NCBI GenBank assembly: GCA_026225415.1
Contig: JAMFSS010000003.1
Coordinates: forward strand, 62,001-126,000
Direction of reading: 5' to 3'
From: Alphaproteobacteria bacterium
GTDB lineage: Bacteria; Pseudomonadota; Alphaproteobacteria; UBA9219
DNA: 64,000 bases
Positions within the stretch are counted from its first letter, which is position 1; the number at the start of each line of letters is the position of its first letter. The position numbers were made by a program, and so were the translations under genes. The notes under the pieces are model-generated. The model was not told the origin of the DNA. It saw only the letters and a program-made list of their open reading frames with translations, and did not search any database. Of the stretch, positions 1 through 64,000 are shown one piece after another.

Positions 1-306
1 CACAGAGGCAAGTTTGACCAGCATAGGCAGATTAACGCCCGCCAAAACCACCGCGTTGCCGGACGGCATCGAGGCGATCGCCAGATTGCTGGGGGTGCCG
101 CCGAACATATCAACCAGCAAAATAACGCCTTTGCCGGTGTTAGTCTGGCGTATGGCCGCCAGGATTTGGTCGCGGCATGCGCCCATATCATCATGCGGGT
201 GGATGCTGATGGCTGTCGCCTGTTGTTGCGGGCCGACAATGCCGTTTAATGCCGTAAGCAATTCGGCGCCGATATTTTCGTGGGTAACAAGAACCATTCC
301 GATCAT
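1..306 (-). CDS. PTS system mannose-type EIIA component (partial, C-terminus beyond window)
   Basis: The leftward frame starts MIGMVLVTHENIG and continues with LLVDMFGGTPSNLA, both typical of the mannose-family EIIA (PF03610). The His of VTHENIG (residue 9) is the expected phosphorylation site. The gene runs off the left edge after about 102 residues. It lies 11 bp downstream of rapZ and hprK on the same strand, the usual alphaproteobacterial PTS-Ntr arrangement, where EIIA and HPr form a regulatory phosphorelay rather than a sugar transporter. The start at 306 is an ATG with only a weak AGAAAG upstream; a second Met three codons on is possible. Confidence 0.88.
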   Translation of the reverse strand, partial: MIGMVLVTHENIGAELLTALNGIVGPQQQATAISIHPHDDMGACRDQILAAIRQTNTGKGVILLVDMFGGTPSNLAIASMPSGNAVVLAGVNLPMLVKLASV

Positions 307-317
307 ATTTTTTCTTT

Positions 318-1205
318 CTATATTTTGGTGGCGCGATCAACGTCGCGGTGGCCGACGCCAACCACATAATCGCCCGCTGCCAGCAATGTTGTCAGCTCTT
401 CCGCCACCATAACCGACCGGTGGCGTCCGCCGGTGCAACCGATGGCAATTGTCAGATAGCTTTTGCCTTCTTGCTGATAGCGCGGCAACAAAGGTAGCAG
501 AAATTGGGAAAGGTTATGCATAAAGCTGCTGTAATCGGGGTCTTTGCGGATGTAATCCACCACGGCTGCGTCGCGGCCTGTCAGCGGGCGCAGCGCTGCA
601 TCCCAATGGGGGTTGTTCAGGAAACGCGCATCGAAAATGAGATCGGCTTCGCGCGGCACGCCATGACGATAGGAAAATGATGTGATAAAGATTGTTAGTC
701 CCAGCGTGTGGTCGAAACGATAATAGCCCGCGATAAGGCGGCGCAGATCATGGATGGAGATAGAAGACGTGTCGATGACCTGATCGGCTTCGTTTTTCAG
801 ACCCCATAGCATTTCGCGTTCGTGTTTGATGCCGTCGGTCACGGGGCGGTCTATGGCAAGGGGATGGCGGCGGCGCGTTTCGGTAAAACGTTGTTGCAGG
901 GCATCGTCGGAGCAATCGAGGAACAGCAGGCTGACCTGTAAATCGGGTTTTTCCATCAGTAAATGATCGACGCGCAGAAGCTCATCGACCGAGAAATTGG
1001 CATTGCGCGTGTCGATGGCCACGGCCAGATGGCGGCCTGACAGAGCGGAATCTTCGACCAAGGCGGGTATCAGGCTGAGGCGCAGATTATCGACCGCTTC
1101 GTAGCCCAAATCTTCAAACACTTTCAACGCGGTTGACAGGCCCGCGCCCGACATGCCGGACAGGATGACAACGCGGCGTTTGGCGGGTGAAGTGGGGTCA
1201 GTCAT
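318..1205 (-). CDS. rapZ: RNase adapter protein RapZ (P-loop protein)
   Basis: A 295-residue RapZ/YvcJ-family protein of normal length. The N-terminal P-loop region reads SGMSGAGLSTALKVFEDLGY, followed by the typical DNL and, further on, LLFLDCSDDALQQRF and the C-terminal IAIGCTGGRHRSV. In Enterobacteria RapZ delivers sRNAs to RNase E and senses an amino-sugar precursor; in Alphaproteobacteria the role is less defined but the gene travels with PTS-Ntr. The Walker A lysine is replaced by leucine (GLS instead of GKS), read directly from the CTG codon. The ATG overlaps the hprK stop by 8 bp, implying translational coupling. Confidence 0.93.
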   Translation of the reverse strand: MTDPTSPAKRRVVILSGMSGAGLSTALKVFEDLGYEAVDNLRLSLIPALVEDSALSGRHLAVAIDTRNANFSVDELLRVDHLLMEKPDLQVSLLFLDCSDDALQQRFTETRRRHPLAIDRPVTDGIKHEREMLWGLKNEADQVIDTSSISIHDLRRLIAGYYRFDHTLGLTIFITSFSYRHGVPREADLIFDARFLNNPHWDAALRPLTGRDAAVVDYIRKDPDYSSFMHNLSQFLLPLLPRYQQEGKSYLTIAIGCTGGRHRSVMVAEELTTLLAAGDYVVGVGHRDVDRATKI

Positions 1206-1620
1206 CCATTCTCTTATGTTTTAAGAAAGCGCGAATTTTGGCTGGTGTCGATGCCGCGAATGAGGGCAGCCTAAGCTGTGGCACAGGATGGTCAAGCAGT
1301 AAAATACTGGATTTTTCCGGCAGGCGTTCCAGCTTTTCATCCAAAACCGCCAGATCGACGCATAGCGCGACGGCAACGGGCGCGATAAAGGGCAGGTACA
1401 TCAAGCCGATATGGCGCATTTCCATTAAACCTGCCAGGCTTGTCGCCGGTGCGGCCATCAGATGATTGCCTGTGCAATGCAGCAAAACCTGGTCATCGGC
1501 CACCAAAATCGCGCCTTCGTCGATCAGGCGTAGCGCAAGGTCGGATTTGCCCGTTCCAGCCGCCCCCATCAGCACAACGGCCTGTTGATCGATTGCGATG
1601 CAGGTGGCGTGCAGGAGCAT
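1198..1620 (-). CDS. hprK: HPr kinase/phosphorylase, short alphaproteobacterial form
   Basis: A 140-residue protein that matches only the C-terminal catalytic domain of Gram-positive HprK, as is usual in Alphaproteobacteria. The Walker A is MGAAGTGKSDLALRL near residue 18, followed by LVADDQVLL. It phosphorylates and dephosphorylates HPr on serine and so tunes the PTS-Ntr relay. It is first in the visible leftward run hprK-rapZ-EIIA. A sensor kinase/regulator pair such as ChvG/ChvI often precedes it elsewhere, but here a divergent SurA-like gene lies 95 bp away. Confidence 0.92.
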   Translation of the reverse strand: MLLHATCIAIDQQAVVLMGAAGTGKSDLALRLIDEGAILVADDQVLLHCTGNHLMAAPATSLAGLMEMRHIGLMYLPFIAPVAVALCVDLAVLDEKLERLPEKSSILLLDHPVPQLRLPSFAASTPAKIRAFLKHKRMDD

Positions 1621-1715
1621 GGTTCGGGGTTCCGCAGAATTATGCTATGGAATAAGAATCAGTTGAATTATAAGCTGTTCTTCCCCACGCCTCAAACCCC
1701 CAACCAAGCGCATCC

Positions 1716-2996
1716 ATGAAACGTCTTTTCGCATCGCTTTTTGTTTTGAGTTTGGCAACGCAGCCGGTTCTGGCAGGGAATGTCCCGCGCAGCGCACCCG
1801 CCCCCGCGCATGAATTCGGGCAGACACAGATTGTGGCCGTGGTGAATGACAGCGTTATCACCACAACCGATCTGGCACAGCGTATCCGGTTGACGATTTT
1901 GTCTTCGGGCATGCCGGACAGCGCCGACGTGCGCGTTCATCTGGTGCCGCAGATTTTGCGCGGGTTGATTGACGAACAATTACAGATGCAGGAAGCCAAG
2001 CGTCTGGATTTAAGCGTGACCAAAGACGAAATCGCCAAGGCGTTGGACAAGATCGCGCATGACAATCATATTCCGGGCGATATGAAGGAATATGTTGAAT
2101 CACACGGCGGCTCCGCCGATGCGTTGGAAGCGCAGATCAAGGCCGGATTATTATGGAACAAGGTGGTGCAGCATGAATTGCGCCCCAAGGTTGATGTTGG
2201 CGATGATGAAATTGATGCAGCAGTCGCGCGGATTCATGCCGATGCGGGCAAGGAAGAATATCTGGTCAGCGAAATTCTGTTGACCGTCGATAACCCGAAA
2301 GACGATGAACAGGTGCATCAGGTCGCCGAAAATCTGGTGCGCCAGATTAAGGGCGGTGCCAATTTTTCCGCCGTGGCGCGGCAATTTTCCCAAGGATCGG
2401 GTGCGGCGCAGGGTGGCGATATCGGCTGGATCCAGCAAGGGCAATTATCGGCCGAGTTGAACAAGGCTTTGGTGGGTGCCGAGGCCGGGCAGATTTTGCA
2501 ACCCATCCGTACATCGAATGGCTATCACATTTTGGGGATACGTGAAAAACGCACCGTGACAATGGGCGATGCGGATAAAGCCAGCGTCAATCTGATGCAG
2601 GTGTTTCATCCCTACGGCAAAGACAAAGATGCCGTGACGCATGAAGCGCCGCGCGTGAAGGCTGCCATGAAATCATGCGCGACACTGGACGCCGATGTGT
2701 CGGGTTTTGCCGGATGGAAGGTGATGAAGCTGGGGGATATTATGCCGGCCAAGGCGCCGCCGATGATTGCGTCGAAACTTTCGGGTCTGCAAACGGGGCA
2801 AGTCAGCGATGTGCTTTCTGCCGACAAGGGCGCGATTATTTTGATGGTGTGTAGCCGTAATGAAGGCGGCGATGTGGATCGTGATGCGATTTTACATTCG
2901 ATCGGTACGGAGAAGTTGGAATTGCAGGCGCGGCGGTTGTTGAGCGATTTGCGTCGTGCGGCTTATTTGGATGTCAGGATTGGGAAAGATTCTTAA
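1716..2996 (+). CDS. surA: SurA-like periplasmic peptidyl-prolyl isomerase/chaperone
   Basis: A 426-residue exported protein. Residues 1-20 form a signal peptide ending in PVLAG. The SurA N-terminal domain follows (IVAVVNDSVITTTDLAQRI, then LIDEQLQMQEAKR), and a parvulin domain spans about 180-280, with VSEILL, FSQGSGAAQGGDIGWI and SNGYHILGI. A second, degraded parvulin-like segment follows to the C-terminus. Such proteins escort unfolded outer-membrane proteins to the BAM complex, whose BamA is also in this window. The gene is divergent from hprK and converges with a TPR/glycosyltransferase gene, overlapping its end by 23 bp. Confidence 0.88.
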   Translation: MKRLFASLFVLSLATQPVLAGNVPRSAPAPAHEFGQTQIVAVVNDSVITTTDLAQRIRLTILSSGMPDSADVRVHLVPQILRGLIDEQLQMQEAKRLDLSVTKDEIAKALDKIAHDNHIPGDMKEYVESHGGSADALEAQIKAGLLWNKVVQHELRPKVDVGDDEIDAAVARIHADAGKEEYLVSEILLTVDNPKDDEQVHQVAENLVRQIKGGANFSAVARQFSQGSGAAQGGDIGWIQQGQLSAELNKALVGAEAGQILQPIRTSNGYHILGIREKRTVTMGDADKASVNLMQVFHPYGKDKDAVTHEAPRVKAAMKSCATLDADVSGFAGWKVMKLGDIMPAKAPPMIASKLSGLQTGQVSDVLSADKGAIILMVCSRNEGGDVDRDAILHSIGTEKLELQARRLLSDLRRAAYLDVRIGKDS

Positions 2997-4782
2997 TTAA
3001 TTCTGACTTTACTTCCTGAATAACCGAAACCCAATCGGTTGGTTTGGGTTGGCGGAACAGGCGCATCGTGGGGTACCATGGGCTGTCGGAACGCCCGGTC
3101 AACCAGCGCCAATCGGGTGCGAAGGGCAATAAAACCCAAACCTGTTTGCCCATGCCGCCTGCCAGATGCGCGGTTGCCGTGTCGCAGGTGATGATCAAAT
3201 CCATCTGGTTGATGAAACGCGACGCAGTCGCAAAATTATTCAGATGCGGCACCAGATTTTCGATGGGGTATTGCGGCAGCAACGCGGCATCGCCAATTTT
3301 CAGGTCGCGGTTGAAATTATAAAATTGCACGCCGGGCGTTGTGAAAAGTTCGACGAAAAGGGGCAAAGGAATTGACCGTTTGGCGTCGGCCAGATGTAAC
3401 GGGCTTCCGCCCCATACCACGCCTATCTTAAAACCACCATCAGGTAGATTTGTGGGGAGTAGTTTTGCGGCTTCATCGGGCGGCAGAAGGGGCAGATAGG
3501 GTGTGCGGTTCGGTAAATTTTCTAATGTGACGCCAAGACGGTGCGGCAGATCGAAGGACGAACAAAAATAATCGCAAGCCGGTGCAGGGCCATTATGAAT
3601 GATAACTTCATCCGCACCCGAACAACCGCGCAAATAGGGTTCAAGGACTTTGTGGACAGAGAAAATGACGCGCGCGCCTTGCGCTTTTACCAAAGGCAGA
3701 AAACGCGCCATCATCAAGGTATCGCCATAGCCTTGTTCGTCGCAGACCAGCAAAGTTTTGCCGTTCAGATTTTCACCTTTCCATAACGGAAAGGGCATGG
3801 CGGGGCGTTTAAGCGCCGCGATTTCTTTAACGCGCGAACGGTAACGCGCAAAACCGCGTTTGTAATCGCCACGCAGAAGCTCAATCAGCGATAAATGCCA
3901 ATGACGGTTGCCATACTCATCTTCATTGACCTCGCGCGTTTCTTCGTCGATGATTTTTTGTCCGGCTTTGTCGACCGCTTGTAAAAATGTCTGATGCGCT
4001 TCTTCCAGCCGGTTCAACGACTGGTAACTTTGCGCCAGATTGTCCCAGATATCGACGCGTTCTGGTTTGAGCGTAAGGGCGCGTTGATAGGCTGTAACCG
4101 CTTCGCCGTCGCGGTTCAGGCGGTTAAGCGCGACGCCCAACCCGAACCATGTGAAATGATTGGTTGGGTCGAGCGCAGTTGCGCGTAATCCTGCGCGGTA
4201 TGACGCTTCATAATCCTTAAGCGCTTCGGTGACATTGCAAAGTGTCAGCCACGCTTGCGCATCATCGGGATGTAATACAGTGGCTTCTTTGGCCAAACGC
4301 CCCGCCTCGTCATAATTTTTTTCATGCACCAACGACAGAACCAGATTGTTGTATGCCTCGGTATGATGCGGGTCGATGCGTAACGCCGCGCGATATTCGG
4401 TCATCGCGCCATGCCAATCATCTGTCGCGCGCAGGGCGTTGGCGTAATTGTAACGGAATTGCGCCTTGTCGGGTTGCAGCGTGACGGCGCGTGCCAGCGA
4501 TGCAACGGCCTGGGGTAAATTCTGTGCGGCCATAAGAATGGTACCCAGATGAAAACGTAACAGGCCAGAAAAAGGATCAAGCGCGACGGCCTTGTTCACC
4601 CATTCTATCGCCTCATCATATTTGCCAAAAGATGCCAGTGTTACGCCCAGCAAGGCACAGGCATCGGCATGATCGGGATGCGCCGCGATAAGGGTGCGGT
4701 ATTGTTGTTCCGCCTGCGCCAGATTGCCGGATTGATGCGCCTGCAACGCTTGGGCAAGAATATGCTCTGACGCCGCCGCCAT
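2974..4782 (-). CDS. TPR protein with C-terminal glycosyltransferase domain
   Basis: A 602-residue protein. The ATG at 4782 shares its A with the pyk TAA stop (TAATG), so translation is probably coupled; the longer open frame upstream only shadows pyk. The first ~330 residues are TPR units (for example AYNNLVLSLVHEKNYDEAGR and HFTWFGLGVALNRLNRDGEA). The C-terminal ~250 residues resemble GT9/GT41-like glycosyltransferases seen fused to TPRs (LLVCDEQGYGDTLMMARFLP, IGVVWGGSP, MDLIITCDTATAHLAGGMGK). It is the last gene of an operon that begins with flagellar export genes, so flagellin or surface-protein glycosylation is possible but unproven. Confidence 0.8.
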   Translation of the reverse strand: MAAASEHILAQALQAHQSGNLAQAEQQYRTLIAAHPDHADACALLGVTLASFGKYDEAIEWVNKAVALDPFSGLLRFHLGTILMAAQNLPQAVASLARAVTLQPDKAQFRYNYANALRATDDWHGAMTEYRAALRIDPHHTEAYNNLVLSLVHEKNYDEAGRLAKEATVLHPDDAQAWLTLCNVTEALKDYEASYRAGLRATALDPTNHFTWFGLGVALNRLNRDGEAVTAYQRALTLKPERVDIWDNLAQSYQSLNRLEEAHQTFLQAVDKAGQKIIDEETREVNEDEYGNRHWHLSLIELLRGDYKRGFARYRSRVKEIAALKRPAMPFPLWKGENLNGKTLLVCDEQGYGDTLMMARFLPLVKAQGARVIFSVHKVLEPYLRGCSGADEVIIHNGPAPACDYFCSSFDLPHRLGVTLENLPNRTPYLPLLPPDEAAKLLPTNLPDGGFKIGVVWGGSPLHLADAKRSIPLPLFVELFTTPGVQFYNFNRDLKIGDAALLPQYPIENLVPHLNNFATASRFINQMDLIITCDTATAHLAGGMGKQVWVLLPFAPDWRWLTGRSDSPWYPTMRLFRQPKPTDWVSVIQEVKSELIKNLSQS

Positions 4783-6203
4783 TATTCCTCGACGACTGCG
4801 ATGCGCAGGCTGTTGGTGCTGCCTGAATGGCCAAAGGGAACGCCTGCCGTGATGATGATGGATTGGCCGACATCGGCGAGCTTGTCGCGATAGGCGATAT
4901 CGGTGGCTTTTTCGACCATCTCGCCAAAGGATGAAATATCCTGGGTATGAACGGCATGAACGCCGAAAGAAAGTGTCAGGCGACGCGCGGTTTCGATTTT
5001 CGATGTCAGGCATAAAATGGGCACTTCGGGCCGTTCGCGTGCGGCGCGCAATGTGGTGGAACCCGATGTTGTGTAGGTCGCAATGGCAACCGCGCCGATT
5101 GTTTCCGCCACCTGTTTGGCGGCCGCGGTTATCGCGTCGGCAGCCGTGTTTTGCGGGTCTTGATGTTGCGCCACAAGGCCGGTGTGATAGGTGGGGTCTT
5201 CTTGCGTGTGGGTTGCTATGCGGTTCATCATGGCGACCGCTTCGACCGGATATTGGCCGCTGGCGCTTTCTGCCGATAACATAATCGCGTCCGCGCCGTC
5301 ATAAACGGCGGTCGCAACGTCTGATGCTTCGGCGCGTGTAGGGGTTGGCGCCGTTATCATGGATTCCAGCATTTGTGTCGCGACGATAACCGGTTTGCCG
5401 ACGCGGCGCGCTTCGCGCACGATCAATTTTTGCAAACGCGGCACATCTTCGGGCGGCATTTCCACACCCAGATCGCCACGCGCGACCATAAACCCGTCGG
5501 CCTGTTCCAATATCGGCAACAGGTTTTGAATCGCCGATGGTTTTTCCAGCTTGGCCAATATGGCGGCGCGGGTGCCGATAAGGGCGCGCGCTTCGATAAT
5601 ATCTTCGGCGCGTTGCACGAACGACAGCCCAATCCAATCAACGCCCATATCCAATGCAGCAGTCAGATCGGCGTGGTCTTTGGGCGTAAGCGGCGACAAA
5701 GGCAGGATAACATCGGGCACATTCACGCCCTTGCGGTCGGATAATTTACTGCCCGCGATCAATACAGTTTCGGCGAAATCCGCGCCGCATTTGGTGACGC
5801 GCATGCGCAGCTTGCCATCATCCAGCAACAAATTGCTGCCGACCACCAGCGCCGCAAAAATTTCGGGATGGGGCAATTGCACGCGTTTGTCGTCGCCCAT
5901 TGTGGGGTCGAGGTCGAAGCGGAATGTCTGGCCTTCTTTTAAGGTGACAACGCCACCGGCAAAAGTACCGACGCGCAATTTGGGCCCTTGCAGATCGGCC
6001 AGAATGGGGATGGGACGGTTGGTTTCTTTTTCAATTTCGCGAATGGCCAACAGGCGCGCGCGGTGGTCGGCGTGTGTGCCGTGACTGAAATTCAAACGGA
6101 ACATATCGGCGCCCGCATCGAATAAGGCGCGGATTTGCTCTTTGGTCGATGAAGCAGGCCCCAGCGTGGCGACGATTTTGGTCTGGCGTTTGAAATGATT
6201 CAT
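4782..6203 (-). CDS. pyk: Pyruvate kinase
   Basis: A 473-residue pyruvate kinase converting phosphoenolpyruvate and ADP to pyruvate and ATP. Visible motifs are KIVATLGPAS at the N-terminus, FRLNFSHG, ADLQGPKLRVG, the active-site LAKLEKPSAI with its catalytic lysine, VARGDLGVE and VATQMLESM. The ATG at 6203 again sits in a TAATG overlap with the stop of the upstream lipoprotein gene; a start four codons further upstream would lie inside that gene. Its place behind flhB and a lipoprotein is unusual for a glycolytic gene and may only reflect operon drift. Confidence 0.96.
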   Translation of the reverse strand: MNHFKRQTKIVATLGPASSTKEQIRALFDAGADMFRLNFSHGTHADHRARLLAIREIEKETNRPIPILADLQGPKLRVGTFAGGVVTLKEGQTFRFDLDPTMGDDKRVQLPHPEIFAALVVGSNLLLDDGKLRMRVTKCGADFAETVLIAGSKLSDRKGVNVPDVILPLSPLTPKDHADLTAALDMGVDWIGLSFVQRAEDIIEARALIGTRAAILAKLEKPSAIQNLLPILEQADGFMVARGDLGVEMPPEDVPRLQKLIVREARRVGKPVIVATQMLESMITAPTPTRAEASDVATAVYDGADAIMLSAESASGQYPVEAVAMMNRIATHTQEDPTYHTGLVAQHQDPQNTAADAITAAAKQVAETIGAVAIATYTTSGSTTLRAARERPEVPILCLTSKIETARRLTLSFGVHAVHTQDISSFGEMVEKATDIAYRDKLADVGQSIIITAGVPFGHSGSTNSLRIAVVEE

Positions 6204-6616
6204 TATTGGAAACACAAAAATTGACAGGATGAAGTGGTGGTCACGGCACCGCCACAGGTACGATAGCAGGAATTATAGGGATGTTCGCAGTCAGCAAGAC
6301 AGGCTTTTTTGGCATTGTTGCAGGATTGCGGATGTTCAAAATCGCTGGGGAACATGTCGATGGGGGCGTGGGTGGCGTAACGGTCGCGGGCATAGGTGTC
6401 GTAGTCGTGCTGTGCCTGAATTTGTACCTGATTGTAACAGGCGCGGTAATCAAGGTCGCAGCTCTGAGCGCAGAAATCGCGCGCCTGTGCGCATTGGATG
6501 CTGCACATGCGGCCACCCGGCGTTTCCGGTTGCACATAGGCTGTGGCATGTTCCGTTGTGTTCGCGCCGCCGCATGACGCGACAAACAGGATGAGGAGGA
6601 GAGCGAGGGCGCGCAT
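6203..6616 (-). CDS. Cys-rich lipoprotein with mirrored CX3C motifs
   Basis: A 137-residue predicted lipoprotein: signal MRALALLLILFVASC with the lipobox Cys at 15. Twelve further cysteines lie at 38, 42, 49, 53, 60 and at 99, 106, 110, 117, 121, 131, 135. Five of the pairs are CX3C. The first block has steps +4,+7,+4,+7 and the second +7,+4,+7,+4, a mirror image fitting two antiparallel helices joined by disulfides. No known family is recognised. It starts 4 bp after flhB and overlaps pyk. A longer frame starting upstream would cover the flhB end and is not preferred. Confidence 0.75.
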   Translation of the reverse strand: MRALALLLILFVASCGGANTTEHATAYVQPETPGGRMCSIQCAQARDFCAQSCDLDYRACYNQVQIQAQHDYDTYARDRYATHAPIDMFPSDFEHPQSCNNAKKACLADCEHPYNSCYRTCGGAVTTTSSCQFLCFQ

Positions 6617-6620
6617 AGGA

Positions 6621-7691
6621 TCAGAACATCCTTTTCTTGAGCTTGTAGACATAAGAGATAACTTCGGCGACAGCCCGATAATGCTGGGTTGGGATGGACT
6701 GGTCAATCTCTACTGTATCATACAAGGCGCGCGCCAAAGGCGGGTTGCTGACCAACGGCACGCGGTTTTCGGATGCGATATCGCGGATACGCTCGGCTAT
6801 CAGATTAATGCCCTTGGCGACGACGATAGGCGCGGACATTTTGTTGTTATCATATTGCAAGGCGATGGCATAATGGGTCGGGTTGGTGATAACCACATCG
6901 GCCTTGGGCACTTGCGACATCATACGTTTGCGGGCTTTGTCCATGCGCAATTGCCGCAGGCGCGATTTGATCATCGGATCGCCTTCCTGCTGCTTCATTT
7001 CGTCTTTGACCTCGGTTTTGGTCATGCGCAAATTGCGGATATATTGGAAGCGCGTGAAAAACAGATCGCCCGCCGCAATAACGGTAAAGGCCAACAACAT
7101 CATTTCGATCAGATGGATAACCTGTTTATCGACAAAACCAAGGATGCCGTCGAAGGCCATGCCGGTGAATCCGGGCGACGCAAGGCCAATAGGCGTTAAA
7201 ACGCTGAAAACAATAAAGCCAAGGAAAACCAGCTTGCCAAAGCTTTTGGCAAAATCGACCAGGGATTGCGTTGAAAAAAGCCGTTTCAAACCGCGGCTGG
7301 GCAGCAAACGCGACAGATCGGGTTGAAGCAGATCAAGCGCGAAGAAAAACCCGGTTTGCAGCATAACGCCGGCCACGCCCGCCGCCATCAACAGCAGAAA
7401 CGGAATACCCAAAGCAAAGGCGGATTTGACCGCGACTTGGGCGAACAAAGCCTGAATGTTATTGGCGTCCAGCTGAAAATCGGCGGCGTTTTCCAGAAGG
7501 CCGCGCAAAAAATCGGCCATTTGCGTGATGACGGACGGAATGACCCACCCCATCACGATAAGAATGCCTAACAACACGACCCATGTGGATGTTTCGCGGC
7601 TGACCGGGACTTGGCCATGTTCGCGGGCTTCGTCTAATCGTTTGCCGGAAGGGGCTTCGGTTTTTTGACTTTGATCATCGCCTTCTGCCAT
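6621..7691 (-). CDS. flhB: Flagellar export apparatus protein FlhB
   Basis: A 356-residue FlhB of normal length. The N-terminus is hydrophilic (SQKTEAPSGKRLDEAREHGQ) as usual. Four membrane segments follow, then the cytoplasmic domain with the self-cleaving motif NPTHYAIAL at about residue 269. FlhB switches the flagellar type III export gate from rod/hook to filament substrates. It follows fliQ and fliR on the same strand in the common alphaproteobacterial order. Confidence 0.96.
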   Translation of the reverse strand: MAEGDDQSQKTEAPSGKRLDEAREHGQVPVSRETSTWVVLLGILIVMGWVIPSVITQMADFLRGLLENAADFQLDANNIQALFAQVAVKSAFALGIPFLLLMAAGVAGVMLQTGFFFALDLLQPDLSRLLPSRGLKRLFSTQSLVDFAKSFGKLVFLGFIVFSVLTPIGLASPGFTGMAFDGILGFVDKQVIHLIEMMLLAFTVIAAGDLFFTRFQYIRNLRMTKTEVKDEMKQQEGDPMIKSRLRQLRMDKARKRMMSQVPKADVVITNPTHYAIALQYDNNKMSAPIVVAKGINLIAERIRDIASENRVPLVSNPPLARALYDTVEIDQSIPTQHYRAVAEVISYVYKLKKRMF

Positions 7692-7700
7692 GTGTAACTC

Positions 7701-8471
7701 TTACTGAAAAAAGTTAGACAGGGATTGATCGAAATAGCGCATCCAGAAACCAAGGATAAGCGATGTGGTCAGGCTGAACAAAGCCAACCCGCCCCAGATT
7801 TGTACCGGCATCGACAACATAAAAACCTGAATTTGCGGCAACAGACGTTGGATGATGCCAAGCGCGGTATAAAGCAGCAAGCCCATAATGATAAACGGCG
7901 CGGCCAGTTCGACGCCGATGATAAAGCTATGATTGACCGCATGGATAACGGTTTGCGCCATATCGCCGGTGGGTAACGTGCCGCCCGCCGGAAACACATC
8001 ATACAGCGCCAACATGCTGCGGATAAGGAAATGATCCATACCGGAAATGAAGATAAGCGCGAGCGCGGCGGTGCTGAGAAAGGCGCTGGGCAACGGGCTT
8101 TGTAGCGCCAGCGAAGGGTTGAGAACAGTGGCGTTCGACAGACCTGTCTGCATGCCGATAATCATGCCGGTCGATTCCAACGCGCTGATGGTCAGGCGCA
8201 CCAATGTGCCAAAGAAAAGCCCGACAATGATTTCATAGCTGATCAAACGTGCCAGCTCGGCCGGTGCCGCGGGCAGGGCAGGCAAACGCGGTAACAACGG
8301 CCCCATTAACAGCATGCTGATCAAACACGCAAAGATCATGCGCGTGCGCGGCGGCACATAATTTTCGCCGATACCCGGGAACAACGTGATAACCGCCCCG
8401 ATGCGCGACAAAATCATCAGGAACGCGAACACATGGCCGGACAGGAATTTGTCGATGGAATAGGAAACCAT
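7701..8471 (-). CDS. fliR: Flagellar biosynthetic protein FliR
   Basis: A 256-residue polytopic membrane protein with typical FliR segments: MILSRIGAVITLFPGIGE near the N-terminus, GLFFGTLVRLTISALESTGM in the middle, then PVQIWGGLALFSLTTSLIL. FliR joins FliP and FliQ in the helical core of the flagellar export gate. It lies 9 bp before flhB and 20 bp after fliQ, so the three are surely one transcription unit. Confidence 0.95.
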   Translation of the reverse strand: MVSYSIDKFLSGHVFAFLMILSRIGAVITLFPGIGENYVPPRTRMIFACLISMLLMGPLLPRLPALPAAPAELARLISYEIIVGLFFGTLVRLTISALESTGMIIGMQTGLSNATVLNPSLALQSPLPSAFLSTAALALIFISGMDHFLIRSMLALYDVFPAGGTLPTGDMAQTVIHAVNHSFIIGVELAAPFIIMGLLLYTALGIIQRLLPQIQVFMLSMPVQIWGGLALFSLTTSLILGFWMRYFDQSLSNFFQ

Positions 8472-8491
8472 GAGGCCTGAAACAGTTAGAG

Positions 8492-8770
8492 TTAGTCGTT
8501 TGCCTGGCCGATTTGCACGATGCGGTCGCTGAGGGTGTGGGTAAAGCCATCAAGAGTCGAAAGCATGAAAGGCAGCAACCAGATGGTCAGGCCGCAAATA
8601 ACGATCAGCTTGGGCACAAAGGTTAAGGCGGTTTCCTGAATCTGGGTCACGGTCTGGATCATCGACACGATAACGCCGACCAACAACCCCGCCAACATGA
8701 TGGGGCCGGTTAATTTAAGCATAACCGTGATGGCTTCGCGGCAGACTTCGATGACTTCGGCTTCATTCAT
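8492..8770 (-). CDS. fliQ: Flagellar biosynthetic protein FliQ
   Basis: A 92-residue two-helix membrane protein: MNEAEVIEVCREAI, a first helix LTGPIMLAGLLVGVIVSMIQ, the conserved TQIQETALTFVPKL, then a second helix. Length and motifs match FliQ of the flagellar export gate. The start at 8770 is chosen on family length; the frame can be extended upstream but only into Pro-rich non-coding-like sequence. FliP is not in the window. Confidence 0.95.
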   Translation of the reverse strand: MNEAEVIEVCREAITVMLKLTGPIMLAGLLVGVIVSMIQTVTQIQETALTFVPKLIVICGLTIWLLPFMLSTLDGFTHTLSDRIVQIGQAND

Positions 8771-8982
8771 GGGTTTTGGGCTTTTGGGTGGGCGTGGCGG
8801 GCAGCAGGGGCGCAGGCGCGTGGTTAACAGCAAACCTTATTCGCGGCACAGGGTCAAGTTTCTTTGTGAAATAAAGGGGTTTGGCGTTTTTTGCGCGGCG
8901 GTTTTTACCGCTTGCAATCGCGCGGCATACTTGTATTATCCGCGCCTGTTTACGGGGGATGGTTTCCATTCCCTTCTTGGAT

Positions 8983-9057
<75 letters not shown>

Positions 9058-9252
9058 TTTTCTTTCAATGAGTTAGTTATTTTTAGGTAGCACACATTCA
9101 TAACAATGAGGCCTATATTAGGTCTGAACGTTATTAAAATACTTAGTAATCTCAATCTTGCCTATTACGATACTGTATTCCATTATCTGTAATCTACTAA
9201 ATCGCATTAAATAAAGACCGAGAGTCGTTTTATCGACAAGGTAGGGCTACGC

Positions 9253-10464
9253 GTGTTTGACAAAGTAACAATTCATCGCGGTACTTCAAAAGAAAAGTTC
9301 AATCTCGGACTCTTGGCTGAGCTGATGCTTTTCTACCAAGACGTTTCCTTGATTTTAGATCGAGGAAGCTTGACGCTTCTTTTGAACACCTTGAGTCCAG
9401 ATACAATTCTTCGACTCACTCGTGAACACGGAGTGAAGTTTTCCTATCATCGTGAAATGTTTGGTCTGCTGACGAATACCATTAATGGCATTCCCGCAAA
9501 TAATTTTGGGGCATTCACATTCGGAGGATCAGCTAAGAAAAAAGTAGTCTCTGTAAATCAAGAGATTGAAGAAACAGTGCGCAGAGTGCTGGGCATCAGT
9601 TCGCAAACAAGAAAATTTGTAAAAGAATTTGTTGCGCATGTTTCGAGGGAAGTTATCGCAGCCACTGACCTCGATGATTTGAAAGAGTTTGCAAAAACGG
9701 ACTTGTTAAACCTGAAATACTCCAAGTATGCGATGCTTGATGCGATGTCGCATCTTGTGCCAAGCGTCCCCGTTGATCCAGAATGGAGAGTCACAGCCAC
9801 CGATTTGGGTCGCGCTGGGTTCATAATGGATTCTAATATCGATTTCGGCTTTTTAGATGAAGAATATAGAAAAGTGCCCGGACAAGAAAAAGGTTCACTG
9901 AATCTAGAGCTTTTGGCGACGTACATTTTTGATACGAGAGCCGAAGCATATTTTGCTAGTCGCGATATGAGCGCATATGTTTGTAATCCAATCTATTCCA
10001 AGTTGATGCAGCGAAAATTCTTAGATCTTATCCGTTTGAGAGAGAAGGATGTAAGAGAAACGGACTTGTTTCAAGAAATGCTATTGCCAAATGGAAGAAC
10101 AATCGCTGAAGTGATCAATTCTGGAGAGGCAAAATTTGAAGATATTTTACCAATTATATCCAATGCCACGAAGTTCAAAAATTGGCTAAATGGGCGAGCC
10201 GCAAACGCATCGCTTTTAAATGATTATTTTAATGAAGTTTCCAGCGAGACTTGGTTGCAAACCATACCGGGAAAAACTCTGCGCTGGCTGACGACAGGCG
10301 GTTTATGCCTAGTTGCAGGTACGGTTTTCTCAGATGCCGTTGGAGCATTAGCGGGGCTCGGCATAGGGGCGGCAGATACTTTCTTAGTTGAAAAATTAAT
10401 TAAAGGGTGGAAGCCGGATCAATTTGTTGACGGAACCCTTGTGCCGTTTGTTGGTGGTTTGTGA
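9253..10464 (+). CDS. Hypothetical protein, AT-rich orphan next to tRNA-Gly
   Basis: A 403-residue protein of unknown family. It starts with GTG behind an AAGGTAG ribosome site. Most of it is hydrophilic and helical in character; the end (about residues 345-380) is a Gly/Ala-rich hydrophobic stretch (GGLCLVAGTVFSDAVGALAG) resembling a membrane hairpin or glycine zipper, followed by a short hydrophilic tail. Base composition and codon choice (many AAA, GAA, TTT, AGA) differ clearly from its neighbours, suggesting recent transfer. It stands alone between tRNA-Gly and an oppositely directed methyltransferase gene. No integrase or toxin motif was recognised. Confidence 0.7.
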   Translation: MFDKVTIHRGTSKEKFNLGLLAELMLFYQDVSLILDRGSLTLLLNTLSPDTILRLTREHGVKFSYHREMFGLLTNTINGIPANNFGAFTFGGSAKKKVVSVNQEIEETVRRVLGISSQTRKFVKEFVAHVSREVIAATDLDDLKEFAKTDLLNLKYSKYAMLDAMSHLVPSVPVDPEWRVTATDLGRAGFIMDSNIDFGFLDEEYRKVPGQEKGSLNLELLATYIFDTRAEAYFASRDMSAYVCNPIYSKLMQRKFLDLIRLREKDVRETDLFQEMLLPNGRTIAEVINSGEAKFEDILPIISNATKFKNWLNGRAANASLLNDYFNEVSSETWLQTIPGKTLRWLTTGGLCLVAGTVFSDAVGALAGLGIGAADTFLVEKLIKGWKPDQFVDGTLVPFVGGL

Positions 10465-10533
10465 TTATAGAAAACGGGTACATTAATGGCCTATCACAAG
10501 TTTTGGTTTAAAGGTTTCTGATTGGCAGAAACA

Positions 10534-11223
10534 TTACCCCACCCGCACTGCCAAAAAATTCTCGGCTTCATGCGCATCGATATAAATACGATAGCCGTGG
10601 TTGCGGAAATGGTTGGCACAGGCCTTTTTCTCATAAGCGTTTAAATGGTCATATTCTAAATAGACAATACGTGGGCGATAGTCGGTTAAGGATAATTGTC
10701 GCGCCACCATCCAATCCGCGCCTTCCACATCGACCACCATAAGATCGATTTTGGTGATTTCATGTTTGGCCAATAATGTGCCAAGCCTGCAACAGGGTAC
10801 TTCCATCACCATCGTGTTTTCTTTGACGATTTGCGCAATTTCTTCGGGCATGCCGATGCCAGCCATTTTGCCGCGGTCGGGCATCAGGGTCGACGTACCA
10901 AAAGCACCCGCCGCGAAAACACCCGCCGGTATTGTGTCGGGGTTAAGGCCGGACATTTCAATTGTGCCTTCGAAATCGGCAATCGCCGTGTCGGCGAAAA
11001 TAAGACCGTCACAATTTTTGTAATTATCTTGCAGTTTTTTATTTAAATAAGGGATGGGTTCAACCAGCAAGCCGCGCCACCCCAATCCGGTAACAAATTT
11101 ATGAATGGGGTCGAATGTAACGCCGTCCATAGCGCCGATTTGGACAAAAAATATATCCCTTCCCAAGCCTTGGAATGTTGCATCAAGATCGTTGGTGGAA
11201 AATTTTCCGTCGAAGGAAATCAT
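10534..11223 (-). CDS. FkbM-type methyltransferase
   Basis: A 229-residue protein resembling the FkbM SAM-dependent methyltransferase family: FFVQIGAMDGV is the SAM-binding loop, GWRGLLVEPIP follows, and IDLMVVDVEGADWMV is the typical post-motif. Such enzymes often O-methylate sugars on surface polysaccharides or glycolipids. The ATG at 11223 is preferred because GGGAG lies just upstream; an upstream extension of 16 codons has no such site. It stands alone, divergent from an aldo/keto reductase. Confidence 0.85.
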   Translation of the reverse strand: MISFDGKFSTNDLDATFQGLGRDIFFVQIGAMDGVTFDPIHKFVTGLGWRGLLVEPIPYLNKKLQDNYKNCDGLIFADTAIADFEGTIEMSGLNPDTIPAGVFAAGAFGTSTLMPDRGKMAGIGMPEEIAQIVKENTMVMEVPCCRLGTLLAKHEITKIDLMVVDVEGADWMVARQLSLTDYRPRIVYLEYDHLNAYEKKACANHFRNHGYRIYIDAHEAENFLAVRVG

Positions 11224-11357
11224 GGCGTGGCTCCCGCAGGGTAAAAAGAGAATCGACTTTACTATAACCATGGATAAGGGGCATCTTTAAAAATACATAA
11301 TCTTGCCACAGTCATACAGCATATAAACCCGCTCACTTTCTGACAGGAAATTTATTC

Positions 11358-12413
11358 ATGCTTGAAAAACGCAAACTAGGTCGCACCGATATTGATGTGA
11401 CATCTATTTGTCTGGGCACCATGACATGGGGGCAGCAAAATACCGAAGCCGAAGGCCACGCCCAGCTGGATTGCGCCATTGATAAGGGCATCAATTTTAT
11501 CGACACGGCCGAACTTTATTCCATTCCGCCCAAAGCCGAAACGCAAGGCAGTACTGAAACCATTTTGGGCAAATGGCTGGCGGCGCGCAAAAACCGCGAC
11601 AAATTGGTTATCGCCAGCAAAGTCGTGGGGCGCAGCGGTTTCGGATGGTTCCGCCCCGATGGCAAAGAAACGCGGTTGAATGAAACCAACATGCGTTACG
11701 CGATCGAACAATCATTGAAGCGTTTGCAAACTGACTATATCGATCTGTATCAATTGCACTGGCCGGACCGGCCTTATGAATTGTTTGGCGCTGATAACAA
11801 TACATTCAAAAACCTGCCCGACCCCGATGACGGTATCCCGATCGAAGAAACCTTGGGCGTTCTGGGCAAATTCGTTGCCGAAGGCAAAATCCGCCATGTC
11901 GGTTTGTCGAATGAAACTGCATGGGGCACAATGCGTTTCGTGCAGGCGCACAAGGAAACCAATGCGCCGCGCATTGTATCGATTCAAAACGCCTATAACC
12001 TTATCAACCGTTCTTTCGAAATCGGCCTTGGCGAAATTTCCATGCGCGAAAATGTCGGTTTGCTGGCCTATTCGCCCTTGGCGCAAGGCTATCTAACCGG
12101 CAAATATCAAAAGGGTGCGCGTCCGGCGGGTGCCCGCACAACGCTTTTCAATCGCGGCCAGCGTTATGAAAAACCGGGTGTTGAAGAGGCGATTGATGCC
12201 TATTTAAATCTCGCAAGGGAATTTGGTCTTGATCCGGCGCAAATGGCTTTGGCGTTTGTCACAAGCCGCAAATTTGTGACATCGAATATCATCGGTGCAA
12301 CGACGATGGCGCAGTTACAAAGCGATCTGGATTCGGTGAATGTCACGATAACGCCGGAACTGGAACAGAGAATTGATGCGATCCATCAATTGCACCAAAA
12401 TCCGGCACCGTAA
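11358..12413 (+). CDS. Aldo/keto reductase, Tas-like
   Basis: A 351-residue NADP(H)-dependent aldo/keto reductase. It starts with LEKRKLGRTDIDVTSICLGT. The catalytic tetrad is visible as D and Y in FIDTAELYS, K in VIASKVVG and H in LYQLHWPDRP. SNIIGATTMAQLQSDL near the end binds the cofactor phosphate. Length and the PPKAETQGSTE insert match the Tas subgroup. ACAGGAAA lies upstream as ribosome site. The substrate cannot be inferred. Confidence 0.92.
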   Translation: MLEKRKLGRTDIDVTSICLGTMTWGQQNTEAEGHAQLDCAIDKGINFIDTAELYSIPPKAETQGSTETILGKWLAARKNRDKLVIASKVVGRSGFGWFRPDGKETRLNETNMRYAIEQSLKRLQTDYIDLYQLHWPDRPYELFGADNNTFKNLPDPDDGIPIEETLGVLGKFVAEGKIRHVGLSNETAWGTMRFVQAHKETNAPRIVSIQNAYNLINRSFEIGLGEISMRENVGLLAYSPLAQGYLTGKYQKGARPAGARTTLFNRGQRYEKPGVEEAIDAYLNLAREFGLDPAQMALAFVTSRKFVTSNIIGATTMAQLQSDLDSVNVTITPELEQRIDAIHQLHQNPAP

Positions 12414-12419
12414 GCTTCG

Positions 12420-13499
12420 TTACTTCTTGCGTCCGAATAATAAAGTGATATTGATGCGCCGGTTTTCATAACCTTCTTCAAAATCGAAATCGTCTGTTTT
12501 GTGGAACAGGCTGGAATCGAAGATCACCATTCTGTTGCATTGATAAGGGATGGTAATTTTTTCGGCTTTCTGCTGTTGCAGATATTTTAAAATATCTTCG
12601 TTCTTGTTGTTGTACCGATCAAAAGGCCAGTCTGCCGGCGGGCTGGCATCCCATAAAACAAGGCCGCCGGATTCTTTATCTTTATTGGCGCTGTCGGGTG
12701 TTATCCAAAGATTGGCATTTATAATCGCCGAGTCTGCGTGGATGCCGGTGCCTTGTTTATGGCTGTCATATTTGAACGCCCAATAATACAGCAAGGGATG
12801 ATCCTGAAAAGCGAAACGAAAAGCGTTGTGAAGCTCTTCGATAATTTGCGCAAAGAGAGGCGAGCCCAGACCATGTTCGGGCATCGCGCCCAGATAGCCC
12901 GAAGAATAGGATTGTTGCCAGATGGGCGCTTGTAGACAGTAAGCTTGTAAAGCCTGCAAGGCGGCCGGGGATAGAACATGATCGACGACAATATGCTGCG
13001 GTTTGTTAGATGCCCATAAAGCTTTGAGTTGTTGTGTATTCTCGCGTGCGGCGATGGCCGGGGTTGTTAGACGTTCGTATTGTTCTATGAACTCGCCCGA
13101 ATTGGGTAAACCTTTATGCGTGAGGTAAGTTTTTTGTTGCTGGTCATGAAGGATTTTATGGGCGGGGTCATTCGGCGTCTGGGGTTGCCGCGTTTGTCTG
13201 GCGATGTCGTGATAGAGCGCCATGCTTTTTTCCAGGCTGCCTGCTTCTCCCAACGCCTGCGCCAGATTGCTTTTTATTTTTAGATCGGTTGGCGATGTTT
13301 GAAGCGCTTGTTCAAACAAAACTGACGCTTCGTTGCTTTGTCCGCGATGAAGCAAGATGGCGGCCAGATTGCCGGCGGCAATAGCCGAAGCGGGGTCTGA
13401 TTGCAGAATTTCGCGATATAACGCTTCGGCCTTTTCCACATCACCCACTTGGTGATAAGTCAAAGCCACTTCCAAAAGTTTGTCGGAACGATCTTGCAT
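12420..13499 (-). CDS. TPR protein with 2OG-Fe(II) oxygenase-like C-terminus
   Basis: A 359-residue protein. The first ~110 residues are TPR-like (VGDVEKAEALYREILQSDPA, NLAAILLHRGQSNEASVLFE). The C-terminal ~170 residues look like a 2-oxoglutarate/Fe(II) oxygenase: the iron triad is seen as HAD in TGIHADSAIINANLW and H in FDSSLFHKTDDF, with an Arg in NRRINITLLFG as the 2OG-binding candidate. The TPR part probably selects a protein or glycan substrate. It converges on the aldo/keto reductase gene with a 6-bp gap. The assignment rests on motif reading only. Confidence 0.75.
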   Translation of the reverse strand: MQDRSDKLLEVALTYHQVGDVEKAEALYREILQSDPASAIAAGNLAAILLHRGQSNEASVLFEQALQTSPTDLKIKSNLAQALGEAGSLEKSMALYHDIARQTRQPQTPNDPAHKILHDQQQKTYLTHKGLPNSGEFIEQYERLTTPAIAARENTQQLKALWASNKPQHIVVDHVLSPAALQALQAYCLQAPIWQQSYSSGYLGAMPEHGLGSPLFAQIIEELHNAFRFAFQDHPLLYYWAFKYDSHKQGTGIHADSAIINANLWITPDSANKDKESGGLVLWDASPPADWPFDRYNNKNEDILKYLQQQKAEKITIPYQCNRMVIFDSSLFHKTDDFDFEEGYENRRINITLLFGRKK

Positions 13500-13619
13500 G
13501 TTTTCTTTGTCTATTGGGGCGCGTCGTTCTTTGTACTATTAAAATCACCAACATGGCTTGCTTATTTTTTTGGCTGCAAAACCTATGCCTAATTTATGGG
13601 CTGCTTGCCAGATTGGGGC

Positions 13620-14579
13620 ATGGATCATTCACAAACACTTTATGACGCGGTTATTATCGGTGGTGGCCCGGCAGGGTTAACAGGGGCGATATATTTATCG
13701 CGTTTCCGCCGCAGGGTTTTGGTTTTAGACACAAATGAAAGCCGCGCCGCCTGGGTGCCGGTATCGCATAACCATGCGGGCTATCCCGATGGTATCAAAG
13801 GCACCGAATTGCTGAAACGTATGCGTTTGCAGGCCGAAACCTATGGCGCGGCGTTGCGTTATGGTTGTGTTGAAGATGGAGAACGTGTGCAAAATGATTT
13901 TCGTCTGACGACGCCAGAAGGCGACTATCGAGCGCGCACTTTGTTGATAGCGACAGGCACGCGCGACATTAAACCCGATTTGCCTAATTTAAAGGGCGCG
14001 GTCGATGAAGGGTTGATCCGTTATTGCCCGGTTTGCGATGCGTTTGAAGCGATTGATAAAAAAATTCTGGTGTTGGGTCGCGGCAAAAGCGGTTTTGGCG
14101 AAGCGTGTTTCCTGACCGATTACAGCCGCGATATAACCGTATTGACGCTGGGCGAGAATTTTGACCGGTGTGATGAAAATTATCGGCGTTTTGTCGGGCG
14201 TGGCGGAAAGATTATCGAAAAATCGCTGCAGGATTTGCGCGCCCATGAAAATGCCGGATGTGTCGAAGTGGTTCTTGAAGATGGGCAGGTCGCCATATTC
14301 GACACGGTCTATGCCGCCATCGGTTGTCGCCCGCGTAATGTCATCGCCAAAAAGCTGGGTGCGGAATTGGGCGAGGATGGAAGATTGGTGGTTGATGCGC
14401 ATCAGGAAACATCGGTGCCAAATTGTTTTGCGTCGGGCGATATTGTGCATGGTTTGAATCAGATCAGCGTGGCGATGGGGCAATCGGCGGTGGCTGCAAC
14501 CGCCATGCATAACAAGTTGCGTCAAATTTATGACGAGGCTTTATCGGCGCGTCCTTATCCGTTGGCGGCGGTTTCGTGA
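13620..14579 (+). CDS. Thioredoxin reductase-like FAD/NAD(P) oxidoreductase
   Basis: A 319-residue flavoprotein: FAD-binding DAVIIGGGPAGLTGAIYLSR, a redox-centre candidate CPVCDAFE, NAD(P)-binding ILVLGRGKSGFGEA and the terminal ASGDIVHGLNQISVAMGQ. In true TrxB the active site is CATC; the CPVCD form is a separate subgroup whose electron acceptor is uncertain. The pyridine-nucleotide loop GRGKSG lacks the usual third glycine pattern. Start chosen by family length; neither this ATG nor the one at 13596 has a good ribosome site. Its end overlaps the next, opposite gene by 25 bp. Confidence 0.82.
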   Translation: MDHSQTLYDAVIIGGGPAGLTGAIYLSRFRRRVLVLDTNESRAAWVPVSHNHAGYPDGIKGTELLKRMRLQAETYGAALRYGCVEDGERVQNDFRLTTPEGDYRARTLLIATGTRDIKPDLPNLKGAVDEGLIRYCPVCDAFEAIDKKILVLGRGKSGFGEACFLTDYSRDITVLTLGENFDRCDENYRRFVGRGGKIIEKSLQDLRAHENAGCVEVVLEDGQVAIFDTVYAAIGCRPRNVIAKKLGAELGEDGRLVVDAHQETSVPNCFASGDIVHGLNQISVAMGQSAVAATAMHNKLRQIYDEALSARPYPLAAVS

Positions 14580-14929
14580 TCTGATGCGATCTGGCGGTGC
14601 AAATCCTGCGCTTCTGACATTTGATCTTCGGTTTTTTCTTCCAGATTGATTAGTTTGTTGTCGGCCTGTTTGGTGGCTGAAATAAGCTCGTTCATTTTTA
14701 TTTGTAGCGCCAACATTTCCTTGTTCTGGCTGCGTTGCAGAATAAAAATCATCAAATAGGTAATAACGCCGATATAGATCACAAGGCCACTTTCCCACCT
14801 TTGGGAAAAGGCAAAATATTCGCCCGCCAATCCCCAAGCGCAAACAGACAGGATAGCGAAGACGAAACCGCCTGCGCTTCCTGTCCATTTGGCCGAACGA
14901 TGGGTGAAGTTTTCAAGATGGTTGGGCAT
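14555..14929 (-). CDS. Low-affinity iron permease family membrane protein
   Basis: A 124-residue protein with FTHRSAKWTGSAGGFVFAIL at the start, two membrane helices (about 18-38 and 48-64, the second with GVITYLMIFILQRSQNKE) and a hydrophilic tail. This matches PF04120, named after yeast Fet4; bacterial members are short and their transport role is not proven. It lies 6 bp downstream of a hemerythrin gene on the same strand, hinting at an iron- or oxygen-related operon. Confidence 0.82.
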   Translation of the reverse strand: MPNHLENFTHRSAKWTGSAGGFVFAILSVCAWGLAGEYFAFSQRWESGLVIYIGVITYLMIFILQRSQNKEMLALQIKMNELISATKQADNKLINLEEKTEDQMSEAQDLHRQIASDHETAANG

Positions 14930-14935
14930 TGCGGA

Positions 14936-15469
14936 TTACGAAACGCGCACTTTCTTTTTTTCTTTCAGATATTGTACGTTCATTTCCGCGCGTTGATCGG
15001 CAGAAAAATGCTTCTGCACATCTTTCCAGATATTGCGTTCTTCTTCGGAAATATGGTGATCCAGAAGTTCTTTCAACACTTTGGTGCCTGCGGAAAATTC
15101 GGGCGAAGTCGCGGTGGAGATTTTGCCAAGTGTCGCCAGCATTTTATCGGCCAGCGCATGTTCGTGGTATCCTTCTTCGCCGTCGATTTTGGCATCTTTG
15201 TCTTTTTGCGCGATAACCGCGTTATAGACAATCTTTTCTTCGGCGCGTGAATGTGGAACCAGCGCAAGCTTAATTTTTTTCAACAGTGCCTTGCGGGCAG
15301 AGCCTGATTCGCTTTTGACCAGCTGTTCCAGCAATGCTTTCACCTCGTCATGTTCCTTTTCCAGCGTGTCGAGGACATCTGTGTCGAATGCGGCGAAATC
15401 TTCGGTCGAAAGCGTCAGTTTCTTTTCCAGATCTCTGCCTGCCTTTTTAACTTTGTCGAGAAAATCCAT
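14936..15469 (-). CDS. Hemerythrin HHE-domain protein
   Basis: A 177-residue protein with the HHE cation-binding pattern: EKEHDEVKALLEQL, VPHSRAEEKIVY, EGYHEHALADKML and ELLDHHISEEERNIW supply the di-iron histidines and acids. Such proteins bind oxygen, NO or iron and are often induced by stress. A strong AGGAGA sits upstream of the ATG. It is first of a two-gene leftward unit with the Fet4-like protein, and divergent from the His-heptad gene at 15.7 kb. Confidence 0.9.
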   Translation of the reverse strand: MDFLDKVKKAGRDLEKKLTLSTEDFAAFDTDVLDTLEKEHDEVKALLEQLVKSESGSARKALLKKIKLALVPHSRAEEKIVYNAVIAQKDKDAKIDGEEGYHEHALADKMLATLGKISTATSPEFSAGTKVLKELLDHHISEEERNIWKDVQKHFSADQRAEMNVQYLKEKKKVRVS

Positions 15470-15716
15470 GTTTGTCTCCTGTGACTAAAAAGGTGAGGGC
15501 AAGAAAATGGCATAGAGAAGATAAGGCGACGATGGAGGAGATAGGGGGGCGCTGTAATTTATCGGTAAATGAACAAGCGAAATACCCTTGATTAAACTTT
15601 GATGGCCGATGTTTTTTCTCCAACGGTAATTTTATGGCTAACGCCCTACTTGTCTTGAAGGAGATCGGGGACAGTAATTGTTTTCGGTTTTTCCCTTAAA
15701 CATTGGAGGAGATATC

Positions 15717-16229
15717 ATGTCACGTCACGCAGCATCACATCATAAAAAAGCGGCCGACCATCATGCACGCGCCGCGCAACATCACGATCAGGCGGCGCAT
15801 CATTACGCTTCGGGCAATTATGCCAAGGGCGCCTATAATGCGCAGGCGGCCCGTGGTCATGCCCTGCATGCCAATGAATCGTCAAACGAAGCCAGCAAGG
15901 GTCACGCGCGTCAGGACGAACGCTATAACGAAGAATCGCGTTTTGGCCGGAATGGCCGCGATGAAGAACAAGGCTATGGCCGTTCTTCGCAAGGCGAAGG
16001 CTGGCGCGGCGGTCGTTACGAAGAAGACGAAGGCGAAGAAAATAACGGTCGTTTCGCTTCGGATGAAAACGATGATGAAGATGAGGACGAAGGAAGCTCA
16101 CGCGGCGGCCGTTCGTCGCAAGGTCGCGCTTCGACCAGCCGTTCTTTGGGCGCAAGCAAGAAGATGTCACAGACAGCCGGCAAATCTGCCGGTCGTGGAC
16201 GCGCTGCCAATGGTCGGGCTCACGCCTGA
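15717..16229 (+). CDS. His-heptad, charge-rich low-complexity protein
   Basis: A 170-residue soluble protein of unknown family. The N-terminal ~55 residues are Ala/His-rich with HH at 8-9, 15-16, 22-23 and 28-29, so the pairs fall on one face of a helix in 7-residue steps, suited to metal binding. The rest is Arg/Gly/Ser/Glu/Asp-rich and looks disordered. GGAGGA precedes the ATG at 15717, and a strong terminator follows, so this is a single-gene unit. Its neighbours (hemerythrin, iron-permease-like) suggest a stress or metal role, as inference only. Confidence 0.75.
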   Translation: MSRHAASHHKKAADHHARAAQHHDQAAHHYASGNYAKGAYNAQAARGHALHANESSNEASKGHARQDERYNEESRFGRNGRDEEQGYGRSSQGEGWRGGRYEEDEGEENNGRFASDENDDEDEDEGSSRGGRSSQGRASTSRSLGASKKMSQTAGKSAGRGRAANGRAHA

Positions 16230-16257
16230 TTTGTCGGTAGTTTTTGACTAAATGAAG

Positions 16258-16295
16258 CGGGGGGTGCCTGTTTAAACAGGCACCCCCCGTTTTTT
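16258..16295 (+). terminator. Strong rho-independent terminator
   Basis: A near-perfect palindrome, CGGGGGGTGCCTGTTT paired with AAACAGGCACCCCCCG, is followed by six T residues. It lies 28 bp after the stop of the His-heptad gene and ends that unit. Confidence 0.95.
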
Positions 16296-16381
16296 GGTAT
16301 TGTGATATCTTTTAAGGGATATAGATTGTTTCTTTACACGCGTTCCGGTGAATTTAACCCCTCTTCTGATCAGGAGTTTCC

Positions 16382-16948
16382 ATGCGTTTGCCCCTTTTAT
16401 CGCCCGCTGCTTTGACTGCCGAACAAAAACCGCTTTATGCCGATATGAAAAGCGGCATCGAAAATAATTTTAAAGGTTTTAAGGCCATTGCCGATAACGG
16501 GTCGTTGATCGGCCCGTGGAATCCGTGGCTCAACTTTCCCAAATTTGGCGGCCCCGTATGGGAATTGGTCAAGGCGTTGTCATTGTCGCCGACCCTGCCG
16601 CGCCCGGTGCGCGAAATCGCCATCCTTGTCACGGGCACGCATTTCCATTCAGGTTATGAATTGTATGCGCATGTTCTGGTCGCCGAAATGCGCGGGCTGG
16701 ATGATGATCTGATTGCCACAATCGTATCGGGACAAAAGCCCGCCAGTTTGCAAGGCGATGAAAGCGTGGCCTATGACGCGGCCTATGCTTTGGTGAATGG
16801 CGGAGTCTTGCCGGAAATGGGTTACAAACGCCTTGTGCAACATTTCACCTTGCAGGGTGCCGCCGAATTTATCAATCTGGTCGGGCTTTATTGTGCCGTT
16901 TCGGTCACGCTGAATGGCTTTGATGTTCCTGTTCCTGATGAGCCCTAA
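16382..16948 (+). CDS. Carboxymuconolactone decarboxylase/AhpD-like protein
   Basis: A 188-residue protein matching the carboxymuconolactone decarboxylase fold family: LPRPVREIAILVTGTHFHSG, ELYAHVLVAEMRGL and the C-terminal LVGLYCAVSVTLNGFDV. The AhpD CXXC active site is absent (SGYELYAH at that place), so a peroxidase-reductant role is unlikely and the enzyme activity is unknown. AGGAG precedes the ATG. pqiABC follows 20 bp later and may be cotranscribed. Confidence 0.87.
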   Translation: MRLPLLSPAALTAEQKPLYADMKSGIENNFKGFKAIADNGSLIGPWNPWLNFPKFGGPVWELVKALSLSPTLPRPVREIAILVTGTHFHSGYELYAHVLVAEMRGLDDDLIATIVSGQKPASLQGDESVAYDAAYALVNGGVLPEMGYKRLVQHFTLQGAAEFINLVGLYCAVSVTLNGFDVPVPDEP

Positions 16949-16968
16949 CCCCCTGCGCAACAACCCGC

Positions 16969-18243
16969 ATGCAGACTATGCCAAATAACCCATCGGCTGA
17001 TTGGGAGGTTCTTCACGAATGTTCCGATTGCGGGTTGATGAACAGGTTGCCCCCGCCGGTTGCGGGCCGTGATATATTTTGCGACCGGTGCAACAACAAA
17101 TTGCGTGAGGTCAAAGAACCATCTTTGGATCGCGCGATGGTTTGGACAATTGCGGCGGCGTTTTTCTTTTTTCTGGCCGTTAGTACGCCGATGATGACGC
17201 TTGGTCTGCTCGGCAATTTCCGCACTGGCATGATCGGTTCCGGGCCAATGATGCTGGATAATCAGGGATACTGGATTATCGCGACGCTTGTTTTTCTTAC
17301 CACTATCGTTGCGCCATTTTTAAAAATAGCCGGTACGTTTGCCGTTCTGCTTGGGTTGCGGTTGCGGCGGTATCTTGCGGTGCTGGCGCGACTTTATGCG
17401 TTTATGCAGCATCTGGATGATTGGGTGATGATCGATGTTTATTTGTTGGGCATCCTTGTCGCCTATAGCCGGTTGCAAGGTATCGGACATGTTGAGATTG
17501 AAGCGTCCCTGATAGGGCTGGCGGGTCTAATGGTGTCTGTGGTCGCGATGGACAGATGCATGGATCCCGAAGCGGTGTGGGAGAAAATAAAAGACCGGGC
17601 AGTTGTGAATGTGGGTGGAAAAGTTATCGGTTGCGATACATGCTATCAGGTCGCGTATGCCAATGAAGGCGAGGCCTGCCCGCGTTGTTTTGAGATTTTG
17701 CGTCACCGCAAGCCGGACAGTTTGCAACGGACATCAGCTTTGGCGTTAACCGCGGCCATTCTTTATATCCCCTCCAATTTTCTGCCTATTATGCGGATTG
17801 CGCAAATTAACAAAACAACGACCTACACGATTTATGGCGGGTTGATGGAATTGTCGCGCGTCGGTTTGTGGCCGTTGGCGGTGCTGGTGTTTATCGCCAG
17901 TATTGCCATTCCGGTTTTTAAACTATTGGCGCTTGGTTTTATGCTGGTGGAAACGCGGTTTGGCACGGCGCGTAATCTGCGGCAAAGATCGCATTTGTAT
18001 AATATACTGCATTTCATCGGCAAATGGTCGATGGTCGATATTTATGTGGTTTCCATTCTGGTGGCGTTGGTGCATTTTGGCTGGCTGACGCAAATCAGCG
18101 CCGAAAGCGGCGGTGTCTATTTCGCCGGTGTGGTGATTATCACTTTGCTGGCGGTTAAAAGTTTCGATCCGCGTTTGATGTGGGATGCGGCGGAAAGAAA
18201 ACCGCAGCCGTCTTTTGTTTTTGGGGTTAAGAAATCTGCATGA
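16969..18243 (+). CDS. pqiA: Paraquat-inducible protein A (two PqiA domains)
   Basis: A 424-residue inner-membrane protein with two PqiA repeats. Each starts with a zinc-ribbon-like pair of CXXC motifs (CSDCG and CDRC; CDTCY and CPRC), followed by four membrane helices; WVMIDVYLLGILVAYSRLQ and KWSMVDIYVVSILVALVHFG are the matching helices. It is thought to anchor the MCE protein PqiB in lipid trafficking across the periplasm. It overlaps pqiB by ATGA. A second Met three codons in is an alternative start. Confidence 0.93.
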   Translation: MQTMPNNPSADWEVLHECSDCGLMNRLPPPVAGRDIFCDRCNNKLREVKEPSLDRAMVWTIAAAFFFFLAVSTPMMTLGLLGNFRTGMIGSGPMMLDNQGYWIIATLVFLTTIVAPFLKIAGTFAVLLGLRLRRYLAVLARLYAFMQHLDDWVMIDVYLLGILVAYSRLQGIGHVEIEASLIGLAGLMVSVVAMDRCMDPEAVWEKIKDRAVVNVGGKVIGCDTCYQVAYANEGEACPRCFEILRHRKPDSLQRTSALALTAAILYIPSNFLPIMRIAQINKTTTYTIYGGLMELSRVGLWPLAVLVFIASIAIPVFKLLALGFMLVETRFGTARNLRQRSHLYNILHFIGKWSMVDIYVVSILVALVHFGWLTQISAESGGVYFAGVVIITLLAVKSFDPRLMWDAAERKPQPSFVFGVKKSA

Positions 18244-19943
18244 GCGACATCATCCCGCCACCACCCGAACTTCCACCGACCGAACCACATAGTGTCGCGG
18301 CCAAAGAACGTCGCCATACGGTTTCGGCGGCATGGATCATTCCTGTCGTTGCCGCTTTGATCGCGGGATATCTGGGCGTGCGGTCTTATGTGCAACATGG
18401 CCCGACAATCACCATTTCCTTTAACAGCGCGGAAGGTCTGAGCGCCGGCCAAACGGCGGTGAAGTATAAGTATGTGACTTTGGGCACCGTGGAGAAAGTC
18501 ACATTGAACGAGGATATGCGCGGCGTGCAAGCCCGCGTGCGCATGAATGCCGACACCGACGCGTTGTTGACCGATCATGCGCGTTTCTGGGTTGAAAAGC
18601 CGCGGTTGGGTTCGACCAATTTGTCGGACATTGTTTCCGGCACCTATATCGAAGTTGATCCGGGCGCGCCGGACGGTGAAGCGCAAACCGAATTTACAGG
18701 ACTTGAAAACCAACCCTCGTTGCCTGCCGATGAACCTGGCACATCCTATACGCTCAGCGCGACACGGTTGGGTGCCGTCAGCGAGGAATCACCCGTTTAT
18801 TACCGCGATATCAATGTTGGCAAGGTTTTGGGTTATGATGTGGGCGATGGGTTGGGTCCGATTACGGTACAGGTTTTTGTGCGCGCGCCTTATGATAAGT
18901 TTGTTAAATCATCCACTCATTTTTGGGATGCGTCCGGATTGTCTGTCAAGCTGGGCGGCGGTGGCGTGCATTTGGAAATGCATTCTTTGCAATCCGTTCT
19001 TGGCGGCGGCATCGAATTTGAAACGCCCAAAGAAGGTTTGAAGCAGCCGCAGGCTGACACGAAAACCAGTTTCACGCTTTACGAAGACCATAAACTTGCC
19101 GATGCCGCAGGATACAGTAAACGCCTGCCTTGCGTGACTTATCTGAAAAATCCCGTCAAGGATTTGGCGGTGGGCTCGCCGGTGCAGATTTTCGGCATCG
19201 ATGTTGGCGATGTGACTAATGTTAAACTGGTTTACGATCCGCAAAAACAGGGGCCACAGGTGCGCGTTGCGTTTGAAATCGAACCCGACCGCGCCTTTGG
19301 TGCCGATCCTTCGACCGATGCGGAATCGATCATTCATCAACTGGTTGCCAATGGCATGCGCGTTAAAATGGGATCAAGCGATTTGATCATGGGACAAGAA
19401 GTGTTGTCGCTGGAATTTGCGCCCAAAACCCAACAAGCGGAAAATGCCAAAGAAGACACTGTCAAAGAAGGCGATGCGATTGTTTTGCCGGGGCAGGGCG
19501 GGGATATCGATAATCTGGCCAATGCGTTGGGCGATGTCGCAGCCAAACTCGACCAGATACCGTTCGACCAAATTGGCCAGCATCTGAATCATTTATTGGC
19601 CACGGCAGACAGCGCGGATATGAACCGCGCGGTTCATTCACTGGCGGCCACATTGGATAATGCTAAGGAAATCAGCCAGCAAGCCAAACAAAACCTGACG
19701 CCCGCCTTGCAGCGGTTGCCGGATATTTCGGCACAATTGCAAACGGCGGTGACACAGGCCAATGCGTTTATGGCATCCGTCAATAAGGGCTATGGGCAGG
19801 ATTCCGATTTCCAGCGCGACACCAAACGCACGCTGGATGAAGCGAATGAGGCGGCACGTTCGATACGTTTGCTGGCCGATTATTTGGAAAAACATCCCGA
19901 AGCGCTTATTCAGGGCAAAACGCCGGACAAGGGTAAGCCATGA
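18240..19943 (+). CDS. pqiB: Intermembrane transport protein PqiB (MCE domains)
   Basis: A 567-residue protein: a short cytosolic lead, one membrane anchor (AAWIIPVVAALIAGYLGVRS), then three MCE/MlaD domains recognisable at TISFNSAEGLSAGQTAVKYK, SATRLGAVSEESPVYYRDIN and LKNPVKDLAVGSPVQIFGID, and a C-terminal helical coil (about 430-560). PqiB hexamers form a needle-like tunnel carrying lipids between membranes. It is coupled to pqiA and pqiC by ATGA overlaps. Confidence 0.95.
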   Translation: MSDIIPPPPELPPTEPHSVAAKERRHTVSAAWIIPVVAALIAGYLGVRSYVQHGPTITISFNSAEGLSAGQTAVKYKYVTLGTVEKVTLNEDMRGVQARVRMNADTDALLTDHARFWVEKPRLGSTNLSDIVSGTYIEVDPGAPDGEAQTEFTGLENQPSLPADEPGTSYTLSATRLGAVSEESPVYYRDINVGKVLGYDVGDGLGPITVQVFVRAPYDKFVKSSTHFWDASGLSVKLGGGGVHLEMHSLQSVLGGGIEFETPKEGLKQPQADTKTSFTLYEDHKLADAAGYSKRLPCVTYLKNPVKDLAVGSPVQIFGIDVGDVTNVKLVYDPQKQGPQVRVAFEIEPDRAFGADPSTDAESIIHQLVANGMRVKMGSSDLIMGQEVLSLEFAPKTQQAENAKEDTVKEGDAIVLPGQGGDIDNLANALGDVAAKLDQIPFDQIGQHLNHLLATADSADMNRAVHSLAATLDNAKEISQQAKQNLTPALQRLPDISAQLQTAVTQANAFMASVNKGYGQDSDFQRDTKRTLDEANEAARSIRLLADYLEKHPEALIQGKTPDKGKP

Positions 19944-20527
19944 AAAAATTGGCGCTCACAACCTCTATGGCTTTGTTGCTTGCCGCTCCCCTGCTTTCTG
20001 CCTGTGGCACATCGCAAGAGCCGGATTATTTCACGCTTACCCCTGTCTCGGGTGCGGCCAAACCCGCTATATCTGTTTCGCTTAAGGTGGAACGGCCTGT
20101 GCTTGCCGGTTATCTGGATCGTCCGGAATTTTCGCGGCAAATAGATGTGAGCCAAGTTCTGGTCGATAACACCGATTATTGGGCCGAACCTTTGGATAAA
20201 ATGGTTGCGCATATTCTGGCGGACGATCTGCAGCAAAGGCTGCCCGCCAGCGTAATTAACGCAAACGATAATTATGTGGCGCCCGATGCGCGCTATACGA
20301 TCGATGTGAATCTCACGCAGTTTAATCTGGTGGATGGCGACCGCGTCGTTCTGACAGGCCATGTGACGGCCCAAGACAGGCTGCACGCTTCGTCTGCTTG
20401 CCTATGGCCGGTGCAAGGGAATATAAACAGTGGTTCCTCGCCTTCAGCCGTGGCAGAGGGATTGAGCGCATTGATCGGCAAGCTCGCGGATGATATCGCG
20501 CAGAAAATGCCGTTGAACTGTCCTTAA
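19940..20527 (+). CDS. pqiC: PqiC-type outer-membrane lipoprotein
   Basis: A 195-residue lipoprotein with lipobox LLSAC and DYFTLTPVSGAAKPAISVSL after it, the pattern of the ABC-type transport auxiliary lipoprotein family (PqiC/YmbA). VERPVLAGYLDRPEFSRQ and AEPLDKMVAHILADDL are family landmarks. It caps the PqiB needle at the outer membrane. It is third of the pqiABC operon and ends 8 bp before the convergent Nramp-like gene. Confidence 0.9.
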   Translation: MKKLALTTSMALLLAAPLLSACGTSQEPDYFTLTPVSGAAKPAISVSLKVERPVLAGYLDRPEFSRQIDVSQVLVDNTDYWAEPLDKMVAHILADDLQQRLPASVINANDNYVAPDARYTIDVNLTQFNLVDGDRVVLTGHVTAQDRLHASSACLWPVQGNINSGSSPSAVAEGLSALIGKLADDIAQKMPLNCP

Positions 20528-20535
20528 TCGACCGC

Positions 20536-21840
20536 TCAATCACCCCATGTCACAAACATCGCGATGGCAACGGCGGCCATTACGGCGGTCGATAACCAGC
20601 CCATAAATTTTAATGCCGGTTTAATCGCAAACTTGCCCATAATTTTTTTGTTGCTGGCCATAAACATCAGCATGGCCATGACCGGAACCGCCACCACGCC
20701 GTTCAGAACGGCGCTCCAGAATAAAGCCTTGATAGGATCGATGGGTGTCATGTTCAACGCCACGCCGATAAAGGTGGCAATGATAATGGTTGCATAAAAC
20801 GCCTTGGCTTTGCCGGGTTTTTTGGCGAGCCCCGATGGCCATCCCATCGCCTCGCCCAACGCATAAGCAGACGAACCGGCAAGAACGGGCAACGACAAAA
20901 TGCCGGTGCCGATAATGCCGAGCGAGAAAAGAAAATAGGCGAATGGCCCCGCGATGGGGCGCAAGGCTTCCGCCGCCTGCGACGATGTTTGGATATCCGT
21001 TATGCCATGCGCATGCAACGTGGCCGCCGTTGTCAGGACGATGAACAAAGCGATCAGGTTGGAAACAAACATGCCGGCATAGGTGTCGATTTTAATGCGG
21101 CGCATTTCGGCGGGCGCTTTTTGCGGTGTTTTCTTCAACGCGTTGCGGCCGGGTAATTCCTGCTCGCGCTCCACTTCGGATGCCGCCTGCCAGAAAAACA
21201 GATAGGGGCTGATCGTCGTGCCGAAAATGGCGACGATAACGGTGATGTATTTGGCATCCCATATTATATGCGGCCACAGCAGCGATCCCATGACTTCCCG
21301 CCACGGCATATCAACGGCAAAAACCGTCGCGACATACGCCAGCAAGGATAAGGAAAGCCATTTAAGAATGGAGACATAGCGTGAATAACGCACAAAGACT
21401 TCAAGCACCGCCGAAAGAACGGCAAAGCCCGCGATGTAAAGCAAAGACGGCCCGCCGACAAGCAGATTGACCGCCGCGCCCATAGCGCCCAAATCCGCGC
21501 CAATATTGATTGTGTTCGCAACGAACAACAAAAAGATAAGCGCATAAAGAAAAAATTTCGGGTAATAGCGCCGCAGGTTTCCTGCTATGCCATGCCCCGT
21601 CACGCGGCCTATTTCCGCACTGATAAGTTGAATGGCACACATCAAGGGATAGCTGAACAACAGAACCCAACCGGTGGCGTAACCATATTGCGCGCCTGCC
21701 TGGGAATAGGTTGCAATGCCGCTGGGGTCGTCATCCGATGCGCCCGTGATAAGGCCGGGGCCAAGGATTTCCGCTAGTTTCGGTTTGACAGGTTGTTTGA
21801 CTTCATCGGCGGCATTCGGATTATTCGTGGCGCGTTTCAT
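20536..21840 (-). CDS. Nramp-related divalent metal transporter
   Basis: A 434-residue protein with about 11 membrane helices and the Nramp fold signature GPGLITGASDDDPSGIATYS. In canonical manganese/iron Nramps helix 1 carries DPGN and helix 6 carries MPH; here these read DPSG and FGTTISPYLFFWQAA, so the metal-selecting methionine is not evident. This resembles Nramp-related branches with other substrates, possibly magnesium; the substrate is not determined. It is a single gene, converging with pqiC. Confidence 0.85.
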   Translation of the reverse strand: MKRATNNPNAADEVKQPVKPKLAEILGPGLITGASDDDPSGIATYSQAGAQYGYATGWVLLFSYPLMCAIQLISAEIGRVTGHGIAGNLRRYYPKFFLYALIFLLFVANTINIGADLGAMGAAVNLLVGGPSLLYIAGFAVLSAVLEVFVRYSRYVSILKWLSLSLLAYVATVFAVDMPWREVMGSLLWPHIIWDAKYITVIVAIFGTTISPYLFFWQAASEVEREQELPGRNALKKTPQKAPAEMRRIKIDTYAGMFVSNLIALFIVLTTAATLHAHGITDIQTSSQAAEALRPIAGPFAYFLFSLGIIGTGILSLPVLAGSSAYALGEAMGWPSGLAKKPGKAKAFYATIIIATFIGVALNMTPIDPIKALFWSAVLNGVVAVPVMAMLMFMASNKKIMGKFAIKPALKFMGWLSTAVMAAVAIAMFVTWGD

Positions 21841-21874
21841 AATGCCTCTGGGTCAAAAGAAATAGATAAAGAAA

Positions 21875-21904
21875 CAGCCGGGGCAACTCACGCCACCCCG
21901 GCTG
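21875..21904 (-). terminator. Rho-independent terminator of the small exported protein gene
   Basis: CAGCCGGGG pairs with CCCCGGCTG around a 12-base loop. Read leftward the stem is followed by TTTCTTT, so it probably ends the transcript of the small exported protein gene at 21940-22260. Confidence 0.8.
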
Positions 21905-21939
21905 TGCATTATAGTTTTAGAAAAGTAGATTAAGAAAGG

Positions 21940-22260
21940 TTATTTGTTCGTCGCGCTATCGACATCGCTGTTCAATGTACCCTTGTCGGTCGACTTTTGC
22001 GTGCCTTGAAAGCTGCGCTTGACCTTGTCGGCGCCGATATTCACGCTGTCGACTGCCTGGCCGCCCCAATTGCCGCTGGCCTTGTCTTGCGCCTTGGCGG
22101 CGCGGTCTTTGGCAAGATCGGCGTTCGATTTGGCGAGCGCGCTGTTATCTTTTTGCACAGCGCCGACATCGGACGCGACGCCGCTTGGTGTATCATCAGC
22201 CATAGCGGGTGCCACGATGATTAGTGCAGAAAGGAAAGAGAGGATGATGAGTTTTTTCAT
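21940..22260 (-). CDS. Small exported Ala/Lys/Asp-rich protein
   Basis: A 106-residue protein of unknown family. Residues 1-21 (MKKLIILSFLSALIIVAPAMA) form a clear signal peptide. The mature part is highly polar, Ala/Lys/Asp-rich and probably helical (SALAKSNADLAKDRAAKAQD). GGAG lies eight bases before the ATG at 22260, which decides the start over an in-frame ATG eight codons upstream. It is a single-gene unit with its own terminator. Confidence 0.75.
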   Translation of the reverse strand: MKKLIILSFLSALIIVAPAMADDTPSGVASDVGAVQKDNSALAKSNADLAKDRAAKAQDKASGNWGGQAVDSVNIGADKVKRSFQGTQKSTDKGTLNSDVDSATNK

Positions 22261-22371
22261 GGGTGGCTCCTTTTGGTTAGTCACGTTTTTATCGTATAAA
22301 ACAGGGGTAAAATTTTATTCATAAATATTCCATAGGGGGCATGTGCTTTGATGTAAGCGCTTCATCATAAA

Positions 22372-22405
22372 CGCCAGAAATTCGACCAAATCCAGATTTC
22401 TGGCG
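22372..22405. repeat. Inverted repeat, 10-bp arms
   Basis: CGCCAGAAAT pairs with ATTTCTGGCG across a 14-base spacer. It lies in the 234-bp gap between the divergent small genes at 22260 and 22495. There is no T-run, so it is more likely an operator or structured leader than a terminator. Confidence 0.5.
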
Positions 22406-22494
22406 GGTTATGGGTCATCGAATACTTACGGGGCCGGTTCTACCCTTGGTGTCACTGGCAACGCCGTTGTCGGATAATTACAAGGAGATTCACA

Positions 22495-22677
22495 ATGCCA
22501 AATCAGCCAACCCCACAATCGCAGACCGGTAATCAAAATACCGGTCGCCCACAAAATGACCGCGACAATACCGGTCAGCAAGCAAAAGATCGTAATGAAA
22601 AGGATCGCGATCAAAGCGGCAATGACAAGAGCGCCCCATCGAACAAGGGCGATCAAGGTTCTAGCAACAAGCACTAA
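22495..22677 (+). CDS. Small disordered hydrophilic protein
   Basis: A 60-residue protein with no hydrophobic core: Gln, Asn, Asp, Lys, Gly and Ser dominate (QTGNQNTGRPQND, DQSGNDKSAPSNKGDQ). AAGGAG sits nine bases upstream of the ATG, and a strong terminator follows 22 bp after the stop, which together support a real gene. Composition resembles small stress-associated disordered proteins; no family is recognised. A longer frame on the opposite strand covers it but has no comparable signals. Confidence 0.7.
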   Translation: MPNQPTPQSQTGNQNTGRPQNDRDNTGQQAKDRNEKDRDQSGNDKSAPSNKGDQGSSNKH

Positions 22678-22699
22678 GAGCGATCTTATGTGAGAATAA

Positions 22700-22728
22700 G
22701 AGGGGGAAAAATTTCCCCCTCTTTTTTT
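22700..22728 (+). terminator. Rho-independent terminator
   Basis: GAGGGGGAAA pairs with TTTCCCCCTC with a two-base loop, followed by seven T residues. It ends the small disordered-protein gene. Confidence 0.93.
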
Positions 22729-22959
22729 ATGAGCTGATTTTCTTTTTATTTCGTCCCTTGCGCAGGGCACAATGGGGTGGCAACTTATTGTTATGATTGC
22801 AAAAAGACCTAATGGGGTGTTTGTCCGGTTAACTGAGTCTTTACATTCATAGGGTATATCTTATGGGTTTACGCGCGTGGCGTTAACGGGGCTTTTTCTA
22901 TGGCCATTTGGATGATGACGAGGGAATGGCTTTACGGCCTTGTTTTGTAATGGAAACCT
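22729..22959. other. Intergenic leader of the giant repeat gene
   Basis: 231 bp between the terminator and the giant octapeptide gene. The only structure seen is a small hairpin CCCTTGCGCAGGG near 22755. No convincing -35/-10 pair or strong ribosome site was found for the ATG at 22960. Confidence 0.4.
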
Positions 22960-25900
22960 ATGACGATTGATTTTACACGGTTGACGGTTTCGCAGATCTC
23001 GCTGCTGTATACGACCGTGGTCGCGAAACTCACCACGCTTGATGTCCAATCGCTTTCTTCGGCGCAAGTTGGCGCGCTCACATCGCTGCAACTGCAATCG
23101 CTTTCCACCACTGATCTGATCGCCCTGACGACGACGCAGGTGCAAGGCCTGTCCTCCAAAGGGATCGCGGGCCTAAACCCTTCGCAATTTGTGTTCAGCG
23201 CCACGCAATTATCGGTGCTTAGCAATGCCCAGATCGACTCGATCACCACGCAACAGCTTGCGGGTTTATCAACCACGCAAGTCAGCGGATTAACGGTGAC
23301 GCAAATCGATGTGTTGACCAAGGCGCAGATTGCCGCCCTCAGCGCCGCCAACATAACGCAGCTCAGCAGCGTTCTGGTCGCCAACCTGTCGACCGCGCAG
23401 ATCAGCAGCCTGACAACAACCGAACTGGCCGCGCTGGCCACCACCGATCTGGCCAATCTGACAACGGCACAGATTAAGGCTTTGACCACCCTGCAATTGA
23501 ACGGGTTGGGGGTCGCGTCGTTAAACGCCCTGACGGGCGCGCAAATTGCGGCTTTGACCACGCAACAAATTGTTGGTTTGGCGACGACGCAAGTATCCTT
23601 GTTGACGACGACACAGGCAACCAGCCTGTCTACGGTGCAGATCAGGGTGTTGACCACTTTGCAGGTTGCCGCCATAGGCACCGTCAATGTAACGCAGCTC
23701 AGCAGCTTTTTGATATCGACCCTTACGACGGTGCAAATCAGCGCCTTGAACAATGCCGAATTGGGCGCGATCGCCACCAGCGATTTGGCCAGTCTGGCAA
23801 CGACCAGCCTGACGGGTTTGCAAATCGCGCAATTGAACGGGTTGAATCTCGCGTCACTGAACGCTTTGACAACTTTACAGATTGCCGCGTTGAACACCAA
23901 ACAGGTGGCGGGTTTTGCGACGGCACAAATATCGTTGCTGACCACAACGCAAATTCAATCGCTTTCGACCACGCAAATAAAATATCTGACCACCTTGCAG
24001 GTCGCGGCTTTGACCACCACGCAAGTTTTTGGTTTCGGCACGACACAGATTGCGGCATTGGCCGTCGCGCAAATTGCGGCGTTGAATGCGCAGGCGGTTG
24101 ACAGCCTGAGCCAGGCGCAAATCGCGGTATTGGGCACCACGCAAATTATCGCTTTAACGACCATTGAAATTGCGAATTTGTCGACTTTGCAGGCAGCAAG
24201 CCTGACAACCGCGCAGATCAAAGTTTTGACCACTTTGCAAATTGCGGCATTAGGCACCGTCAATGTGACGCAGCTAAGCAATGTGCTGATCACGAATTTA
24301 TCGACGGTGCAGATCAGCGCGTTGACCAATGATGAATTAGGCGCGATCGCCACCAGCGATTTGGCCAATCTGGCCACAGCCAAGCTTTCGGGTTTGCAAG
24401 TAACGCAATTAAACGGGTTGAACGCAGCATCGTTGAATGCCCTGACAACGATACAGATTGCGAATTTAAACACGAAACAGGTGGCGGCCTTAACGACAAC
24501 GCAAGTGGCGTTACTGACCACGACGCAAATTCAATCGCTGACCACCGCGCAATTGAAATATCTGACGACCTTGCAAATTGCGGCGCTCAGCACCTTGCAG
24601 ATTATCGGTTTCGGCACCACGCAAATTGCCGCATTGTCTGCGGCGCAAGTGGCGTCTTTGAATGCGCAGGCTGTTGATGATTTAAGCCAGACGCAAATCG
24701 CGGCTTTGGGCACTGCGCAAACGGCGGTATTGACCACGGCCGAAATTGCCAACCTGTCGACGGCACAGATAACCAGCCTGACAACCGCGCAGATCAAGGT
24801 TTTGACGACCTTGCAGATTGCGGCTTTGGGCACCATTAATGTGGCGCAGCTGAGCAGCCTTCTGGTCGCCAATTTATCGACCATACAAATTGGCGCTTTG
24901 ACGAATGACGAATTGAACGCGATTGCGCCAAGCGATCTGGCCAATCTGGCCACAACCAAAATCGGTTCTTTGCAAGTTTCGGCATTGAACGGGTTGAATG
25001 TCGCATCGTTGAATGCCCTGACGACCTTGCAGATTGCCGCGCTGAATACGAAACAGGTGGCAGGTCTGGCGACCACGCAAGTTGCCGCGTTCTCCACGAC
25101 CCAGATACAGGCATTGTCTGCGACGCAAATTAAGGTTCTAACAACGGCGCAAGTCGCAGCGCTCAGCACGTTACAGGTGGTCGGTTTCAGCACCACGCAA
25201 ATTACAGCATTAACGGCGGTGCAGGTCAGTATTTTAGGCACCGCGCAAATTGCCTCGCTGACAACCGGTGAAATTGCCGAACTGACCGCTGCGCAAACAA
25301 CCGGCGTAACGACGGCCCAGATTCAGGCATTGACCCCACAGCAGATCGCGGCTCTTGCCACGGCAGATGTTAAACAGCTCAGCAATATTCTGGCGGGTAG
25401 CCTGTTGACTACGCAAATAAGCGCTTTGACCAACAGCCAGATTGCGGCCATCGGTTTGGATTCACTGGCGACCTTTACCAGCGATCAGATTAACGCGCTG
25501 ACCGACAGCCAATTGAATAATCTGAATGCCAATTCATTGGGTGCCTTGACGGATGTGCAGATTTCCGCGCTGACCACCACCCAGATTGCCGATTTAATCA
25601 CAGCACAGATTGCCAGACTGGTGCCGTCGCAAGTCGATTTACTGACGGGTGATCAGATACAGGCTTTGACGACTTTGCAAATTGCTGTTCTAGGTGTGAA
25701 CAATGTCGCGCAGCTTAGCAGCGCCTTGGCCGCAAGCCTGTTAACGACGCAAATCGGCGCTTTGACCAATAACGAACTGGCCGCCTTTGCGCCGGGCGAT
25801 CTGGCGACATTCAGCAATGACCAGATTAACGCTCTGACCGACGGCCAACTGAATAATTTAAATGCCACATCGTTGGGCGCTTTGACCGATGTGCAAATCT

Positions 25901-27663
25901 CTGCGCTAACAACCGCGCAAATCGCCGATCTGATCACGACGCACTTGGCCAAACTGGCGCCGTCGCAAGTTGACTTACTGACCGGCGATCAGATACAGGC
26001 TTTAAGCACTTTGCAGATTGCCGTGTTGGGCGTGAATAATGTTGCGCAGCTGAGCAGCGCCTTGGCCGCAAGCCTGTTAACGACGCAAATCGGCGCTTTG
26101 ACGAATGACGAGCTTGCCGCCTTCGCGCCAAGTGATCTGGGCAATTTTACGAATGATCAGATTAATGCCCTGACCGATGATCAATTGAATAACCTGAACG
26201 CGACGTCGCTGGGCGGTTTGACGGATACGCAAATAGCGGCGCTGACCACGGTACAGATTGCGGATTTGGTGACAACGCAAATCGCCCAGCTGGCGCCAAG
26301 CCAGGTGGATCTGCTTTCAACCCCGCAAATTCAGGCGCTGGGCAATGATCAGATTGCCGCTCTGGGTGTCGCCAATGTAACGCAGTTGAGCAGCGCGTTG
26401 GCCGCGAGCCTGTTAACCACGCAAATCGGCGCTTTGACAAATGATGAATTGGGTGCGATTGCGCCAGGCGATCTGGCGACCTTTACCGGCGACCAGATTA
26501 ATGCCCTGACGGATGATCAGTTGAATAATCTGAACGCGACGTCGCTGGGTGGTTTGACGGATACCCAGATTTCTGTGCTGACCACCACGCAAATTGCGGA
26601 TTTGTCCTCGACGCAGTTTGCGCAATTGATCCCATCGCAAATCGATCTGCTGACGACTACGCAAATTCAATCGCTGACCAATGACCAGATTGGCGTTTTG
26701 GGCGTCGATAACGTAACGCAGCTAAGCACCATTCTGGCGGGTAGCCTGTTGACCACGCAAATCAGCGGGTTAACGAATGATGAGCTTGCTGCCTTCGCGC
26801 CGAATGATTTGGCGACCTTTACCGGCGATCAAATTAACGCCCTGACGGATGATCAGTTGAATAATCTGAACGCGACGTCGCTGGGCGCTTTGACGGATAC
26901 CCAGATTTCGGCGTTGACCACTACGCAAATTGCGGATTTGTCCTCGACGCAATTTGCTCAATTGATAACATCGCAAATCGATCTGCTGACCACCACGCAA
27001 ATTCAATCGCTAACCAATGACCAGATTGGCGTTTTGGGTATCGATAACGTAACGCAACTCAGCACCATTCTGGCGGGCAGTCTGCTAACCACGCAAATCA
27101 GTGCTTTGACGAATGACGAATTGGGCGCGATTGCCCCGGGCGATTTTGCGAACTTTACGCCCGACCAGATTGGTGCTTTGACAATTGATCAGGTGCCAAC
27201 CCTGACAACGGATGAAATTTCCAACCTGACCACAACGCAAGCCAGCGTTTTCAGTACGGCACAGATTCAAGCCCTGACAACCGATCAGGTCGCCGCCATC
27301 GGCACGCTCAATGTCGCGCAACTCAGCAACATTCTGGCAGGAAGCCTGACATCAACGCAGATCGGCGCTTTGACCAATGATGAATTGGGCGCGATCTCCT
27401 CCAGCGATCTCGCGACACTGACGTCGGATCAGGTAACGGGTCTGCAAAGCGATCAGCTGAATAATCTGAGCGTCGATGATATCAATGCGCTGACAACGGT
27501 GCAGATTGCCTCGTTGACCGATGACCAGGTGGGCGCTTTGACGACGCAGTTCATCTCGACCCTGACATCGACACAGGCCGGCGCATTTACATCCGATCAG
27601 GTACAAAACAGCGGTTGGGACGCCGATCAGCTGAACGCTTATGCGACCGATTTGCAGTCATAA
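22960..27663 (+). CDS. Giant octapeptide-repeat protein (1567 aa)
   Basis: Almost the whole 1567-residue protein is tandem eight-residue units of the form L-[TS]-T-x-Q-[IV]-x-A, about 190 copies starting near residue 8. Position 1 is Leu or Phe, position 6 Ile/Val/Leu, position 8 usually Ala or Gly. No signal peptide, no membrane helix, no Cys, and a single Trp near the end (SGWDADQLNAY). Units are grouped into exact super-repeats of 24 and 14 octads. T-x-x-Q resembles a helix N-cap, so a solenoid of short helical turns is plausible, but the fold is inferred. It converges with icmJ 23 bp away, so an adhesin or a Dot/Icm-exported protein is possible; no family name is claimed. Confidence 0.9.
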   Translation: MTIDFTRLTVSQISLLYTTVVAKLTTLDVQSLSSAQVGALTSLQLQSLSTTDLIALTTTQVQGLSSKGIAGLNPSQFVFSATQLSVLSNAQIDSITTQQLAGLSTTQVSGLTVTQIDVLTKAQIAALSAANITQLSSVLVANLSTAQISSLTTTELAALATTDLANLTTAQIKALTTLQLNGLGVASLNALTGAQIAALTTQQIVGLATTQVSLLTTTQATSLSTVQIRVLTTLQVAAIGTVNVTQLSSFLISTLTTVQISALNNAELGAIATSDLASLATTSLTGLQIAQLNGLNLASLNALTTLQIAALNTKQVAGFATAQISLLTTTQIQSLSTTQIKYLTTLQVAALTTTQVFGFGTTQIAALAVAQIAALNAQAVDSLSQAQIAVLGTTQIIALTTIEIANLSTLQAASLTTAQIKVLTTLQIAALGTVNVTQLSNVLITNLSTVQISALTNDELGAIATSDLANLATAKLSGLQVTQLNGLNAASLNALTTIQIANLNTKQVAALTTTQVALLTTTQIQSLTTAQLKYLTTLQIAALSTLQIIGFGTTQIAALSAAQVASLNAQAVDDLSQTQIAALGTAQTAVLTTAEIANLSTAQITSLTTAQIKVLTTLQIAALGTINVAQLSSLLVANLSTIQIGALTNDELNAIAPSDLANLATTKIGSLQVSALNGLNVASLNALTTLQIAALNTKQVAGLATTQVAAFSTTQIQALSATQIKVLTTAQVAALSTLQVVGFSTTQITALTAVQVSILGTAQIASLTTGEIAELTAAQTTGVTTAQIQALTPQQIAALATADVKQLSNILAGSLLTTQISALTNSQIAAIGLDSLATFTSDQINALTDSQLNNLNANSLGALTDVQISALTTTQIADLITAQIARLVPSQVDLLTGDQIQALTTLQIAVLGVNNVAQLSSALAASLLTTQIGALTNNELAAFAPGDLATFSNDQINALTDGQLNNLNATSLGALTDVQISALTTAQIADLITTHLAKLAPSQVDLLTGDQIQALSTLQIAVLGVNNVAQLSSALAASLLTTQIGALTNDELAAFAPSDLGNFTNDQINALTDDQLNNLNATSLGGLTDTQIAALTTVQIADLVTTQIAQLAPSQVDLLSTPQIQALGNDQIAALGVANVTQLSSALAASLLTTQIGALTNDELGAIAPGDLATFTGDQINALTDDQLNNLNATSLGGLTDTQISVLTTTQIADLSSTQFAQLIPSQIDLLTTTQIQSLTNDQIGVLGVDNVTQLSTILAGSLLTTQISGLTNDELAAFAPNDLATFTGDQINALTDDQLNNLNATSLGALTDTQISALTTTQIADLSSTQFAQLITSQIDLLTTTQIQSLTNDQIGVLGIDNVTQLSTILAGSLLTTQISALTNDELGAIAPGDFANFTPDQIGALTIDQVPTLTTDEISNLTTTQASVFSTAQIQALTTDQVAAIGTLNVAQLSNILAGSLTSTQIGALTNDELGAISSSDLATLTSDQVTGLQSDQLNNLSVDDINALTTVQIASLTDDQVGALTTQFISTLTSTQAGAFTSDQVQNSGWDADQLNAYATDLQS
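23746..25425 (+). repeat. Long super-repeats (576, 576, 528 bp) inside the giant gene
   Basis: Units start at 23746, 24322 and 24898 with the octads LNNAELGA, LTNDELGA and LTNDELNA. The first two spacings are exactly 576 bp (24 octads); the third unit is 528 bp (22 octads). Each contains the same ordered set of variant octads, such as LNAQAVDS and the boundary pair xVxQ-LSS. Codons have diverged between units, so the duplication is old or the units are under protein-level selection. Confidence 0.85.
25426..27105 (+). repeat. Five exact 336-bp super-repeats inside the giant gene
   Basis: Five units of exactly 336 bp (14 octads, 112 residues) start at 25426, 25762, 26098, 26434 and 26770. Each begins LTNxxxAA-type and carries DQINALTD, QLNNLNA, SQ[VI]DLL and VxQLSx in the same order. 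They are more alike than the 24-octad units upstream, indicating later expansion. A shorter, degenerate unit of 11 octads begins at 27106. Confidence 0.88.
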
Positions 27664-27686
27664 ATCAAACAGGTTCGTGGGGAATG

Positions 27687-28337
27687 TTAAGCGGCGACCT
27701 TGTCGAATAACGATTGCCATTCGCTGCTGGGCAGCTTGGCATAGGGGCCGTTCGGCGAACGCCAGAAATTGACAATGCGTGCAAAGCCATTCACATCGCC
27801 ATCGCGGGTGCGCACCATGTGTTTTTCCAAAGGCACCAAACGAATGCCTTCCAGCTTGCGCAAGGATGCCTTGCGCTCCGCTTCATTCATATTTTCGTGC
27901 AGGACAATGGCCAGCAACAGCGGGTCATCGCTGCCCAGACGTTTCTTGGCTTCGGCCCGGCGGGTCATCAGCGCGTCCAATGCGCGCGTACCTGCTATGG
28001 CCATATCGCTGCCTTCTTCGGCGCGGGCCACATAAATGGCGCGGATAATGTGATTAAGTTCGGCCTGTGTGATTTCGGGCAGCCAAACAAGAACGCCCGC
28101 GCCCATCAATCCGGCGCGTTGCAGATCGGTTGCCAGCTCGCAGAAACTACAAGCGGTGACGAAACCTTCGGTCGAGGGAACGATACGTTGATATTGCGTG
28201 GAACGGAAACCGCAGAAACGACATGTATGGTCGTCGCGTTTTAAAATCTGTTCAGCTTGGGTTTTTGACGGGGGCTTTGCGCCTCCGCTCTCGGTGTCGG
28301 GCGAACCGACACCGAGAGTAAGGGGGAGGAAGGACAA
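27687..28337 (-). CDS. icmJ: Dot/Icm type IVB secretion protein IcmJ/DotN
   Basis: A 216-residue zinc-binding protein. HTCRFCGF and TACSFC (Cys 39, 42, 63, 66) with the EQILKRDDHTC lead and VWLPEITQAELN match IcmJ/DotN, an HNH-like-fold subunit of the DotL coupling complex that recruits effectors. The only initiation codon in frame is TTG at 28337; dotP lies upstream in the same frame, ending 13 bp before. No ribosome site is visible, so coupling to dotP is likely. SFLPLTLGV looks like a native N-terminus, but residues ~7-18 are encoded by a perfect palindrome. Confidence 0.85.
   Translation of the reverse strand: MSFLPLTLGVGSPDTESGGAKPPSKTQAEQILKRDDHTCRFCGFRSTQYQRIVPSTEGFVTACSFCELATDLQRAGLMGAGVLVWLPEITQAELNHIIRAIYVARAEEGSDMAIAGTRALDALMTRRAEAKKRLGSDDPLLLAIVLHENMNEAERKASLRKLEGIRLVPLEKHMVRTRDGDVNGFARIVNFWRSPNGPYAKLPSSEWQSLFDKVAA
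28288..28318. repeat. Perfect 13-bp palindrome inside the icmJ 5' end
   Basis: CTCTCGGTGTCGG and CCGACACCGAGAG flank a five-base loop GCGAA; weaker outer pairing CCTCC/GGAGG extends it. It falls in the first 20 codons of icmJ and could act as an mRNA hairpin or be an inserted palindromic element. Confidence 0.85.
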
Positions 28338-28349
28338 ATCAATTACCGC

Positions 28350-28742
28350 TTATTGGAAGCCCATCGCCGAGTTTGAAAAGGTGCTTGATTGGCTGCCAAC
28401 AGCTGCGCTGCCTGTATTGGCGATCATGCCCACAACATAAGGGGCTGCCAGGAAAGCCGCGCCTGCACCCAATTTACCGATAGCAGGGTTCAAGGGGTTG
28501 TTGGCAGGCGCATCAGCATGCTTCTTGGCGCCGGCGATACCGGCAATAGTCATAACGCCGCCGAGAGCGTAGCTGAGCATGCCAAGGAACTGCATGGCAG
28601 GAGCCGCAACATTGGTTTGGGTTGTGCTAACAGCCGAGGTCAGCTGGGCGAAAGCTTCCGTAGGGATGACGGCGGCAAAAGTAGCCGCAACCAGAACGCC
28701 GGTCATTACGTCATTGATCAGTTCTTGTTTCATCTTGTTCAT
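28350..28742 (-). CDS. icmD: Dot/Icm protein IcmD/DotP-like
   Basis: A 130-residue protein: a basic start with signal-like helix (VLVAATFAAVIPTEAFA), then two hydrophobic helices around a loop with GVMTIAGIAGAKKHADAP and NNP, the IcmD/DotP layout. IcmD is a small inner-membrane component of the Dot/Icm machine. GGAGGAG lies upstream of the ATG at 28742. It shares the order dotE-dotP-icmJ with the two flanking genes and is probably one operon with icmJ; 224 bp separate it from dotE. Confidence 0.8.
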   Translation of the reverse strand: MNKMKQELINDVMTGVLVAATFAAVIPTEAFAQLTSAVSTTQTNVAAPAMQFLGMLSYALGGVMTIAGIAGAKKHADAPANNPLNPAIGKLGAGAAFLAAPYVVGMIANTGSAAVGSQSSTFSNSAMGFQ

Positions 28743-28923
28743 AGTCTCTCTCCTCCAGGGTTGGTTCAGGTTAAATAATTATCTAAAGTTTTAGTCGTTA
28801 TTTATACTCAATTTAGGCGATCTTTCTTAATAGTTGCTTAATTCGAGTACCCTTTGATGTTATGGTCAAATTTCCTGTTCTGGCAATCCCTCCTAATTAC
28901 TTTCATCGTAAAAAATAGGTATC

Positions 28924-28964
28924 AAAAAAGGCCTTTTTTTTGCCTCTCCGCCCCTTTGGGGCGG
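28924..28964 (-). terminator. Two hairpins following icmC/dotE
   Basis: Reading leftward past the icmC stop, CCGCCCC-AAA-GGGGCGG (28948-28964) is followed by an A-rich stretch and then a second palindrome AAAAAAGGCCTTTTTT (28924-28939) ending in T residues. The pair probably terminates icmC/dotE transcription. The GC arm resembles the CTCTCCGCCC palindromes near 35.2 kb. Confidence 0.6.
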
Positions 28965-28966
28965 TC

Positions 28967-29899
28967 TCACATCAAATTGGTGCCGAAAGTCGTATCCATA
29001 ATCTTCAGAAAAGCGGGGATATTGATGGCCAAAACGCCGCCCAGAATATGGGTAATGCCTTGGGCCATGCTTGTTTGCCCATCACCGCCCACGACTTTCT
29101 TCAAAATAAGCCAACCACGCACAAAGGCGATCGCGCCGATAATCTGAATAAAAGCAAGCGCTGCTGCAATCGCGTTGGCGAACTGGGCCGACCCACCGCC
29201 CACGGATGAAACAAAGCCCCAGCTAAGTACCGAAGATTGCGTAGGCTCCGACACGGTCGAAGACCCGAATACGGACGACATCATCATGTTCAAATTGTCG
29301 CCAATCGTCAGCAATAACGCGCCGAAACCAAGATTCGTCAAAATTTGATGGATGGAGTTGGCTCTGGGGTCATGACCATATTTGCCCGATTTGACCAAGC
29401 CATTGACGATCATAAACAACCCGCTCAGCATAGCGACAATGGAGCTGAAAGCGATGATCGGCCCTTTGATATTGCCAACAAAACCAGCCACCATCAGATC
29501 AAGGCTGGCACCGCCGCCGGTCGAGCCGACGCTACAGCTCATGCTGCCGCCACCACCTGTCGTGTAAAAGCTGTTGGCGACCATGCCGGCAATTTGTGGC
29601 ACCGCAAATAAACAACCGGCCCCAAACCACAGCATAATAGGGCGCGTCATAGGATTATTTTGCGGCCCTTCGGCATGCTGCCGGAAACCATGGATGCCCT
29701 GAATGGTCATCACTGCACCAATAGCCCAGGCAACCCATTGGAAAGCTTGACCAAAAGGTTTTGCGTTGGCGAAGGCGTTACAAAGCACATCGCCCAGAGA
29801 AGCGGCCTGGGCAAAAGCAAGATTAGTGGTGCCGAGCAAAAAAGCGGCGGAGAGGGCGGCCAAGGCCGGAAGGGGCATTTTTTTCATAATTCTATTCAT
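28967..29899 (-). CDS. icmC: Dot/Icm protein IcmC/DotE-like, enlarged
   Basis: A 310-residue inner-membrane protein with a signal-like N-terminus (ALAALSAAFLLGTTNLAFA). The last third (FVRGWLILKKVVGG, ITHILGGVLAINIPAFL) is the IcmC/DotE signature. Legionella IcmC is about 190 residues; here an extra N-terminal hairpin copies DotP (GAVMTIQGIHGFRQHAEGP, NNP) and a middle hairpin has the same plan. The ATG at 29899 is a choice among several; GGGGGA lies too far upstream of it and would suit a TTG at 29905 better. Confidence 0.78.
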   Translation of the reverse strand: MNRIMKKMPLPALAALSAAFLLGTTNLAFAQAASLGDVLCNAFANAKPFGQAFQWVAWAIGAVMTIQGIHGFRQHAEGPQNNPMTRPIMLWFGAGCLFAVPQIAGMVANSFYTTGGGGSMSCSVGSTGGGASLDLMVAGFVGNIKGPIIAFSSIVAMLSGLFMIVNGLVKSGKYGHDPRANSIHQILTNLGFGALLLTIGDNLNMMMSSVFGSSTVSEPTQSSVLSWGFVSSVGGGSAQFANAIAAALAFIQIIGAIAFVRGWLILKKVVGGDGQTSMAQGITHILGGVLAINIPAFLKIMDTTFGTNLM

Positions 29900-30085
29900 A
29901 TTCAATATCTTATCCCCCATTTGCATGATCATAGCGCAAGGTCGAAATTTATGAACCGACTCTTCATGTATAGGGCTATTTTGCCAATAAACTTGTTAAG
30001 AAGGCTTTAATTACGACACCCCGAATTTTAGCATTAAATAGTGAAACTATTTCATGAATTCTGTGGGTTAGCGTTTTTGCGGTTC

Positions 30086-30898
30086 TTAGCGTGCCATCAA
30101 GGGCATTACAAGCCGGTCGCGTTCCTCTGCCCATCGGATAATGCGCAGCTTACCGTCAAAATCCTCGACAATCGCGGTGCATGATTCAACCCAATCGCCG
30201 TCGTTCAGATACAGAACGGAACCGATCTGCCGGATTTCGGCATGATGGATATGGCCGCACAAAACCGCATCGGCTTTTTGATGGTGCGCGGCTTCGGCAA
30301 TAAAAGTCTCGAACGACCCGATATATTCGACCGCGTTTTTGACCTTGTGTTTCAGATAGGCCGATAAAGACCAGTAAGGCAGACCCAGTTTTTTGCGCGC
30401 CATGTTAAAAATGCGGTTGACGAACAAGGCCGCGTCATAGGCTTTGTCACCCAGAAGCGCGAGCCAGCGCGCATAGCCAACAACCGCGTCGAACTGATCC
30501 CCATGCATCACCAGCATGCGCTTGCCGTCGGCGGTTTCATGAATGACTTCGTTGACAACATAGACACCGCCGAAATGCAGGCCACAAAATCCACGCGCCG
30601 CCTCATCATGATTGCCGGGCACGTAAAAAACTTTGGTGCCGTGGCGCGCGCGGCGCAATACTTTTTGCACGACGTCATTATGCGCCTGCGGCCAATACCA
30701 GCGGCGACGCAAATGCCAGCCATCGACGATATCGCCGACCAGATACAGATAATCGGATTCGGTATAACGCAAAAAATCCAGCAACCGTTCGGCCTGACAT
30801 CCACGAGTGCCCAGATGAATGTCGGAAATCCAGATCGAACGAAAACGCAAAACCGGATCACCCTGTATTTCAGAACCGGGCAAAGGTGTTTGCGTCAT
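30086..30898 (-). CDS. Metallophosphoesterase, UDP-2,3-diacylglucosamine diphosphatase-like
   Basis: A 270-residue calcineurin-type phosphoesterase: WISDIHLGTRG, LYLVGDIVDGW, VPGNHDE, VMHGDQFD and CGHIHHAEIR give the full set of metal ligands. The subgroup resembles LpxH-type UDP-2,3-diacylglucosamine hydrolases of lipid A synthesis, though many Alphaproteobacteria use LpxI for that step, so the substrate is uncertain. It starts 4 bp after lptG with AGGA upstream, so an envelope role fits. A weak AT-rich hairpin around 30033-30051 may end the operon. Confidence 0.85.
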   Translation of the reverse strand: MTQTPLPGSEIQGDPVLRFRSIWISDIHLGTRGCQAERLLDFLRYTESDYLYLVGDIVDGWHLRRRWYWPQAHNDVVQKVLRRARHGTKVFYVPGNHDEAARGFCGLHFGGVYVVNEVIHETADGKRMLVMHGDQFDAVVGYARWLALLGDKAYDAALFVNRIFNMARKKLGLPYWSLSAYLKHKVKNAVEYIGSFETFIAEAAHHQKADAVLCGHIHHAEIRQIGSVLYLNDGDWVESCTAIVEDFDGKLRIIRWAEERDRLVMPLMAR

Positions 30899-30902
30899 TT
30901 GT

Positions 30903-31994
30903 TTATCCTTCTTCCATGTGCAAAAGCGCGGCATTGCCAAGCGCAAGCGCGACAAGCGGAATAGCCCACGCGGCAAGGATAACGGGCAAGGTCTGGTTTT
31001 GCCCCAGCGCATTGACGACATTGTTAAGCGTGTAGGTAAAACTGCCCAGCAAAACGCCTGAGATAATCATCGCCGTCACGCCGCCGCGCCGGTTCATGCG
31101 CAAGGCGAAAGACGCCGCGAAGAAAATCATCGCGCACAGAAGCAAGGGCTGCGCCAACAGGCTTTGATAAGCCAATATATGGCGCGTTTGCGGCAGACCA
31201 ATGGTTTTAAGGGCGCGGATAAAACGCGGCAATTCCCAGAAGGAAATCGTGTTGGGTGCCGCCATGCTTTCCTGAATTTTGCCCAGCGTCAGCGTGGTCG
31301 GCAATTGCCAGTCATCCAGATGTTGCGCGGGTTGTTGGTCCATATTCATCCACGCATCCGGCACATCCCAAACGCCGTTTTGCAACACGGCTTGCGGCGC
31401 ATCGATGCGGCCCAGATAATTATCGTTATCGTCGTAAATAAAAGCCATCAAAGGGGTAAGCGTCAGCGGATCCATTTCGATGTGATCGGCATGCAACAGA
31501 TAATGCTTGTCCTTGTCGCGTTGCCGCAACCACAACCCCGCGCCGGTCAATTCAAGCGTCGGCACGCGTTCCAGATAATGCATTTCCATCATTTTATAAC
31601 GGGCATTCATCATCGCGCCGATGGGGTTGATAAGGGCAATATTCAAAATGGCGAAACCCAAAGTGACGACCAGGGCGGGGCGCATAAATTGCCACGCCGA
31701 AATGCCGACCGAACGCGCTACGACCAATTCCTGGCTGCGTGTCAAACGCCAGAAGGTAAACAAACCTGCGAACAAAACGACGAAAGGCAGAATATGTTCA
31801 ATGGTGTCCGGCAATTTAAAAATGCCCATTTGCATGATGATGGAAAACCCCACATCGCTGCGCGAACCGGCGCGGCGCATCAGCTCGGCAATTTCGAACA
31901 GAAAAATAATACCCGACAACGAACCAAGAAACAGCAAAAACCACAGCAGATATTGCCGGCCAAAATAACGTTGCAGAACCCAGCGTTCCATCAT
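30903..31994 (-). CDS. lptG: LPS export permease LptG
   Basis: A 363-residue YjgP/YjgQ-family permease: LQRYFGRQYLLWFLLFLGSL, membrane helices at both ends, LTRSQELVVARSVGISAWQF as coupling helix, and a central periplasmic beta domain (~130-260). With LptF and the LptB ATPase it extracts LPS from the inner membrane. It overlaps lptF by ATGA. Which of the pair is F or G rests on gene order and N-terminal similarity. Confidence 0.92.
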   Translation of the reverse strand: MMERWVLQRYFGRQYLLWFLLFLGSLSGIIFLFEIAELMRRAGSRSDVGFSIIMQMGIFKLPDTIEHILPFVVLFAGLFTFWRLTRSQELVVARSVGISAWQFMRPALVVTLGFAILNIALINPIGAMMNARYKMMEMHYLERVPTLELTGAGLWLRQRDKDKHYLLHADHIEMDPLTLTPLMAFIYDDNDNYLGRIDAPQAVLQNGVWDVPDAWMNMDQQPAQHLDDWQLPTTLTLGKIQESMAAPNTISFWELPRFIRALKTIGLPQTRHILAYQSLLAQPLLLCAMIFFAASFALRMNRRGGVTAMIISGVLLGSFTYTLNNVVNALGQNQTLPVILAAWAIPLVALALGNAALLHMEEG

Positions 31995-33112
31995 AGCGCC
32001 AACCTCCGCCGCAAAGCCGGTGGCAGGATTTCATTGCCGATAACCAAAAAGCCGACAGAAGCCGGCACCAGCGCGATCAGATAAAGCAGAAAATCATAAG
32101 CGGTGTCGCGGGCGGCCAACCCATTAAGCGTCATAAAGCCCGTCTGGATAATGATGATGGCAAGCGACCCCATGAGAATACGGCCGCCCATGCCGCGCCG
32201 GTTGAACGAACCCGCCATGATCGATGCCAAACCAATCAACGCATAGGCGAAAGACAGCAAGGGCGTCGCAAGGCGCGAATGAATTTCGCCGGTGAAATGC
32301 GAAGCGGGCCCGCGCGCGCGCATAATTTCGGGTGACGGGTTGAACAAGGTGCCAAAGGGCATTTCGCGCGGTTCGGGGATGCGGCTGTTGGACGCGCTGC
32401 GCAACGAGTCGAGATCGAGAACATATTGATCGAAAACCAGTTCGGATAATTTGCCGGTGACGCGATCCAGTTCCTGTCGACGGCCGTTAAAAATAATCAT
32501 GTGCGGTTCGCCGCCGCCTGTATCCACCACCTGACCGGTTGCAGCCATAGTGGTCACGGGACTGTCGGGCTTGCGCACATCATGAATAAGAATACCCTGC
32601 AACGAATTATTCGCGCCGCGTTTATTGGCATAGAAGGTCAACCCTTCGGCCAGATCGTTGAAACTGCCCGGATGCGACAGGAAAATGGCATAGCTGTCGC
32701 GCATTTTGGATTGCAGCTCGACCAGATTGCGGTTGGCCGCCGGCGTGATCCATAAGGTCATCGCAAAACACACCAACGTCACGGCGCCGGTCAGCAACAA
32801 GGTGGGTTCCAGTAATCGCATAGGAGACATGCCCGCCGCGCGCATGACCACCAGCTCGCTGTCGGTGGCCAGTTTGTTGTAAACGAACACAGTCGCAACC
32901 CCCATGCCCAAAGGCATGATCAGCGGCAAAAAGGTAAAGGCCGACAGCCCCAGAAGCTGGAAGAAAATCCACATCGTCGATGAATTTTCGATAACCAGAG
33001 ACAAAAGACGGAAAGACTGGGTGAAAAGAACCACAAAAGTCACGGCACCCGTGGCAAAGGCAAATGCCGTTGCAAGCTGACGCAAAAGGTAAAGGGTAAG
33101 AAGGCGATTCAT
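31991..33112 (-). CDS. lptF: LPS export permease LptF
   Basis: A 373-residue permease paired with LptG: MNRLLTLYLLRQLATAFAFA at the start, LMIFFQ-like helices, LATDSELVVMRAAGMSPMRL as coupling helix, a periplasmic domain and three C-terminal helices (LSFAYALIGLASIMAG). The ATG at 33112 is chosen because the preceding 23 codons lack family similarity. It is first of the lptF-lptG-phosphoesterase operon and divergent from pepA, with an 80-bp shared promoter region. Confidence 0.92.
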   Translation of the reverse strand: MNRLLTLYLLRQLATAFAFATGAVTFVVLFTQSFRLLSLVIENSSTMWIFFQLLGLSAFTFLPLIMPLGMGVATVFVYNKLATDSELVVMRAAGMSPMRLLEPTLLLTGAVTLVCFAMTLWITPAANRNLVELQSKMRDSYAIFLSHPGSFNDLAEGLTFYANKRGANNSLQGILIHDVRKPDSPVTTMAATGQVVDTGGGEPHMIIFNGRRQELDRVTGKLSELVFDQYVLDLDSLRSASNSRIPEPREMPFGTLFNPSPEIMRARGPASHFTGEIHSRLATPLLSFAYALIGLASIMAGSFNRRGMGGRILMGSLAIIIIQTGFMTLNGLAARDTAYDFLLYLIALVPASVGFLVIGNEILPPALRRRLAL

Positions 33113-33192
33113 GACCGAATTTATACAGCTATGGCTGGACAAATGCTCTAGCCTGTCTAAGCTGTAAAAGCAATCTAACACGGGGGAAATCC

Positions 33193-34695
33193 ATGCTTAA
33201 AATCACCTTTGCCGCGCAAACAATTCCGGGTCAGGCCGCCCTTATCCTCACAATCGGTGATAAAGGGCTTTTGGGGGCGCAGGGTAAGAAGCTGGATATC
33301 AAGCTGGGGCGCGCTATTTCCCGCGCGATTGATGCCAGTCATTTTACCGGTGGCGTTGGCCAGACCCTCACAATTCTTGCGCCCGCCAAAACGCGGTTGT
33401 CGCGGATTGTTCTGCTGGGCGTGGGCGATGTGGCCAAACTGGATGCAGGCGCCTGCACACGCATTGGTGGTGCGGTGGTGGCAGGTTTGGCGGGCAAGGA
33501 TGCTTCGGCAGTTTTGCTGGTCGACGACTTTAAGGGTTTGAAGATTGCGGTGGGCGAAGCGGCGGCGCAAATCGGTTTTGGTGCGCGTTTGCGTTCTTAC
33601 CGTTTCGATAAATATTTCACCAAACAAAAACCCGAACAAAAAACGGCTTTGAAGACTCTGGCTATCGCTACTACCGACGCCTCGGGCGCAAAGGCGGCCT
33701 ATGCGGCACTGGATAAAATCGCCGATGGCGTTTTCCTGACCCGCGATTTGGTCAGCGAACCTGCCAATATCCTCTATCCCGAAACATTGATGCAACAAGC
33801 CCGCGCGTTAAAAGATTTGGGCGTCAAGGTTGAAGTGCTGAATACCCAACAAATGAAAAAACTCGGCATGGGCGCGTTGTTGGGCGTGGCGCAAGGCAGC
33901 GCCAATCCACCTTATCTGGTGACCATGCAATGGAACGGCGATGCAACGGCGAAAGACAAAGTACCGGTTTGTTTCGTGGGCAAAGGCGTCACGTTCGATA
34001 CTGGCGGCATCTCCATTAAACCCGCCGCGGGCATGGAAGATATGAAATTCGATATGGCGGGTTCCGCCGCGGTTATCGGCGCGATCAAGGCTTTGGCGGG
34101 GCGCAAGGCGCGCGCGAATGTGGTTGGCATTATCGGCCTTGTTGAAAATATGCCGTCGGGCACCGCGCAACGTCCGGGCGATGTCGTCACAACGGCATCA
34201 GGCCAAACGGTCGAAGTTATCAATACCGATGCCGAAGGGCGTTTGGTTCTGGCCGATGCCTTGTGGTACGCGCAGGAAACATTCAAGCCGCGTTGCATCG
34301 TCGATCTGGCGACGCTGACGGGTGCCATCATCATCGCGCTGGCGCATGAATATGCCGGTTTGTTCAGCAATGATGATGTGTTGTCGGATCAGTTGACCAA
34401 GGCGGGTACCGCGGTTGATGAAGCGCTGTGGCGTTTGCCGATGGGCGATGCGTTTGACAAGATGATCAACAGCCCCATTGCCGATATGAAAAACACAGGC
34501 GAACGCGGCGCGGGTTCGATCACTGCCGCGCAATTTCTGCAACGCTTTATTAAAAAAGGCGTGGCATGGGCGCATCTGGATATCGCCGGTACCGCCTGGC
34601 AGGGTAAGGATAAACCCTTGTCGCCCAAGGGCGCGACGGCATTCGGCGTGCGGTTATTGGACAGGTTTGTGTTTGATAATTTCGAGTCCAAATAA
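33193..34695 (+). CDS. pepA: Leucyl aminopeptidase (M17)
   Basis: A 500-residue M17 aminopeptidase: GKGVTFDTGGISIKP and the signature NTDAEGRLVLADAL (about 343-357) supply the two-metal active site; ADMKNTGERGAGSITAAQFL lies near the end. It removes N-terminal residues from peptides in the cytosol; the E. coli homologue also binds DNA. It is divergent from lptF and followed after 2 bp by holC, the common proteobacterial order pepA-holC. Confidence 0.96.
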   Translation: MLKITFAAQTIPGQAALILTIGDKGLLGAQGKKLDIKLGRAISRAIDASHFTGGVGQTLTILAPAKTRLSRIVLLGVGDVAKLDAGACTRIGGAVVAGLAGKDASAVLLVDDFKGLKIAVGEAAAQIGFGARLRSYRFDKYFTKQKPEQKTALKTLAIATTDASGAKAAYAALDKIADGVFLTRDLVSEPANILYPETLMQQARALKDLGVKVEVLNTQQMKKLGMGALLGVAQGSANPPYLVTMQWNGDATAKDKVPVCFVGKGVTFDTGGISIKPAAGMEDMKFDMAGSAAVIGAIKALAGRKARANVVGIIGLVENMPSGTAQRPGDVVTTASGQTVEVINTDAEGRLVLADALWYAQETFKPRCIVDLATLTGAIIIALAHEYAGLFSNDDVLSDQLTKAGTAVDEALWRLPMGDAFDKMINSPIADMKNTGERGAGSITAAQFLQRFIKKGVAWAHLDIAGTAWQGKDKPLSPKGATAFGVRLLDRFVFDNFESK

Positions 34696-34697
34696 AT

Positions 34698-35153
34698 ATG
34701 ACCGAAATTCGTTTCTATCACCTGACGCGCAAAGCGTTGGAACAGGTCTTGCCTGAATTGCTGGAAAAAACTGTTGAACGTGGCGCACGCGCTGTTGTGA
34801 TGACGGGTTCGGCGGAACGCGCCGAATATCTGACACAGTTTTTATGGACGTATAACCCCAACGGTTTTCTGCCGCATGGCAATGCCAAAGACGGCAACGC
34901 GGCGCAACAACCTATATGGATAACCGAAACGGATGAGCGCCCCAACGATGCCGCGTTTTTGTTCCTGACCGATGGTGCCGAAAGCGCACGCGTAAGTGAG
35001 TATGAACGCGTCATGGAAATTTTCGATGGTAATGATGCAGAGGCTTTGGCTGCTGCGCGTCGTCGGTGGGGCGTTTATAAAAAAGACGGGCATGCGTTAA
35101 GTTACTGGCAACAGACGGATAAGGGGTGGGTTGATGCCACCCCTAAAGATTAG
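34698..35153 (+). CDS. holC: DNA polymerase III chi subunit
   Basis: A 151-residue protein: MTEIRFYHLTRKALEQVLPE, GARAVVMTGSAERAEYLTQF, LWTYNPNGFLPHG and ERVMEIFDGND are typical of HolC. Chi links the clamp loader to single-strand-binding protein. It is cotranscribed with pepA. A 34-bp palindrome 19 bp after its stop may serve as terminator and marks the left end of the DUF559 unit. Confidence 0.93.
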   Translation: MTEIRFYHLTRKALEQVLPELLEKTVERGARAVVMTGSAERAEYLTQFLWTYNPNGFLPHGNAKDGNAAQQPIWITETDERPNDAAFLFLTDGAESARVSEYERVMEIFDGNDAEALAAARRRWGVYKKDGHALSYWQQTDKGWVDATPKD

Positions 35154-35171
35154 GAAAGACAAATGATAAAA

Positions 35172-35205
35172 CCCCTCTCCGCCCGTCTTTACGGGGGGAG
35201 AGGGG
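35172..35205. repeat. Left 34-bp palindrome of the DUF559 unit
   Basis: CCCCTCTCCGCCCG and CGGGGGGAGAGGGG flank a six-base loop TCTTTA, with one internal mismatch. It lies in the holC 3' region. Confidence 0.9.
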
Positions 35206-35247
35206 TAATCTCACAATTAAAAATAAACGAAAGATAAGGGGGGTGAG

Positions 35248-36972
35248 GTGGTATTAGAACCAAAAAGCAAACACGCCCGTCTTCTAAGAAAAAATTCTAC
35301 AGACACTGAAAAAAAACTCTGGGACATTTTGCGCAGCCATCAACTCGATGGATATAAATTTCGCCGCCAGCACCCCATCGACTGCTTCATTGTCGACTTC
35401 GCCTGTGTCGAAAAAAAATTGATTGTCGAAGCAGATGGCGGGCAGCACCATGAAAACGCACAAGATGAATTGCGAACCCAAAAACTCAACAATCTTGGCT
35501 GGCAAGTTTTACGATTTTGGAATCATGAGATTTTGGAAAATGAAAATGGGGTTGCTCGGAGAATTATGGAAATCTTGTCTGATAACCCACCTCACCCCAA
35601 ACATTCTGCGGTCTTAGTTGAGCCTACGATGCTTCCCCCTCTCCCCCCGCAAGGGCGGGCGGAGAGGGGCTTGGCGAATGAGGCTTCTTCAACAGAAATT
35701 CTTGAAAGATTCCGTGTCGGGTATGGCAAAGACATCGATCTGACCTTGCGCCCCGCCTATCGCGATTTACTTGCGAAACTAGGGAACCCGCACGAAAAAT
35801 TACCACCCGTGTTTCATGTGGCGGGCACCAACGGCAAAGGTTCCACCTGCGCGTTTTTACGGGCGATGCTGGAAGCGGGCGGCTACCGCGTCCATGTCTA
35901 TACGTCGCCCCACCTGGTGCGTTTTCATGAACGTATACGCATAGCGGGCGAACTTATCGAAGAACAAGAACTCACCGACATTTTGGTCGAATGTGAAAAT
36001 CTGGCTACCCCCGGTGGTGTCAGCTATTTCGAAGTATCGACGATTGCTGCATTCGTCGCCTTTGCGCGGCACCCCGCCGATTTCGTTATTCTGGAAACCG
36101 GTTTGGGCGGGCGTTTGGATGCCACCAATATCGTCGCGCAACCTTTGGCCAATTTGATCACGCGGCTGTCTTATGATCATCGCGATTATCTGGGCGATGA
36201 TATGGCCGGCATCGCGCGGGAAAAAGCCGGCATCATGCGCCAAGGCGTACCCTGTTTCACGGCGGCGCAACCGCAACCGGAAGCCATGACGGCTTTGCGT
36301 GACGCGGCACAGAAAATCGGCACGCCTTTGTCGGTGGGCGGCGAGGGCTGGCATGTCCGGGAAACCGCAACCGGTTTCCATTTTACCGATGCCACCCGCA
36401 ATTTCGATTTGCCCGCGCCCGCTTTACTCGGTGCGCACCAATATTTAAATGCAGGGTTGGCAATTGCGGCTTTGTCTGTCTTGCCAAAACCCCTCTCCCA
36501 AACCGATATTGCAACAGGGCTGCGCAAGGTCGAATGGCCGGCGCGGTTGCAACGCCTCACAAATGGTGCGCTGGCTAAACATTTACCGACCGGCACAGAA
36601 TTATGGCTCGATGGCGGCCATAATGATTCGGCGGGCGAAGTATTGGCAGCACAGATTGAAACGTGGCGTGTGCAAGACGGCGCTACACCGAAACCGCTCG
36701 TGGTGATCCTTGGCATGTTGACCACCAAGCGCGTCGAAGAATTCCTGTCGCCCTTTGCCGTCCATATCGCAGCAATCACCTGCATAGCGATTGAAAATGA
36801 ACCACTCAGCTACAGCGCCGATGCGTTGGTGGATGAAGTTGGAAAACTGGGATTAAAAGCCAGTGTGGCGAAAACGGTGACCGACGCGGTAACGACAGCC
36901 GCTACACAAAACAATACCCGCATCCTGATTTGCGGCTCGCTCTATCTGGCTGGTATCGTCTTGGCTTTGTGA
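35248..36972 (+). CDS. folC: DUF559 nuclease-like domain fused to FolC
   Basis: A 574-residue open frame from a GTG. Residues ~6-115 are a DUF559 domain, related to Vsr-type endonucleases (LRKNSTDTEKKLWDILRS, FRRQHPIDCFIVDFAC, LIVEADGGQHH, LNNLGWQVLRFWN). Residues ~148-574 are dihydrofolate/folylpolyglutamate synthase: HVAGTNGKGSTCAFLRAML, YTSPHLVRFHERIRIAGE, ETGLGGRLDATN. The join is encoded by the 34-bp palindrome. FolC could start independently at TTG 35671, six bases after GGAG, giving 433 residues, near normal FolC length. Which form is made is open. Confidence 0.88.
   Translation: MVLEPKSKHARLLRKNSTDTEKKLWDILRSHQLDGYKFRRQHPIDCFIVDFACVEKKLIVEADGGQHHENAQDELRTQKLNNLGWQVLRFWNHEILENENGVARRIMEILSDNPPHPKHSAVLVEPTMLPPLPPQGRAERGLANEASSTEILERFRVGYGKDIDLTLRPAYRDLLAKLGNPHEKLPPVFHVAGTNGKGSTCAFLRAMLEAGGYRVHVYTSPHLVRFHERIRIAGELIEEQELTDILVECENLATPGGVSYFEVSTIAAFVAFARHPADFVILETGLGGRLDATNIVAQPLANLITRLSYDHRDYLGDDMAGIAREKAGIMRQGVPCFTAAQPQPEAMTALRDAAQKIGTPLSVGGEGWHVRETATGFHFTDATRNFDLPAPALLGAHQYLNAGLAIAALSVLPKPLSQTDIATGLRKVEWPARLQRLTNGALAKHLPTGTELWLDGGHNDSAGEVLAAQIETWRVQDGATPKPLVVILGMLTTKRVEEFLSPFAVHIAAITCIAIENEPLSYSADALVDEVGKLGLKASVAKTVTDAVTTAATQNNTRILICGSLYLAGIVLAL
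35636..35669. repeat. Right 34-bp palindrome of the DUF559 unit
   Basis: CCCCTCTCCCCCCG and CGGGCGGAGAGGGG flank the loop CAAGGG. It is the reverse complement of the left copy apart from three loop bases, and is translated as LPPQGRAERG within the fused gene. GGAG in its right arm lies six bases before a TTG. Confidence 0.9.
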
Positions 36973-37494
36973 TTATTCGTCGGTTGTGGCTGTTGTTTCC
37001 GGCGCGTTTTTCTTGGGCACGGTAAGGGTCAAAATTTTATCCGCCACAAAATGAAACCCGCCACCCATCACGCCGCCCAAAACGACTTCGCATCCGCGAT
37101 GTAACCCGATAAATAAGATGGAAACATCAGGCGTCGCAGTCAGCAAAACAATCGGCCCGGTCCATAGCGCGGCGCGAAAAGCCGGACGACCATAGGCAAT
37201 GGGCGCGGCCAATGCGACCGATAAACCAATCTGCAATGCCATAGGGGCACTGAAGGGTGTTACAAGGCTGTGAACCGCAATGCCGATCAGGATGCCGATA
37301 ATGGTGCCCATAAAACGCCGTATGATGGAAAGGCGGGTTTCGGAGAATTGTTCCTGCGACACGACAATCGCCGATATCGCCGCCCATACCGGATAGGGCA
37401 GACCGAAATATTGCGCCACGATATAGGCCAGCGTGGTCGAGCTCGAACAACGCAGGATAAAAGCGATAAGATGGGGGAACGAGCTAGGATTCAT
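36973..37494 (-). CDS. FUSC/aromatic-acid-exporter-like membrane protein
   Basis: A 173-residue protein with about four helices: FILRCSSSTTLAYIVAQYFG, PVWAAISAIVVSQEQFSET, RRFMGTIIGILIGIAVHSLV and an Ala-rich helix, the layout of the FUSC N-terminal half. Full FUSC exporters are far longer, so this is a short, single-module member. The ATG at 37494 is preferred over a TTG nine codons upstream. It abuts folC tail to tail. Confidence 0.78.
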   Translation of the reverse strand: MNPSSFPHLIAFILRCSSSTTLAYIVAQYFGLPYPVWAAISAIVVSQEQFSETRLSIIRRFMGTIIGILIGIAVHSLVTPFSAPMALQIGLSVALAAPIAYGRPAFRAALWTGPIVLLTATPDVSILFIGLHRGCEVVLGGVMGGGFHFVADKILTLTVPKKNAPETTATTDE

Positions 37495-37555
37495 GTGGCG
37501 ACTATAAGGTTTATGCCGCAAAATAGAAGGTTCTTTTACACAAGGGTTCTGCTTT

Positions 37556-38239
37556 TTATTTAATCAGAGGTACCTGTGAAACCATATTCCTTCGACAATT
37601 CGTGATGGCAAAATTTCTGCCGGGGAATTGTTGATATCCTACTGGTTGCAATGAATACCCTCTGTCCCATAAATCTTTTACAACAACATTTCCTGTCACA
37701 TTCATTGTGTAAGTTGCTTCGTAAAAAGTGGATATGTTTGTGGTCGCACCAGAACCGTTGATTGTTGTTATTTCATTTTTACCGAAATCAACAGAATCGA
37801 TGACGGCGGTCAAATTTAATTGTTGGGATGAAAAGCCTTTTTGCGCGCGCACCGGGATAAGGGTTGGCGTCGATTTTTGAGGACAGGTCGAAACAATTTT
37901 TGAGAGAGTCGGGTCTAAGTCAAGCGCGTCTGGTGTTGAGCCTTCAAAAATAGCGCTGTTCATCAAACAAGCCACAGCCACACCTGCAAGAAAAGAACCG
38001 GATCGGACAATGAGGTGTTCTCCCCAGGGCCTTGGAGTAGGGGCTGTATGTGAAATAGCTCCAAAGATTTCAGACACTACCATGCCGCGGCATACCAAAA
38101 ACAAACCGGGTATATCGTGGCAGAAATGCGACCCAATGCCGAAGGCAGTTGCGGTAAATAATTCAGTTACAGATGGGTGCTTTTTGATCAGATTAAGCGG
38201 CGCTTGTAATTTGTGGGTTATGTTAAATGCGGCGCTCAT
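37556..38239 (-). CDS. Hypothetical protein with one or two membrane segments
   Basis: A 227-residue protein of no recognised family. The N-terminal ~85 residues are cytosolic-looking, a hydrophobic segment follows (SGSFLAGVAVACLMNSAIF), then a polar, Thr/Asn-rich C-terminal domain with Cys 119 and a later Cys (ITNCRRN) that could lie in the periplasm. Composition is more AT-rich than the neighbours. It stands alone between the FUSC-like and M23 peptidase genes. Confidence 0.6.
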   Translation of the reverse strand: MSAAFNITHKLQAPLNLIKKHPSVTELFTATAFGIGSHFCHDIPGLFLVCRGMVVSEIFGAISHTAPTPRPWGEHLIVRSGSFLAGVAVACLMNSAIFEGSTPDALDLDPTLSKIVSTCPQKSTPTLIPVRAQKGFSSQQLNLTAVIDSVDFGKNEITTINGSGATTNISTFYEATYTMNVTGNVVVKDLWDRGYSLQPVGYQQFPGRNFAITNCRRNMVSQVPLIK

Positions 38240-38351
38240 CTTTTTTCCCTCGCATATGAAGAATATGGTTCACCCTAAGAAAATTAGGAGAACGCAGCAA
38301 GGCAAGAGTATGGTTAATGCTGGCTTAGCCAATCAAAATATGAAATGCGGA

Positions 38352-39740
38352 TTACTTGGCCGATGAAACCGTCATCATATGGCCAGCCTGTGCCTGATGC
38401 GACAGACCGTTATATTCGTCACGGATGTGCAGCTGGCCCTGTTTGAACTGTGCCAATTGCTGGCCTTCCAGCACGCGGCCGGTTGGCATTGCCTTCACGC
38501 TTAACGGGTTCACTTGCTGGCCATTGATATGTACTTCGAAATGCAGATGGGGGCCGGTGGCGCGTCCCGACATGCCGACATAGGCGATAACTTCACCCTG
38601 ATTGACATGCGCGCCGCGATACAGGCGCGTGTTGAAACGGCTCATATGGCCATAGGCTGTTTCCAGATTGTTGGTGTGGCGAATCTTGATGTAACGGCCA
38701 AACCCTTCCTTGAAACCGATTTCTTCGATCGTGCCTGCACCGGCGGCAAAAATAGGCGTGCCGATGGCGGCGCCGAAATCAACGCCCTTATGCATTTTGC
38801 TGTAACCCAACAAAGGGTGAATACGCATGCCAAAGCCCGATGTTATATGGACAGCGGCGACAGGCGTGCGCAACAAGGCGCGGCGCGTGCTGTGGCCGGC
38901 GGCATCAAAATAATCGACCGATTTATCGGCGAATGTCACGCGATAGATAGGCTTGATCTGGCCGCCGATATGCATTGCGGCATAAATGATCGACGCACTG
39001 CCCACGGCTTTGCCCTGTGCGGTATGCGCCTGGTCATACAGAATTTCAAAGCTGTCGCCCGGGTGAAGGTCGCGTTGGAAATCGACATCATGCGCATAAA
39101 CGCGGATCATTGCCGCAATTACGGAATGGGGAACGCCCGCGCGTTGGCCGGCTTCGAATACCGAACCGCGAATTTCGCCCTGTGCCGCGACGCGTTCGCG
39201 GATAACGGGGATTTCTTTGACGGTGGCGGCGAATGTGCCGGCAGGGTCGCGGGTAATAGTGACTTCTTTGGTGTCTTCCGGCTGGAATGTCGCGCCGGTA
39301 AAGGTTTCCGCCGCATCGGTGCGGTTAAAGGTCAAGGTAACGTCCTGACCCGATTTCAAATGATGCAAAGGATAAACCTTGGCCAAGGCAGCCATAGCGG
39401 CATTGGATTCGTCGTCGCTGATACCGGCATCGCCCAACATATCCGAGAAATCTTCATCATCGTCGATTTCCGCATTGCGGGTGACGGTTTCAACCGGCGA
39501 CAAAGCGCTGGCAACCGCTTGGTCGGCGCGGGCAACGGCCTGGCCGGGTGTCGATTGGGAAACAGCACTGACGGCGCTTTGGAAAGCGGGGCTGGCCGCG
39601 CCGAAAGAAACAGCGTGGCGTTTCGCGTGGTGGCCGCTGATCCCGACAGTGAGGGTCAAAGCGCCAATCGCGAGCATTTTATAAATAGGGGCGGCGTATA
39701 ACGAGTCTGCGCGCACAAAGCCTAGCGGTGATTTCTTCAA
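38352..39740 (-). CDS. M23 family murein endopeptidase
   Basis: A 462-residue protein with one N-terminal membrane anchor (MLAIGALTLTVGISG) and a C-terminal M23 domain: TSGFGMRIHPLLGYSKMHKG with the zinc ligands in HKGVDF, GRYIKIRH, and HLHFEVHINGQ. The middle (~150-260) resembles the OapA/LysM-like region of MepM-type enzymes. It cleaves peptidoglycan cross-links. The frame starts with TTG behind AGG; the ATG at 39677 would remove the cytosolic lead. It is a single gene. Confidence 0.9.
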   Translation of the reverse strand: MKKSPLGFVRADSLYAAPIYKMLAIGALTLTVGISGHHAKRHAVSFGAASPAFQSAVSAVSQSTPGQAVARADQAVASALSPVETVTRNAEIDDDEDFSDMLGDAGISDDESNAAMAALAKVYPLHHLKSGQDVTLTFNRTDAAETFTGATFQPEDTKEVTITRDPAGTFAATVKEIPVIRERVAAQGEIRGSVFEAGQRAGVPHSVIAAMIRVYAHDVDFQRDLHPGDSFEILYDQAHTAQGKAVGSASIIYAAMHIGGQIKPIYRVTFADKSVDYFDAAGHSTRRALLRTPVAAVHITSGFGMRIHPLLGYSKMHKGVDFGAAIGTPIFAAGAGTIEEIGFKEGFGRYIKIRHTNNLETAYGHMSRFNTRLYRGAHVNQGEVIAYVGMSGRATGPHLHFEVHINGQQVNPLSVKAMPTGRVLEGQQLAQFKQGQLHIRDEYNGLSHQAQAGHMMTVSSAK

Positions 39741-40212
39741 AACGAACCTATAGCTTGTTTACCTAACGTCTTTATCGTCCGGGGAAGGTGTCTTTTTAGC
39801 CCCCACCCTGTCAACGGGCTTTTTATTGTTTCAGGGATGATTTTGCTGCCTTTTTTGGGTAAGTGACCCGCAAATAGGCGGTTACTTTTTGATAACACAG
39901 GCATTTTTTTGGGGTCGCCAAAGATAAACAGAGGATAAACAAGGTAATTAAAAACCTTCAATACGGTTTTTATGATAATTTTATTACACATGAAAATAGA
40001 TCGCAGGATTTTCCAAGGCCGTTGTCGCCCTCATGTGTGGTAACAAGATACCTTGCATCATTTTTTGTAGGTTTTTGCCCTAAGCGAATAACGAATAAAA
40101 GCACCGAATTGATGCGCAATTTTCCCATTAATAAATTATGAGTAATTCATGCGGTAAACCTATGGAGAATTACTTTCTTTTTACTTGCCCCTTTCTTTAT
40201 TGGAGTTTTCGC
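39741..40212. other. AT-rich 472-bp non-coding region with two terminator-like hairpins
   Basis: No convincing gene. Two rightward terminator-like structures are visible: AGCCC/GGGCT with T-run (39798-39825) and GTGACCCGC/GCGGTTAC with TTTTT (39863-39890). The rest is AT-rich, including TTATGATAATTTTATTACAC near 39971. It could hold promoters for both flanking genes and possibly a small RNA ending at one of the hairpins. Confidence 0.4.
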
Positions 40213-40689
40213 GTGAGCGATACGGATGTCCCCCCGCCTTCGGCCCCTGTGGCTCCTTCTGTAACGGTTCCCGCCGCAGGCGATTCTGTGGGCATCGCCC
40301 TGATCGGTGGCAGCTGGCAGGAACAAGATGCCGTCTTGCGCGATCTCTGGCTGCAAAACAAAACACCCAATGAAATATCGCTGACCCTCAACCGCTCGGT
40401 TGCCGCCATCATGACGCGCGCCGCGCGTTTGGGGTTGCCGCGCCGCGCAGCACCCGGCCGTAAACCGGGCAGCCGTCGTTTGCCCAATGAAACCGCGCTG
40501 TCAACGCCACGTCAGGCGCGCATTCCGCGCGAAGGCGAAACGGCAGCCCAACCTTCGGGGCGTATTTGTTTGATGTGTCTGCGGGCGTTCCAATCGCAAG
40601 GCCGCCATAACCGGATATGCCCCAGCTGCAAAGGCTCGGCGGAATATGATTCCGCAACCTCGCTCGCCGATATCCATTTCCCCGTATAG
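40213..40689 (+). CDS. GcrA-like DNA-binding protein with zinc ribbon
   Basis: A 158-residue protein. Residues ~35-75 match the GcrA/Myb-like helix-turn-helix pattern (WQEQDAVLRDLWLQNKTPNE, then MTRAARLGLPRRAAPGRKPG). Residues ~120-145 carry CLMC and CPSC, a zinc ribbon. GTG at 40213 with TTGGAG seven bases before is preferred over the ATG at 40138. It is 8 bp upstream of the first icmL gene, so it is probably cotranscribed with the Dot/Icm pair; whether it is the cell-cycle regulator GcrA or a local regulator is unclear. Confidence 0.78.
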   Translation: MSDTDVPPPSAPVAPSVTVPAAGDSVGIALIGGSWQEQDAVLRDLWLQNKTPNEISLTLNRSVAAIMTRAARLGLPRRAAPGRKPGSRRLPNETALSTPRQARIPREGETAAQPSGRICLMCLRAFQSQGRHNRICPSCKGSAEYDSATSLADIHFPV

Positions 40690-40697
40690 GATGTGCC

Positions 40698-41345
40698 ATG
40701 GCCGTTAAAGACGCAATCACCACCGTCCTGAACCGCAACAGCTTCTATCGCGATGGCTATCGGTTGATGCTGCGCATCAGCTTGATCCAGCTGGTTGTCA
40801 TTGTGTTGCTGCTGGCGTCGATTGTGGCCATGGTCACGACGATGAAGCCGCAATCGATTTATTTCGCAACGACATCCGACGGGCGCATCATCAATATCGT
40901 GCCGTTAAACGAACCTTATCTGACGCCCGCGCAAGTCACGGCATGGACGGCGGCGACCGCGCAAAATGTCATGCGTTTCAGCTACAACGATTACCGCGAC
41001 CGTTTGCAGCAGAACTCCGGCAATTTTACGCCGACCGGTTGGGACAGCTTTAACAAAGCTTTGAAGGATGCCAATTTTATCGATGCGATCCAGGTGCGTA
41101 AACTGGTCGTGAGCATGGATATCAACGGCGCGCCGGAAATTCTCAATGCCACGGTGCGTAACGGCATCTATACTTGGTATGTGCAATTCCCGGTTACGAT
41201 CCATTTTGATGGCGATCAACCGCCACAGCCGATCAACACCACGTTGCGTTTGCAGATCGTGCGCGTTTCGACTTTGCAGAACCCGGACGGCATCAGCATC
41301 GAACAATGGTTGCCGACGACCAACACTAACGGCAGCAAGCCATGA
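40698..41345 (+). CDS. icmL: Dot/Icm inner-membrane protein IcmL/DotI
   Basis: A 215-residue protein: NRNSFYRDGYRLMLRISLIQ precedes one membrane helix, then IYFATTSDGRIINIVPLNEP, FTPTGWDSFNKALKD and RYTW-like GIYTWYVQFPV, all close to Legionella IcmL/DotI (about 212 residues). DotI forms a VirB8-like periplasmic domain in the inner-membrane part of the type IVB channel. It overlaps the next paralogue by four bases (ATGA). Confidence 0.9.
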   Translation: MAVKDAITTVLNRNSFYRDGYRLMLRISLIQLVVIVLLLASIVAMVTTMKPQSIYFATTSDGRIINIVPLNEPYLTPAQVTAWTAATAQNVMRFSYNDYRDRLQQNSGNFTPTGWDSFNKALKDANFIDAIQVRKLVVSMDINGAPEILNATVRNGIYTWYVQFPVTIHFDGDQPPQPINTTLRLQIVRVSTLQNPDGISIEQWLPTTNTNGSKP

Positions 41346-42022
41346 TAGGGGGCAACCAAGCCGCCCCTTCGATTGACAACAAACCGGCACAGCGCCTTGT
41401 TGCCAATCCTGCTGCGGCGCCCCTTCTGAATGAAGATGCCGCCATGGCGAAATTGGGCCGCTTGAAAAAAATTATCTCCTGGCAAAGCTGGGTGATTGCA
41501 GCGTTGGGGATTCTTGCCGTTCTTATGCTGCCCTTCGCCCGACCCATCAGTTTGTATTACGCGATCAATCCCGACAAACAGACTTTGCAGATGGCCGGGT
41601 TGACCATGCCCAACATGACCAACCGCGCCGTTCTTTCATGGGCGGTCAACAGTATCACCGAAATTATGACGATGGGTTTCGGTGATATGGACAGCAAATT
41701 GCCCAAGGAGCGGGTGCGTTTTACACCCGATGGGTGGGATGCCTATATGAAAGCCTTCATCGGCGGCAAGATCGGTTCAAAATTCAAGGAAAACCAATTG
41801 GTGTTGACGACGGTGCCGTCCAACACGCCGGTTATCACGGGTCAGGGCGTCAATGAAAATCAGACCTATGAATGGATTGTGCAGATGCCGGTTATCATGA
41901 CCTATGCCACCAATAACAATGTCACCAGCCAGAAACGGGCGATTATCCAGCTGATGATCATGCGGGTCGATGCCAAAGACAGCCCCTATGGCATTGCTAT
42001 CGAAAAATGGTCGATGCAGTAG
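41342..42022 (+). CDS. Second full-length IcmL/DotI paralogue
   Basis: A 226-residue protein with a ~45-residue cytosolic lead, one membrane helix (WVIAALGILAVLMLPFARPI) and an IcmL-like periplasmic domain with FTPDGWDAYMKAFIGG and QTYEWIVQMPVIMTYA aligned to the first copy. In Legionella the partner DotJ/IcmM lacks the periplasmic domain; here it is retained. It is coupled to icmL by ATGA and converges with an unknown gene 3 bp away. Confidence 0.85.
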   Translation: MIGGNQAAPSIDNKPAQRLVANPAAAPLLNEDAAMAKLGRLKKIISWQSWVIAALGILAVLMLPFARPISLYYAINPDKQTLQMAGLTMPNMTNRAVLSWAVNSITEIMTMGFGDMDSKLPKERVRFTPDGWDAYMKAFIGGKIGSKFKENQLVLTTVPSNTPVITGQGVNENQTYEWIVQMPVIMTYATNNNVTSQKRAIIQLMIMRVDAKDSPYGIAIEKWSMQ

Positions 42023-42025
42023 CGA

Positions 42026-42673
42026 TTAACCCGCAGGGCCGTTGGGTTGCGTGACAGGCCTGACAGAGGTTAAGGGCGCCGGCGTTGTGGGTTCGGACGG
42101 AGGCAACAAAGATTGCGTTTTCTGTTTCTTTATTCCTGTCACTTCTTTTAATTTGCGTTCGAAAGCCAGCCCAAGCCTGGTGGCTTCATAAGGGGCACAG
42201 CCGACCATAGAGCCGGGAATGGCCACCGCTGCTATTTTGATTTTATTGATGCAGGCAACAGAGGCGCAGCACGCGATAAGATGACAGGCTAATTCATTAG
42301 CGGCCAGAGGTGAAAGAGCCGTAAGCGCGGGGAGAATAGCCACACCGCTATCGACAAATTGGCCACGCAAGGTTGGATGATGGCGGGTCAACAGTTCCAG
42401 GTAATGGCCTATGCTCTTAATAGCTGTGGGGGTATGTTCGGCAACTTCCAGTATCGAGTCGGTGATGCCAAGAACACAGGCCAATTTATAATCGTCTTCA
42501 TTGTTTAAGCTGCATAGCCTGGTTATTTCCCGCACATCATCGGTGGTGCGATGATTGGTGTGATGCTTTTGATCTTCCTTGGACTGGTTCACCAGATGGG
42601 AGCCCAAATATTGTCTAAATTCTTCTGCGGTTTTAAGATTTAGAATTTTCAGCTGCGATTTTAGTGTGGTCAT
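42026..42673 (-). CDS. Hypothetical cytosolic protein beside icmL
   Basis: A 215-residue protein of no recognised family. The N-terminal half is helical and charged (KTAEEFRQYLGSHLVNQSKE); the middle is hydrophobic and Cys-rich (ELACHLIACCASVACINK); the tail is Pro/Thr-rich and probably disordered. A GAGAGAG run lies upstream of the ATG. It converges with the icmL pair and lacks a signal peptide. Its position makes a Dot/Icm effector or chaperone possible, as speculation only. Confidence 0.6.
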   Translation of the reverse strand: MTTLKSQLKILNLKTAEEFRQYLGSHLVNQSKEDQKHHTNHRTTDDVREITRLCSLNNEDDYKLACVLGITDSILEVAEHTPTAIKSIGHYLELLTRHHPTLRGQFVDSGVAILPALTALSPLAANELACHLIACCASVACINKIKIAAVAIPGSMVGCAPYEATRLGLAFERKLKEVTGIKKQKTQSLLPPSEPTTPAPLTSVRPVTQPNGPAG

Positions 42674-42861
42674 AATTTTTCTCTCTCTCTATGTTCTTTA
42701 TAGGGTGTCCCAAGGCACAAAAAACAAAATTTACAAACTTATTACCTTCTAATGGTCAGTTTATGACATGGGATTAGCATCCCTGTCCATGGGATTTTTT
42801 AGTTTCTTGCTGGAAAAATAAGGCGAAAATGAGGTGAAGTGCTTGCTATTGCAATCTTTTC

Positions 42862-43329
42862 TCAAAGCATCCGTTGGCCGACACCCTGCACCAACACATC
42901 GCGGACATTTTCGGGGCCGATCACTTCGCCCACCGCACCGATAGATTTGGCTTTAACCTTAGCGACATTAACCAATTTACCGTTGCGCAACGCGCCTTGC
43001 CCCAACCCGCCATAAAGGGCGCGCATCAACGCATCCATCACTTTGGGCATATTGGTGTGCATATCATCGGCGGCGTTAAAATCCTTGACCTGAACATCAA
43101 GGATGATGGTGACCAGCTGTTCAACGCCGGTGTCATTGATAACGGGCAAAACCATCGGCGCAATATGGACATAAATCGGGTCGCCCTGAAACCGGCCGCC
43201 GCTGACATCATCATCTTTTTTCTTTTCACCGCCACCTTCTTCGGCGGCAAAGCTGTGCAAAGGTATGGCCAGCGTAAATGCCCCCAGCATCAGGAAAAAA
43301 ATGGCAAAGGACAGGCGGGGCATTTTCAT
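42862..43329 (-). CDS. FliL-like exported protein
   Basis: A 155-residue protein with an N-terminal signal or anchor (FAIFFLMLGAFTLAIPLHSFA), an acidic linker (EEGGGEKKKDDD) and a domain resembling FliL (YVHIAPMVLPVINDTGVEQL, TIILDVQVKDFNAADDMHTN, MPKVMDALMRALYG). FliL stabilises stator units at the flagellar motor; the similarity here is weak and the gene is not near other motor genes. It lies 34 bp after nusB on the same strand and may belong to the rib-nusB operon. Confidence 0.6.
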   Translation of the reverse strand: MKMPRLSFAIFFLMLGAFTLAIPLHSFAAEEGGGEKKKDDDVSGGRFQGDPIYVHIAPMVLPVINDTGVEQLVTIILDVQVKDFNAADDMHTNMPKVMDALMRALYGGLGQGALRNGKLVNVAKVKAKSIGAVGEVIGPENVRDVLVQGVGQRML

Positions 43330-43363
43330 GCCTCTATTCTAGACGCGAATGCTTGATGAGAGA

Positions 43364-43828
43364 TTAAGACCGGAGAGTCTTTGCCAAACGGTCGAGGATA
43401 GCATTGACCAGACCGGGTTCCTTGGCATCGAAAAACCCATGTGTCACATCGATATAGTCATTAACGATGATACCCGGGGCAACATCGCCGCGATGCAGCA
43501 GTTCATAAGCGCCGGCGCGCAAAATAGCACGCAGCAGGGGTTCCAAACGGTCGGCAGACAGGCGCTCGCTCATGGCGCCCTTAATCATCGTGTCGATGCT
43601 TTCCAGATTATCGCTGACACCCGCCACGATCTGGCCGAACATATCGACATCAACCGCAATCGTGGTTTCTTCTTCTTGCAATAAAACGGTGGGGTCGTCG
43701 CGGAAACGTTTGATAAGTTCGGATGCGGGTTCGGGCATCAAGGCAAGCTGATAAAGCCCTTGCACAGCGGCCAAGCGCGCGAGGCGGCGCATATTATTGT
43801 CCGATGTTTTTTCTTTGGCTTGTTCCAT
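43364..43828 (-). CDS. nusB: Transcription antitermination factor NusB
   Basis: A 154-residue NusB: ARLAAVQGLYQLAL at the start, then MLR-type helices, LLRAILRAGAYELLHRGDVA and VIVNDYIDVTHGFFDAKEPG near the end. With NusE it binds boxA RNA in rRNA antitermination. It lies 19 bp after ribH, the common alphaproteobacterial order ribBA-ribH-nusB. Confidence 0.95.
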   Translation of the reverse strand: MEQAKEKTSDNNMRRLARLAAVQGLYQLALMPEPASELIKRFRDDPTVLLQEEETTIAVDVDMFGQIVAGVSDNLESIDTMIKGAMSERLSADRLEPLLRAILRAGAYELLHRGDVAPGIIVNDYIDVTHGFFDAKEPGLVNAILDRLAKTLRS

Positions 43829-43847
43829 TTAAAATAAATCCTAATTC

Positions 43848-44363
43848 TTATTTGGCCGTCCAACGCCGTTTGGGCGACAGGCGCAGCTGATGTTTAATTT
43901 CTACCATACGCAAACAGGCTTCTGCCGCTTCGCGCCCGCGGTTCAGGCGGGCAGGGTCGGCCCGTTCTTCGGCCTGTTCTATCGTGTTGCATGTTAAAAT
44001 ACCATTGCCGATTGCCAGCGCATGGGTGATAGCCAGATTTTGCAAACCGCGCGCGCTTTCCATGCCGACGATTTCGTCATGCATGGTGCCACCTTTGATA
44101 ACGCAACCCAGCGCCACATACCCTTCGGCGCGGCGGCGTGTCGGATCAAATTCCATTGATTTGATGATAAAGGCAATGGCCGCCGGAATTTCCAAAGCCC
44201 CCGGCACATTGATGATTTCATGCGTGGCCTGAACTTCGTTCAAAGCCTGCATAACGCCCGCCAATTGTTTTTCGGCAATGGCGTTATAAAAACGCGCCTC
44301 GATAATGATGATGTGCGGCGGCGCTTCAAAATGAAATGTGGCGGGCGGGCGTTGCGATTCCAT
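43848..44363 (-). CDS. ribH: 6,7-dimethyl-8-ribityllumazine synthase
   Basis: A 171-residue lumazine synthase: IIIEARFYNAIAEKQLAGVM, VPGALEIPAAIAFI, YVALGCVIKGGTMHDEIV and IGNGILTCNTIEQAEERAD are the family landmarks, with the catalytic His in TMHDE. It joins DHBP with the pyrimidine precursor in riboflavin synthesis. It starts 3 bp after ribBA. Confidence 0.96.
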   Translation of the reverse strand: MESQRPPATFHFEAPPHIIIIEARFYNAIAEKQLAGVMQALNEVQATHEIINVPGALEIPAAIAFIIKSMEFDPTRRRAEGYVALGCVIKGGTMHDEIVGMESARGLQNLAITHALAIGNGILTCNTIEQAEERADPARLNRGREAAEACLRMVEIKHQLRLSPKRRWTAK

Positions 44364-44366
44364 GGT

Positions 44367-45488
44367 CTAGCCTTTCAACGCGCGTTGTTCGGCGATGTGC
44401 AATCCATAACCATCCAACCCGACAATCACGCGTTGCGAATTGGACAGCAGCACCATATCGCGGATGTTCAAATCGATCAGGATTTGTGCGCCGACACCAT
44501 AGTCACGCAATAAATCTTTGGGTGATGCTTCTTGCTGCGCCGCCAGTTTTTCCGACAGGCTGGAAGGTTTCGCTTCGCGCAACAAAACAATTACGCCGCG
44601 TCCGGCCTCGCCAATCATACGCATGGCGGTTTGCAATTCGCCGCCATGACTGCGGCTGCGGTCGCCCAAAACATCTTCCAACACATTCAACGCATGCATG
44701 CGAACAAGAACGGGCTCTTTACCCGTAATGTCGCCTTTCACAAGCGCGATATGTTCCGCGCCTGATAATTTGTTGGTGTAGATATGCATGGTGAAATCGC
44801 CGCCATGCAGGCTGGTGAAATTTTGCGTCAGGGTGCGCGTCACAAGGGTTTCGGTGCGGCGACGGTGGCCGATCAAATCTGCGATCGTGCCGATTTTCAT
44901 CCCGTGGAATTGCGCAAATTTTACCAAATCCGGCATGCGCGCCATGCTGCCATCATCATTCATAATTTCGCAAATAACACCGGCGGGATTTAATCCGGCC
45001 AGACGCGCGATATCCACCGCGGCTTCGGTATGGCCGATACGTTCCAACACGCCGCCCGATTGCGCCAACAACGGAAACACATGGCCGGGTGTGGTGATAT
45101 GCTGCGCGTTGCTGTTGGGCGAAATGGCGGTTTGGATGGTGTGGGCGCGGTCGGCGGCAGAAATGCCCGTTGTCACGCCTTCGCGCGCTTCGATGGAAAC
45201 GGTGAAGGCCGTTTGAAAACGTGTGCCGTTTTGCTGGCTCATCATCGGAATACCCAGACGGTTGATTTGGCTGCCTTCCATCGCCAGACAGATTAACCCG
45301 CGGCCATATTTGGCCATAAAATTAATCGCTTCGGGCGTGGCGAATTGCGCGGGGATAACCAGATCGCCTTCGTTTTCACGGTCTTCATCATCGGCCAGAA
45401 TGAACATGCGGCCTTGCTGCGCCTCGGCGATAATTTCGTCGGGCGTCGAGATAAAGCGTTGGTCATCATGGGCAAGGCGTATGGACAT
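44367..45488 (-). CDS. ribBA: RibBA with degenerate GTP cyclohydrolase II domain
   Basis: A 373-residue protein. The N-terminal ~205 residues are 3,4-dihydroxy-2-butanone-4-phosphate synthase (DDEDRENEGDLVIPAQFA, MAKYGRGLICLAM, HTIQTAISPNSNAQHITTPG). The C-terminal part has the GTP cyclohydrolase II outline but reads RMHALNVLEDVLGDRSRSHG where active enzymes have three zinc-binding cysteines. The second activity is therefore probably lost, as in other alphaproteobacterial RibBA proteins, and a separate RibA is expected elsewhere. No FMN riboswitch is visible upstream. Confidence 0.93.
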   Translation of the reverse strand: MSIRLAHDDQRFISTPDEIIAEAQQGRMFILADDEDRENEGDLVIPAQFATPEAINFMAKYGRGLICLAMEGSQINRLGIPMMSQQNGTRFQTAFTVSIEAREGVTTGISAADRAHTIQTAISPNSNAQHITTPGHVFPLLAQSGGVLERIGHTEAAVDIARLAGLNPAGVICEIMNDDGSMARMPDLVKFAQFHGMKIGTIADLIGHRRRTETLVTRTLTQNFTSLHGGDFTMHIYTNKLSGAEHIALVKGDITGKEPVLVRMHALNVLEDVLGDRSRSHGGELQTAMRMIGEAGRGVIVLLREAKPSSLSEKLAAQQEASPKDLLRDYGVGAQILIDLNIRDMVLLSNSQRVIVGLDGYGLHIAEQRALKG

Positions 45489-45596
45489 ACGCGGCGTTAT
45501 AGCGTGGTTTTTTGCGGTTTAGAAATGAATTTGACAGATTTTATAGTGAATTGTAGCATTCTAGCGATATTATTAACCTTATTAAGGACATCCATT

Positions 45597-46115
45597 ATGT
45601 TTAATGAAGAAACAACAACTCAGCCAATAGATATTTTAAATCGCATGATCGAAATAGGCCGCTTCAATGTGAGCGATCTTGATGGCAAAAAACTCATCCC
45701 CTCTAATGTTTATTGTCATGATGCAAGCATCTTAAACGACGAATTTTATCTCGCAGGTAGCGAAGTGACAGCACAATTAATAAGTATTGGTGGGATGGTG
45801 CAGCTAGAAGAAGGTATTGTACGTGAGGATGTATTTGATTTGAACGAAGTGGAATTAAGTGAACCTTTCTCATCTGTCCCAAACCTTCCTAGCAAATTGG
45901 TGCTTCGTAAACAGGATGACGCTGTGTTGGGTGTTGTATTTGCCATTGACAATATAACCGCTTACTTGGTTCCAATGTCAAATTGGACGAGCCGCTCACA
46001 GCAAGGATTTATTGAAAGAAATCCAGATCATGCGTCTAACCCAAACCACCCTGCTCTTCATTATGGGAGGTCTGGTGTTGGTAAGGATGCTGTCCACACT
46101 TACGATTTTAAATAA
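45597..46115 (+). CDS. Hypothetical protein, AT-rich
   Basis: A 172-residue soluble protein of no recognised family. AAGGA lies upstream of the ATG at 45597. It is acidic at first ([20 protein letters not shown]), then a beta-rich central part ([20 protein letters not shown]) and a His-containing tail ([16 protein letters not shown]). Base composition is more AT-rich than the flanking ribBA and argH, suggesting acquisition. Its last 16 bp overlap the convergent argH. Confidence 0.6.
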
Positions 46116-47524
46116 GTTTTCCGCGCTTGTTTTGTCGCTACTTTAACCATACCGGGCGCAGTACCGCCTAAGCTTTTGCGGCTATTAACCGCGCTGTCGG
46201 GCGACAAAACGCCAAAGACGTCCTTGGTGATGCGTTTATCGACGCTTTGCATATCGCGTAAACTCAACTCATCCAACCGGCATGATTTCTGCTCGGCCAA
46301 AAGTACGGCTTTACCCGTAATATGATGCGCATCGCGGAACGGGATATTGGCGGCACGTACCAGCCAATCGGCCAGATCGGTTGCGGTGATGAAGCCATGT
46401 TTCAACGCTTCTTCCAAAGCCACCGGTTGCGGCTGCATATCGCGCACCATCCCCGCCATTGCGGCAATCGACAAACGCAACGTGTCTGCCGCGTCGAACA
46501 CTTGTTCCTTATCTTCCTGCATATCCTTGGCATAAGCCAAGGGCAGCCCCTTCATAATAACCGTCAAAGCAGTGAAAGCGCCCAACAATCGTCCGACCTT
46601 GGCACGAACCAATTCCGCCGCATCGGGGTTGCGCTTTTGCGGCATGATCGAACTGCCGGTGGTGAAAGCTTCGGACAGTTTGATGAAACCGAAAGACGGC
46701 GAAACCCAAATCGTGATTTCTTCGGCCAACCGCGACAGATGCGTGCCCAAAATGGTCGCCGCCGCCAGAAATTCCAGCGCAAAATCGCGGGCAGATACCG
46801 CGTCCAACGAATTCGCCATTGGTTTTACGAAACCCAATTCCTTGGCTACACGATGACGGTCGATGGGAAACGATGTTCCGGCCAACGCCGCAGCCCCCAG
46901 CGGCATTTCATTGGCGCGGTTACGCGCATCAACCAAACGCGCGCGGTCGCGGCCTATCATTTCAACATAGGCCAGCAAATGATGACCGAATGTAATGGGT
47001 TGTGCCGGTTGCAAATGCGTAAAACCGGGCATGGTCAGGCTGGCATGCTGTTCGGCCTTGTCAATCAAGGCGCTTTGCAGATCACGCAATCCAACATCCA
47101 ACGCGTCCAATTCATCGCGCAGCCAAAGCCGAAAATCAGTCGCGACCTGATCATTACGCGAACGGGCGGTATGCAAACGGCCTGCGGCCTCGCCAATTTT
47201 CTCGCGCAACCGCGCTTCGATATTCATATGAACATCTTCCAACGCTTTGGAAAACTGAAATGTGCCGCTTTCAATCTCGCGCAAAATCTCACGCAATCCT
47301 TTGGCAATCGCCTTGCCATCTTTCGCGCTCAGAATGCCCTGGGCGGCCAGCATTGCGGCATGCGCCTGTGATGCGCGGATATCCTGGGCATAAAGTCGCT
47401 TATCGATATCAACCGAAGCGTTGATTTCCGCCATAATCGCCGCGGGTCCGGCGGCATAATGGCCACCCCACATAGGGTTAGCCGAAGGAGCGGTTTTAGG
47501 GGCGGGTTGTTTCTTTTTTGCCAT
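46100..47524 (-). CDS. argH: Argininosuccinate lyase
   Basis: A 474-residue lyase: [20 protein letters not shown] at the start, [40 protein letters not shown] and the fumarase-superfamily signature [15 protein letters not shown]. It splits argininosuccinate to arginine and fumarate. The ~15-residue Lys/Pro-rich lead is longer than usual. It is divergent from an RND adaptor gene with 112 bp between. Confidence 0.96.
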
Positions 47525-47636
47525 TGTCTTGATCCTTATTCATACGAAGGGACTAAATAACACAGAAATGCCTAATTTACGAAATAGGTATCTATCTGTA
47601 TTCTGTCTTTCTTCCTCATCCCCAATTTGGTGATTT

Positions 47637-48890
47637 ATGGATAATTCTGCCCCCGTCGCCCGCGCCCCCAAACATAAACGCAAATGGCCAAAAGTGGTTT
47701 TGGGCGTCGTGGTGCTTGCGGCCATAGGGGGCGGCGTTTATTGGGCCTATATAGGGTCGGACGCCAAACCTAATAAACGTAATGACAAAGTGCCGGTGTC
47801 GCTGGTGACGATCGGCAAGGGCGATATTGATATCATTGATCGCGGGTTGGGCAGTGTGACGCCCTTGGCCGATGTAACGGTACGCACGCAAATAGCGGGA
47901 CAGATTCAGGAAATCGCTTTTCAGGAAGGCCAGATCGTTCAAAAAGGCGATTTTCTGGCGCAAATCGATCCGCGCCCCTATCAGATGGCACTGGAACAAG
48001 CATCCGGTACATTGCAACGCGATCAAGCTTTGTTGAAGGAAGCTCAGATCGATCTGACGCGTTATCAAAAACTGGTGGCACAGGATTCGATTTCCAAGCA
48101 ACAGCTCGACACGCAAAACTCGCTGGTCGCGCAATATCAGGGTACCGTCGAAACGGATCAGGGGCAGGTTGATGCCGCCAAACTGAATATTGATTATTGC
48201 CATATCACCGCGCCCGTCGGTGGCCGCGTGGGTTTGCGGCAGGTGGATATCGGCAATTATGCGCAAACATCCGACACCAACGGCATTGTGGCGTTGACGC
48301 AACTTGACCCCATTTCTGTGGTGTTCACCTTACCCGAAGATAATCTTCCCGCTGTGATGAAAAAATTATCGGCGGGCACCGTGCTGGATGTTGCCGCCTA
48401 TGACCGCGATGACAAAACAAAATTGTCCGATGGCAAATTGACCGCCGTTGATAATGAAATCAATGTATCGACGGGAACGGTTAAATTGCGCGCGCAATTC
48501 GATAACCCCACGGCACAGTTGTTCCCCAATCAGTTCGTCAACGCGCATATCACGGTCGATACCGTCCATGATGCGGTGGTGGCGCCACAGGCCGCCATTC
48601 TGCGCGGTGCGCCCGGCACGTTCGTTTATCTGGCCAATGATGACCAAACGGTTTCGGTGCGCGTTGTGAAATTGGGCGCGTCACAGGATGACCGGGTGGA
48701 AATTCTGGATGGATTAAAAGAAGGCGACAAGGTTGTGACCGACGGCACCGATAAATTGCGCGATGGCGCAAAATTCACCTTGCCGGATTCTGGGGCTGAC
48801 CCCGCGTCTGATAAAACCACGCCCGCTTCCGGTGATAAACCCGCCGCAGATGATAGCGGTAAAAAACACCACAAAAACAGCGGCACCTAA
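47637..48890 (+). CDS. RND efflux periplasmic adaptor (MdtA/AcrA-like)
   Basis: A 417-residue membrane fusion protein: cytosolic lead, one membrane helix (VVLGVVVLAAIGGGVYWAYI), then the barrel-sandwich (VTVRTQIAGQIQEIAFQEGQ, FLAQIDPRPYQMALEQA), an alpha hairpin, and YCHITAPVGGRVGLRQVDIG. The C-terminal ~35 residues are a Lys/Asp-rich disordered tail. It normally bridges an RND pump to TolC; the pump gene is not in the window, as a nuclease gene follows 2 bp after. Confidence 0.92.
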   Translation: MDNSAPVARAPKHKRKWPKVVLGVVVLAAIGGGVYWAYIGSDAKPNKRNDKVPVSLVTIGKGDIDIIDRGLGSVTPLADVTVRTQIAGQIQEIAFQEGQIVQKGDFLAQIDPRPYQMALEQASGTLQRDQALLKEAQIDLTRYQKLVAQDSISKQQLDTQNSLVAQYQGTVETDQGQVDAAKLNIDYCHITAPVGGRVGLRQVDIGNYAQTSDTNGIVALTQLDPISVVFTLPEDNLPAVMKKLSAGTVLDVAAYDRDDKTKLSDGKLTAVDNEINVSTGTVKLRAQFDNPTAQLFPNQFVNAHITVDTVHDAVVAPQAAILRGAPGTFVYLANDDQTVSVRVVKLGASQDDRVEILDGLKEGDKVVTDGTDKLRDGAKFTLPDSGADPASDKTTPASGDKPAADDSGKKHHKNSGT

Positions 48891-48892
48891 TA

Positions 48893-49621
48893 GTGCGGTG
48901 GTTGGTCGCGTTTGTTTTTTTGCTCTGCGCGCTTCCTGCCTTTGCCGCCCCCGCCTTCGCTGAGAGTTTGGTTGTTACGGCAGATCACGCTGTCTCTGGC
49001 GATGAAATCGCCTTGCGTGATGGGCGTGTGCTGCGTCTGGCGGGCATTAAATCTTTCACACCTGATGCACAGGAATTTTTACAATCCCATCTGGCGGGGC
49101 GCGATCTGGTGCTGCAAAATCCGGTGATCGACCGTTATGGCCGTGTTTTCGCCGTCGCGATTATTATGGGCGAAACGCAAAATATCGAACAGGACATGTT
49201 GCAACAAGGGTTGGCATTTGTTTATCTGGCATCTGGTGACGATGCGCATCTGGATAGCTGGATGATGGCCGAACTTGCGGCGCGTATGGCGGGGCGTGGC
49301 GCATGGCCGCAACATGCGGATATCGCGTCGGATGACGCCGAAAAAAACGCCGACACACTTTATGGGTCTTACGTGTTTGTGTCGGGCGTGGTCACAAAGG
49401 CCGAACGGGTGAAAAATAAAGTGTATCTTGATTTCGGTGCCGATTGGCGCACCGATTTCACGATTGCAATTGCCGCGCATGATCTGCGCGCTTTCCGGGA
49501 TGCCAACAAAGATCCTTTGGATATGGGCGGCAAGCGTGTGCGCGTACGTGGTTGGGTCAAACGTGATTTTGGGCCGATGATAACGGCGACGGATCCCCGT
49601 CAGGTTGAAATCATCCCCTAA
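48893..49621 (+). CDS. Exported thermonuclease-like (SNase-fold) protein
   Basis: A 242-residue protein with a signal peptide (RWLVAFVFLLCALPAFAAPA). An SNase-like OB domain follows (LRLAGIKSFTPDAQEFLQSH, PVIDRYGRVFAVAII, MLQQGLAFVYL), then a second OB-like part (GSYVFVSGVVTKAERVKNKV, RVRGWVKRDFGPMI). The full set of nuclease Arg/Asp/Glu catalytic residues is not evident, so activity is uncertain. It starts with GTG 2 bp after the RND adaptor. Confidence 0.82.
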   Translation: MRWLVAFVFLLCALPAFAAPAFAESLVVTADHAVSGDEIALRDGRVLRLAGIKSFTPDAQEFLQSHLAGRDLVLQNPVIDRYGRVFAVAIIMGETQNIEQDMLQQGLAFVYLASGDDAHLDSWMMAELAARMAGRGAWPQHADIASDDAEKNADTLYGSYVFVSGVVTKAERVKNKVYLDFGADWRTDFTIAIAAHDLRAFRDANKDPLDMGGKRVRVRGWVKRDFGPMITATDPRQVEIIP

Positions 49622-50187
49622 ATCGTTTCGCTTTCATAAATCTTACGCAATGTCGTAAAAGCCTGATTGATGCTTTTGAATTTTTCTTCGTTTTCGGCAT
49701 CGCCATTATTCAAATCGGGATGATGTTTTTTGACCAACACGCGATATTGCGTTTTGATTTGCGCGAATGTCACGGGCGCGGTCATTTCCAATACGGCCAA
49801 TGATTCGCGTTCTGCAACCGGCATCGGCGATGTTTGCGGTTTGGCGAATTCCGGCGGCACCTCGTCGCCAAAAATTTCGCGCATTGCCTTGTCACGCAAG
49901 GCGCGTTCCGCCGCCCCCCATTGCCCCAAAGGCCAGGATGGCCGTTCCCAAACGGTGGCATCTCGCGTATAATTTTCTACCTCCCCGGGCGAAAGGCCCG
50001 AGAAGAAATCCCACGCCTTGTTGTAATCACGCACATGATCGAGACAGAAGAAATAATATTGATTAAGATGGTCACGGCTTTTAGGGGCGCGATAATCGCC
50101 TTTCTCACCGCATGCAGGATGGTCGCACTGCCGTACTTTGACGGGGCGGTCAGAGGTCTCGAAATAAGTGTCAGAAAATGTTCGCAT
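49618..50187 (-). CDS. DnaJ-domain protein
   Basis: A 189-residue protein with an N-terminal region containing CDHPACGEKG and a C-terminal J domain: KTQYRVLVKKHHPDLNNGDA holds an HPD motif. The typical alphaproteobacterial form of this protein lies divergent to bolA, as here. It is likely a co-chaperone for DnaK or HscA. The ATG at 50187 is chosen over one six codons upstream. Its stop overlaps the nuclease gene by 4 bp. Confidence 0.88.
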   Translation of the reverse strand: MRTFSDTYFETSDRPVKVRQCDHPACGEKGDYRAPKSRDHLNQYYFFCLDHVRDYNKAWDFFSGLSPGEVENYTRDATVWERPSWPLGQWGAAERALRDKAMREIFGDEVPPEFAKPQTSPMPVAERESLAVLEMTAPVTFAQIKTQYRVLVKKHHPDLNNGDAENEEKFKSINQAFTTLRKIYESETI

Positions 50188-50219
50188 AGCTTCCCAGTAT
50201 ATCATAAAGGAACCGAATA

Positions 50220-50498
50220 ATGGAAAATTTTGCAGAAAAGAGGGCAGCGCGGATGCACGGGTTATTGACCGCGGCTTTTGCGCCTATGCTTTTGGAAATA
50301 GAGGATGAATCGGCCAAACATGCCGGCCATGCCGGGCACCGCGCCGCTGGCGAAACCCATTATAAGGTAAAGATTACCAGCGCGGCTTTCGCGGGGTTAA
50401 ACAAGGTCGCGCAACATCGCGCTGTCTATGTGGCGCTGGCGCCTGAAATGGGTGAAGGCGGGATTCACGCGCTGGCGTTGGAAACGTCGGCGACTTAA
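50220..50498 (+). CDS. bolA: BolA family protein
   Basis: A 92-residue BolA-like protein: LLEIEDESAKHAGHAGH, THYKVKITSAAFAGLNKVAQ and the C-terminal IHALALETSAT with the conserved His. BolA proteins bind monothiol glutaredoxins and [2Fe-2S] clusters and influence morphology. AAGGA lies upstream of the ATG. It is divergent from the DnaJ gene and converges on mutT across a block of palindromes. Confidence 0.92.
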   Translation: MENFAEKRAARMHGLLTAAFAPMLLEIEDESAKHAGHAGHRAAGETHYKVKITSAAFAGLNKVAQHRAVYVALAPEMGEGGIHALALETSAT

Positions 50499-50553
50499 AC
50501 CTACTTACAATTTTGTTATGTAAGAAAATCGCTGCCGCAATCCAGGTGGTGTT

Positions 50554-50634
50554 CCCCGCCCCTTGCGGGCGGGGTTAGGGGCGGGGTGCATAAAATATCT
50601 TTAGATATTTTATGCTTTGTGCCATTGGCACAAA
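50554..50634. repeat. Three back-to-back palindromes between bolA and mutT
   Basis: CCCCGCCC/GGGCGGGG (50554-50574), GCATAAAATATC/GATATTTTATGC (50588-50615) and TTTGTGCC/GGCACAAA (50616-50634) are perfect inverted repeats with loops of 3-5 bases. They lie between converging genes and may act as a bidirectional terminator; the middle 12-bp arms are unusually long. Confidence 0.9.
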
Positions 50635-50651
50635 AGATTACAGGTGAGCTC

Positions 50652-51092
50652 TTAAATAAGCTCAAACAAAATCGGCAACACCACATCATCCGCCGGCGGC
50701 ATTTTGTAATTGCGCCATTCGTGCTTGGTCGCCCAGGCCAATGTTTGACCCTCGCGCGGTTGCGGCGTGCCCTGCCAAACGCGACAAGCATAAAGCGGCA
50801 TCAGCAAATGAAAATCGGGATAGGCATAGGAAGCAAAGGTAAGCGGTTGCAAGCAACCCACCGATGTTTCGATGCCCAACTCTTCGCGCAATTCGCGTAC
50901 CAAGGCGACTTCCGGCACTTCGCCCGCATCGACCTTGCCGCCCGGAAATTCCCACAAGCCCGCCATGTTTTTCCCCGCCGGACGTTGCGCCAGCAACACG
51001 CGGTTTTGGTCATCGATCAATAAAGCGGCCGCCACCAAAACCATGCGGCGGTTGGCATCAAGGGGTGGCATTGTCACATCGATACAGCTCAT
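50652..51092 (-). CDS. mutT: MutT-type 8-oxo-dGTP diphosphatase
   Basis: A 146-residue Nudix hydrolase: the Nudix box reads GGKVDAGEVPEVALVRELRE followed by ELGIE, and LLAQRPAGKNMAGLWEFPGG is the typical MutT lead. It sanitises oxidised guanine nucleotides. It is last in a three-gene leftward unit (DUF6489-like, GNAT, mutT) joined by ATGA overlaps. Confidence 0.93.
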   Translation of the reverse strand: MSCIDVTMPPLDANRRMVLVAAALLIDDQNRVLLAQRPAGKNMAGLWEFPGGKVDAGEVPEVALVRELREELGIETSVGCLQPLTFASYAYPDFHLLMPLYACRVWQGTPQPREGQTLAWATKHEWRNYKMPPADDVVLPILFELI

Positions 51093-51649
51093 GCGGTTTT
51101 TCCTTGTTCATAATCTTCACGCGTCAACAACCAGCGGAAAATACTTTCCTCGCCGCGCAACGCGCTATATTCCCGCGCCTTTTCGCCCAGATTACGCAAA
51201 CCGATTTTCGCCAATATTTTTTGCGAGGCATGGTTGGTGGTGGATGTGGTGGCGCCAATGCTGCGCGTCGTATGCCGCGCAAAACCTATATCCAACGCGG
51301 GTTTCGCGGCCTCGCTCATCAAACCGCGCCCCCAGAAATTCTTGGCCAGCCAATAACCGATTTCAATTTCCCCAGGCTGAAAGGTCGCACTTCGCGGCGC
51401 ATGCAGCCCTATGCCACCAATTAATAAATTATCGGTTTTAAGCGCCAGCGCAAAAAATTCCGGCATGTCTGTGTGATAAGACTCAACGGTTTCAGCATAA
51501 AATTCTTCGGCATGCTGCATCATATAGGGAAAAGGCACAACCGAAAGCCAACGCACAACATCCCAAACGCCGATCAATTGAACCAGGCGCGGTAATTCAT
51601 CGCGTTCCAGTTTGCGTAAAAACAATCGCTCAGTTTCGGCGAAGATCAT
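51089..51649 (-). CDS. GNAT acetyltransferase, RimJ/RimL-like
   Basis: A 186-residue N-acetyltransferase: TERLFLRKLERDELPRLVQL at the start, IGGIGLHAPRSATFQPGEIE, GYWLAKNFWGRGLMSEAAKP as the acetyl-CoA-binding motif, and NHASQKILAKIGLRNLGEKA. The pattern matches RimJ/RimL-type enzymes acting on protein N-termini or small amines. It is coupled to both neighbours by ATGA. Confidence 0.9.
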   Translation of the reverse strand: MIFAETERLFLRKLERDELPRLVQLIGVWDVVRWLSVVPFPYMMQHAEEFYAETVESYHTDMPEFFALALKTDNLLIGGIGLHAPRSATFQPGEIEIGYWLAKNFWGRGLMSEAAKPALDIGFARHTTRSIGATTSTTNHASQKILAKIGLRNLGEKAREYSALRGEESIFRWLLTREDYEQGKTA

Positions 51650-51942
51650 TTTTTCGCGGCGCGTTCATTCATCGCCTGCATCGTGCCGGTTGTGGCGGTG
51701 GCAATGCCGGTCATGGTTTGTTGAATTTGCGACCAGAACATTTTTTGCGCCTGTTCGACATTCTGCATACCTGCCGGCAACCATGTTTTCATCAGCGATT
51801 CAGGATTCATCGCCTTGATATTGGTGCGAAGCTGGCCTTCCATTTCGGCCATCAGCCTTTCCTGCATCGGCGTGACATCGGGCAGACCGAGGAAAGAACG
51901 CGCTTCCTCGGGGGTGCATTCGATATTAAAAGTGACTTTCAT
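51646..51942 (-). CDS. DUF6489-like small protein
   Basis: A 98-residue protein: MKVTFNIECTPEEARSFLGL, PDVTPMQERLMAEMEGQL and PESLMKTWLPAG resemble the small alphaproteobacterial family annotated as DUF6489, of unknown function. It is probably helical and cytosolic. It heads the leftward unit with the GNAT and mutT genes. Confidence 0.8.
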   Translation of the reverse strand: MKVTFNIECTPEEARSFLGLPDVTPMQERLMAEMEGQLRTNIKAMNPESLMKTWLPAGMQNVEQAQKMFWSQIQQTMTGIATATTGTMQAMNERAAKK

Positions 51943-52049
51943 GGAAAAACCTATTGGTTATTAACAGCAAGACAAGGATACCATTTGGGGGCTAGAAATC
52001 AAAATCGATAATAACTATGCTTCCCTGCTCCTGAAACCCAACCCCCTGA

Positions 52050-52754
52050 ATGCCCATGCCCGATATCAAAATCAAATCCCTCGAAGCCAAAGAATTCGGC
52101 GCCTATTGCGCCCTTCCTGCTTCCGGCCGCGGCGCCGTTATTATCGTTATTCAGGAAATTTTTGGCGTGAACGCCAATCTGCGGAAAATCTGCGATGATT
52201 ACGCGGCGAAAGGCTATATCGCTGTGTGCCCCGATCTTTTCTGGCGTCAACAACCGGGTGTTCAACTGAATGGCCAAACGCCCGAAGATTGGGACCGCGC
52301 GATGGAACTCTATAAAGGGTTCGATACCGAAGCCGGTGTGCGCGATTTGCTTTCGACATTGGCGCATGTCCGCGCGATGCCGGAATGTAATGGCAAGGTT
52401 GGTGCGGTTGGGTATTGCCTGGGCGGCAAGCTGGCTTATTTAATTGCGGCGCGCAGCGATGTGGATGCCGTCGTCAGCTATTACGGCGTCGATCTGGATA
52501 AATATCTGGACGAAGTTTATGATATTCGTATGCCGTTGATTTTGCATATCGCCGCATTGGACAGCCATGTGCCGCCCGATGTGCTTGCGAAAATCACCAA
52601 AGGGACAGGCCGCAATCCCGCCATTACGGTCTATGTTTATGAAGGTGTCGATCACGCTTTTGCCCGTATCAATGGCAAGAATTTCAATCAGGCGGCAGCC
52701 GATCTGGCCAATAGTCGCACACAGGCGTTATTTGCGGAACACCTCAAGACTTAA
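52050..52754 (+). CDS. Dienelactone hydrolase family protein
   Basis: A 234-residue alpha/beta hydrolase. VIVIQEIFGVNANLRKICDD carries the characteristic Glu, GAVGYCLGGKLAYLIA the nucleophile Cys, and VDHAFARINGKNF the His. These define the dienelactone hydrolase group, whose members cleave lactones or esters; the substrate is unknown. The start is one of two close ATGs, neither with a clear ribosome site. Its stop overlaps that of addA by 3 bp. Confidence 0.92.
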   Translation: MPMPDIKIKSLEAKEFGAYCALPASGRGAVIIVIQEIFGVNANLRKICDDYAAKGYIAVCPDLFWRQQPGVQLNGQTPEDWDRAMELYKGFDTEAGVRDLLSTLAHVRAMPECNGKVGAVGYCLGGKLAYLIAARSDVDAVVSYYGVDLDKYLDEVYDIRMPLILHIAALDSHVPPDVLAKITKGTGRNPAITVYVYEGVDHAFARINGKNFNQAAADLANSRTQALFAEHLKT

Positions 52755-55700
52755 ATAGTGACTTCCATAAGGCGTGGCGCATAGGTCCATAACAGGAAGC
52801 ACCGCACTTTTTTGTTTGGATAAATTTCACACAATAAGGCGCGGTACTCGTCAACCTGTTGGCGATAGGCGGGTGGAATATCCTGTTCGCGCGCGGGCGG
52901 TGGCCGGTTGGTTTTGTAGTCGACAATCCAAACTTCGTTATTCACCAAACACAACCTATCGACCTGACGAAAAACGGGCGCGCCCTTCAATGTGCCGGTC
53001 AATGGCGCTTCGGCAAGGCCGCCGGGGGCAAACAGATCGGCAAAATTTTTGTCATTCAACAAACGGTTTACTTCACTGGCAATTTCTTTTTGCTGTATGG
53101 CATCCAAATTGTGGCGCGGATGCGACAGGAAGCGTTGCGTCGCCGCATCGCGCAGCAATGGATCGATGTCGGGCAAGCTTTGTAGTAAACGATGGATAAT
53201 GCGCCCGCGGGCAAAAGCAACATCGGGTGTTGCCGTCGACGCATCCTTGTTGGCATGTATCGACATTGCAGGCGGCGTTGCAATTTTCTGCCGCGCCCAT
53301 GCGGGGATAGGCGGTGTGGGCGGCGAGGGCGTCTTTGCATCCTGTTGTATCAAAACCGGCGGCGCATTATCGGCATGGACAATTTCCGGCGTAGGGTTTT
53401 CGCTCCGCACCGCATGCGCCTGATGCATGGGCTGCAAGGCATGACGCGCCAGCGCGTACCAGCTTTCTTCCGGTGCATCTTTCATGCGCCCCCCCAACCA
53501 GCCGCAGATATAAAGTTGGCTCTCGGCCCGCGTTAGCGCGACATAAAACAACCGGCGATATTCTTCTATCTGTTTATCGCGTGCCAGCTGCCACACGTGT
53601 TGCGCCGCGCCAAATGCCGGTTGCCGCGCTAAAAATAATGGCGCCGTTTTATCGTCGTTCCATTGCAATTTATTGATATCGCGTGATTGCGGCACCGCTG
53701 CTGTATCGGGCAAAAAAACAATCGGCGCTTCCAACCCTTTGGATGCGTGAACAGTCATGATGCGCACCTGTCCGCCGTCCTGCTTTTTACCGTGGTCCAG
53801 CTCGCGTTTGATCTCGGCATCGGCCTGCACCAGCCAATGCAGGAAATTTTGCAAAGACGGCGCGTGATGCTGGCCAAAACTTTGCGCCTCGTTCAGCAAT
53901 TCATCGATAGGGTCAAGCGATTCATCACCCAACCGCGACCAAATCGCGCGCCGCCCGCTGATGCTATCAGCAGGGCAGGGGGTATTAAGCAGGGAAGACA
54001 GAAAAACAAACGGCGTGCAGAAATCGGCTTCGGCCAGTTTTTGTGTCAGATAATCGCGAATCTTTGTATGCGTTGAGGCTTGCAACGCATCCCACAAACT
54101 ATCCGCGCGGCCAATCGCCAATACCATCAACTCATCTTCGCTGAAACCCAGCAAGGGGCTGCGCAGAAGCGTCGCAAGATTCAAATCATCCTGCGGCAAC
54201 AAAACAAAACGCAGCATGGCAAGCAAATCCATAACCGGCAATTGGTTGACCAACCGCATCCGGTCAACGCCGGTAACCTGCACCTTTTGCGCCTTTAATG
54301 CGCGCACCATCAAATCGGCAAAACGCCCGCGACGGCGCAACAAAATCATAATATCGCCTGCGGCAATTGCGCGGGTCGTGCCGGGCAAGGGCGTGTTTCT
54401 ATCCAGCCAGAATTTTATTTTGGTCGCGATTTGCCGCGCCAATTCGGCCTGCGCGTCATGTTCTTCCTCATACCCCAACGGCATCGGCCATAAGGTTGGT
54501 TCGGCTTCATTCTTGGCAGGAATTATCAAAGGCCAGATTTCAACGCGCCCCGGATGGGTAGCGGCATTTTTGTAAGGCGTGTGGCGAATGGCATCCACCG
54601 AAACGCCTTTCTGTGCGTTGGCGTGCGAGAATATCGCATCGACCGCAGAAAGAATGGCAGGCGCGGAACGGAAAGACGTATGCAGCCCGATTTTTTTAAA
54701 TTTCTTTCCGGCCTCGGGCAAGAATGCGGCATATTTCCCTCGTTCCGATAAAAAAGATTCCGGATCGGCATTTTGAAAACTGAAAATCGATTGTTTTTCG
54801 TCGCCCACCACAAACAAAGTGCGGTTGATGCCGTCACGCGCGCTGTGCCCTGCGAAAAATTCCGTCGTCAAGGCTTGCACGATATTCCATTGGGCGCGGC
54901 TGGTATCCTGTGCCTCATCGACCAGAATATGGTCCAAACCCTTATCCAGCTTGTACAAAATCCATGGCGCAATGCCGGATCGGTGCAACAATTTTTCGGT
55001 AAAGGATATCAGATCGTCATAATCCAGCGCCGCGCGCGCCTGTTTGCGGGCGGCCAGTTTTGTGGAAAACGCATGGCCGAAAACAAGAACAGCCTCGGTC
55101 AATTCGGCAATCTCTGCCGCCTCGATACGTTCCAACGCCGATTGCAACCGCGTCGCTTCGCGTTCGGACAGGGGCGTGATATCCGGATAAAGCGTCAAGA
55201 TTTTTATATCGCCTAATTGTTTACGCGGTTGTTTTTCCTTGGTCAGATAAACGCCGAAATAATCATAAAAACGCGCCGCGCGGTTAGCGGGTGTTGTTTC
55301 CAGAATGGCCGAAATAATCCGCCCGCGATCACTATGCGTAGGGGTGCCCTCCGCCAATCCTTTCACCAAATTCCACATATCCGCTTCGGGTAAGCTTTCC
55401 ATCATTTCTTGGCGGATAGTTTCCGCTTTGTCATCCGGCGCAAGATTTAAAAAATGCCGCGTGGTCTTCACAAGCGTTGCAATGCCGCCCGCCTGTTCAA
55501 TCGCCTTGCTTAATTGCCCGCGCGTCTGGGTGATCTCGCGCAACATGGCATCAAAACCAAATTCACCCTGCGCGGCCACAAGAATGGCAAGCGCTTGCGC
55601 CAACCCGCTATGCGGATTTTCACCTGCCTCCCGTAACACATCATCTTGCACATCGCGTTGCAAAACATCCATTTCCTGCTCGTCGATCAGGGCGAAATGG

Positions 55701-56143
55701 GGCGGCAACCCCGCTTCCACAGGAAAACGCGACAACACTTCCTGACAGAATGAATGGATGGTGCGGATGCGTAGACCCCCGGGGCAAGACAAAACACGGG
55801 CAAATAAACGCCGCGCTTCGGTTCTTTGCGCCGTATCGGCTTCATAATTTTGCAGTTCGAATAAATCCGCATCCAATTCCGCGTCATCGCACACCGCCCA
55901 TTTGCCCAACATTCTGGTAACGCGGTTGGCCATTTCGGCGGCACCGGCGCGGGTATAGGTCAGGCATAATATTTTTTGCGGCGGCACGCCCGCCAACAAC
56001 AAACGCGTCACACGTTTTGTCAAAACGCTGGTCTTGCCCGAACCGGCCGACGCATTGACCCATACCGAACTTGCGGGATCCGAAGCGGCGCGTTGCGCAT
56101 CGCCGGGGTTGGCTGCGGGATTTTTAAGAAGGGATGATGTCAT
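52751..56143 (-). CDS. addA: Double-strand break repair helicase/nuclease AddA
   Basis: An 1130-residue UvrD-type helicase with C-terminal nuclease. Walker A is ASAGSGKTSVLTKRV (31-45), then ILCLTYTRAGAAEMANR, ILVDEAQDTSRAQWNI (Walker B), VVGDEKQSIFSFQNADP, VRIMTVHASKGLEAPIVFLP, and nuclease motif VDYKTNRPPP near the end. AddAB processes broken ends for RecA, replacing RecBCD. It is coupled to addB by ATGA. Confidence 0.96.
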   Translation of the reverse strand: MTSSLLKNPAANPGDAQRAASDPASSVWVNASAGSGKTSVLTKRVTRLLLAGVPPQKILCLTYTRAGAAEMANRVTRMLGKWAVCDDAELDADLFELQNYEADTAQRTEARRLFARVLSCPGGLRIRTIHSFCQEVLSRFPVEAGLPPHFALIDEQEMDVLQRDVQDDVLREAGENPHSGLAQALAILVAAQGEFGFDAMLREITQTRGQLSKAIEQAGGIATLVKTTRHFLNLAPDDKAETIRQEMMESLPEADMWNLVKGLAEGTPTHSDRGRIISAILETTPANRAARFYDYFGVYLTKEKQPRKQLGDIKILTLYPDITPLSEREATRLQSALERIEAAEIAELTEAVLVFGHAFSTKLAARKQARAALDYDDLISFTEKLLHRSGIAPWILYKLDKGLDHILVDEAQDTSRAQWNIVQALTTEFFAGHSARDGINRTLFVVGDEKQSIFSFQNADPESFLSERGKYAAFLPEAGKKFKKIGLHTSFRSAPAILSAVDAIFSHANAQKGVSVDAIRHTPYKNAATHPGRVEIWPLIIPAKNEAEPTLWPMPLGYEEEHDAQAELARQIATKIKFWLDRNTPLPGTTRAIAAGDIMILLRRRGRFADLMVRALKAQKVQVTGVDRMRLVNQLPVMDLLAMLRFVLLPQDDLNLATLLRSPLLGFSEDELMVLAIGRADSLWDALQASTHTKIRDYLTQKLAEADFCTPFVFLSSLLNTPCPADSISGRRAIWSRLGDESLDPIDELLNEAQSFGQHHAPSLQNFLHWLVQADAEIKRELDHGKKQDGGQVRIMTVHASKGLEAPIVFLPDTAAVPQSRDINKLQWNDDKTAPLFLARQPAFGAAQHVWQLARDKQIEEYRRLFYVALTRAESQLYICGWLGGRMKDAPEESWYALARHALQPMHQAHAVRSENPTPEIVHADNAPPVLIQQDAKTPSPPTPPIPAWARQKIATPPAMSIHANKDASTATPDVAFARGRIIHRLLQSLPDIDPLLRDAATQRFLSHPRHNLDAIQQKEIASEVNRLLNDKNFADLFAPGGLAEAPLTGTLKGAPVFRQVDRLCLVNNEVWIVDYKTNRPPPAREQDIPPAYRQQVDEYRALLCEIYPNKKVRCFLLWTYAPRLMEVTI

Positions 56144-58998
56144 GTGTCATCAACCGTTCTGCCCCATTCTGCCAAACGCGACAGATGCGCATAGTCATTA
56201 TAACGCGGCTGGTAACGCGGCTTGGGCGCGGCTTCATAAGGTGTGGCGGCATTGGCAAATTTTTCGATCAATTCCTTTAACCCCATTTCCGCCTGCGCAA
56301 TCAAATCGGCAATTTCCGTGTCATAGACGTCAACATCACACCCGCTGCGCCCGCCTTTCAGAATCCAGTATTCCAACGCGCCGCTGACACCGGTAATTTT
56401 ATCAAACCCGCTTGCATTCGCCATCATGGCAAGCAAAGGCAATTGTGGTTCGATGCCTGATTTAACATCCGCTTCTTTTGGTACCGATCCGGTTTTGTAA
56501 TCGGTAATCGACAGGCTGCCATCGGCCAAACGGTCAATACGGTCTGCGCGGCCTTTCAATGTCAGGCCATGCAATGTTATCGCGCCTTTCGGTTCTGCGG
56601 CCAATAACCGCGTGCCGTTAGTGCGGCGCGCGCGTTCGTGATTAACAAACCACTGTGCGATATCGACAAACCGCGCCCACCAAAAGGCGCGGATGCGCGG
56701 GTTGCCTTTATCATGCGCGAAAATACCTTCGCCGATTTTCAATAATTGCGCTTCGGCATCATCGGGCAAGATGGTCGGGAAAGCGCGGGTGAATTTTTCC
56801 AGACTTTCGTGGATCATCATACCGCGGTCGGATGCATCCAATTCCGCGTCCAACTCTTCCAGTTTTTTAAGTTTCAAAATATGCTTGGCGTAAATGGCAT
56901 AGGGGTTGCGCATCCACACCGTGATCTCCGTCACCGATAATGTGGTGGGGCGTATGGCTGCGGGTGGGCGCGGTTGCGGGCGGTCACACGGTGTGATGCT
57001 GTCCGGCACATCCAACCCATGCGCCCAAACGCGCCAGGGTGTTGTGGGTTCCAACGCATCATGATGCTCATCCGATAATCCAACGGCGCGTAACACGGCA
57101 TCCAGCTGCAATAGAAAACGTGAAGGCACAGAAGGGTTGCCCTTGCTGCGGGCAGAACGTGTCAGCATCACCTGTTTGTGGCAAGCCAGTTGTGCGAAAT
57201 CATGCGCCGCCAAACCGATACGAAATTCGGGCGAAGGTAATTTGAATTTGGCGCGCATCTGGCGCGACATCCACGGGTCAAACCCGGCATCGGGCGGCCA
57301 TGTGCCTTCATTCATGCCGCCAAGGATAACCAGATCGGCCTCGATCAACCGTGCCTCCAATGGCCCAAGGATAACAAGGCGGGGATGGGTGGCGCGGCCC
57401 GACCGTAAGATTTTCCGGCTGGCCAATGTTTCGAACAACGCCGCATAATCCGCGCCTGTCAAAGGCGGAAAACCATGCGAGGCCTCGCGCCATTCATCCA
57501 GCCACGCGGCAATATTCTCGCCCGCCTCATCTTGCCATAAACGGTCGGCGCCTTTTTCTGTGTCTGTGGCGGCCACTTCTTCGGCTGCGGCAATATGCGC
57601 GGCGATATGGTCGGCCAATGGCATTTTATGTCGGTAATTTTGCGTGACGGATTTCAGGATATTTTTCAAAATATCAAAATTTTCATCTTCCAGATTGCGC
57701 GCGCGCATTTCGGCATCGCGCGTCGCGTTCCTGCAATCAACGGGGTCTTGCCCGCACGCGGCCAAGGAATGTTTCAACAATGCCAACGCATCAATCACGC
57801 CCGCCTTGGGCGCTGCGGCATCCAAAACCAAACCCAAAAACGCGCCCAATGTTGAAAACGAAATCGGCGCGCCGCCGCTATCGTCACCGTCAATGCCCCA
57901 GCGGCGCAATAAGGATGCCACACGCACCGCTAACCCGCGATCCGCCGTTACCAATGCTGCGGTCTGCTCCGGCGTTTCCAAAAATTCGCGCAAACGCAAC
58001 GCGATCACTTGCGCCTCTTCCTGCTGGTGATCCAGCGTCACAAGCGTCAAACCCGCAACGCATGTTTTATCGAACGCGCCTCGCAATTCGCGCCATGCCT
58101 CGGTCGATGTCGCGGGGCGCATCGCCTCGCTGATCAATTTGGCGCGGGGTGTGGAAAGTGGCGCCGCGCCAAAATTTTGTACCGCCTCGCGCCGCACGCC
58201 CATTTTGTGCAACAGGTTTTTCATCGCATTTTGTGGGCTGGTATCTTCCGACTTTTCCCACCCTTCATTATCGATCAATTGATCCAGGCCGGGCAGAATA
58301 ACGGCGCCTTGCGGCAGGCTTGCGATAACATCCAACAAACCGGCAGTCGCGGGCACAGACCCGGTGGAACCCGCCGCGATAACCGGATAGTCGGGAGGGT
58401 TGGTGCGCCAGATTTCCGCCTGCGCATTCAAAACCAGATTGCGGCGCTCTGCCGCATCCACGCAACCCTGCTCGGCCAATATCAACGGCCAGTTGCGCGT
58501 GACGATATCCAAAAACTGAATCGTCTGTTGCCAATGTTCGGCCAGCTCCTGTTCTTCGACCAATTCTGGCAATTTGGAAACATCGCATTGTTCAATTTGA
58601 ATCTGATCAAGAAAGGCGGCTAGCGCTTCCGCCGCAGGCAAAGCCTGATCCCATGATAAAGTCGGATCGCGCCGTTGCACCTGTTGCGTTAACAACATCA
58701 ACCGTTTCAATGAACCGATCGCGGGCGGAATGGTAAAATTTTCCGTATCGGCAAAAGTAAACTCATCTTCGTCGCTTTCGCCCAAGGGGCGCATGCGCGG
58801 CAATAAAACCGGTTTACCATTGGCCAGCTTGGCAAAAACGTTGCCCAAATGGCGGCACGCGCGGCGCGTGGGTAACAAAATCAAACTGCGCGATAGCCGA
58901 AACATGTCGCCATCGGCCTGCCGCCAGATTTCCTGTGCCAGCGTTTCAAGAAACGGTATATCGGGCGCAATGGTATAGATGTTTTTCAAACACCCCAC
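56140..58998 (-). CDS. addB: Double-strand break repair protein AddB
   Basis: A 952-residue partner of AddA, of the alphaproteobacterial type. It has an inactive helicase-like N-terminus (LILLPTRRACRHLGNVFAKL), VILGGMNEGTWPPDAGFDPW in the middle, and a C-terminal nuclease with ALKGRADRID-like LTLKGRADRIDRLA and ITDYKTGSVPK. The start is GTG at 58998, 12 bases inside the upstream gene; a TTG three codons on is better spaced from AAAGG. Confidence 0.93.
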   Translation of the reverse strand: MGCLKNIYTIAPDIPFLETLAQEIWRQADGDMFRLSRSLILLPTRRACRHLGNVFAKLANGKPVLLPRMRPLGESDEDEFTFADTENFTIPPAIGSLKRLMLLTQQVQRRDPTLSWDQALPAAEALAAFLDQIQIEQCDVSKLPELVEEQELAEHWQQTIQFLDIVTRNWPLILAEQGCVDAAERRNLVLNAQAEIWRTNPPDYPVIAAGSTGSVPATAGLLDVIASLPQGAVILPGLDQLIDNEGWEKSEDTSPQNAMKNLLHKMGVRREAVQNFGAAPLSTPRAKLISEAMRPATSTEAWRELRGAFDKTCVAGLTLVTLDHQQEEAQVIALRLREFLETPEQTAALVTADRGLAVRVASLLRRWGIDGDDSGGAPISFSTLGAFLGLVLDAAAPKAGVIDALALLKHSLAACGQDPVDCRNATRDAEMRARNLEDENFDILKNILKSVTQNYRHKMPLADHIAAHIAAAEEVAATDTEKGADRLWQDEAGENIAAWLDEWREASHGFPPLTGADYAALFETLASRKILRSGRATHPRLVILGPLEARLIEADLVILGGMNEGTWPPDAGFDPWMSRQMRAKFKLPSPEFRIGLAAHDFAQLACHKQVMLTRSARSKGNPSVPSRFLLQLDAVLRAVGLSDEHHDALEPTTPWRVWAHGLDVPDSITPCDRPQPRPPAAIRPTTLSVTEITVWMRNPYAIYAKHILKLKKLEELDAELDASDRGMMIHESLEKFTRAFPTILPDDAEAQLLKIGEGIFAHDKGNPRIRAFWWARFVDIAQWFVNHERARRTNGTRLLAAEPKGAITLHGLTLKGRADRIDRLADGSLSITDYKTGSVPKEADVKSGIEPQLPLLAMMANASGFDKITGVSGALEYWILKGGRSGCDVDVYDTEIADLIAQAEMGLKELIEKFANAATPYEAAPKPRYQPRYNDYAHLSRLAEWGRTVDDT

Positions 58999-59717
58999 CC
59001 TTTACCGGAAATGAGCAACTCATTCGCCACTTCCCAATCCTGTGGCGTGCCGACATGGAAACACGTACCGTCATGTTCAACGCCAAACAAACGACCACGT
59101 GCCTCGGCCTTATCCCACACATGATTGTTAGAGAATTTTTTGGTTGGCGGATTAACAAAAAGTTCCGGCGTCAAAATCTGCGCCGAAATCCACACATAGG
59201 GGCGCGGCGGGTTCACCCCCTTGCGCCACACGCGGCCATCGGGGGCCATAGCAAAATCACCATGAGGTTCAAATCCGCGCGCCTTATCAGTGCGCATCAA
59301 TAATAACAACGCATCCATTTTATCCGCATCCCACCTCTCCCGCATGCGCGGCAAAGCAGGCGTGCGCGTATCCATCCACGGTAAATCGGCATTGAGCGAG
59401 AAGAAAGGCTTGCCACCAAAATGAGGTAAAGCATTGACGATGCCGCCGCCGGTGTCCAGCAATTCCGTTTCGCGCGAAATAATAATTTCAATATCCTTGC
59501 GGGTTTTCAGATGCTCTTCAATTTGTTCGGCAAGGTAAAATGTATTCACCACGGCGCGTTCAATCTCCGCCGCAACCAACCTATCCAAAGCATGATCCAA
59601 CATCGTGCGTCCGCCCACCATCTGTAACGGTTTGGGCTTGGTCAAAGTCATCGGGCGCATGCGTGTACCTAAACCCGCCGCCAAAACCATTGCCGTGTTG
59701 GAAATCGCTCCTGTCAT
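58986..59717 (-). CDS. murU: Nucleotidyltransferase, MurU-like
   Basis: A 243-residue sugar-1-phosphate nucleotidyltransferase: MVLAAGLGTRMRPMTLTKPK is the nucleotide loop, LLDTGGGIVNALPHFGGKPF and FFSLNADLPWMD follow. With the adjoining kinase it fits AmgK-MurU, which makes UDP-MurNAc from recycled MurNAc and bypasses the fosfomycin-sensitive route. The ATG at 59717 overlaps the kinase stop by ATGA. Confidence 0.9.
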   Translation of the reverse strand: MTGAISNTAMVLAAGLGTRMRPMTLTKPKPLQMVGGRTMLDHALDRLVAAEIERAVVNTFYLAEQIEEHLKTRKDIEIIISRETELLDTGGGIVNALPHFGGKPFFSLNADLPWMDTRTPALPRMRERWDADKMDALLLLMRTDKARGFEPHGDFAMAPDGRVWRKGVNPPRPYVWISAQILTPELFVNPPTKKFSNNHVWDKAEARGRLFGVEHDGTCFHVGTPQDWEVANELLISGKGWGV

Positions 59718-60697
59718 ACCAAACCTTCGCATTGATTCATAAATTCCCGCACCGGAAACAGATAAGGCTGTTGCAAGATAGTGTTCAAATGTTTTGTAAT
59801 ACGCGGAAGATATGCAAGCTTGTCGCGCCGCCCCTGTCGCAAAGCCATCTGTGAGATAATTCCCACAATGCGTGTATGCCGTTGCGCCGATAAAATCACT
59901 GCTGCGCGCATCAAATCATTTTGTGAAATTTCCGTGCCTGATTTCTCGCGGTAATGGGCAATGACTTCAGGCAGCAACGCAAAGCCGCCATCGCGCCGCA
60001 CCTCTTCGCACAATGAGGCAAGGTCATAGGCTACACAACCAATCCCCGCATCCTGAAAATCCAACACGCCGATTTCGTCCTTCGGCAGATCCATCAAATT
60101 GTCGGGCATGAAGTCGCGCAACAACAAACTTTTTGGCATTGTCTCAATCGGACGCAACACGCTGCGCCACGCGGCGGTGAAATCTTCGCGTTCTTGCTCG
60201 GTCGCGTCGCGTTGTTTGGCAAAAGGAAAATAGCCATCCAGAAAAAGCGAAACCTGCGCAACGAAAAGTTCGGTCGAATAAAGTGGCATATCCACACCTG
60301 TGGCATCGGCGCGGTTAAAATTCTTATGCAGTTTTGCCAGAATGTCGGCGGCGCGCAGGTAAAATACCTTTGCCTCGGCACCGGTATCCAACAACCCACC
60401 TATTGGACGTGTGCCGAAATCCTGCATCAAAACCAAACCCTTATCGCCTTCGGCAGCGTAAATATGGGGGGTGGTAATACCCGACTTGCGCAATAGTTCC
60501 GCAATCGTAATAAATTGAGGCGTCTTTTGATCGGCATCCGCATCCATAAGAATGGCGGTGCTACCATCCGGCTTGGTCAAACGCATATAACGACGCGGTG
60601 AAAAATCGCCGTCAAAAACCTGCGTTGCCGCATCCCCCCAACCCTGTTGGTCGAGAAAAGCCGCAATTTCAAGAGGGCGTATGGCGGAAAGGTTCAT
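59714..60697 (-). CDS. amgK: Anomeric sugar kinase, AmgK-like
   Basis: A 327-residue aminoglycoside-phosphotransferase-fold kinase: FSPRRYMRLTKPDGSTAILM, LVLMQDFGTRPIGGLL, and the catalytic loop LLLRDFMPDNLM with GVLDFQDAGIG as metal motif. The usual H in HRDxH of the loop is replaced, but the catalytic Asp is present. It probably phosphorylates MurNAc/GlcNAc at C1, feeding MurU. It heads the leftward run amgK-murU-addB-addA. Confidence 0.87.
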   Translation of the reverse strand: MNLSAIRPLEIAAFLDQQGWGDAATQVFDGDFSPRRYMRLTKPDGSTAILMDADADQKTPQFITIAELLRKSGITTPHIYAAEGDKGLVLMQDFGTRPIGGLLDTGAEAKVFYLRAADILAKLHKNFNRADATGVDMPLYSTELFVAQVSLFLDGYFPFAKQRDATEQEREDFTAAWRSVLRPIETMPKSLLLRDFMPDNLMDLPKDEIGVLDFQDAGIGCVAYDLASLCEEVRRDGGFALLPEVIAHYREKSGTEISQNDLMRAAVILSAQRHTRIVGIISQMALRQGRRDKLAYLPRITKHLNTILQQPYLFPVREFMNQCEGLV

Positions 60698-60786
60698 AAC
60701 AATCGGCGGTTTTTTAAGTCTTGTGCAGCATAGGTTAATCTTTTACCCTGTTGACCAGTTTGATTCAATTCAGGATTTCCAACTCA

Positions 60787-63108
60787 ATGGCTGATAAAAA
60801 AATGGCGAACAAGTTGCGCGTGATGCTGTGTGTGATGGCGCTCATTTGCGCCTCCCATAGCGCGTTTCTGGCGCCAACCCCCGCTTTTGCCCAGGAATCA
60901 GGCATCCCCATCAGTGATATTCGCGTCGAGGGCGTCCAACGTCTGGAACCCGAAACCGTCATTTCATATCTAAGCCTTAATAAGGGTGATGCCGCGACTC
61001 CGTCCAAACTCGATGCGTCGCTTAAGGCGCTCTATGCAACCGGCCTGTTCGCCGATGTTTCCCTGACGATGCAGGGCGATGTTCTGGTCGCCAAAGTCGC
61101 CGAAAACCCCATTTTGAACCGTGTGACCTTTGAAGGTAACGACGCCATTTCCAAAGAAGATCTGGAAAAGGAAGTGCAGTTGAAAAGCCGCATGGTTTAT
61201 ACCCTGCCGCGCGTTGAAAAAGACGTGCAACGTATTTTGGATTTGTATCGCCGTGGTGGCCGTTTTGCGGCCAAGGTTGAACCGAAACTGGTCAAGCTGG
61301 AACAAAACCGCGTCGATCTGGTTTTTGAAATCACCGAAGGCAAACGCACCGGCATCCGCAGCATTAAGTTTGTTGGCAACAATCATTTCGATAATGATGA
61401 ATTGCGCCAGACCATCAACACGCGCGAAAGCGCATGGTGGCGATTCTTCTCGTCATCCGATTATTATGATCCCGACCGCATGAATTACGACAAGGAATTG
61501 CTGCGCCGTTTTTATCTGAACGAAGGTTATGTCGATTTCCGCGTTTTGTCGGCGGTGGCCGAATTAACGCCAGACCGCGATGATTTCTTTGTCACTTTTT
61601 CGGTTGAAGAAGGCGAGCGTTACAAGTTCGGCAAAATAACAGTAACCAGTGAAATCAAAGGTTTGGACAGCGAAACGCTCAAACAATATCTGACCACGCG
61701 CGAAGGCCAATGGTACGACGCCGACCAGATCGAAAAATCCATCACCAAAATGACAACCGCCTTGGGCGACAAGCAATATGCGTTTGCTTCCGTCACACCT
61801 AACCCCGACCGTCATAAGGATTCGCGCACCGTTGATTTGAACTACACCGTGAAACAAGGCGAACGCGTTTATGTCGGCCGCATCGATATCAATGGCAATG
61901 CCAACACGGTCGACAAGGTTATCCGCCGTGAAATGCAATTGGCCGAAGGGGATCCGTTCAACGCGACGGCCTTGCACCAATCGCAACAACGTTTGAAAGA
62001 TTTGGGCTTCTTCTCCGATGTCAAAGTGGCGCCCGTTGACGGCGCGCAACCCGACCGCGCCAATGTCGATGTGAATGTCAAAGAAAAATCGACCGGCGAA
62101 GTTATGATCGGCGCCGGTTATTCTTCGACCGACGGCCCCTTGGGCGATTTCAGCATCAGCCAGCACAACTTTATGGGCGAAGGCCAGGATGCGCGTTTGG
62201 GCGCGACAATTTCAGGCCGTACCAAGCAGGTGGATACCAGCTTTACCGAACCCTACTTCCTTGATCGTGATTTGTCGGCAGGTGTGGATTTGTTCGCGTC
62301 GGCTACCAACAATCAGGATCTCAGCTCCTATGATGTGGACAGCGCAGGCACAACCTTCCGCCTTGGCTATCCTTTGACATCCGAAATTCGCCAGAAACTT
62401 AATTACAGCTTCCACGACGACGAGATTCTGAATGTACCCTCAACGGCATCGCCTTATATCGTCGATGAAGCGGGTGCCAGCGTAACCTCGTCATTCGGTC
62501 AATCGCTTACCTATGACACGCGTGACAGTAAACTCGACCCAACCCTCGGCTTCCTGTCGCATTTGGATACCGATATCGCAGGCGCAGGCGGTTCGCGCAA
62601 CTGGTTCCGTGTTAAATTGGGCGGCACGCAATATTACCCCATCGCAGAAAAATGGGTCATCAGCGGCACCGGCGAAGCCGGCGAAATCTGGGGTATCGAC
62701 CAATCCACGCGCATCAACGAACGCTTCTTCCTGGGCGGCGATACCTTGCGTGGTTTTGAATATGCCGGCGTAGGGCCGCGCGATAACAACAGCGCATACC
62801 AAGACGCGTTGGGCGGCAATAAATTCGCGCGCGGCACCGTCGATCTGGCGACGCCAACGCCTTTGCCGCCGGAATTCGGCATCAAGGGCCACATCTTTAC
62901 CGATACGGGCATCCTGGGTAAATCGGGTGAAACGCCGATTGCAGGCAGCCCCATCTCCAACGACCAATCCATCCATCTAAGCTCGGGCGTCGGTATCACG
63001 TGGGATTCGCCCTTCGGCCCGATCCGTCTGGATTATGCGGAACCGATTTTGTATCAGTCGTTTGACAAAATTGAACATATACATTTCAGCTTCGGTACTA
63101 AATTCTAA
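60787..63108 (+). CDS. bamA: Outer-membrane protein assembly factor BamA
   Basis: A 773-residue Omp85 protein. The signal peptide ends at TPAFA (residue 35). Five POTRA domains span about 40-380 (IRVEGVQRLEPETVISYLSL, VTFEGNDAISKEDLEKEVQL, IKFVGNNHFDNDELRQTINT). The barrel follows, with GYSSTDGPLGDFSISQHNFM, loop-6 motif LRGFEYAGVGPRD, and a C-terminal Phe (HFSFGTKF). It inserts outer-membrane proteins. The ATG at 60787 is chosen over an upstream TTG. Confidence 0.95.
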   Translation: MADKKMANKLRVMLCVMALICASHSAFLAPTPAFAQESGIPISDIRVEGVQRLEPETVISYLSLNKGDAATPSKLDASLKALYATGLFADVSLTMQGDVLVAKVAENPILNRVTFEGNDAISKEDLEKEVQLKSRMVYTLPRVEKDVQRILDLYRRGGRFAAKVEPKLVKLEQNRVDLVFEITEGKRTGIRSIKFVGNNHFDNDELRQTINTRESAWWRFFSSSDYYDPDRMNYDKELLRRFYLNEGYVDFRVLSAVAELTPDRDDFFVTFSVEEGERYKFGKITVTSEIKGLDSETLKQYLTTREGQWYDADQIEKSITKMTTALGDKQYAFASVTPNPDRHKDSRTVDLNYTVKQGERVYVGRIDINGNANTVDKVIRREMQLAEGDPFNATALHQSQQRLKDLGFFSDVKVAPVDGAQPDRANVDVNVKEKSTGEVMIGAGYSSTDGPLGDFSISQHNFMGEGQDARLGATISGRTKQVDTSFTEPYFLDRDLSAGVDLFASATNNQDLSSYDVDSAGTTFRLGYPLTSEIRQKLNYSFHDDEILNVPSTASPYIVDEAGASVTSSFGQSLTYDTRDSKLDPTLGFLSHLDTDIAGAGGSRNWFRVKLGGTQYYPIAEKWVISGTGEAGEIWGIDQSTRINERFFLGGDTLRGFEYAGVGPRDNNSAYQDALGGNKFARGTVDLATPTPLPPEFGIKGHIFTDTGILGKSGETPIAGSPISNDQSIHLSSGVGITWDSPFGPIRLDYAEPILYQSFDKIEHIHFSFGTKF

Positions 63109-63127
63109 AGCTATAAAGGAACGTTCA

Positions 63128-63583
63128 ATGGAGATTGAGCTGGTTCCTATGAAAGAGATTGATCGGCCTTTTTTTAGACAGGCGCATCATCGGAGTTATC
63201 GCTCTGTTGTTGAATCCATGTTTGGTTGGGACGAGGCCTATCAAGATGGAGCTGCCGATATCGATTTTAATGAACGGAATCCCCATATAATTATACATAA
63301 TAAGGAAGCTGTTGGCATTGTCGGGTGGCAAGAAACAGATCATCTATGGTTTGGGCCACTTTTTATTTTGCCGGAATGCCAAAACAGGGGAATTGGCACC
63401 CTTGTTGTTAGAAAATTTATTGAGCAATCATGTTTCAGAAAGTTACCATTGCGACTTCAAACATTACGGCAAAATATAGGCGCAAAAAGACTATACGAAA
63501 AACTCGGGTTTCATGTGGTGTCAGTAAGTGATATTCATTGGCAAATGGAATACACCCCAACAGGGATTGCGACCCATGTTTAA
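63128..63583 (+). CDS. GNAT acetyltransferase inserted between bamA and skp
   Basis: A 151-residue N-acetyltransferase: the acetyl-CoA motif is LPECQNRGIGTLVVRKFIEQ, with QTLRQNIGAKRLYEKLGFHV near the end. AAAGGA lies upstream of the ATG. It is more AT-rich than bamA and skp, and it breaks the usual bamA-skp adjacency, overlapping the skp start by 8 bp. Transfer is likely; the substrate is unknown. Confidence 0.87.
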   Translation: MEIELVPMKEIDRPFFRQAHHRSYRSVVESMFGWDEAYQDGAADIDFNERNPHIIIHNKEAVGIVGWQETDHLWFGPLFILPECQNRGIGTLVVRKFIEQSCFRKLPLRLQTLRQNIGAKRLYEKLGFHVVSVSDIHWQMEYTPTGIATHV

Positions 63584-64000
63584 AAAAACGATTTTCCTTA
63601 CTTTGCTGATAGGCATTCTTTTGCCTTTGCACGCGCATGCCGACACGCCCGCCAAATTGCCTGCGCCGATTATCGCGATTGTCGATGTGCAGCGCATTTT
63701 GCAAGAATCCATGGCTGCAAAAAGCGTGCAGAAACAGCTTGAAGCGCAACGCTCCAAATTTCAGACCGAAATCGAAGGCGAAGAAAACGAACTGCGTGCG
63801 GCGGAACAGGATCTGAACAAGGCGCGCCCCAGTTTGGCGGCGCAGGCCTACTCCGATCGCGAACAACAATTGCGCCAACGTTTTTCCGTCGTTGAAAACC
63901 ATGTGCAGGCGCGGCGTAAGGTTTTGGATCAGGCTTTTTCCGATTCCATGAACACGGTGCGTTCCGCCTTGCTTGATGTGGTCGACAAAGTCGCGCATGA
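63576..64000 (+). CDS. skp: Periplasmic chaperone Skp/OmpH (partial, runs off right edge)
   Basis: The first 141 residues of an OmpH-like chaperone: a signal peptide (KKTIFLTLLIGILLPLHAHA), then IAIVDVQRILQESMAAKSVQ and a long helical segment (QLEAQRSKFQTEIEGEENEL) forming the tentacle arms. Skp holds unfolded outer-membrane proteins for BamA. The gene continues beyond the window. Confidence 0.9.
   Translation, partial: MFKKTIFLTLLIGILLPLHAHADTPAKLPAPIIAIVDVQRILQESMAAKSVQKQLEAQRSKFQTEIEGEENELRAAEQDLNKARPSLAAQAYSDREQQLRQRFSVVENHVQARRKVLDQAFSDSMNTVRSALLDVVDKVAH

Follow-up and report, generated by a model that had tools for sequence, protein, structure and literature searches.

The gene and its eight-residue repeat

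The window (the whole 64-kb stretch of DNA that was analyzed) carries a giant gene on its forward strand (22960..27663, +). The ORF begins with ATG, is open across 1567 codons and is a real gene. Its product (1567 aa) has no Cys and a single Trp, and is made of approximately 191 octads in two registers, with a position-wise majority of L-T-T-T-Q-I-A-A. The identity of the protein to itself at a lag of eight residues is 0.325, compared to a mean of 0.110 and a maximum of 0.137 among 5000 composition shuffles. Octads were tallied in two registers (residues 8-78 and residues 79-1543), the register moving by one residue near residue 78; the N-terminal part in the first register (residues 1-78; 22960..23193, +) was delimited by the octad count and by comparison with a paralog. 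Both hydrophobic positions are kept in 189 of the 191 octads (L, I, V, F or M at position 1; those or A at position 6), while Q occupies position 5 in 122/191 and T or S position 2 in 124/191. No signal peptide is visible in the protein by inspection. The original prediction of an eight-residue period throughout the 1567 residues, in a protein with no Cys, one Trp and no signal peptide, agrees with these data.

Super-repeats and selection

The octads are grouped in longer units. Three 576-bp (24-octad) units (23578..25305, +) have mutual identities of 65-75%, and five 336-bp (14-octad) units (25330..27009, +) have mutual identities of 65-84%; a sixth, diverged 336-bp unit (27010-27345, +) is 51-60% identical to the first five. 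The units had been described as exact, which is correct for their lengths and incorrect for their sequences: nowhere in the gene is a tandem repeat exact over 60 nt or more (lags 24 to 1497, steps of 3). An exact 528-bp unit, also proposed, is apparent only as a weak period (lag-528 identity at most 0.54). Exact repeats and recent slippage were rejected on these grounds. Pairwise comparisons of the first five 336-bp units yielded dN values of 0.08-0.26 and dS values ranging from 0.56 to saturation. With dN far below dS, the repeats are old and have been kept as protein under purifying selection. Separately, an ALTTAQ gene on a Niveispirillum cyanobacteriorum plasmid (NZ_CP025613.1; G206 C3:856214-860935) has profile scores that recur every 576 bp with the same or almost the same value. 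Its 24-octad units are therefore likely to be near-identical, unlike the diverged units of equal length in the window gene.

Genes flanking the window gene

The gene is flanked by pqiABC/Nramp genes on one side and, on the other, by a convergent icmJ/dotN-like gene 23 nt downstream (27687..28337, -). The latter matches NF038221 with an E-value of 3.9e-19 and 69 bits, below the cut-off of 100, and was judged not to belong to one system with the ALTTAQ gene. Of the convergence on Dot/Icm genes that had been proposed, this sub-cut-off neighbor is the part that stands; dotP and dotE were not recognized, a 130-aa neighbor having only a sub-cut-off Pfam match to DUF6789 and nothing in NCBIfam, and a 321-aa neighbor having no Pfam match. 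Among the 33 genomes searched from the order, 29 have the icmJ homolog (10/10 in the genus) and 4 have PF20080, the Pfam family of the window protein. The icmJ block with the genes for the 130- and 321-aa proteins recurs in congeners, accompanied by an lpxH-like gene, lptG, lptF and pepA where the contig reaches, and no ALTTAQ match was found on the congener contigs bearing this block. On the side of icmJ that holds ALTTAQ in the window, the contigs run on for 12 kb in G001, 21 kb in G005 and 2.2 kb in G008 with no ALTTAQ match. These three are the other ALTTAQ carriers of the genus, and all of them have the icmJ homolog and the ALTTAQ genes on separate contigs, in fragmented assemblies in which longer-range linkage is possible. 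Because the presence patterns of icmJ and ALTTAQ differ across the order and their adjacency is not conserved in congeners, the idea of a Dot/Icm link fails, and with it the proposed co-occurrence with icmJ. As a side observation, a 60-aa, very hydrophilic ORF (22495-22677, +; rich in N, Q, D, K and S) is perhaps a real small gene; an AAGGAG-like site immediately precedes it, and it is followed by a terminator-like hairpin and a run of T (22698-22723).

Family identity and sequence matches

The window protein matches the Pfam family PF20080 (ALTTAQ_rpt) with 535.5 bits and an E-value of 4.5e-165 over 57 stretches (cut-off 26.4 bits), and contains the tandem octads L-[TS]-T-x-Q-[IV]-x-A of this family. 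Judged by its sequence, it is a member of this catalogued family and does not differ from it in kind, although its super-repeats of 14 and 24 octads are its own. The Pfam search output assigns PF20080 no function, and nothing in NCBIfam scored over the cut-off for the window protein. Annotated ALTTAQ members bear such labels as ‘heme utilization protein’ or ‘ICE nucleation protein’; nothing in our analyses backs these labels.

The octads also align with a solved 120-aa chain, 9zem (‘HeliScrew4’), with E-values of 4.1e-13 for the protein query and 3.7e-20 for the window profile. The two share octads across about 100-109 residues, with total lengths of 120 and 1567 residues, respectively; from its name, 9zem appears to be a designed chain. 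Neither ‘ALTTAQ’ nor ‘HeliScrew’ occurred in any paper found in the open-licence literature searched. The description of the protein as a little-described solenoid is therefore apt with respect to that literature, in which no paper names the repeat, and less so given that the repeat is catalogued as PF20080 and that a solved chain exists. A match to a characterized repeat family, which the original prediction had named as something that would refute it, is thus half present: the family has a name and, as far as seen here, no function. What is new is the window protein as a further member of PF20080, the repeat family itself being already known.

Three other kinds of match were taken as probably compositional: LRR_EndoS (Pfam, 31.7 bits vs. 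a cut-off of 27.9; residues 415-502, a stretch that also fits PF20080), CAAP1 (Pfam, 49.4 bits vs. a cut-off of 25), which is of the same sort, and LRR chains matched in the PDB. The β-strand per repeat expected of LRR proteins is missing, there being no strand in either of the two AlphaFold2 models described below.

Predicted structure and fold comparison

The AlphaFold2 model of residues 791-1014 (25330..26001, +), for which the alignment consisted of five other segments of the same protein, comprises 28 octads and 28 helices, each 4-7 residues long (pLDDT 88.3, pTM 0.79). The C-terminal segment, residues 1343-1567 (26986..27660, +; alignment of four other segments of the protein), is modeled as the same kind of solenoid (pLDDT 91.5, pTM 0.81) with 26 helices of at least 4 residues and one octad that has a 3-residue helix only. 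A 12-residue C-terminal helix (27622..27657, +) closes the solenoid in the AlphaFold2 model, and the C-terminal piece of the paralog has a similar end. From these two non-overlapping stretches, the window protein is predicted with high confidence to be a long continuous α-solenoid with about one short helix per octad. The models are best explained by a helix formed by octad positions 3-7, capped by the T/S at position 2, with L at position 1 and I/V/L at position 6 as the hydrophobic residues. The regular solenoid and the single capped helical turn per octad that had been suggested are therefore both present in the predicted structures. One helix per eight residues would be a very short unit for an α-solenoid.

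The eight best PDB matches by Foldseek are mesothelin chains (E 2.7e-5 to 2.5e-3), with TM scores of 0.25-0.40 and an rmsd near 10 Å; the top match has an E-value of 2.7e-5 and a TM score of 0.35. Human mesothelin (7ued and others) resembles the models in being a solenoid of short helices, comprising 24 of them in a right-handed arrangement according to PMC10035497. The identity is 15%, and the same source gives ARM/HEAT units as 27-37 residues, in contrast to the uniform octads found here. Chains of ARM, importin and β-catenin proteins have Z of about 5-7, and values below approximately 13 may reflect only an arrangement common to repeat proteins. All 224 residues of the model of residues 791-1014 align with 7qlr, the receptor-binding protein of phage CDHS-1 (Z 10.0, rmsd 4.2, identity 14%), a Z that is also under the level of about 13. 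This structure tops the matches of the first model and is absent from the 50 best of the second, and so is treated as a lead only; no paper on 7qlr was found in the open-licence literature, and PMC10792529 proved to be on a subject other than CDHS-1. In a viral fold library the best match was an uncultured phage protein (E 3.8e-6, TM 0.31). 9zem was absent among the fold matches listed for the models (the fold library ends in April 2026). The models thus place the window protein among short-helix solenoids with a general ARM-like arrangement, the overall match to mesothelin and ARM/HEAT proteins being weak; its kinship, as far as shown here, is with PF20080 and 9zem.

Distribution and paralog

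In a draw of relatives (E 1e-3), PF20080 was present in 4/10 genomes of the genus and in 0/23 other genomes of the order. It was found in 6/385 genomes of the class at E 1e-7, in 16/398 genomes of the phylum at 1e-8, and in 12/18 genomes of one family from another class (f197). Caulobacter vibrioides, in the control panel, was PF20080-positive at E 1e-7 and not at 1e-8, and was GT41-positive. Tblastn with the window protein recovered 58 plasmid records, chiefly from Rhizobium, Shinella and Cereibacter, of which two are doubtful (Spiroplasma, L121; Streptococcus suis). The first of these, Spiroplasma plasmid psAtri5, has a similar octad pattern in a Mollicute protein annotated as hypothetical that may be convergent. 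A phage or viral origin was considered and rejected, with no phage record recovered by tblastn and 16 pattern matches on viral contigs, none of which was confirmed.

ALTTAQ open frames reach 5692 codons. Several frames of 3000-5700 codons per genome occur in three f197 genomes (G501, G512, G466), one of which (G501, contig C92) has a 3781-codon frame with repeated GT41 matches; one of the ALTTAQ frames of 3000-5700 codons (L087) encodes 133 Trp. Three ALTTAQ proteins, one from G746 (L082) and two from Pseudomonas plasmids (L103, L108), end in similar C-terminal tails that lie outside the octad pattern and carry a DG-x-x-QLLVA motif; the tail is perhaps an export or anchoring domain.

The genome from which the window derives has a second ALTTAQ gene, represented by two pieces: contig C6 ends in the N-terminal one (C6:364453-365080, L030; 57% identity to residues 5-130 of the window protein), and contig C4 begins with the C-terminal one (C4:1-370, L031; 55% identity to residues 1447-1566). 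We infer that the two pieces are one split gene, and that the assembly probably broke inside the repeats between C6 and C4.

Linkage to GT41 glycosyltransferase genes

In an all-against-all comparison of ALTTAQ neighbors, the most widespread group was TPR/GT41, present at 9 loci, with some members known only as TPR proteins; a sensor-kinase/regulator group at 8 loci (two being overlapping stretches) was taken as generic. In both G005 and G008, Pfam confirmed the gene that immediately follows ALTTAQ as GT41. The GT41 gene is at most 110 nt from the ALTTAQ gene in G005, G008, G234, G728 and G746, and approximately 4 kb from it in G206 and G301. Across 10 GT41-bearing genomes (of 12 picked as ALTTAQ carriers and searched with every hit listed), 8 of 22 GT41 clusters are no more than 10 kb from ALTTAQ compared to 0.31 expected (P 3e-10), with 7/22 within 5 kb and 5/22 within 500 bp. 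For this test coordinates were entered and neighboring GT41 genes merged into clusters by hand, the fragmented f197 genomes were left out, and the genomes are not independent (G000, the genome of the window, G005 and G008, with three of the eight hits, belong to one genus; G206 and G301 to another). In f197, a GT41 ORF was present in one of the 14 stretches fetched (12 genes), while GT41 is at most 7 kb from ALTTAQ in G443 and G529 and about 14 kb away in G447 and G476. ALTTAQ genes are linked to GT41 genes beyond chance at the level of the family.

GT41 is encoded in 22/24 ALTTAQ-positive genomes; G172 and G582 have ALTTAQ and lack GT41 genome-wide. In the class draw GT41 was present in 5/6 ALTTAQ-positive and 131/379 other genomes (P 0.022), a modest enrichment; it is common in the class anyway (136/385 genomes). 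An HMM built here identified a GT41 ORF in 13 of the 22 plasmid regions with ALTTAQ that were fetched (two from Cereibacter, five from Rhizobium, two from Pseudomonas, and one each from Rhodovastum, Niveispirillum, Pseudorhizobium and Pseudoroseomonas) and none in the other nine (Shinella (two), Sinorhizobium, Pararhizobium, Allorhizobium, R. rhizoryzae, Thioclava, Roseateles and the Spiroplasma outlier). The 22 regions were hand-picked to cover many genera and are not a random sample of the 58 records; the Niveispirillum locus (L109) is counted as G206 as well, and two pairs (L100/L101, L104/L105) are near-duplicates. No GT41 was found near ALTTAQ in G001 and G072, near one of the two genes in G206, or near some of those in G234 and G728.

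The same HMM found no GT41 ORF in the 64-kb window. Elsewhere in this genome, a GT41 gene (C6:355096-357282) is 7.2 kb from the C6 piece of the paralog, with NTP-transferase, methyltransferase and glycosyltransferase genes in between. Linkage between ALTTAQ and GT41 or exporter genes was not found in print in the open-licence literature.

Export and flagellar genes near ALTTAQ

Annotated regions were scanned for type I secretion (T1SS) and flagellar genes. Genes for an HlyD-family adaptor and an ABC exporter are annotated in two regions from Cereibacter, two from Pseudomonas and that from Pseudoroseomonas; they were found by Pfam in Niveispirillum, and homologs occur in G301. In Cereibacter sphaeroides 2.4.1, the gene for the ALTTAQ protein WP_011836189.1 is accompanied by an OGT gene (DQL45_RS20570) and by ABC exporter and HlyD genes (DQL45_RS20575, DQL45_RS20580). 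In the genome of the window, the best match to the T1SS adaptor TIGR01843 has 54.7 bits, compared to a cut-off of 208.65, and T1SS was rejected as the export route of this host, which has no curated adaptor. Two congeners have an adaptor over the cut-off (G002, G006), both without PF20080, and G005 has a partial match (192 bits). FlgE and a weak FlgD-like match adjoin ALTTAQ in G005, and flagellar genes are also present in the Rhodovastum and Pseudorhizobium regions. Flagellin is encoded in 10/10 congeners, and is uninformative when set against ALTTAQ in 4/10.

Proposed explanation and alternatives

The linkage to GT41 (OGT/SPINDLY-type) genes suggests that ALTTAQ giants are sugar-coated proteins. 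Our preferred reading, held tentatively, is that of a giant helical solenoid that would be glycosylated in the cytoplasm and displayed outside the cell. At the level of the family, the solenoid may be a scaffold with many glycosylation sites, on which a cytoplasmic, TPR-bearing GT41 of the O-GlcNAc-transferase/SPINDLY type, often encoded next door, would decorate the regularly spaced Thr/Ser residues. The rod would then be exported, possibly by type I secretion in the several lineages in which such genes are nearby, and could function on the cell surface or within the matrix, either in adhesion or as a coat. Since the GT41 gene of this host is 7 kb from the second ALTTAQ gene and not beside the window gene, modification of the window protein would be a further step beyond the family-level reading.

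The general binding solenoid and the lectin-like solenoid are the strongest rivals. In the former, an ARM-type intracellular or periplasmic scaffold, the GT41 link would hold for certain subfamilies only and have no bearing on the window gene. The Z of about 5-7 to ARM, importin and β-catenin chains is consistent with such a protein, as are the absence of a visible export signal and of GT41 beside the window gene and in 9/22 plasmid regions. However, ALTTAQ proteins are giant, sporadic, length-variable and often plasmid-borne, unlike housekeeping scaffolds, and a GT41 gene lies 7 kb from the paralog that this genome carries; we regard this alternative as rather unlikely.

Somewhat doubtful as well, and in our estimation unlikely, is a glycan-binding solenoid that would bind the sugars made by neighboring glycosyltransferases rather than carry them. 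Known GT41 enzymes act on proteins, and a GT41 partner thus suits a substrate role better than a lectin role. Mesothelin chains as the eight best Foldseek matches, and the glycosyltransferases and methyltransferases among the ALTTAQ neighbors, are in keeping with binding; the mesothelin TM scores are nevertheless only 0.25-0.40, with an rmsd near 10 Å. A lectin role has been proposed for the short-helix solenoids of mesothelin, stereocilin and otoancorin (PMC2628672).

An improbable alternative is a protein linked to the flagellum, which would be exported via the flagellar apparatus or fixed to it and would be modified in the way that FlmG modifies flagellins. FlmG O-glycosylates flagellins in the Caulobacter cytoplasm, a precedent described in PMC7591256, which does not use the term GT41. 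The FlgE and FlgD-like genes beside ALTTAQ in G005 and the flagellar genes near the Rhodovastum and Pseudorhizobium ALTTAQ genes fit this idea; yet flagellar genes are limited to these three regions among the annotated ones scanned, flagellin and ALTTAQ differ in their presence among congeners, and no flagellar gene was recognized beside the window gene. A Dot/Icm-linked protein or effector, to which only the convergent icmJ/dotN-like gene points, is very improbable and close to refuted by the 29/33 vs. 4/33 presence and the unconserved adjacency. A functionless product of neutral repeat growth or of misassembly would suit so repetitive a gene and the broken paralog, but is just as improbable for an ORF open over 1567 codons, in a family present in several classes, whose units are diverged at silent sites and conserved as protein.

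Returning to the glycosylated and exported solenoid, a known parallel is HMW1/HMW1C of Haemophilus, which likewise pairs a very large exoprotein with a GT41-type enzyme (PMC3012730, PMC3983070); HMW1C glycosylates the HMW1 adhesin (PMC3012730). HMW1 is two-partner-secreted and N-glycosylated, whereas the ALTTAQ rod is a predicted octad α-solenoid with a putative modification.

It is conceivable, though on balance doubtful, that ALTTAQ giants form a bacterial ‘glycan-lattice’ class, with open frames that extend to over 5000 codons and with one potential Thr/Ser acceptor per octad. In many lineages these proteins would be paired with a GT41 of their own and an exporter, and a cytoplasmic O-glycosyltransferase would build an outer, mucin-like coat on a backbone that is α-helical and not disordered. 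Against the reading as a glycosylated and exported solenoid stand the ALTTAQ genes with no GT41 nearby, the window gene among them, the relatedness of the genomes tested, and the absence of a T1SS adaptor over the cut-off and of a visible signal peptide in this host and its protein; GT41 enzymes are also common in the class and may modify other proteins. If one helix per octad is true, the repeat would be useful to fold designers. The recurrent GT41 neighbor makes a family without an assigned function testable, as a likely enzyme-substrate pair for bacterial OGT-like enzymes.
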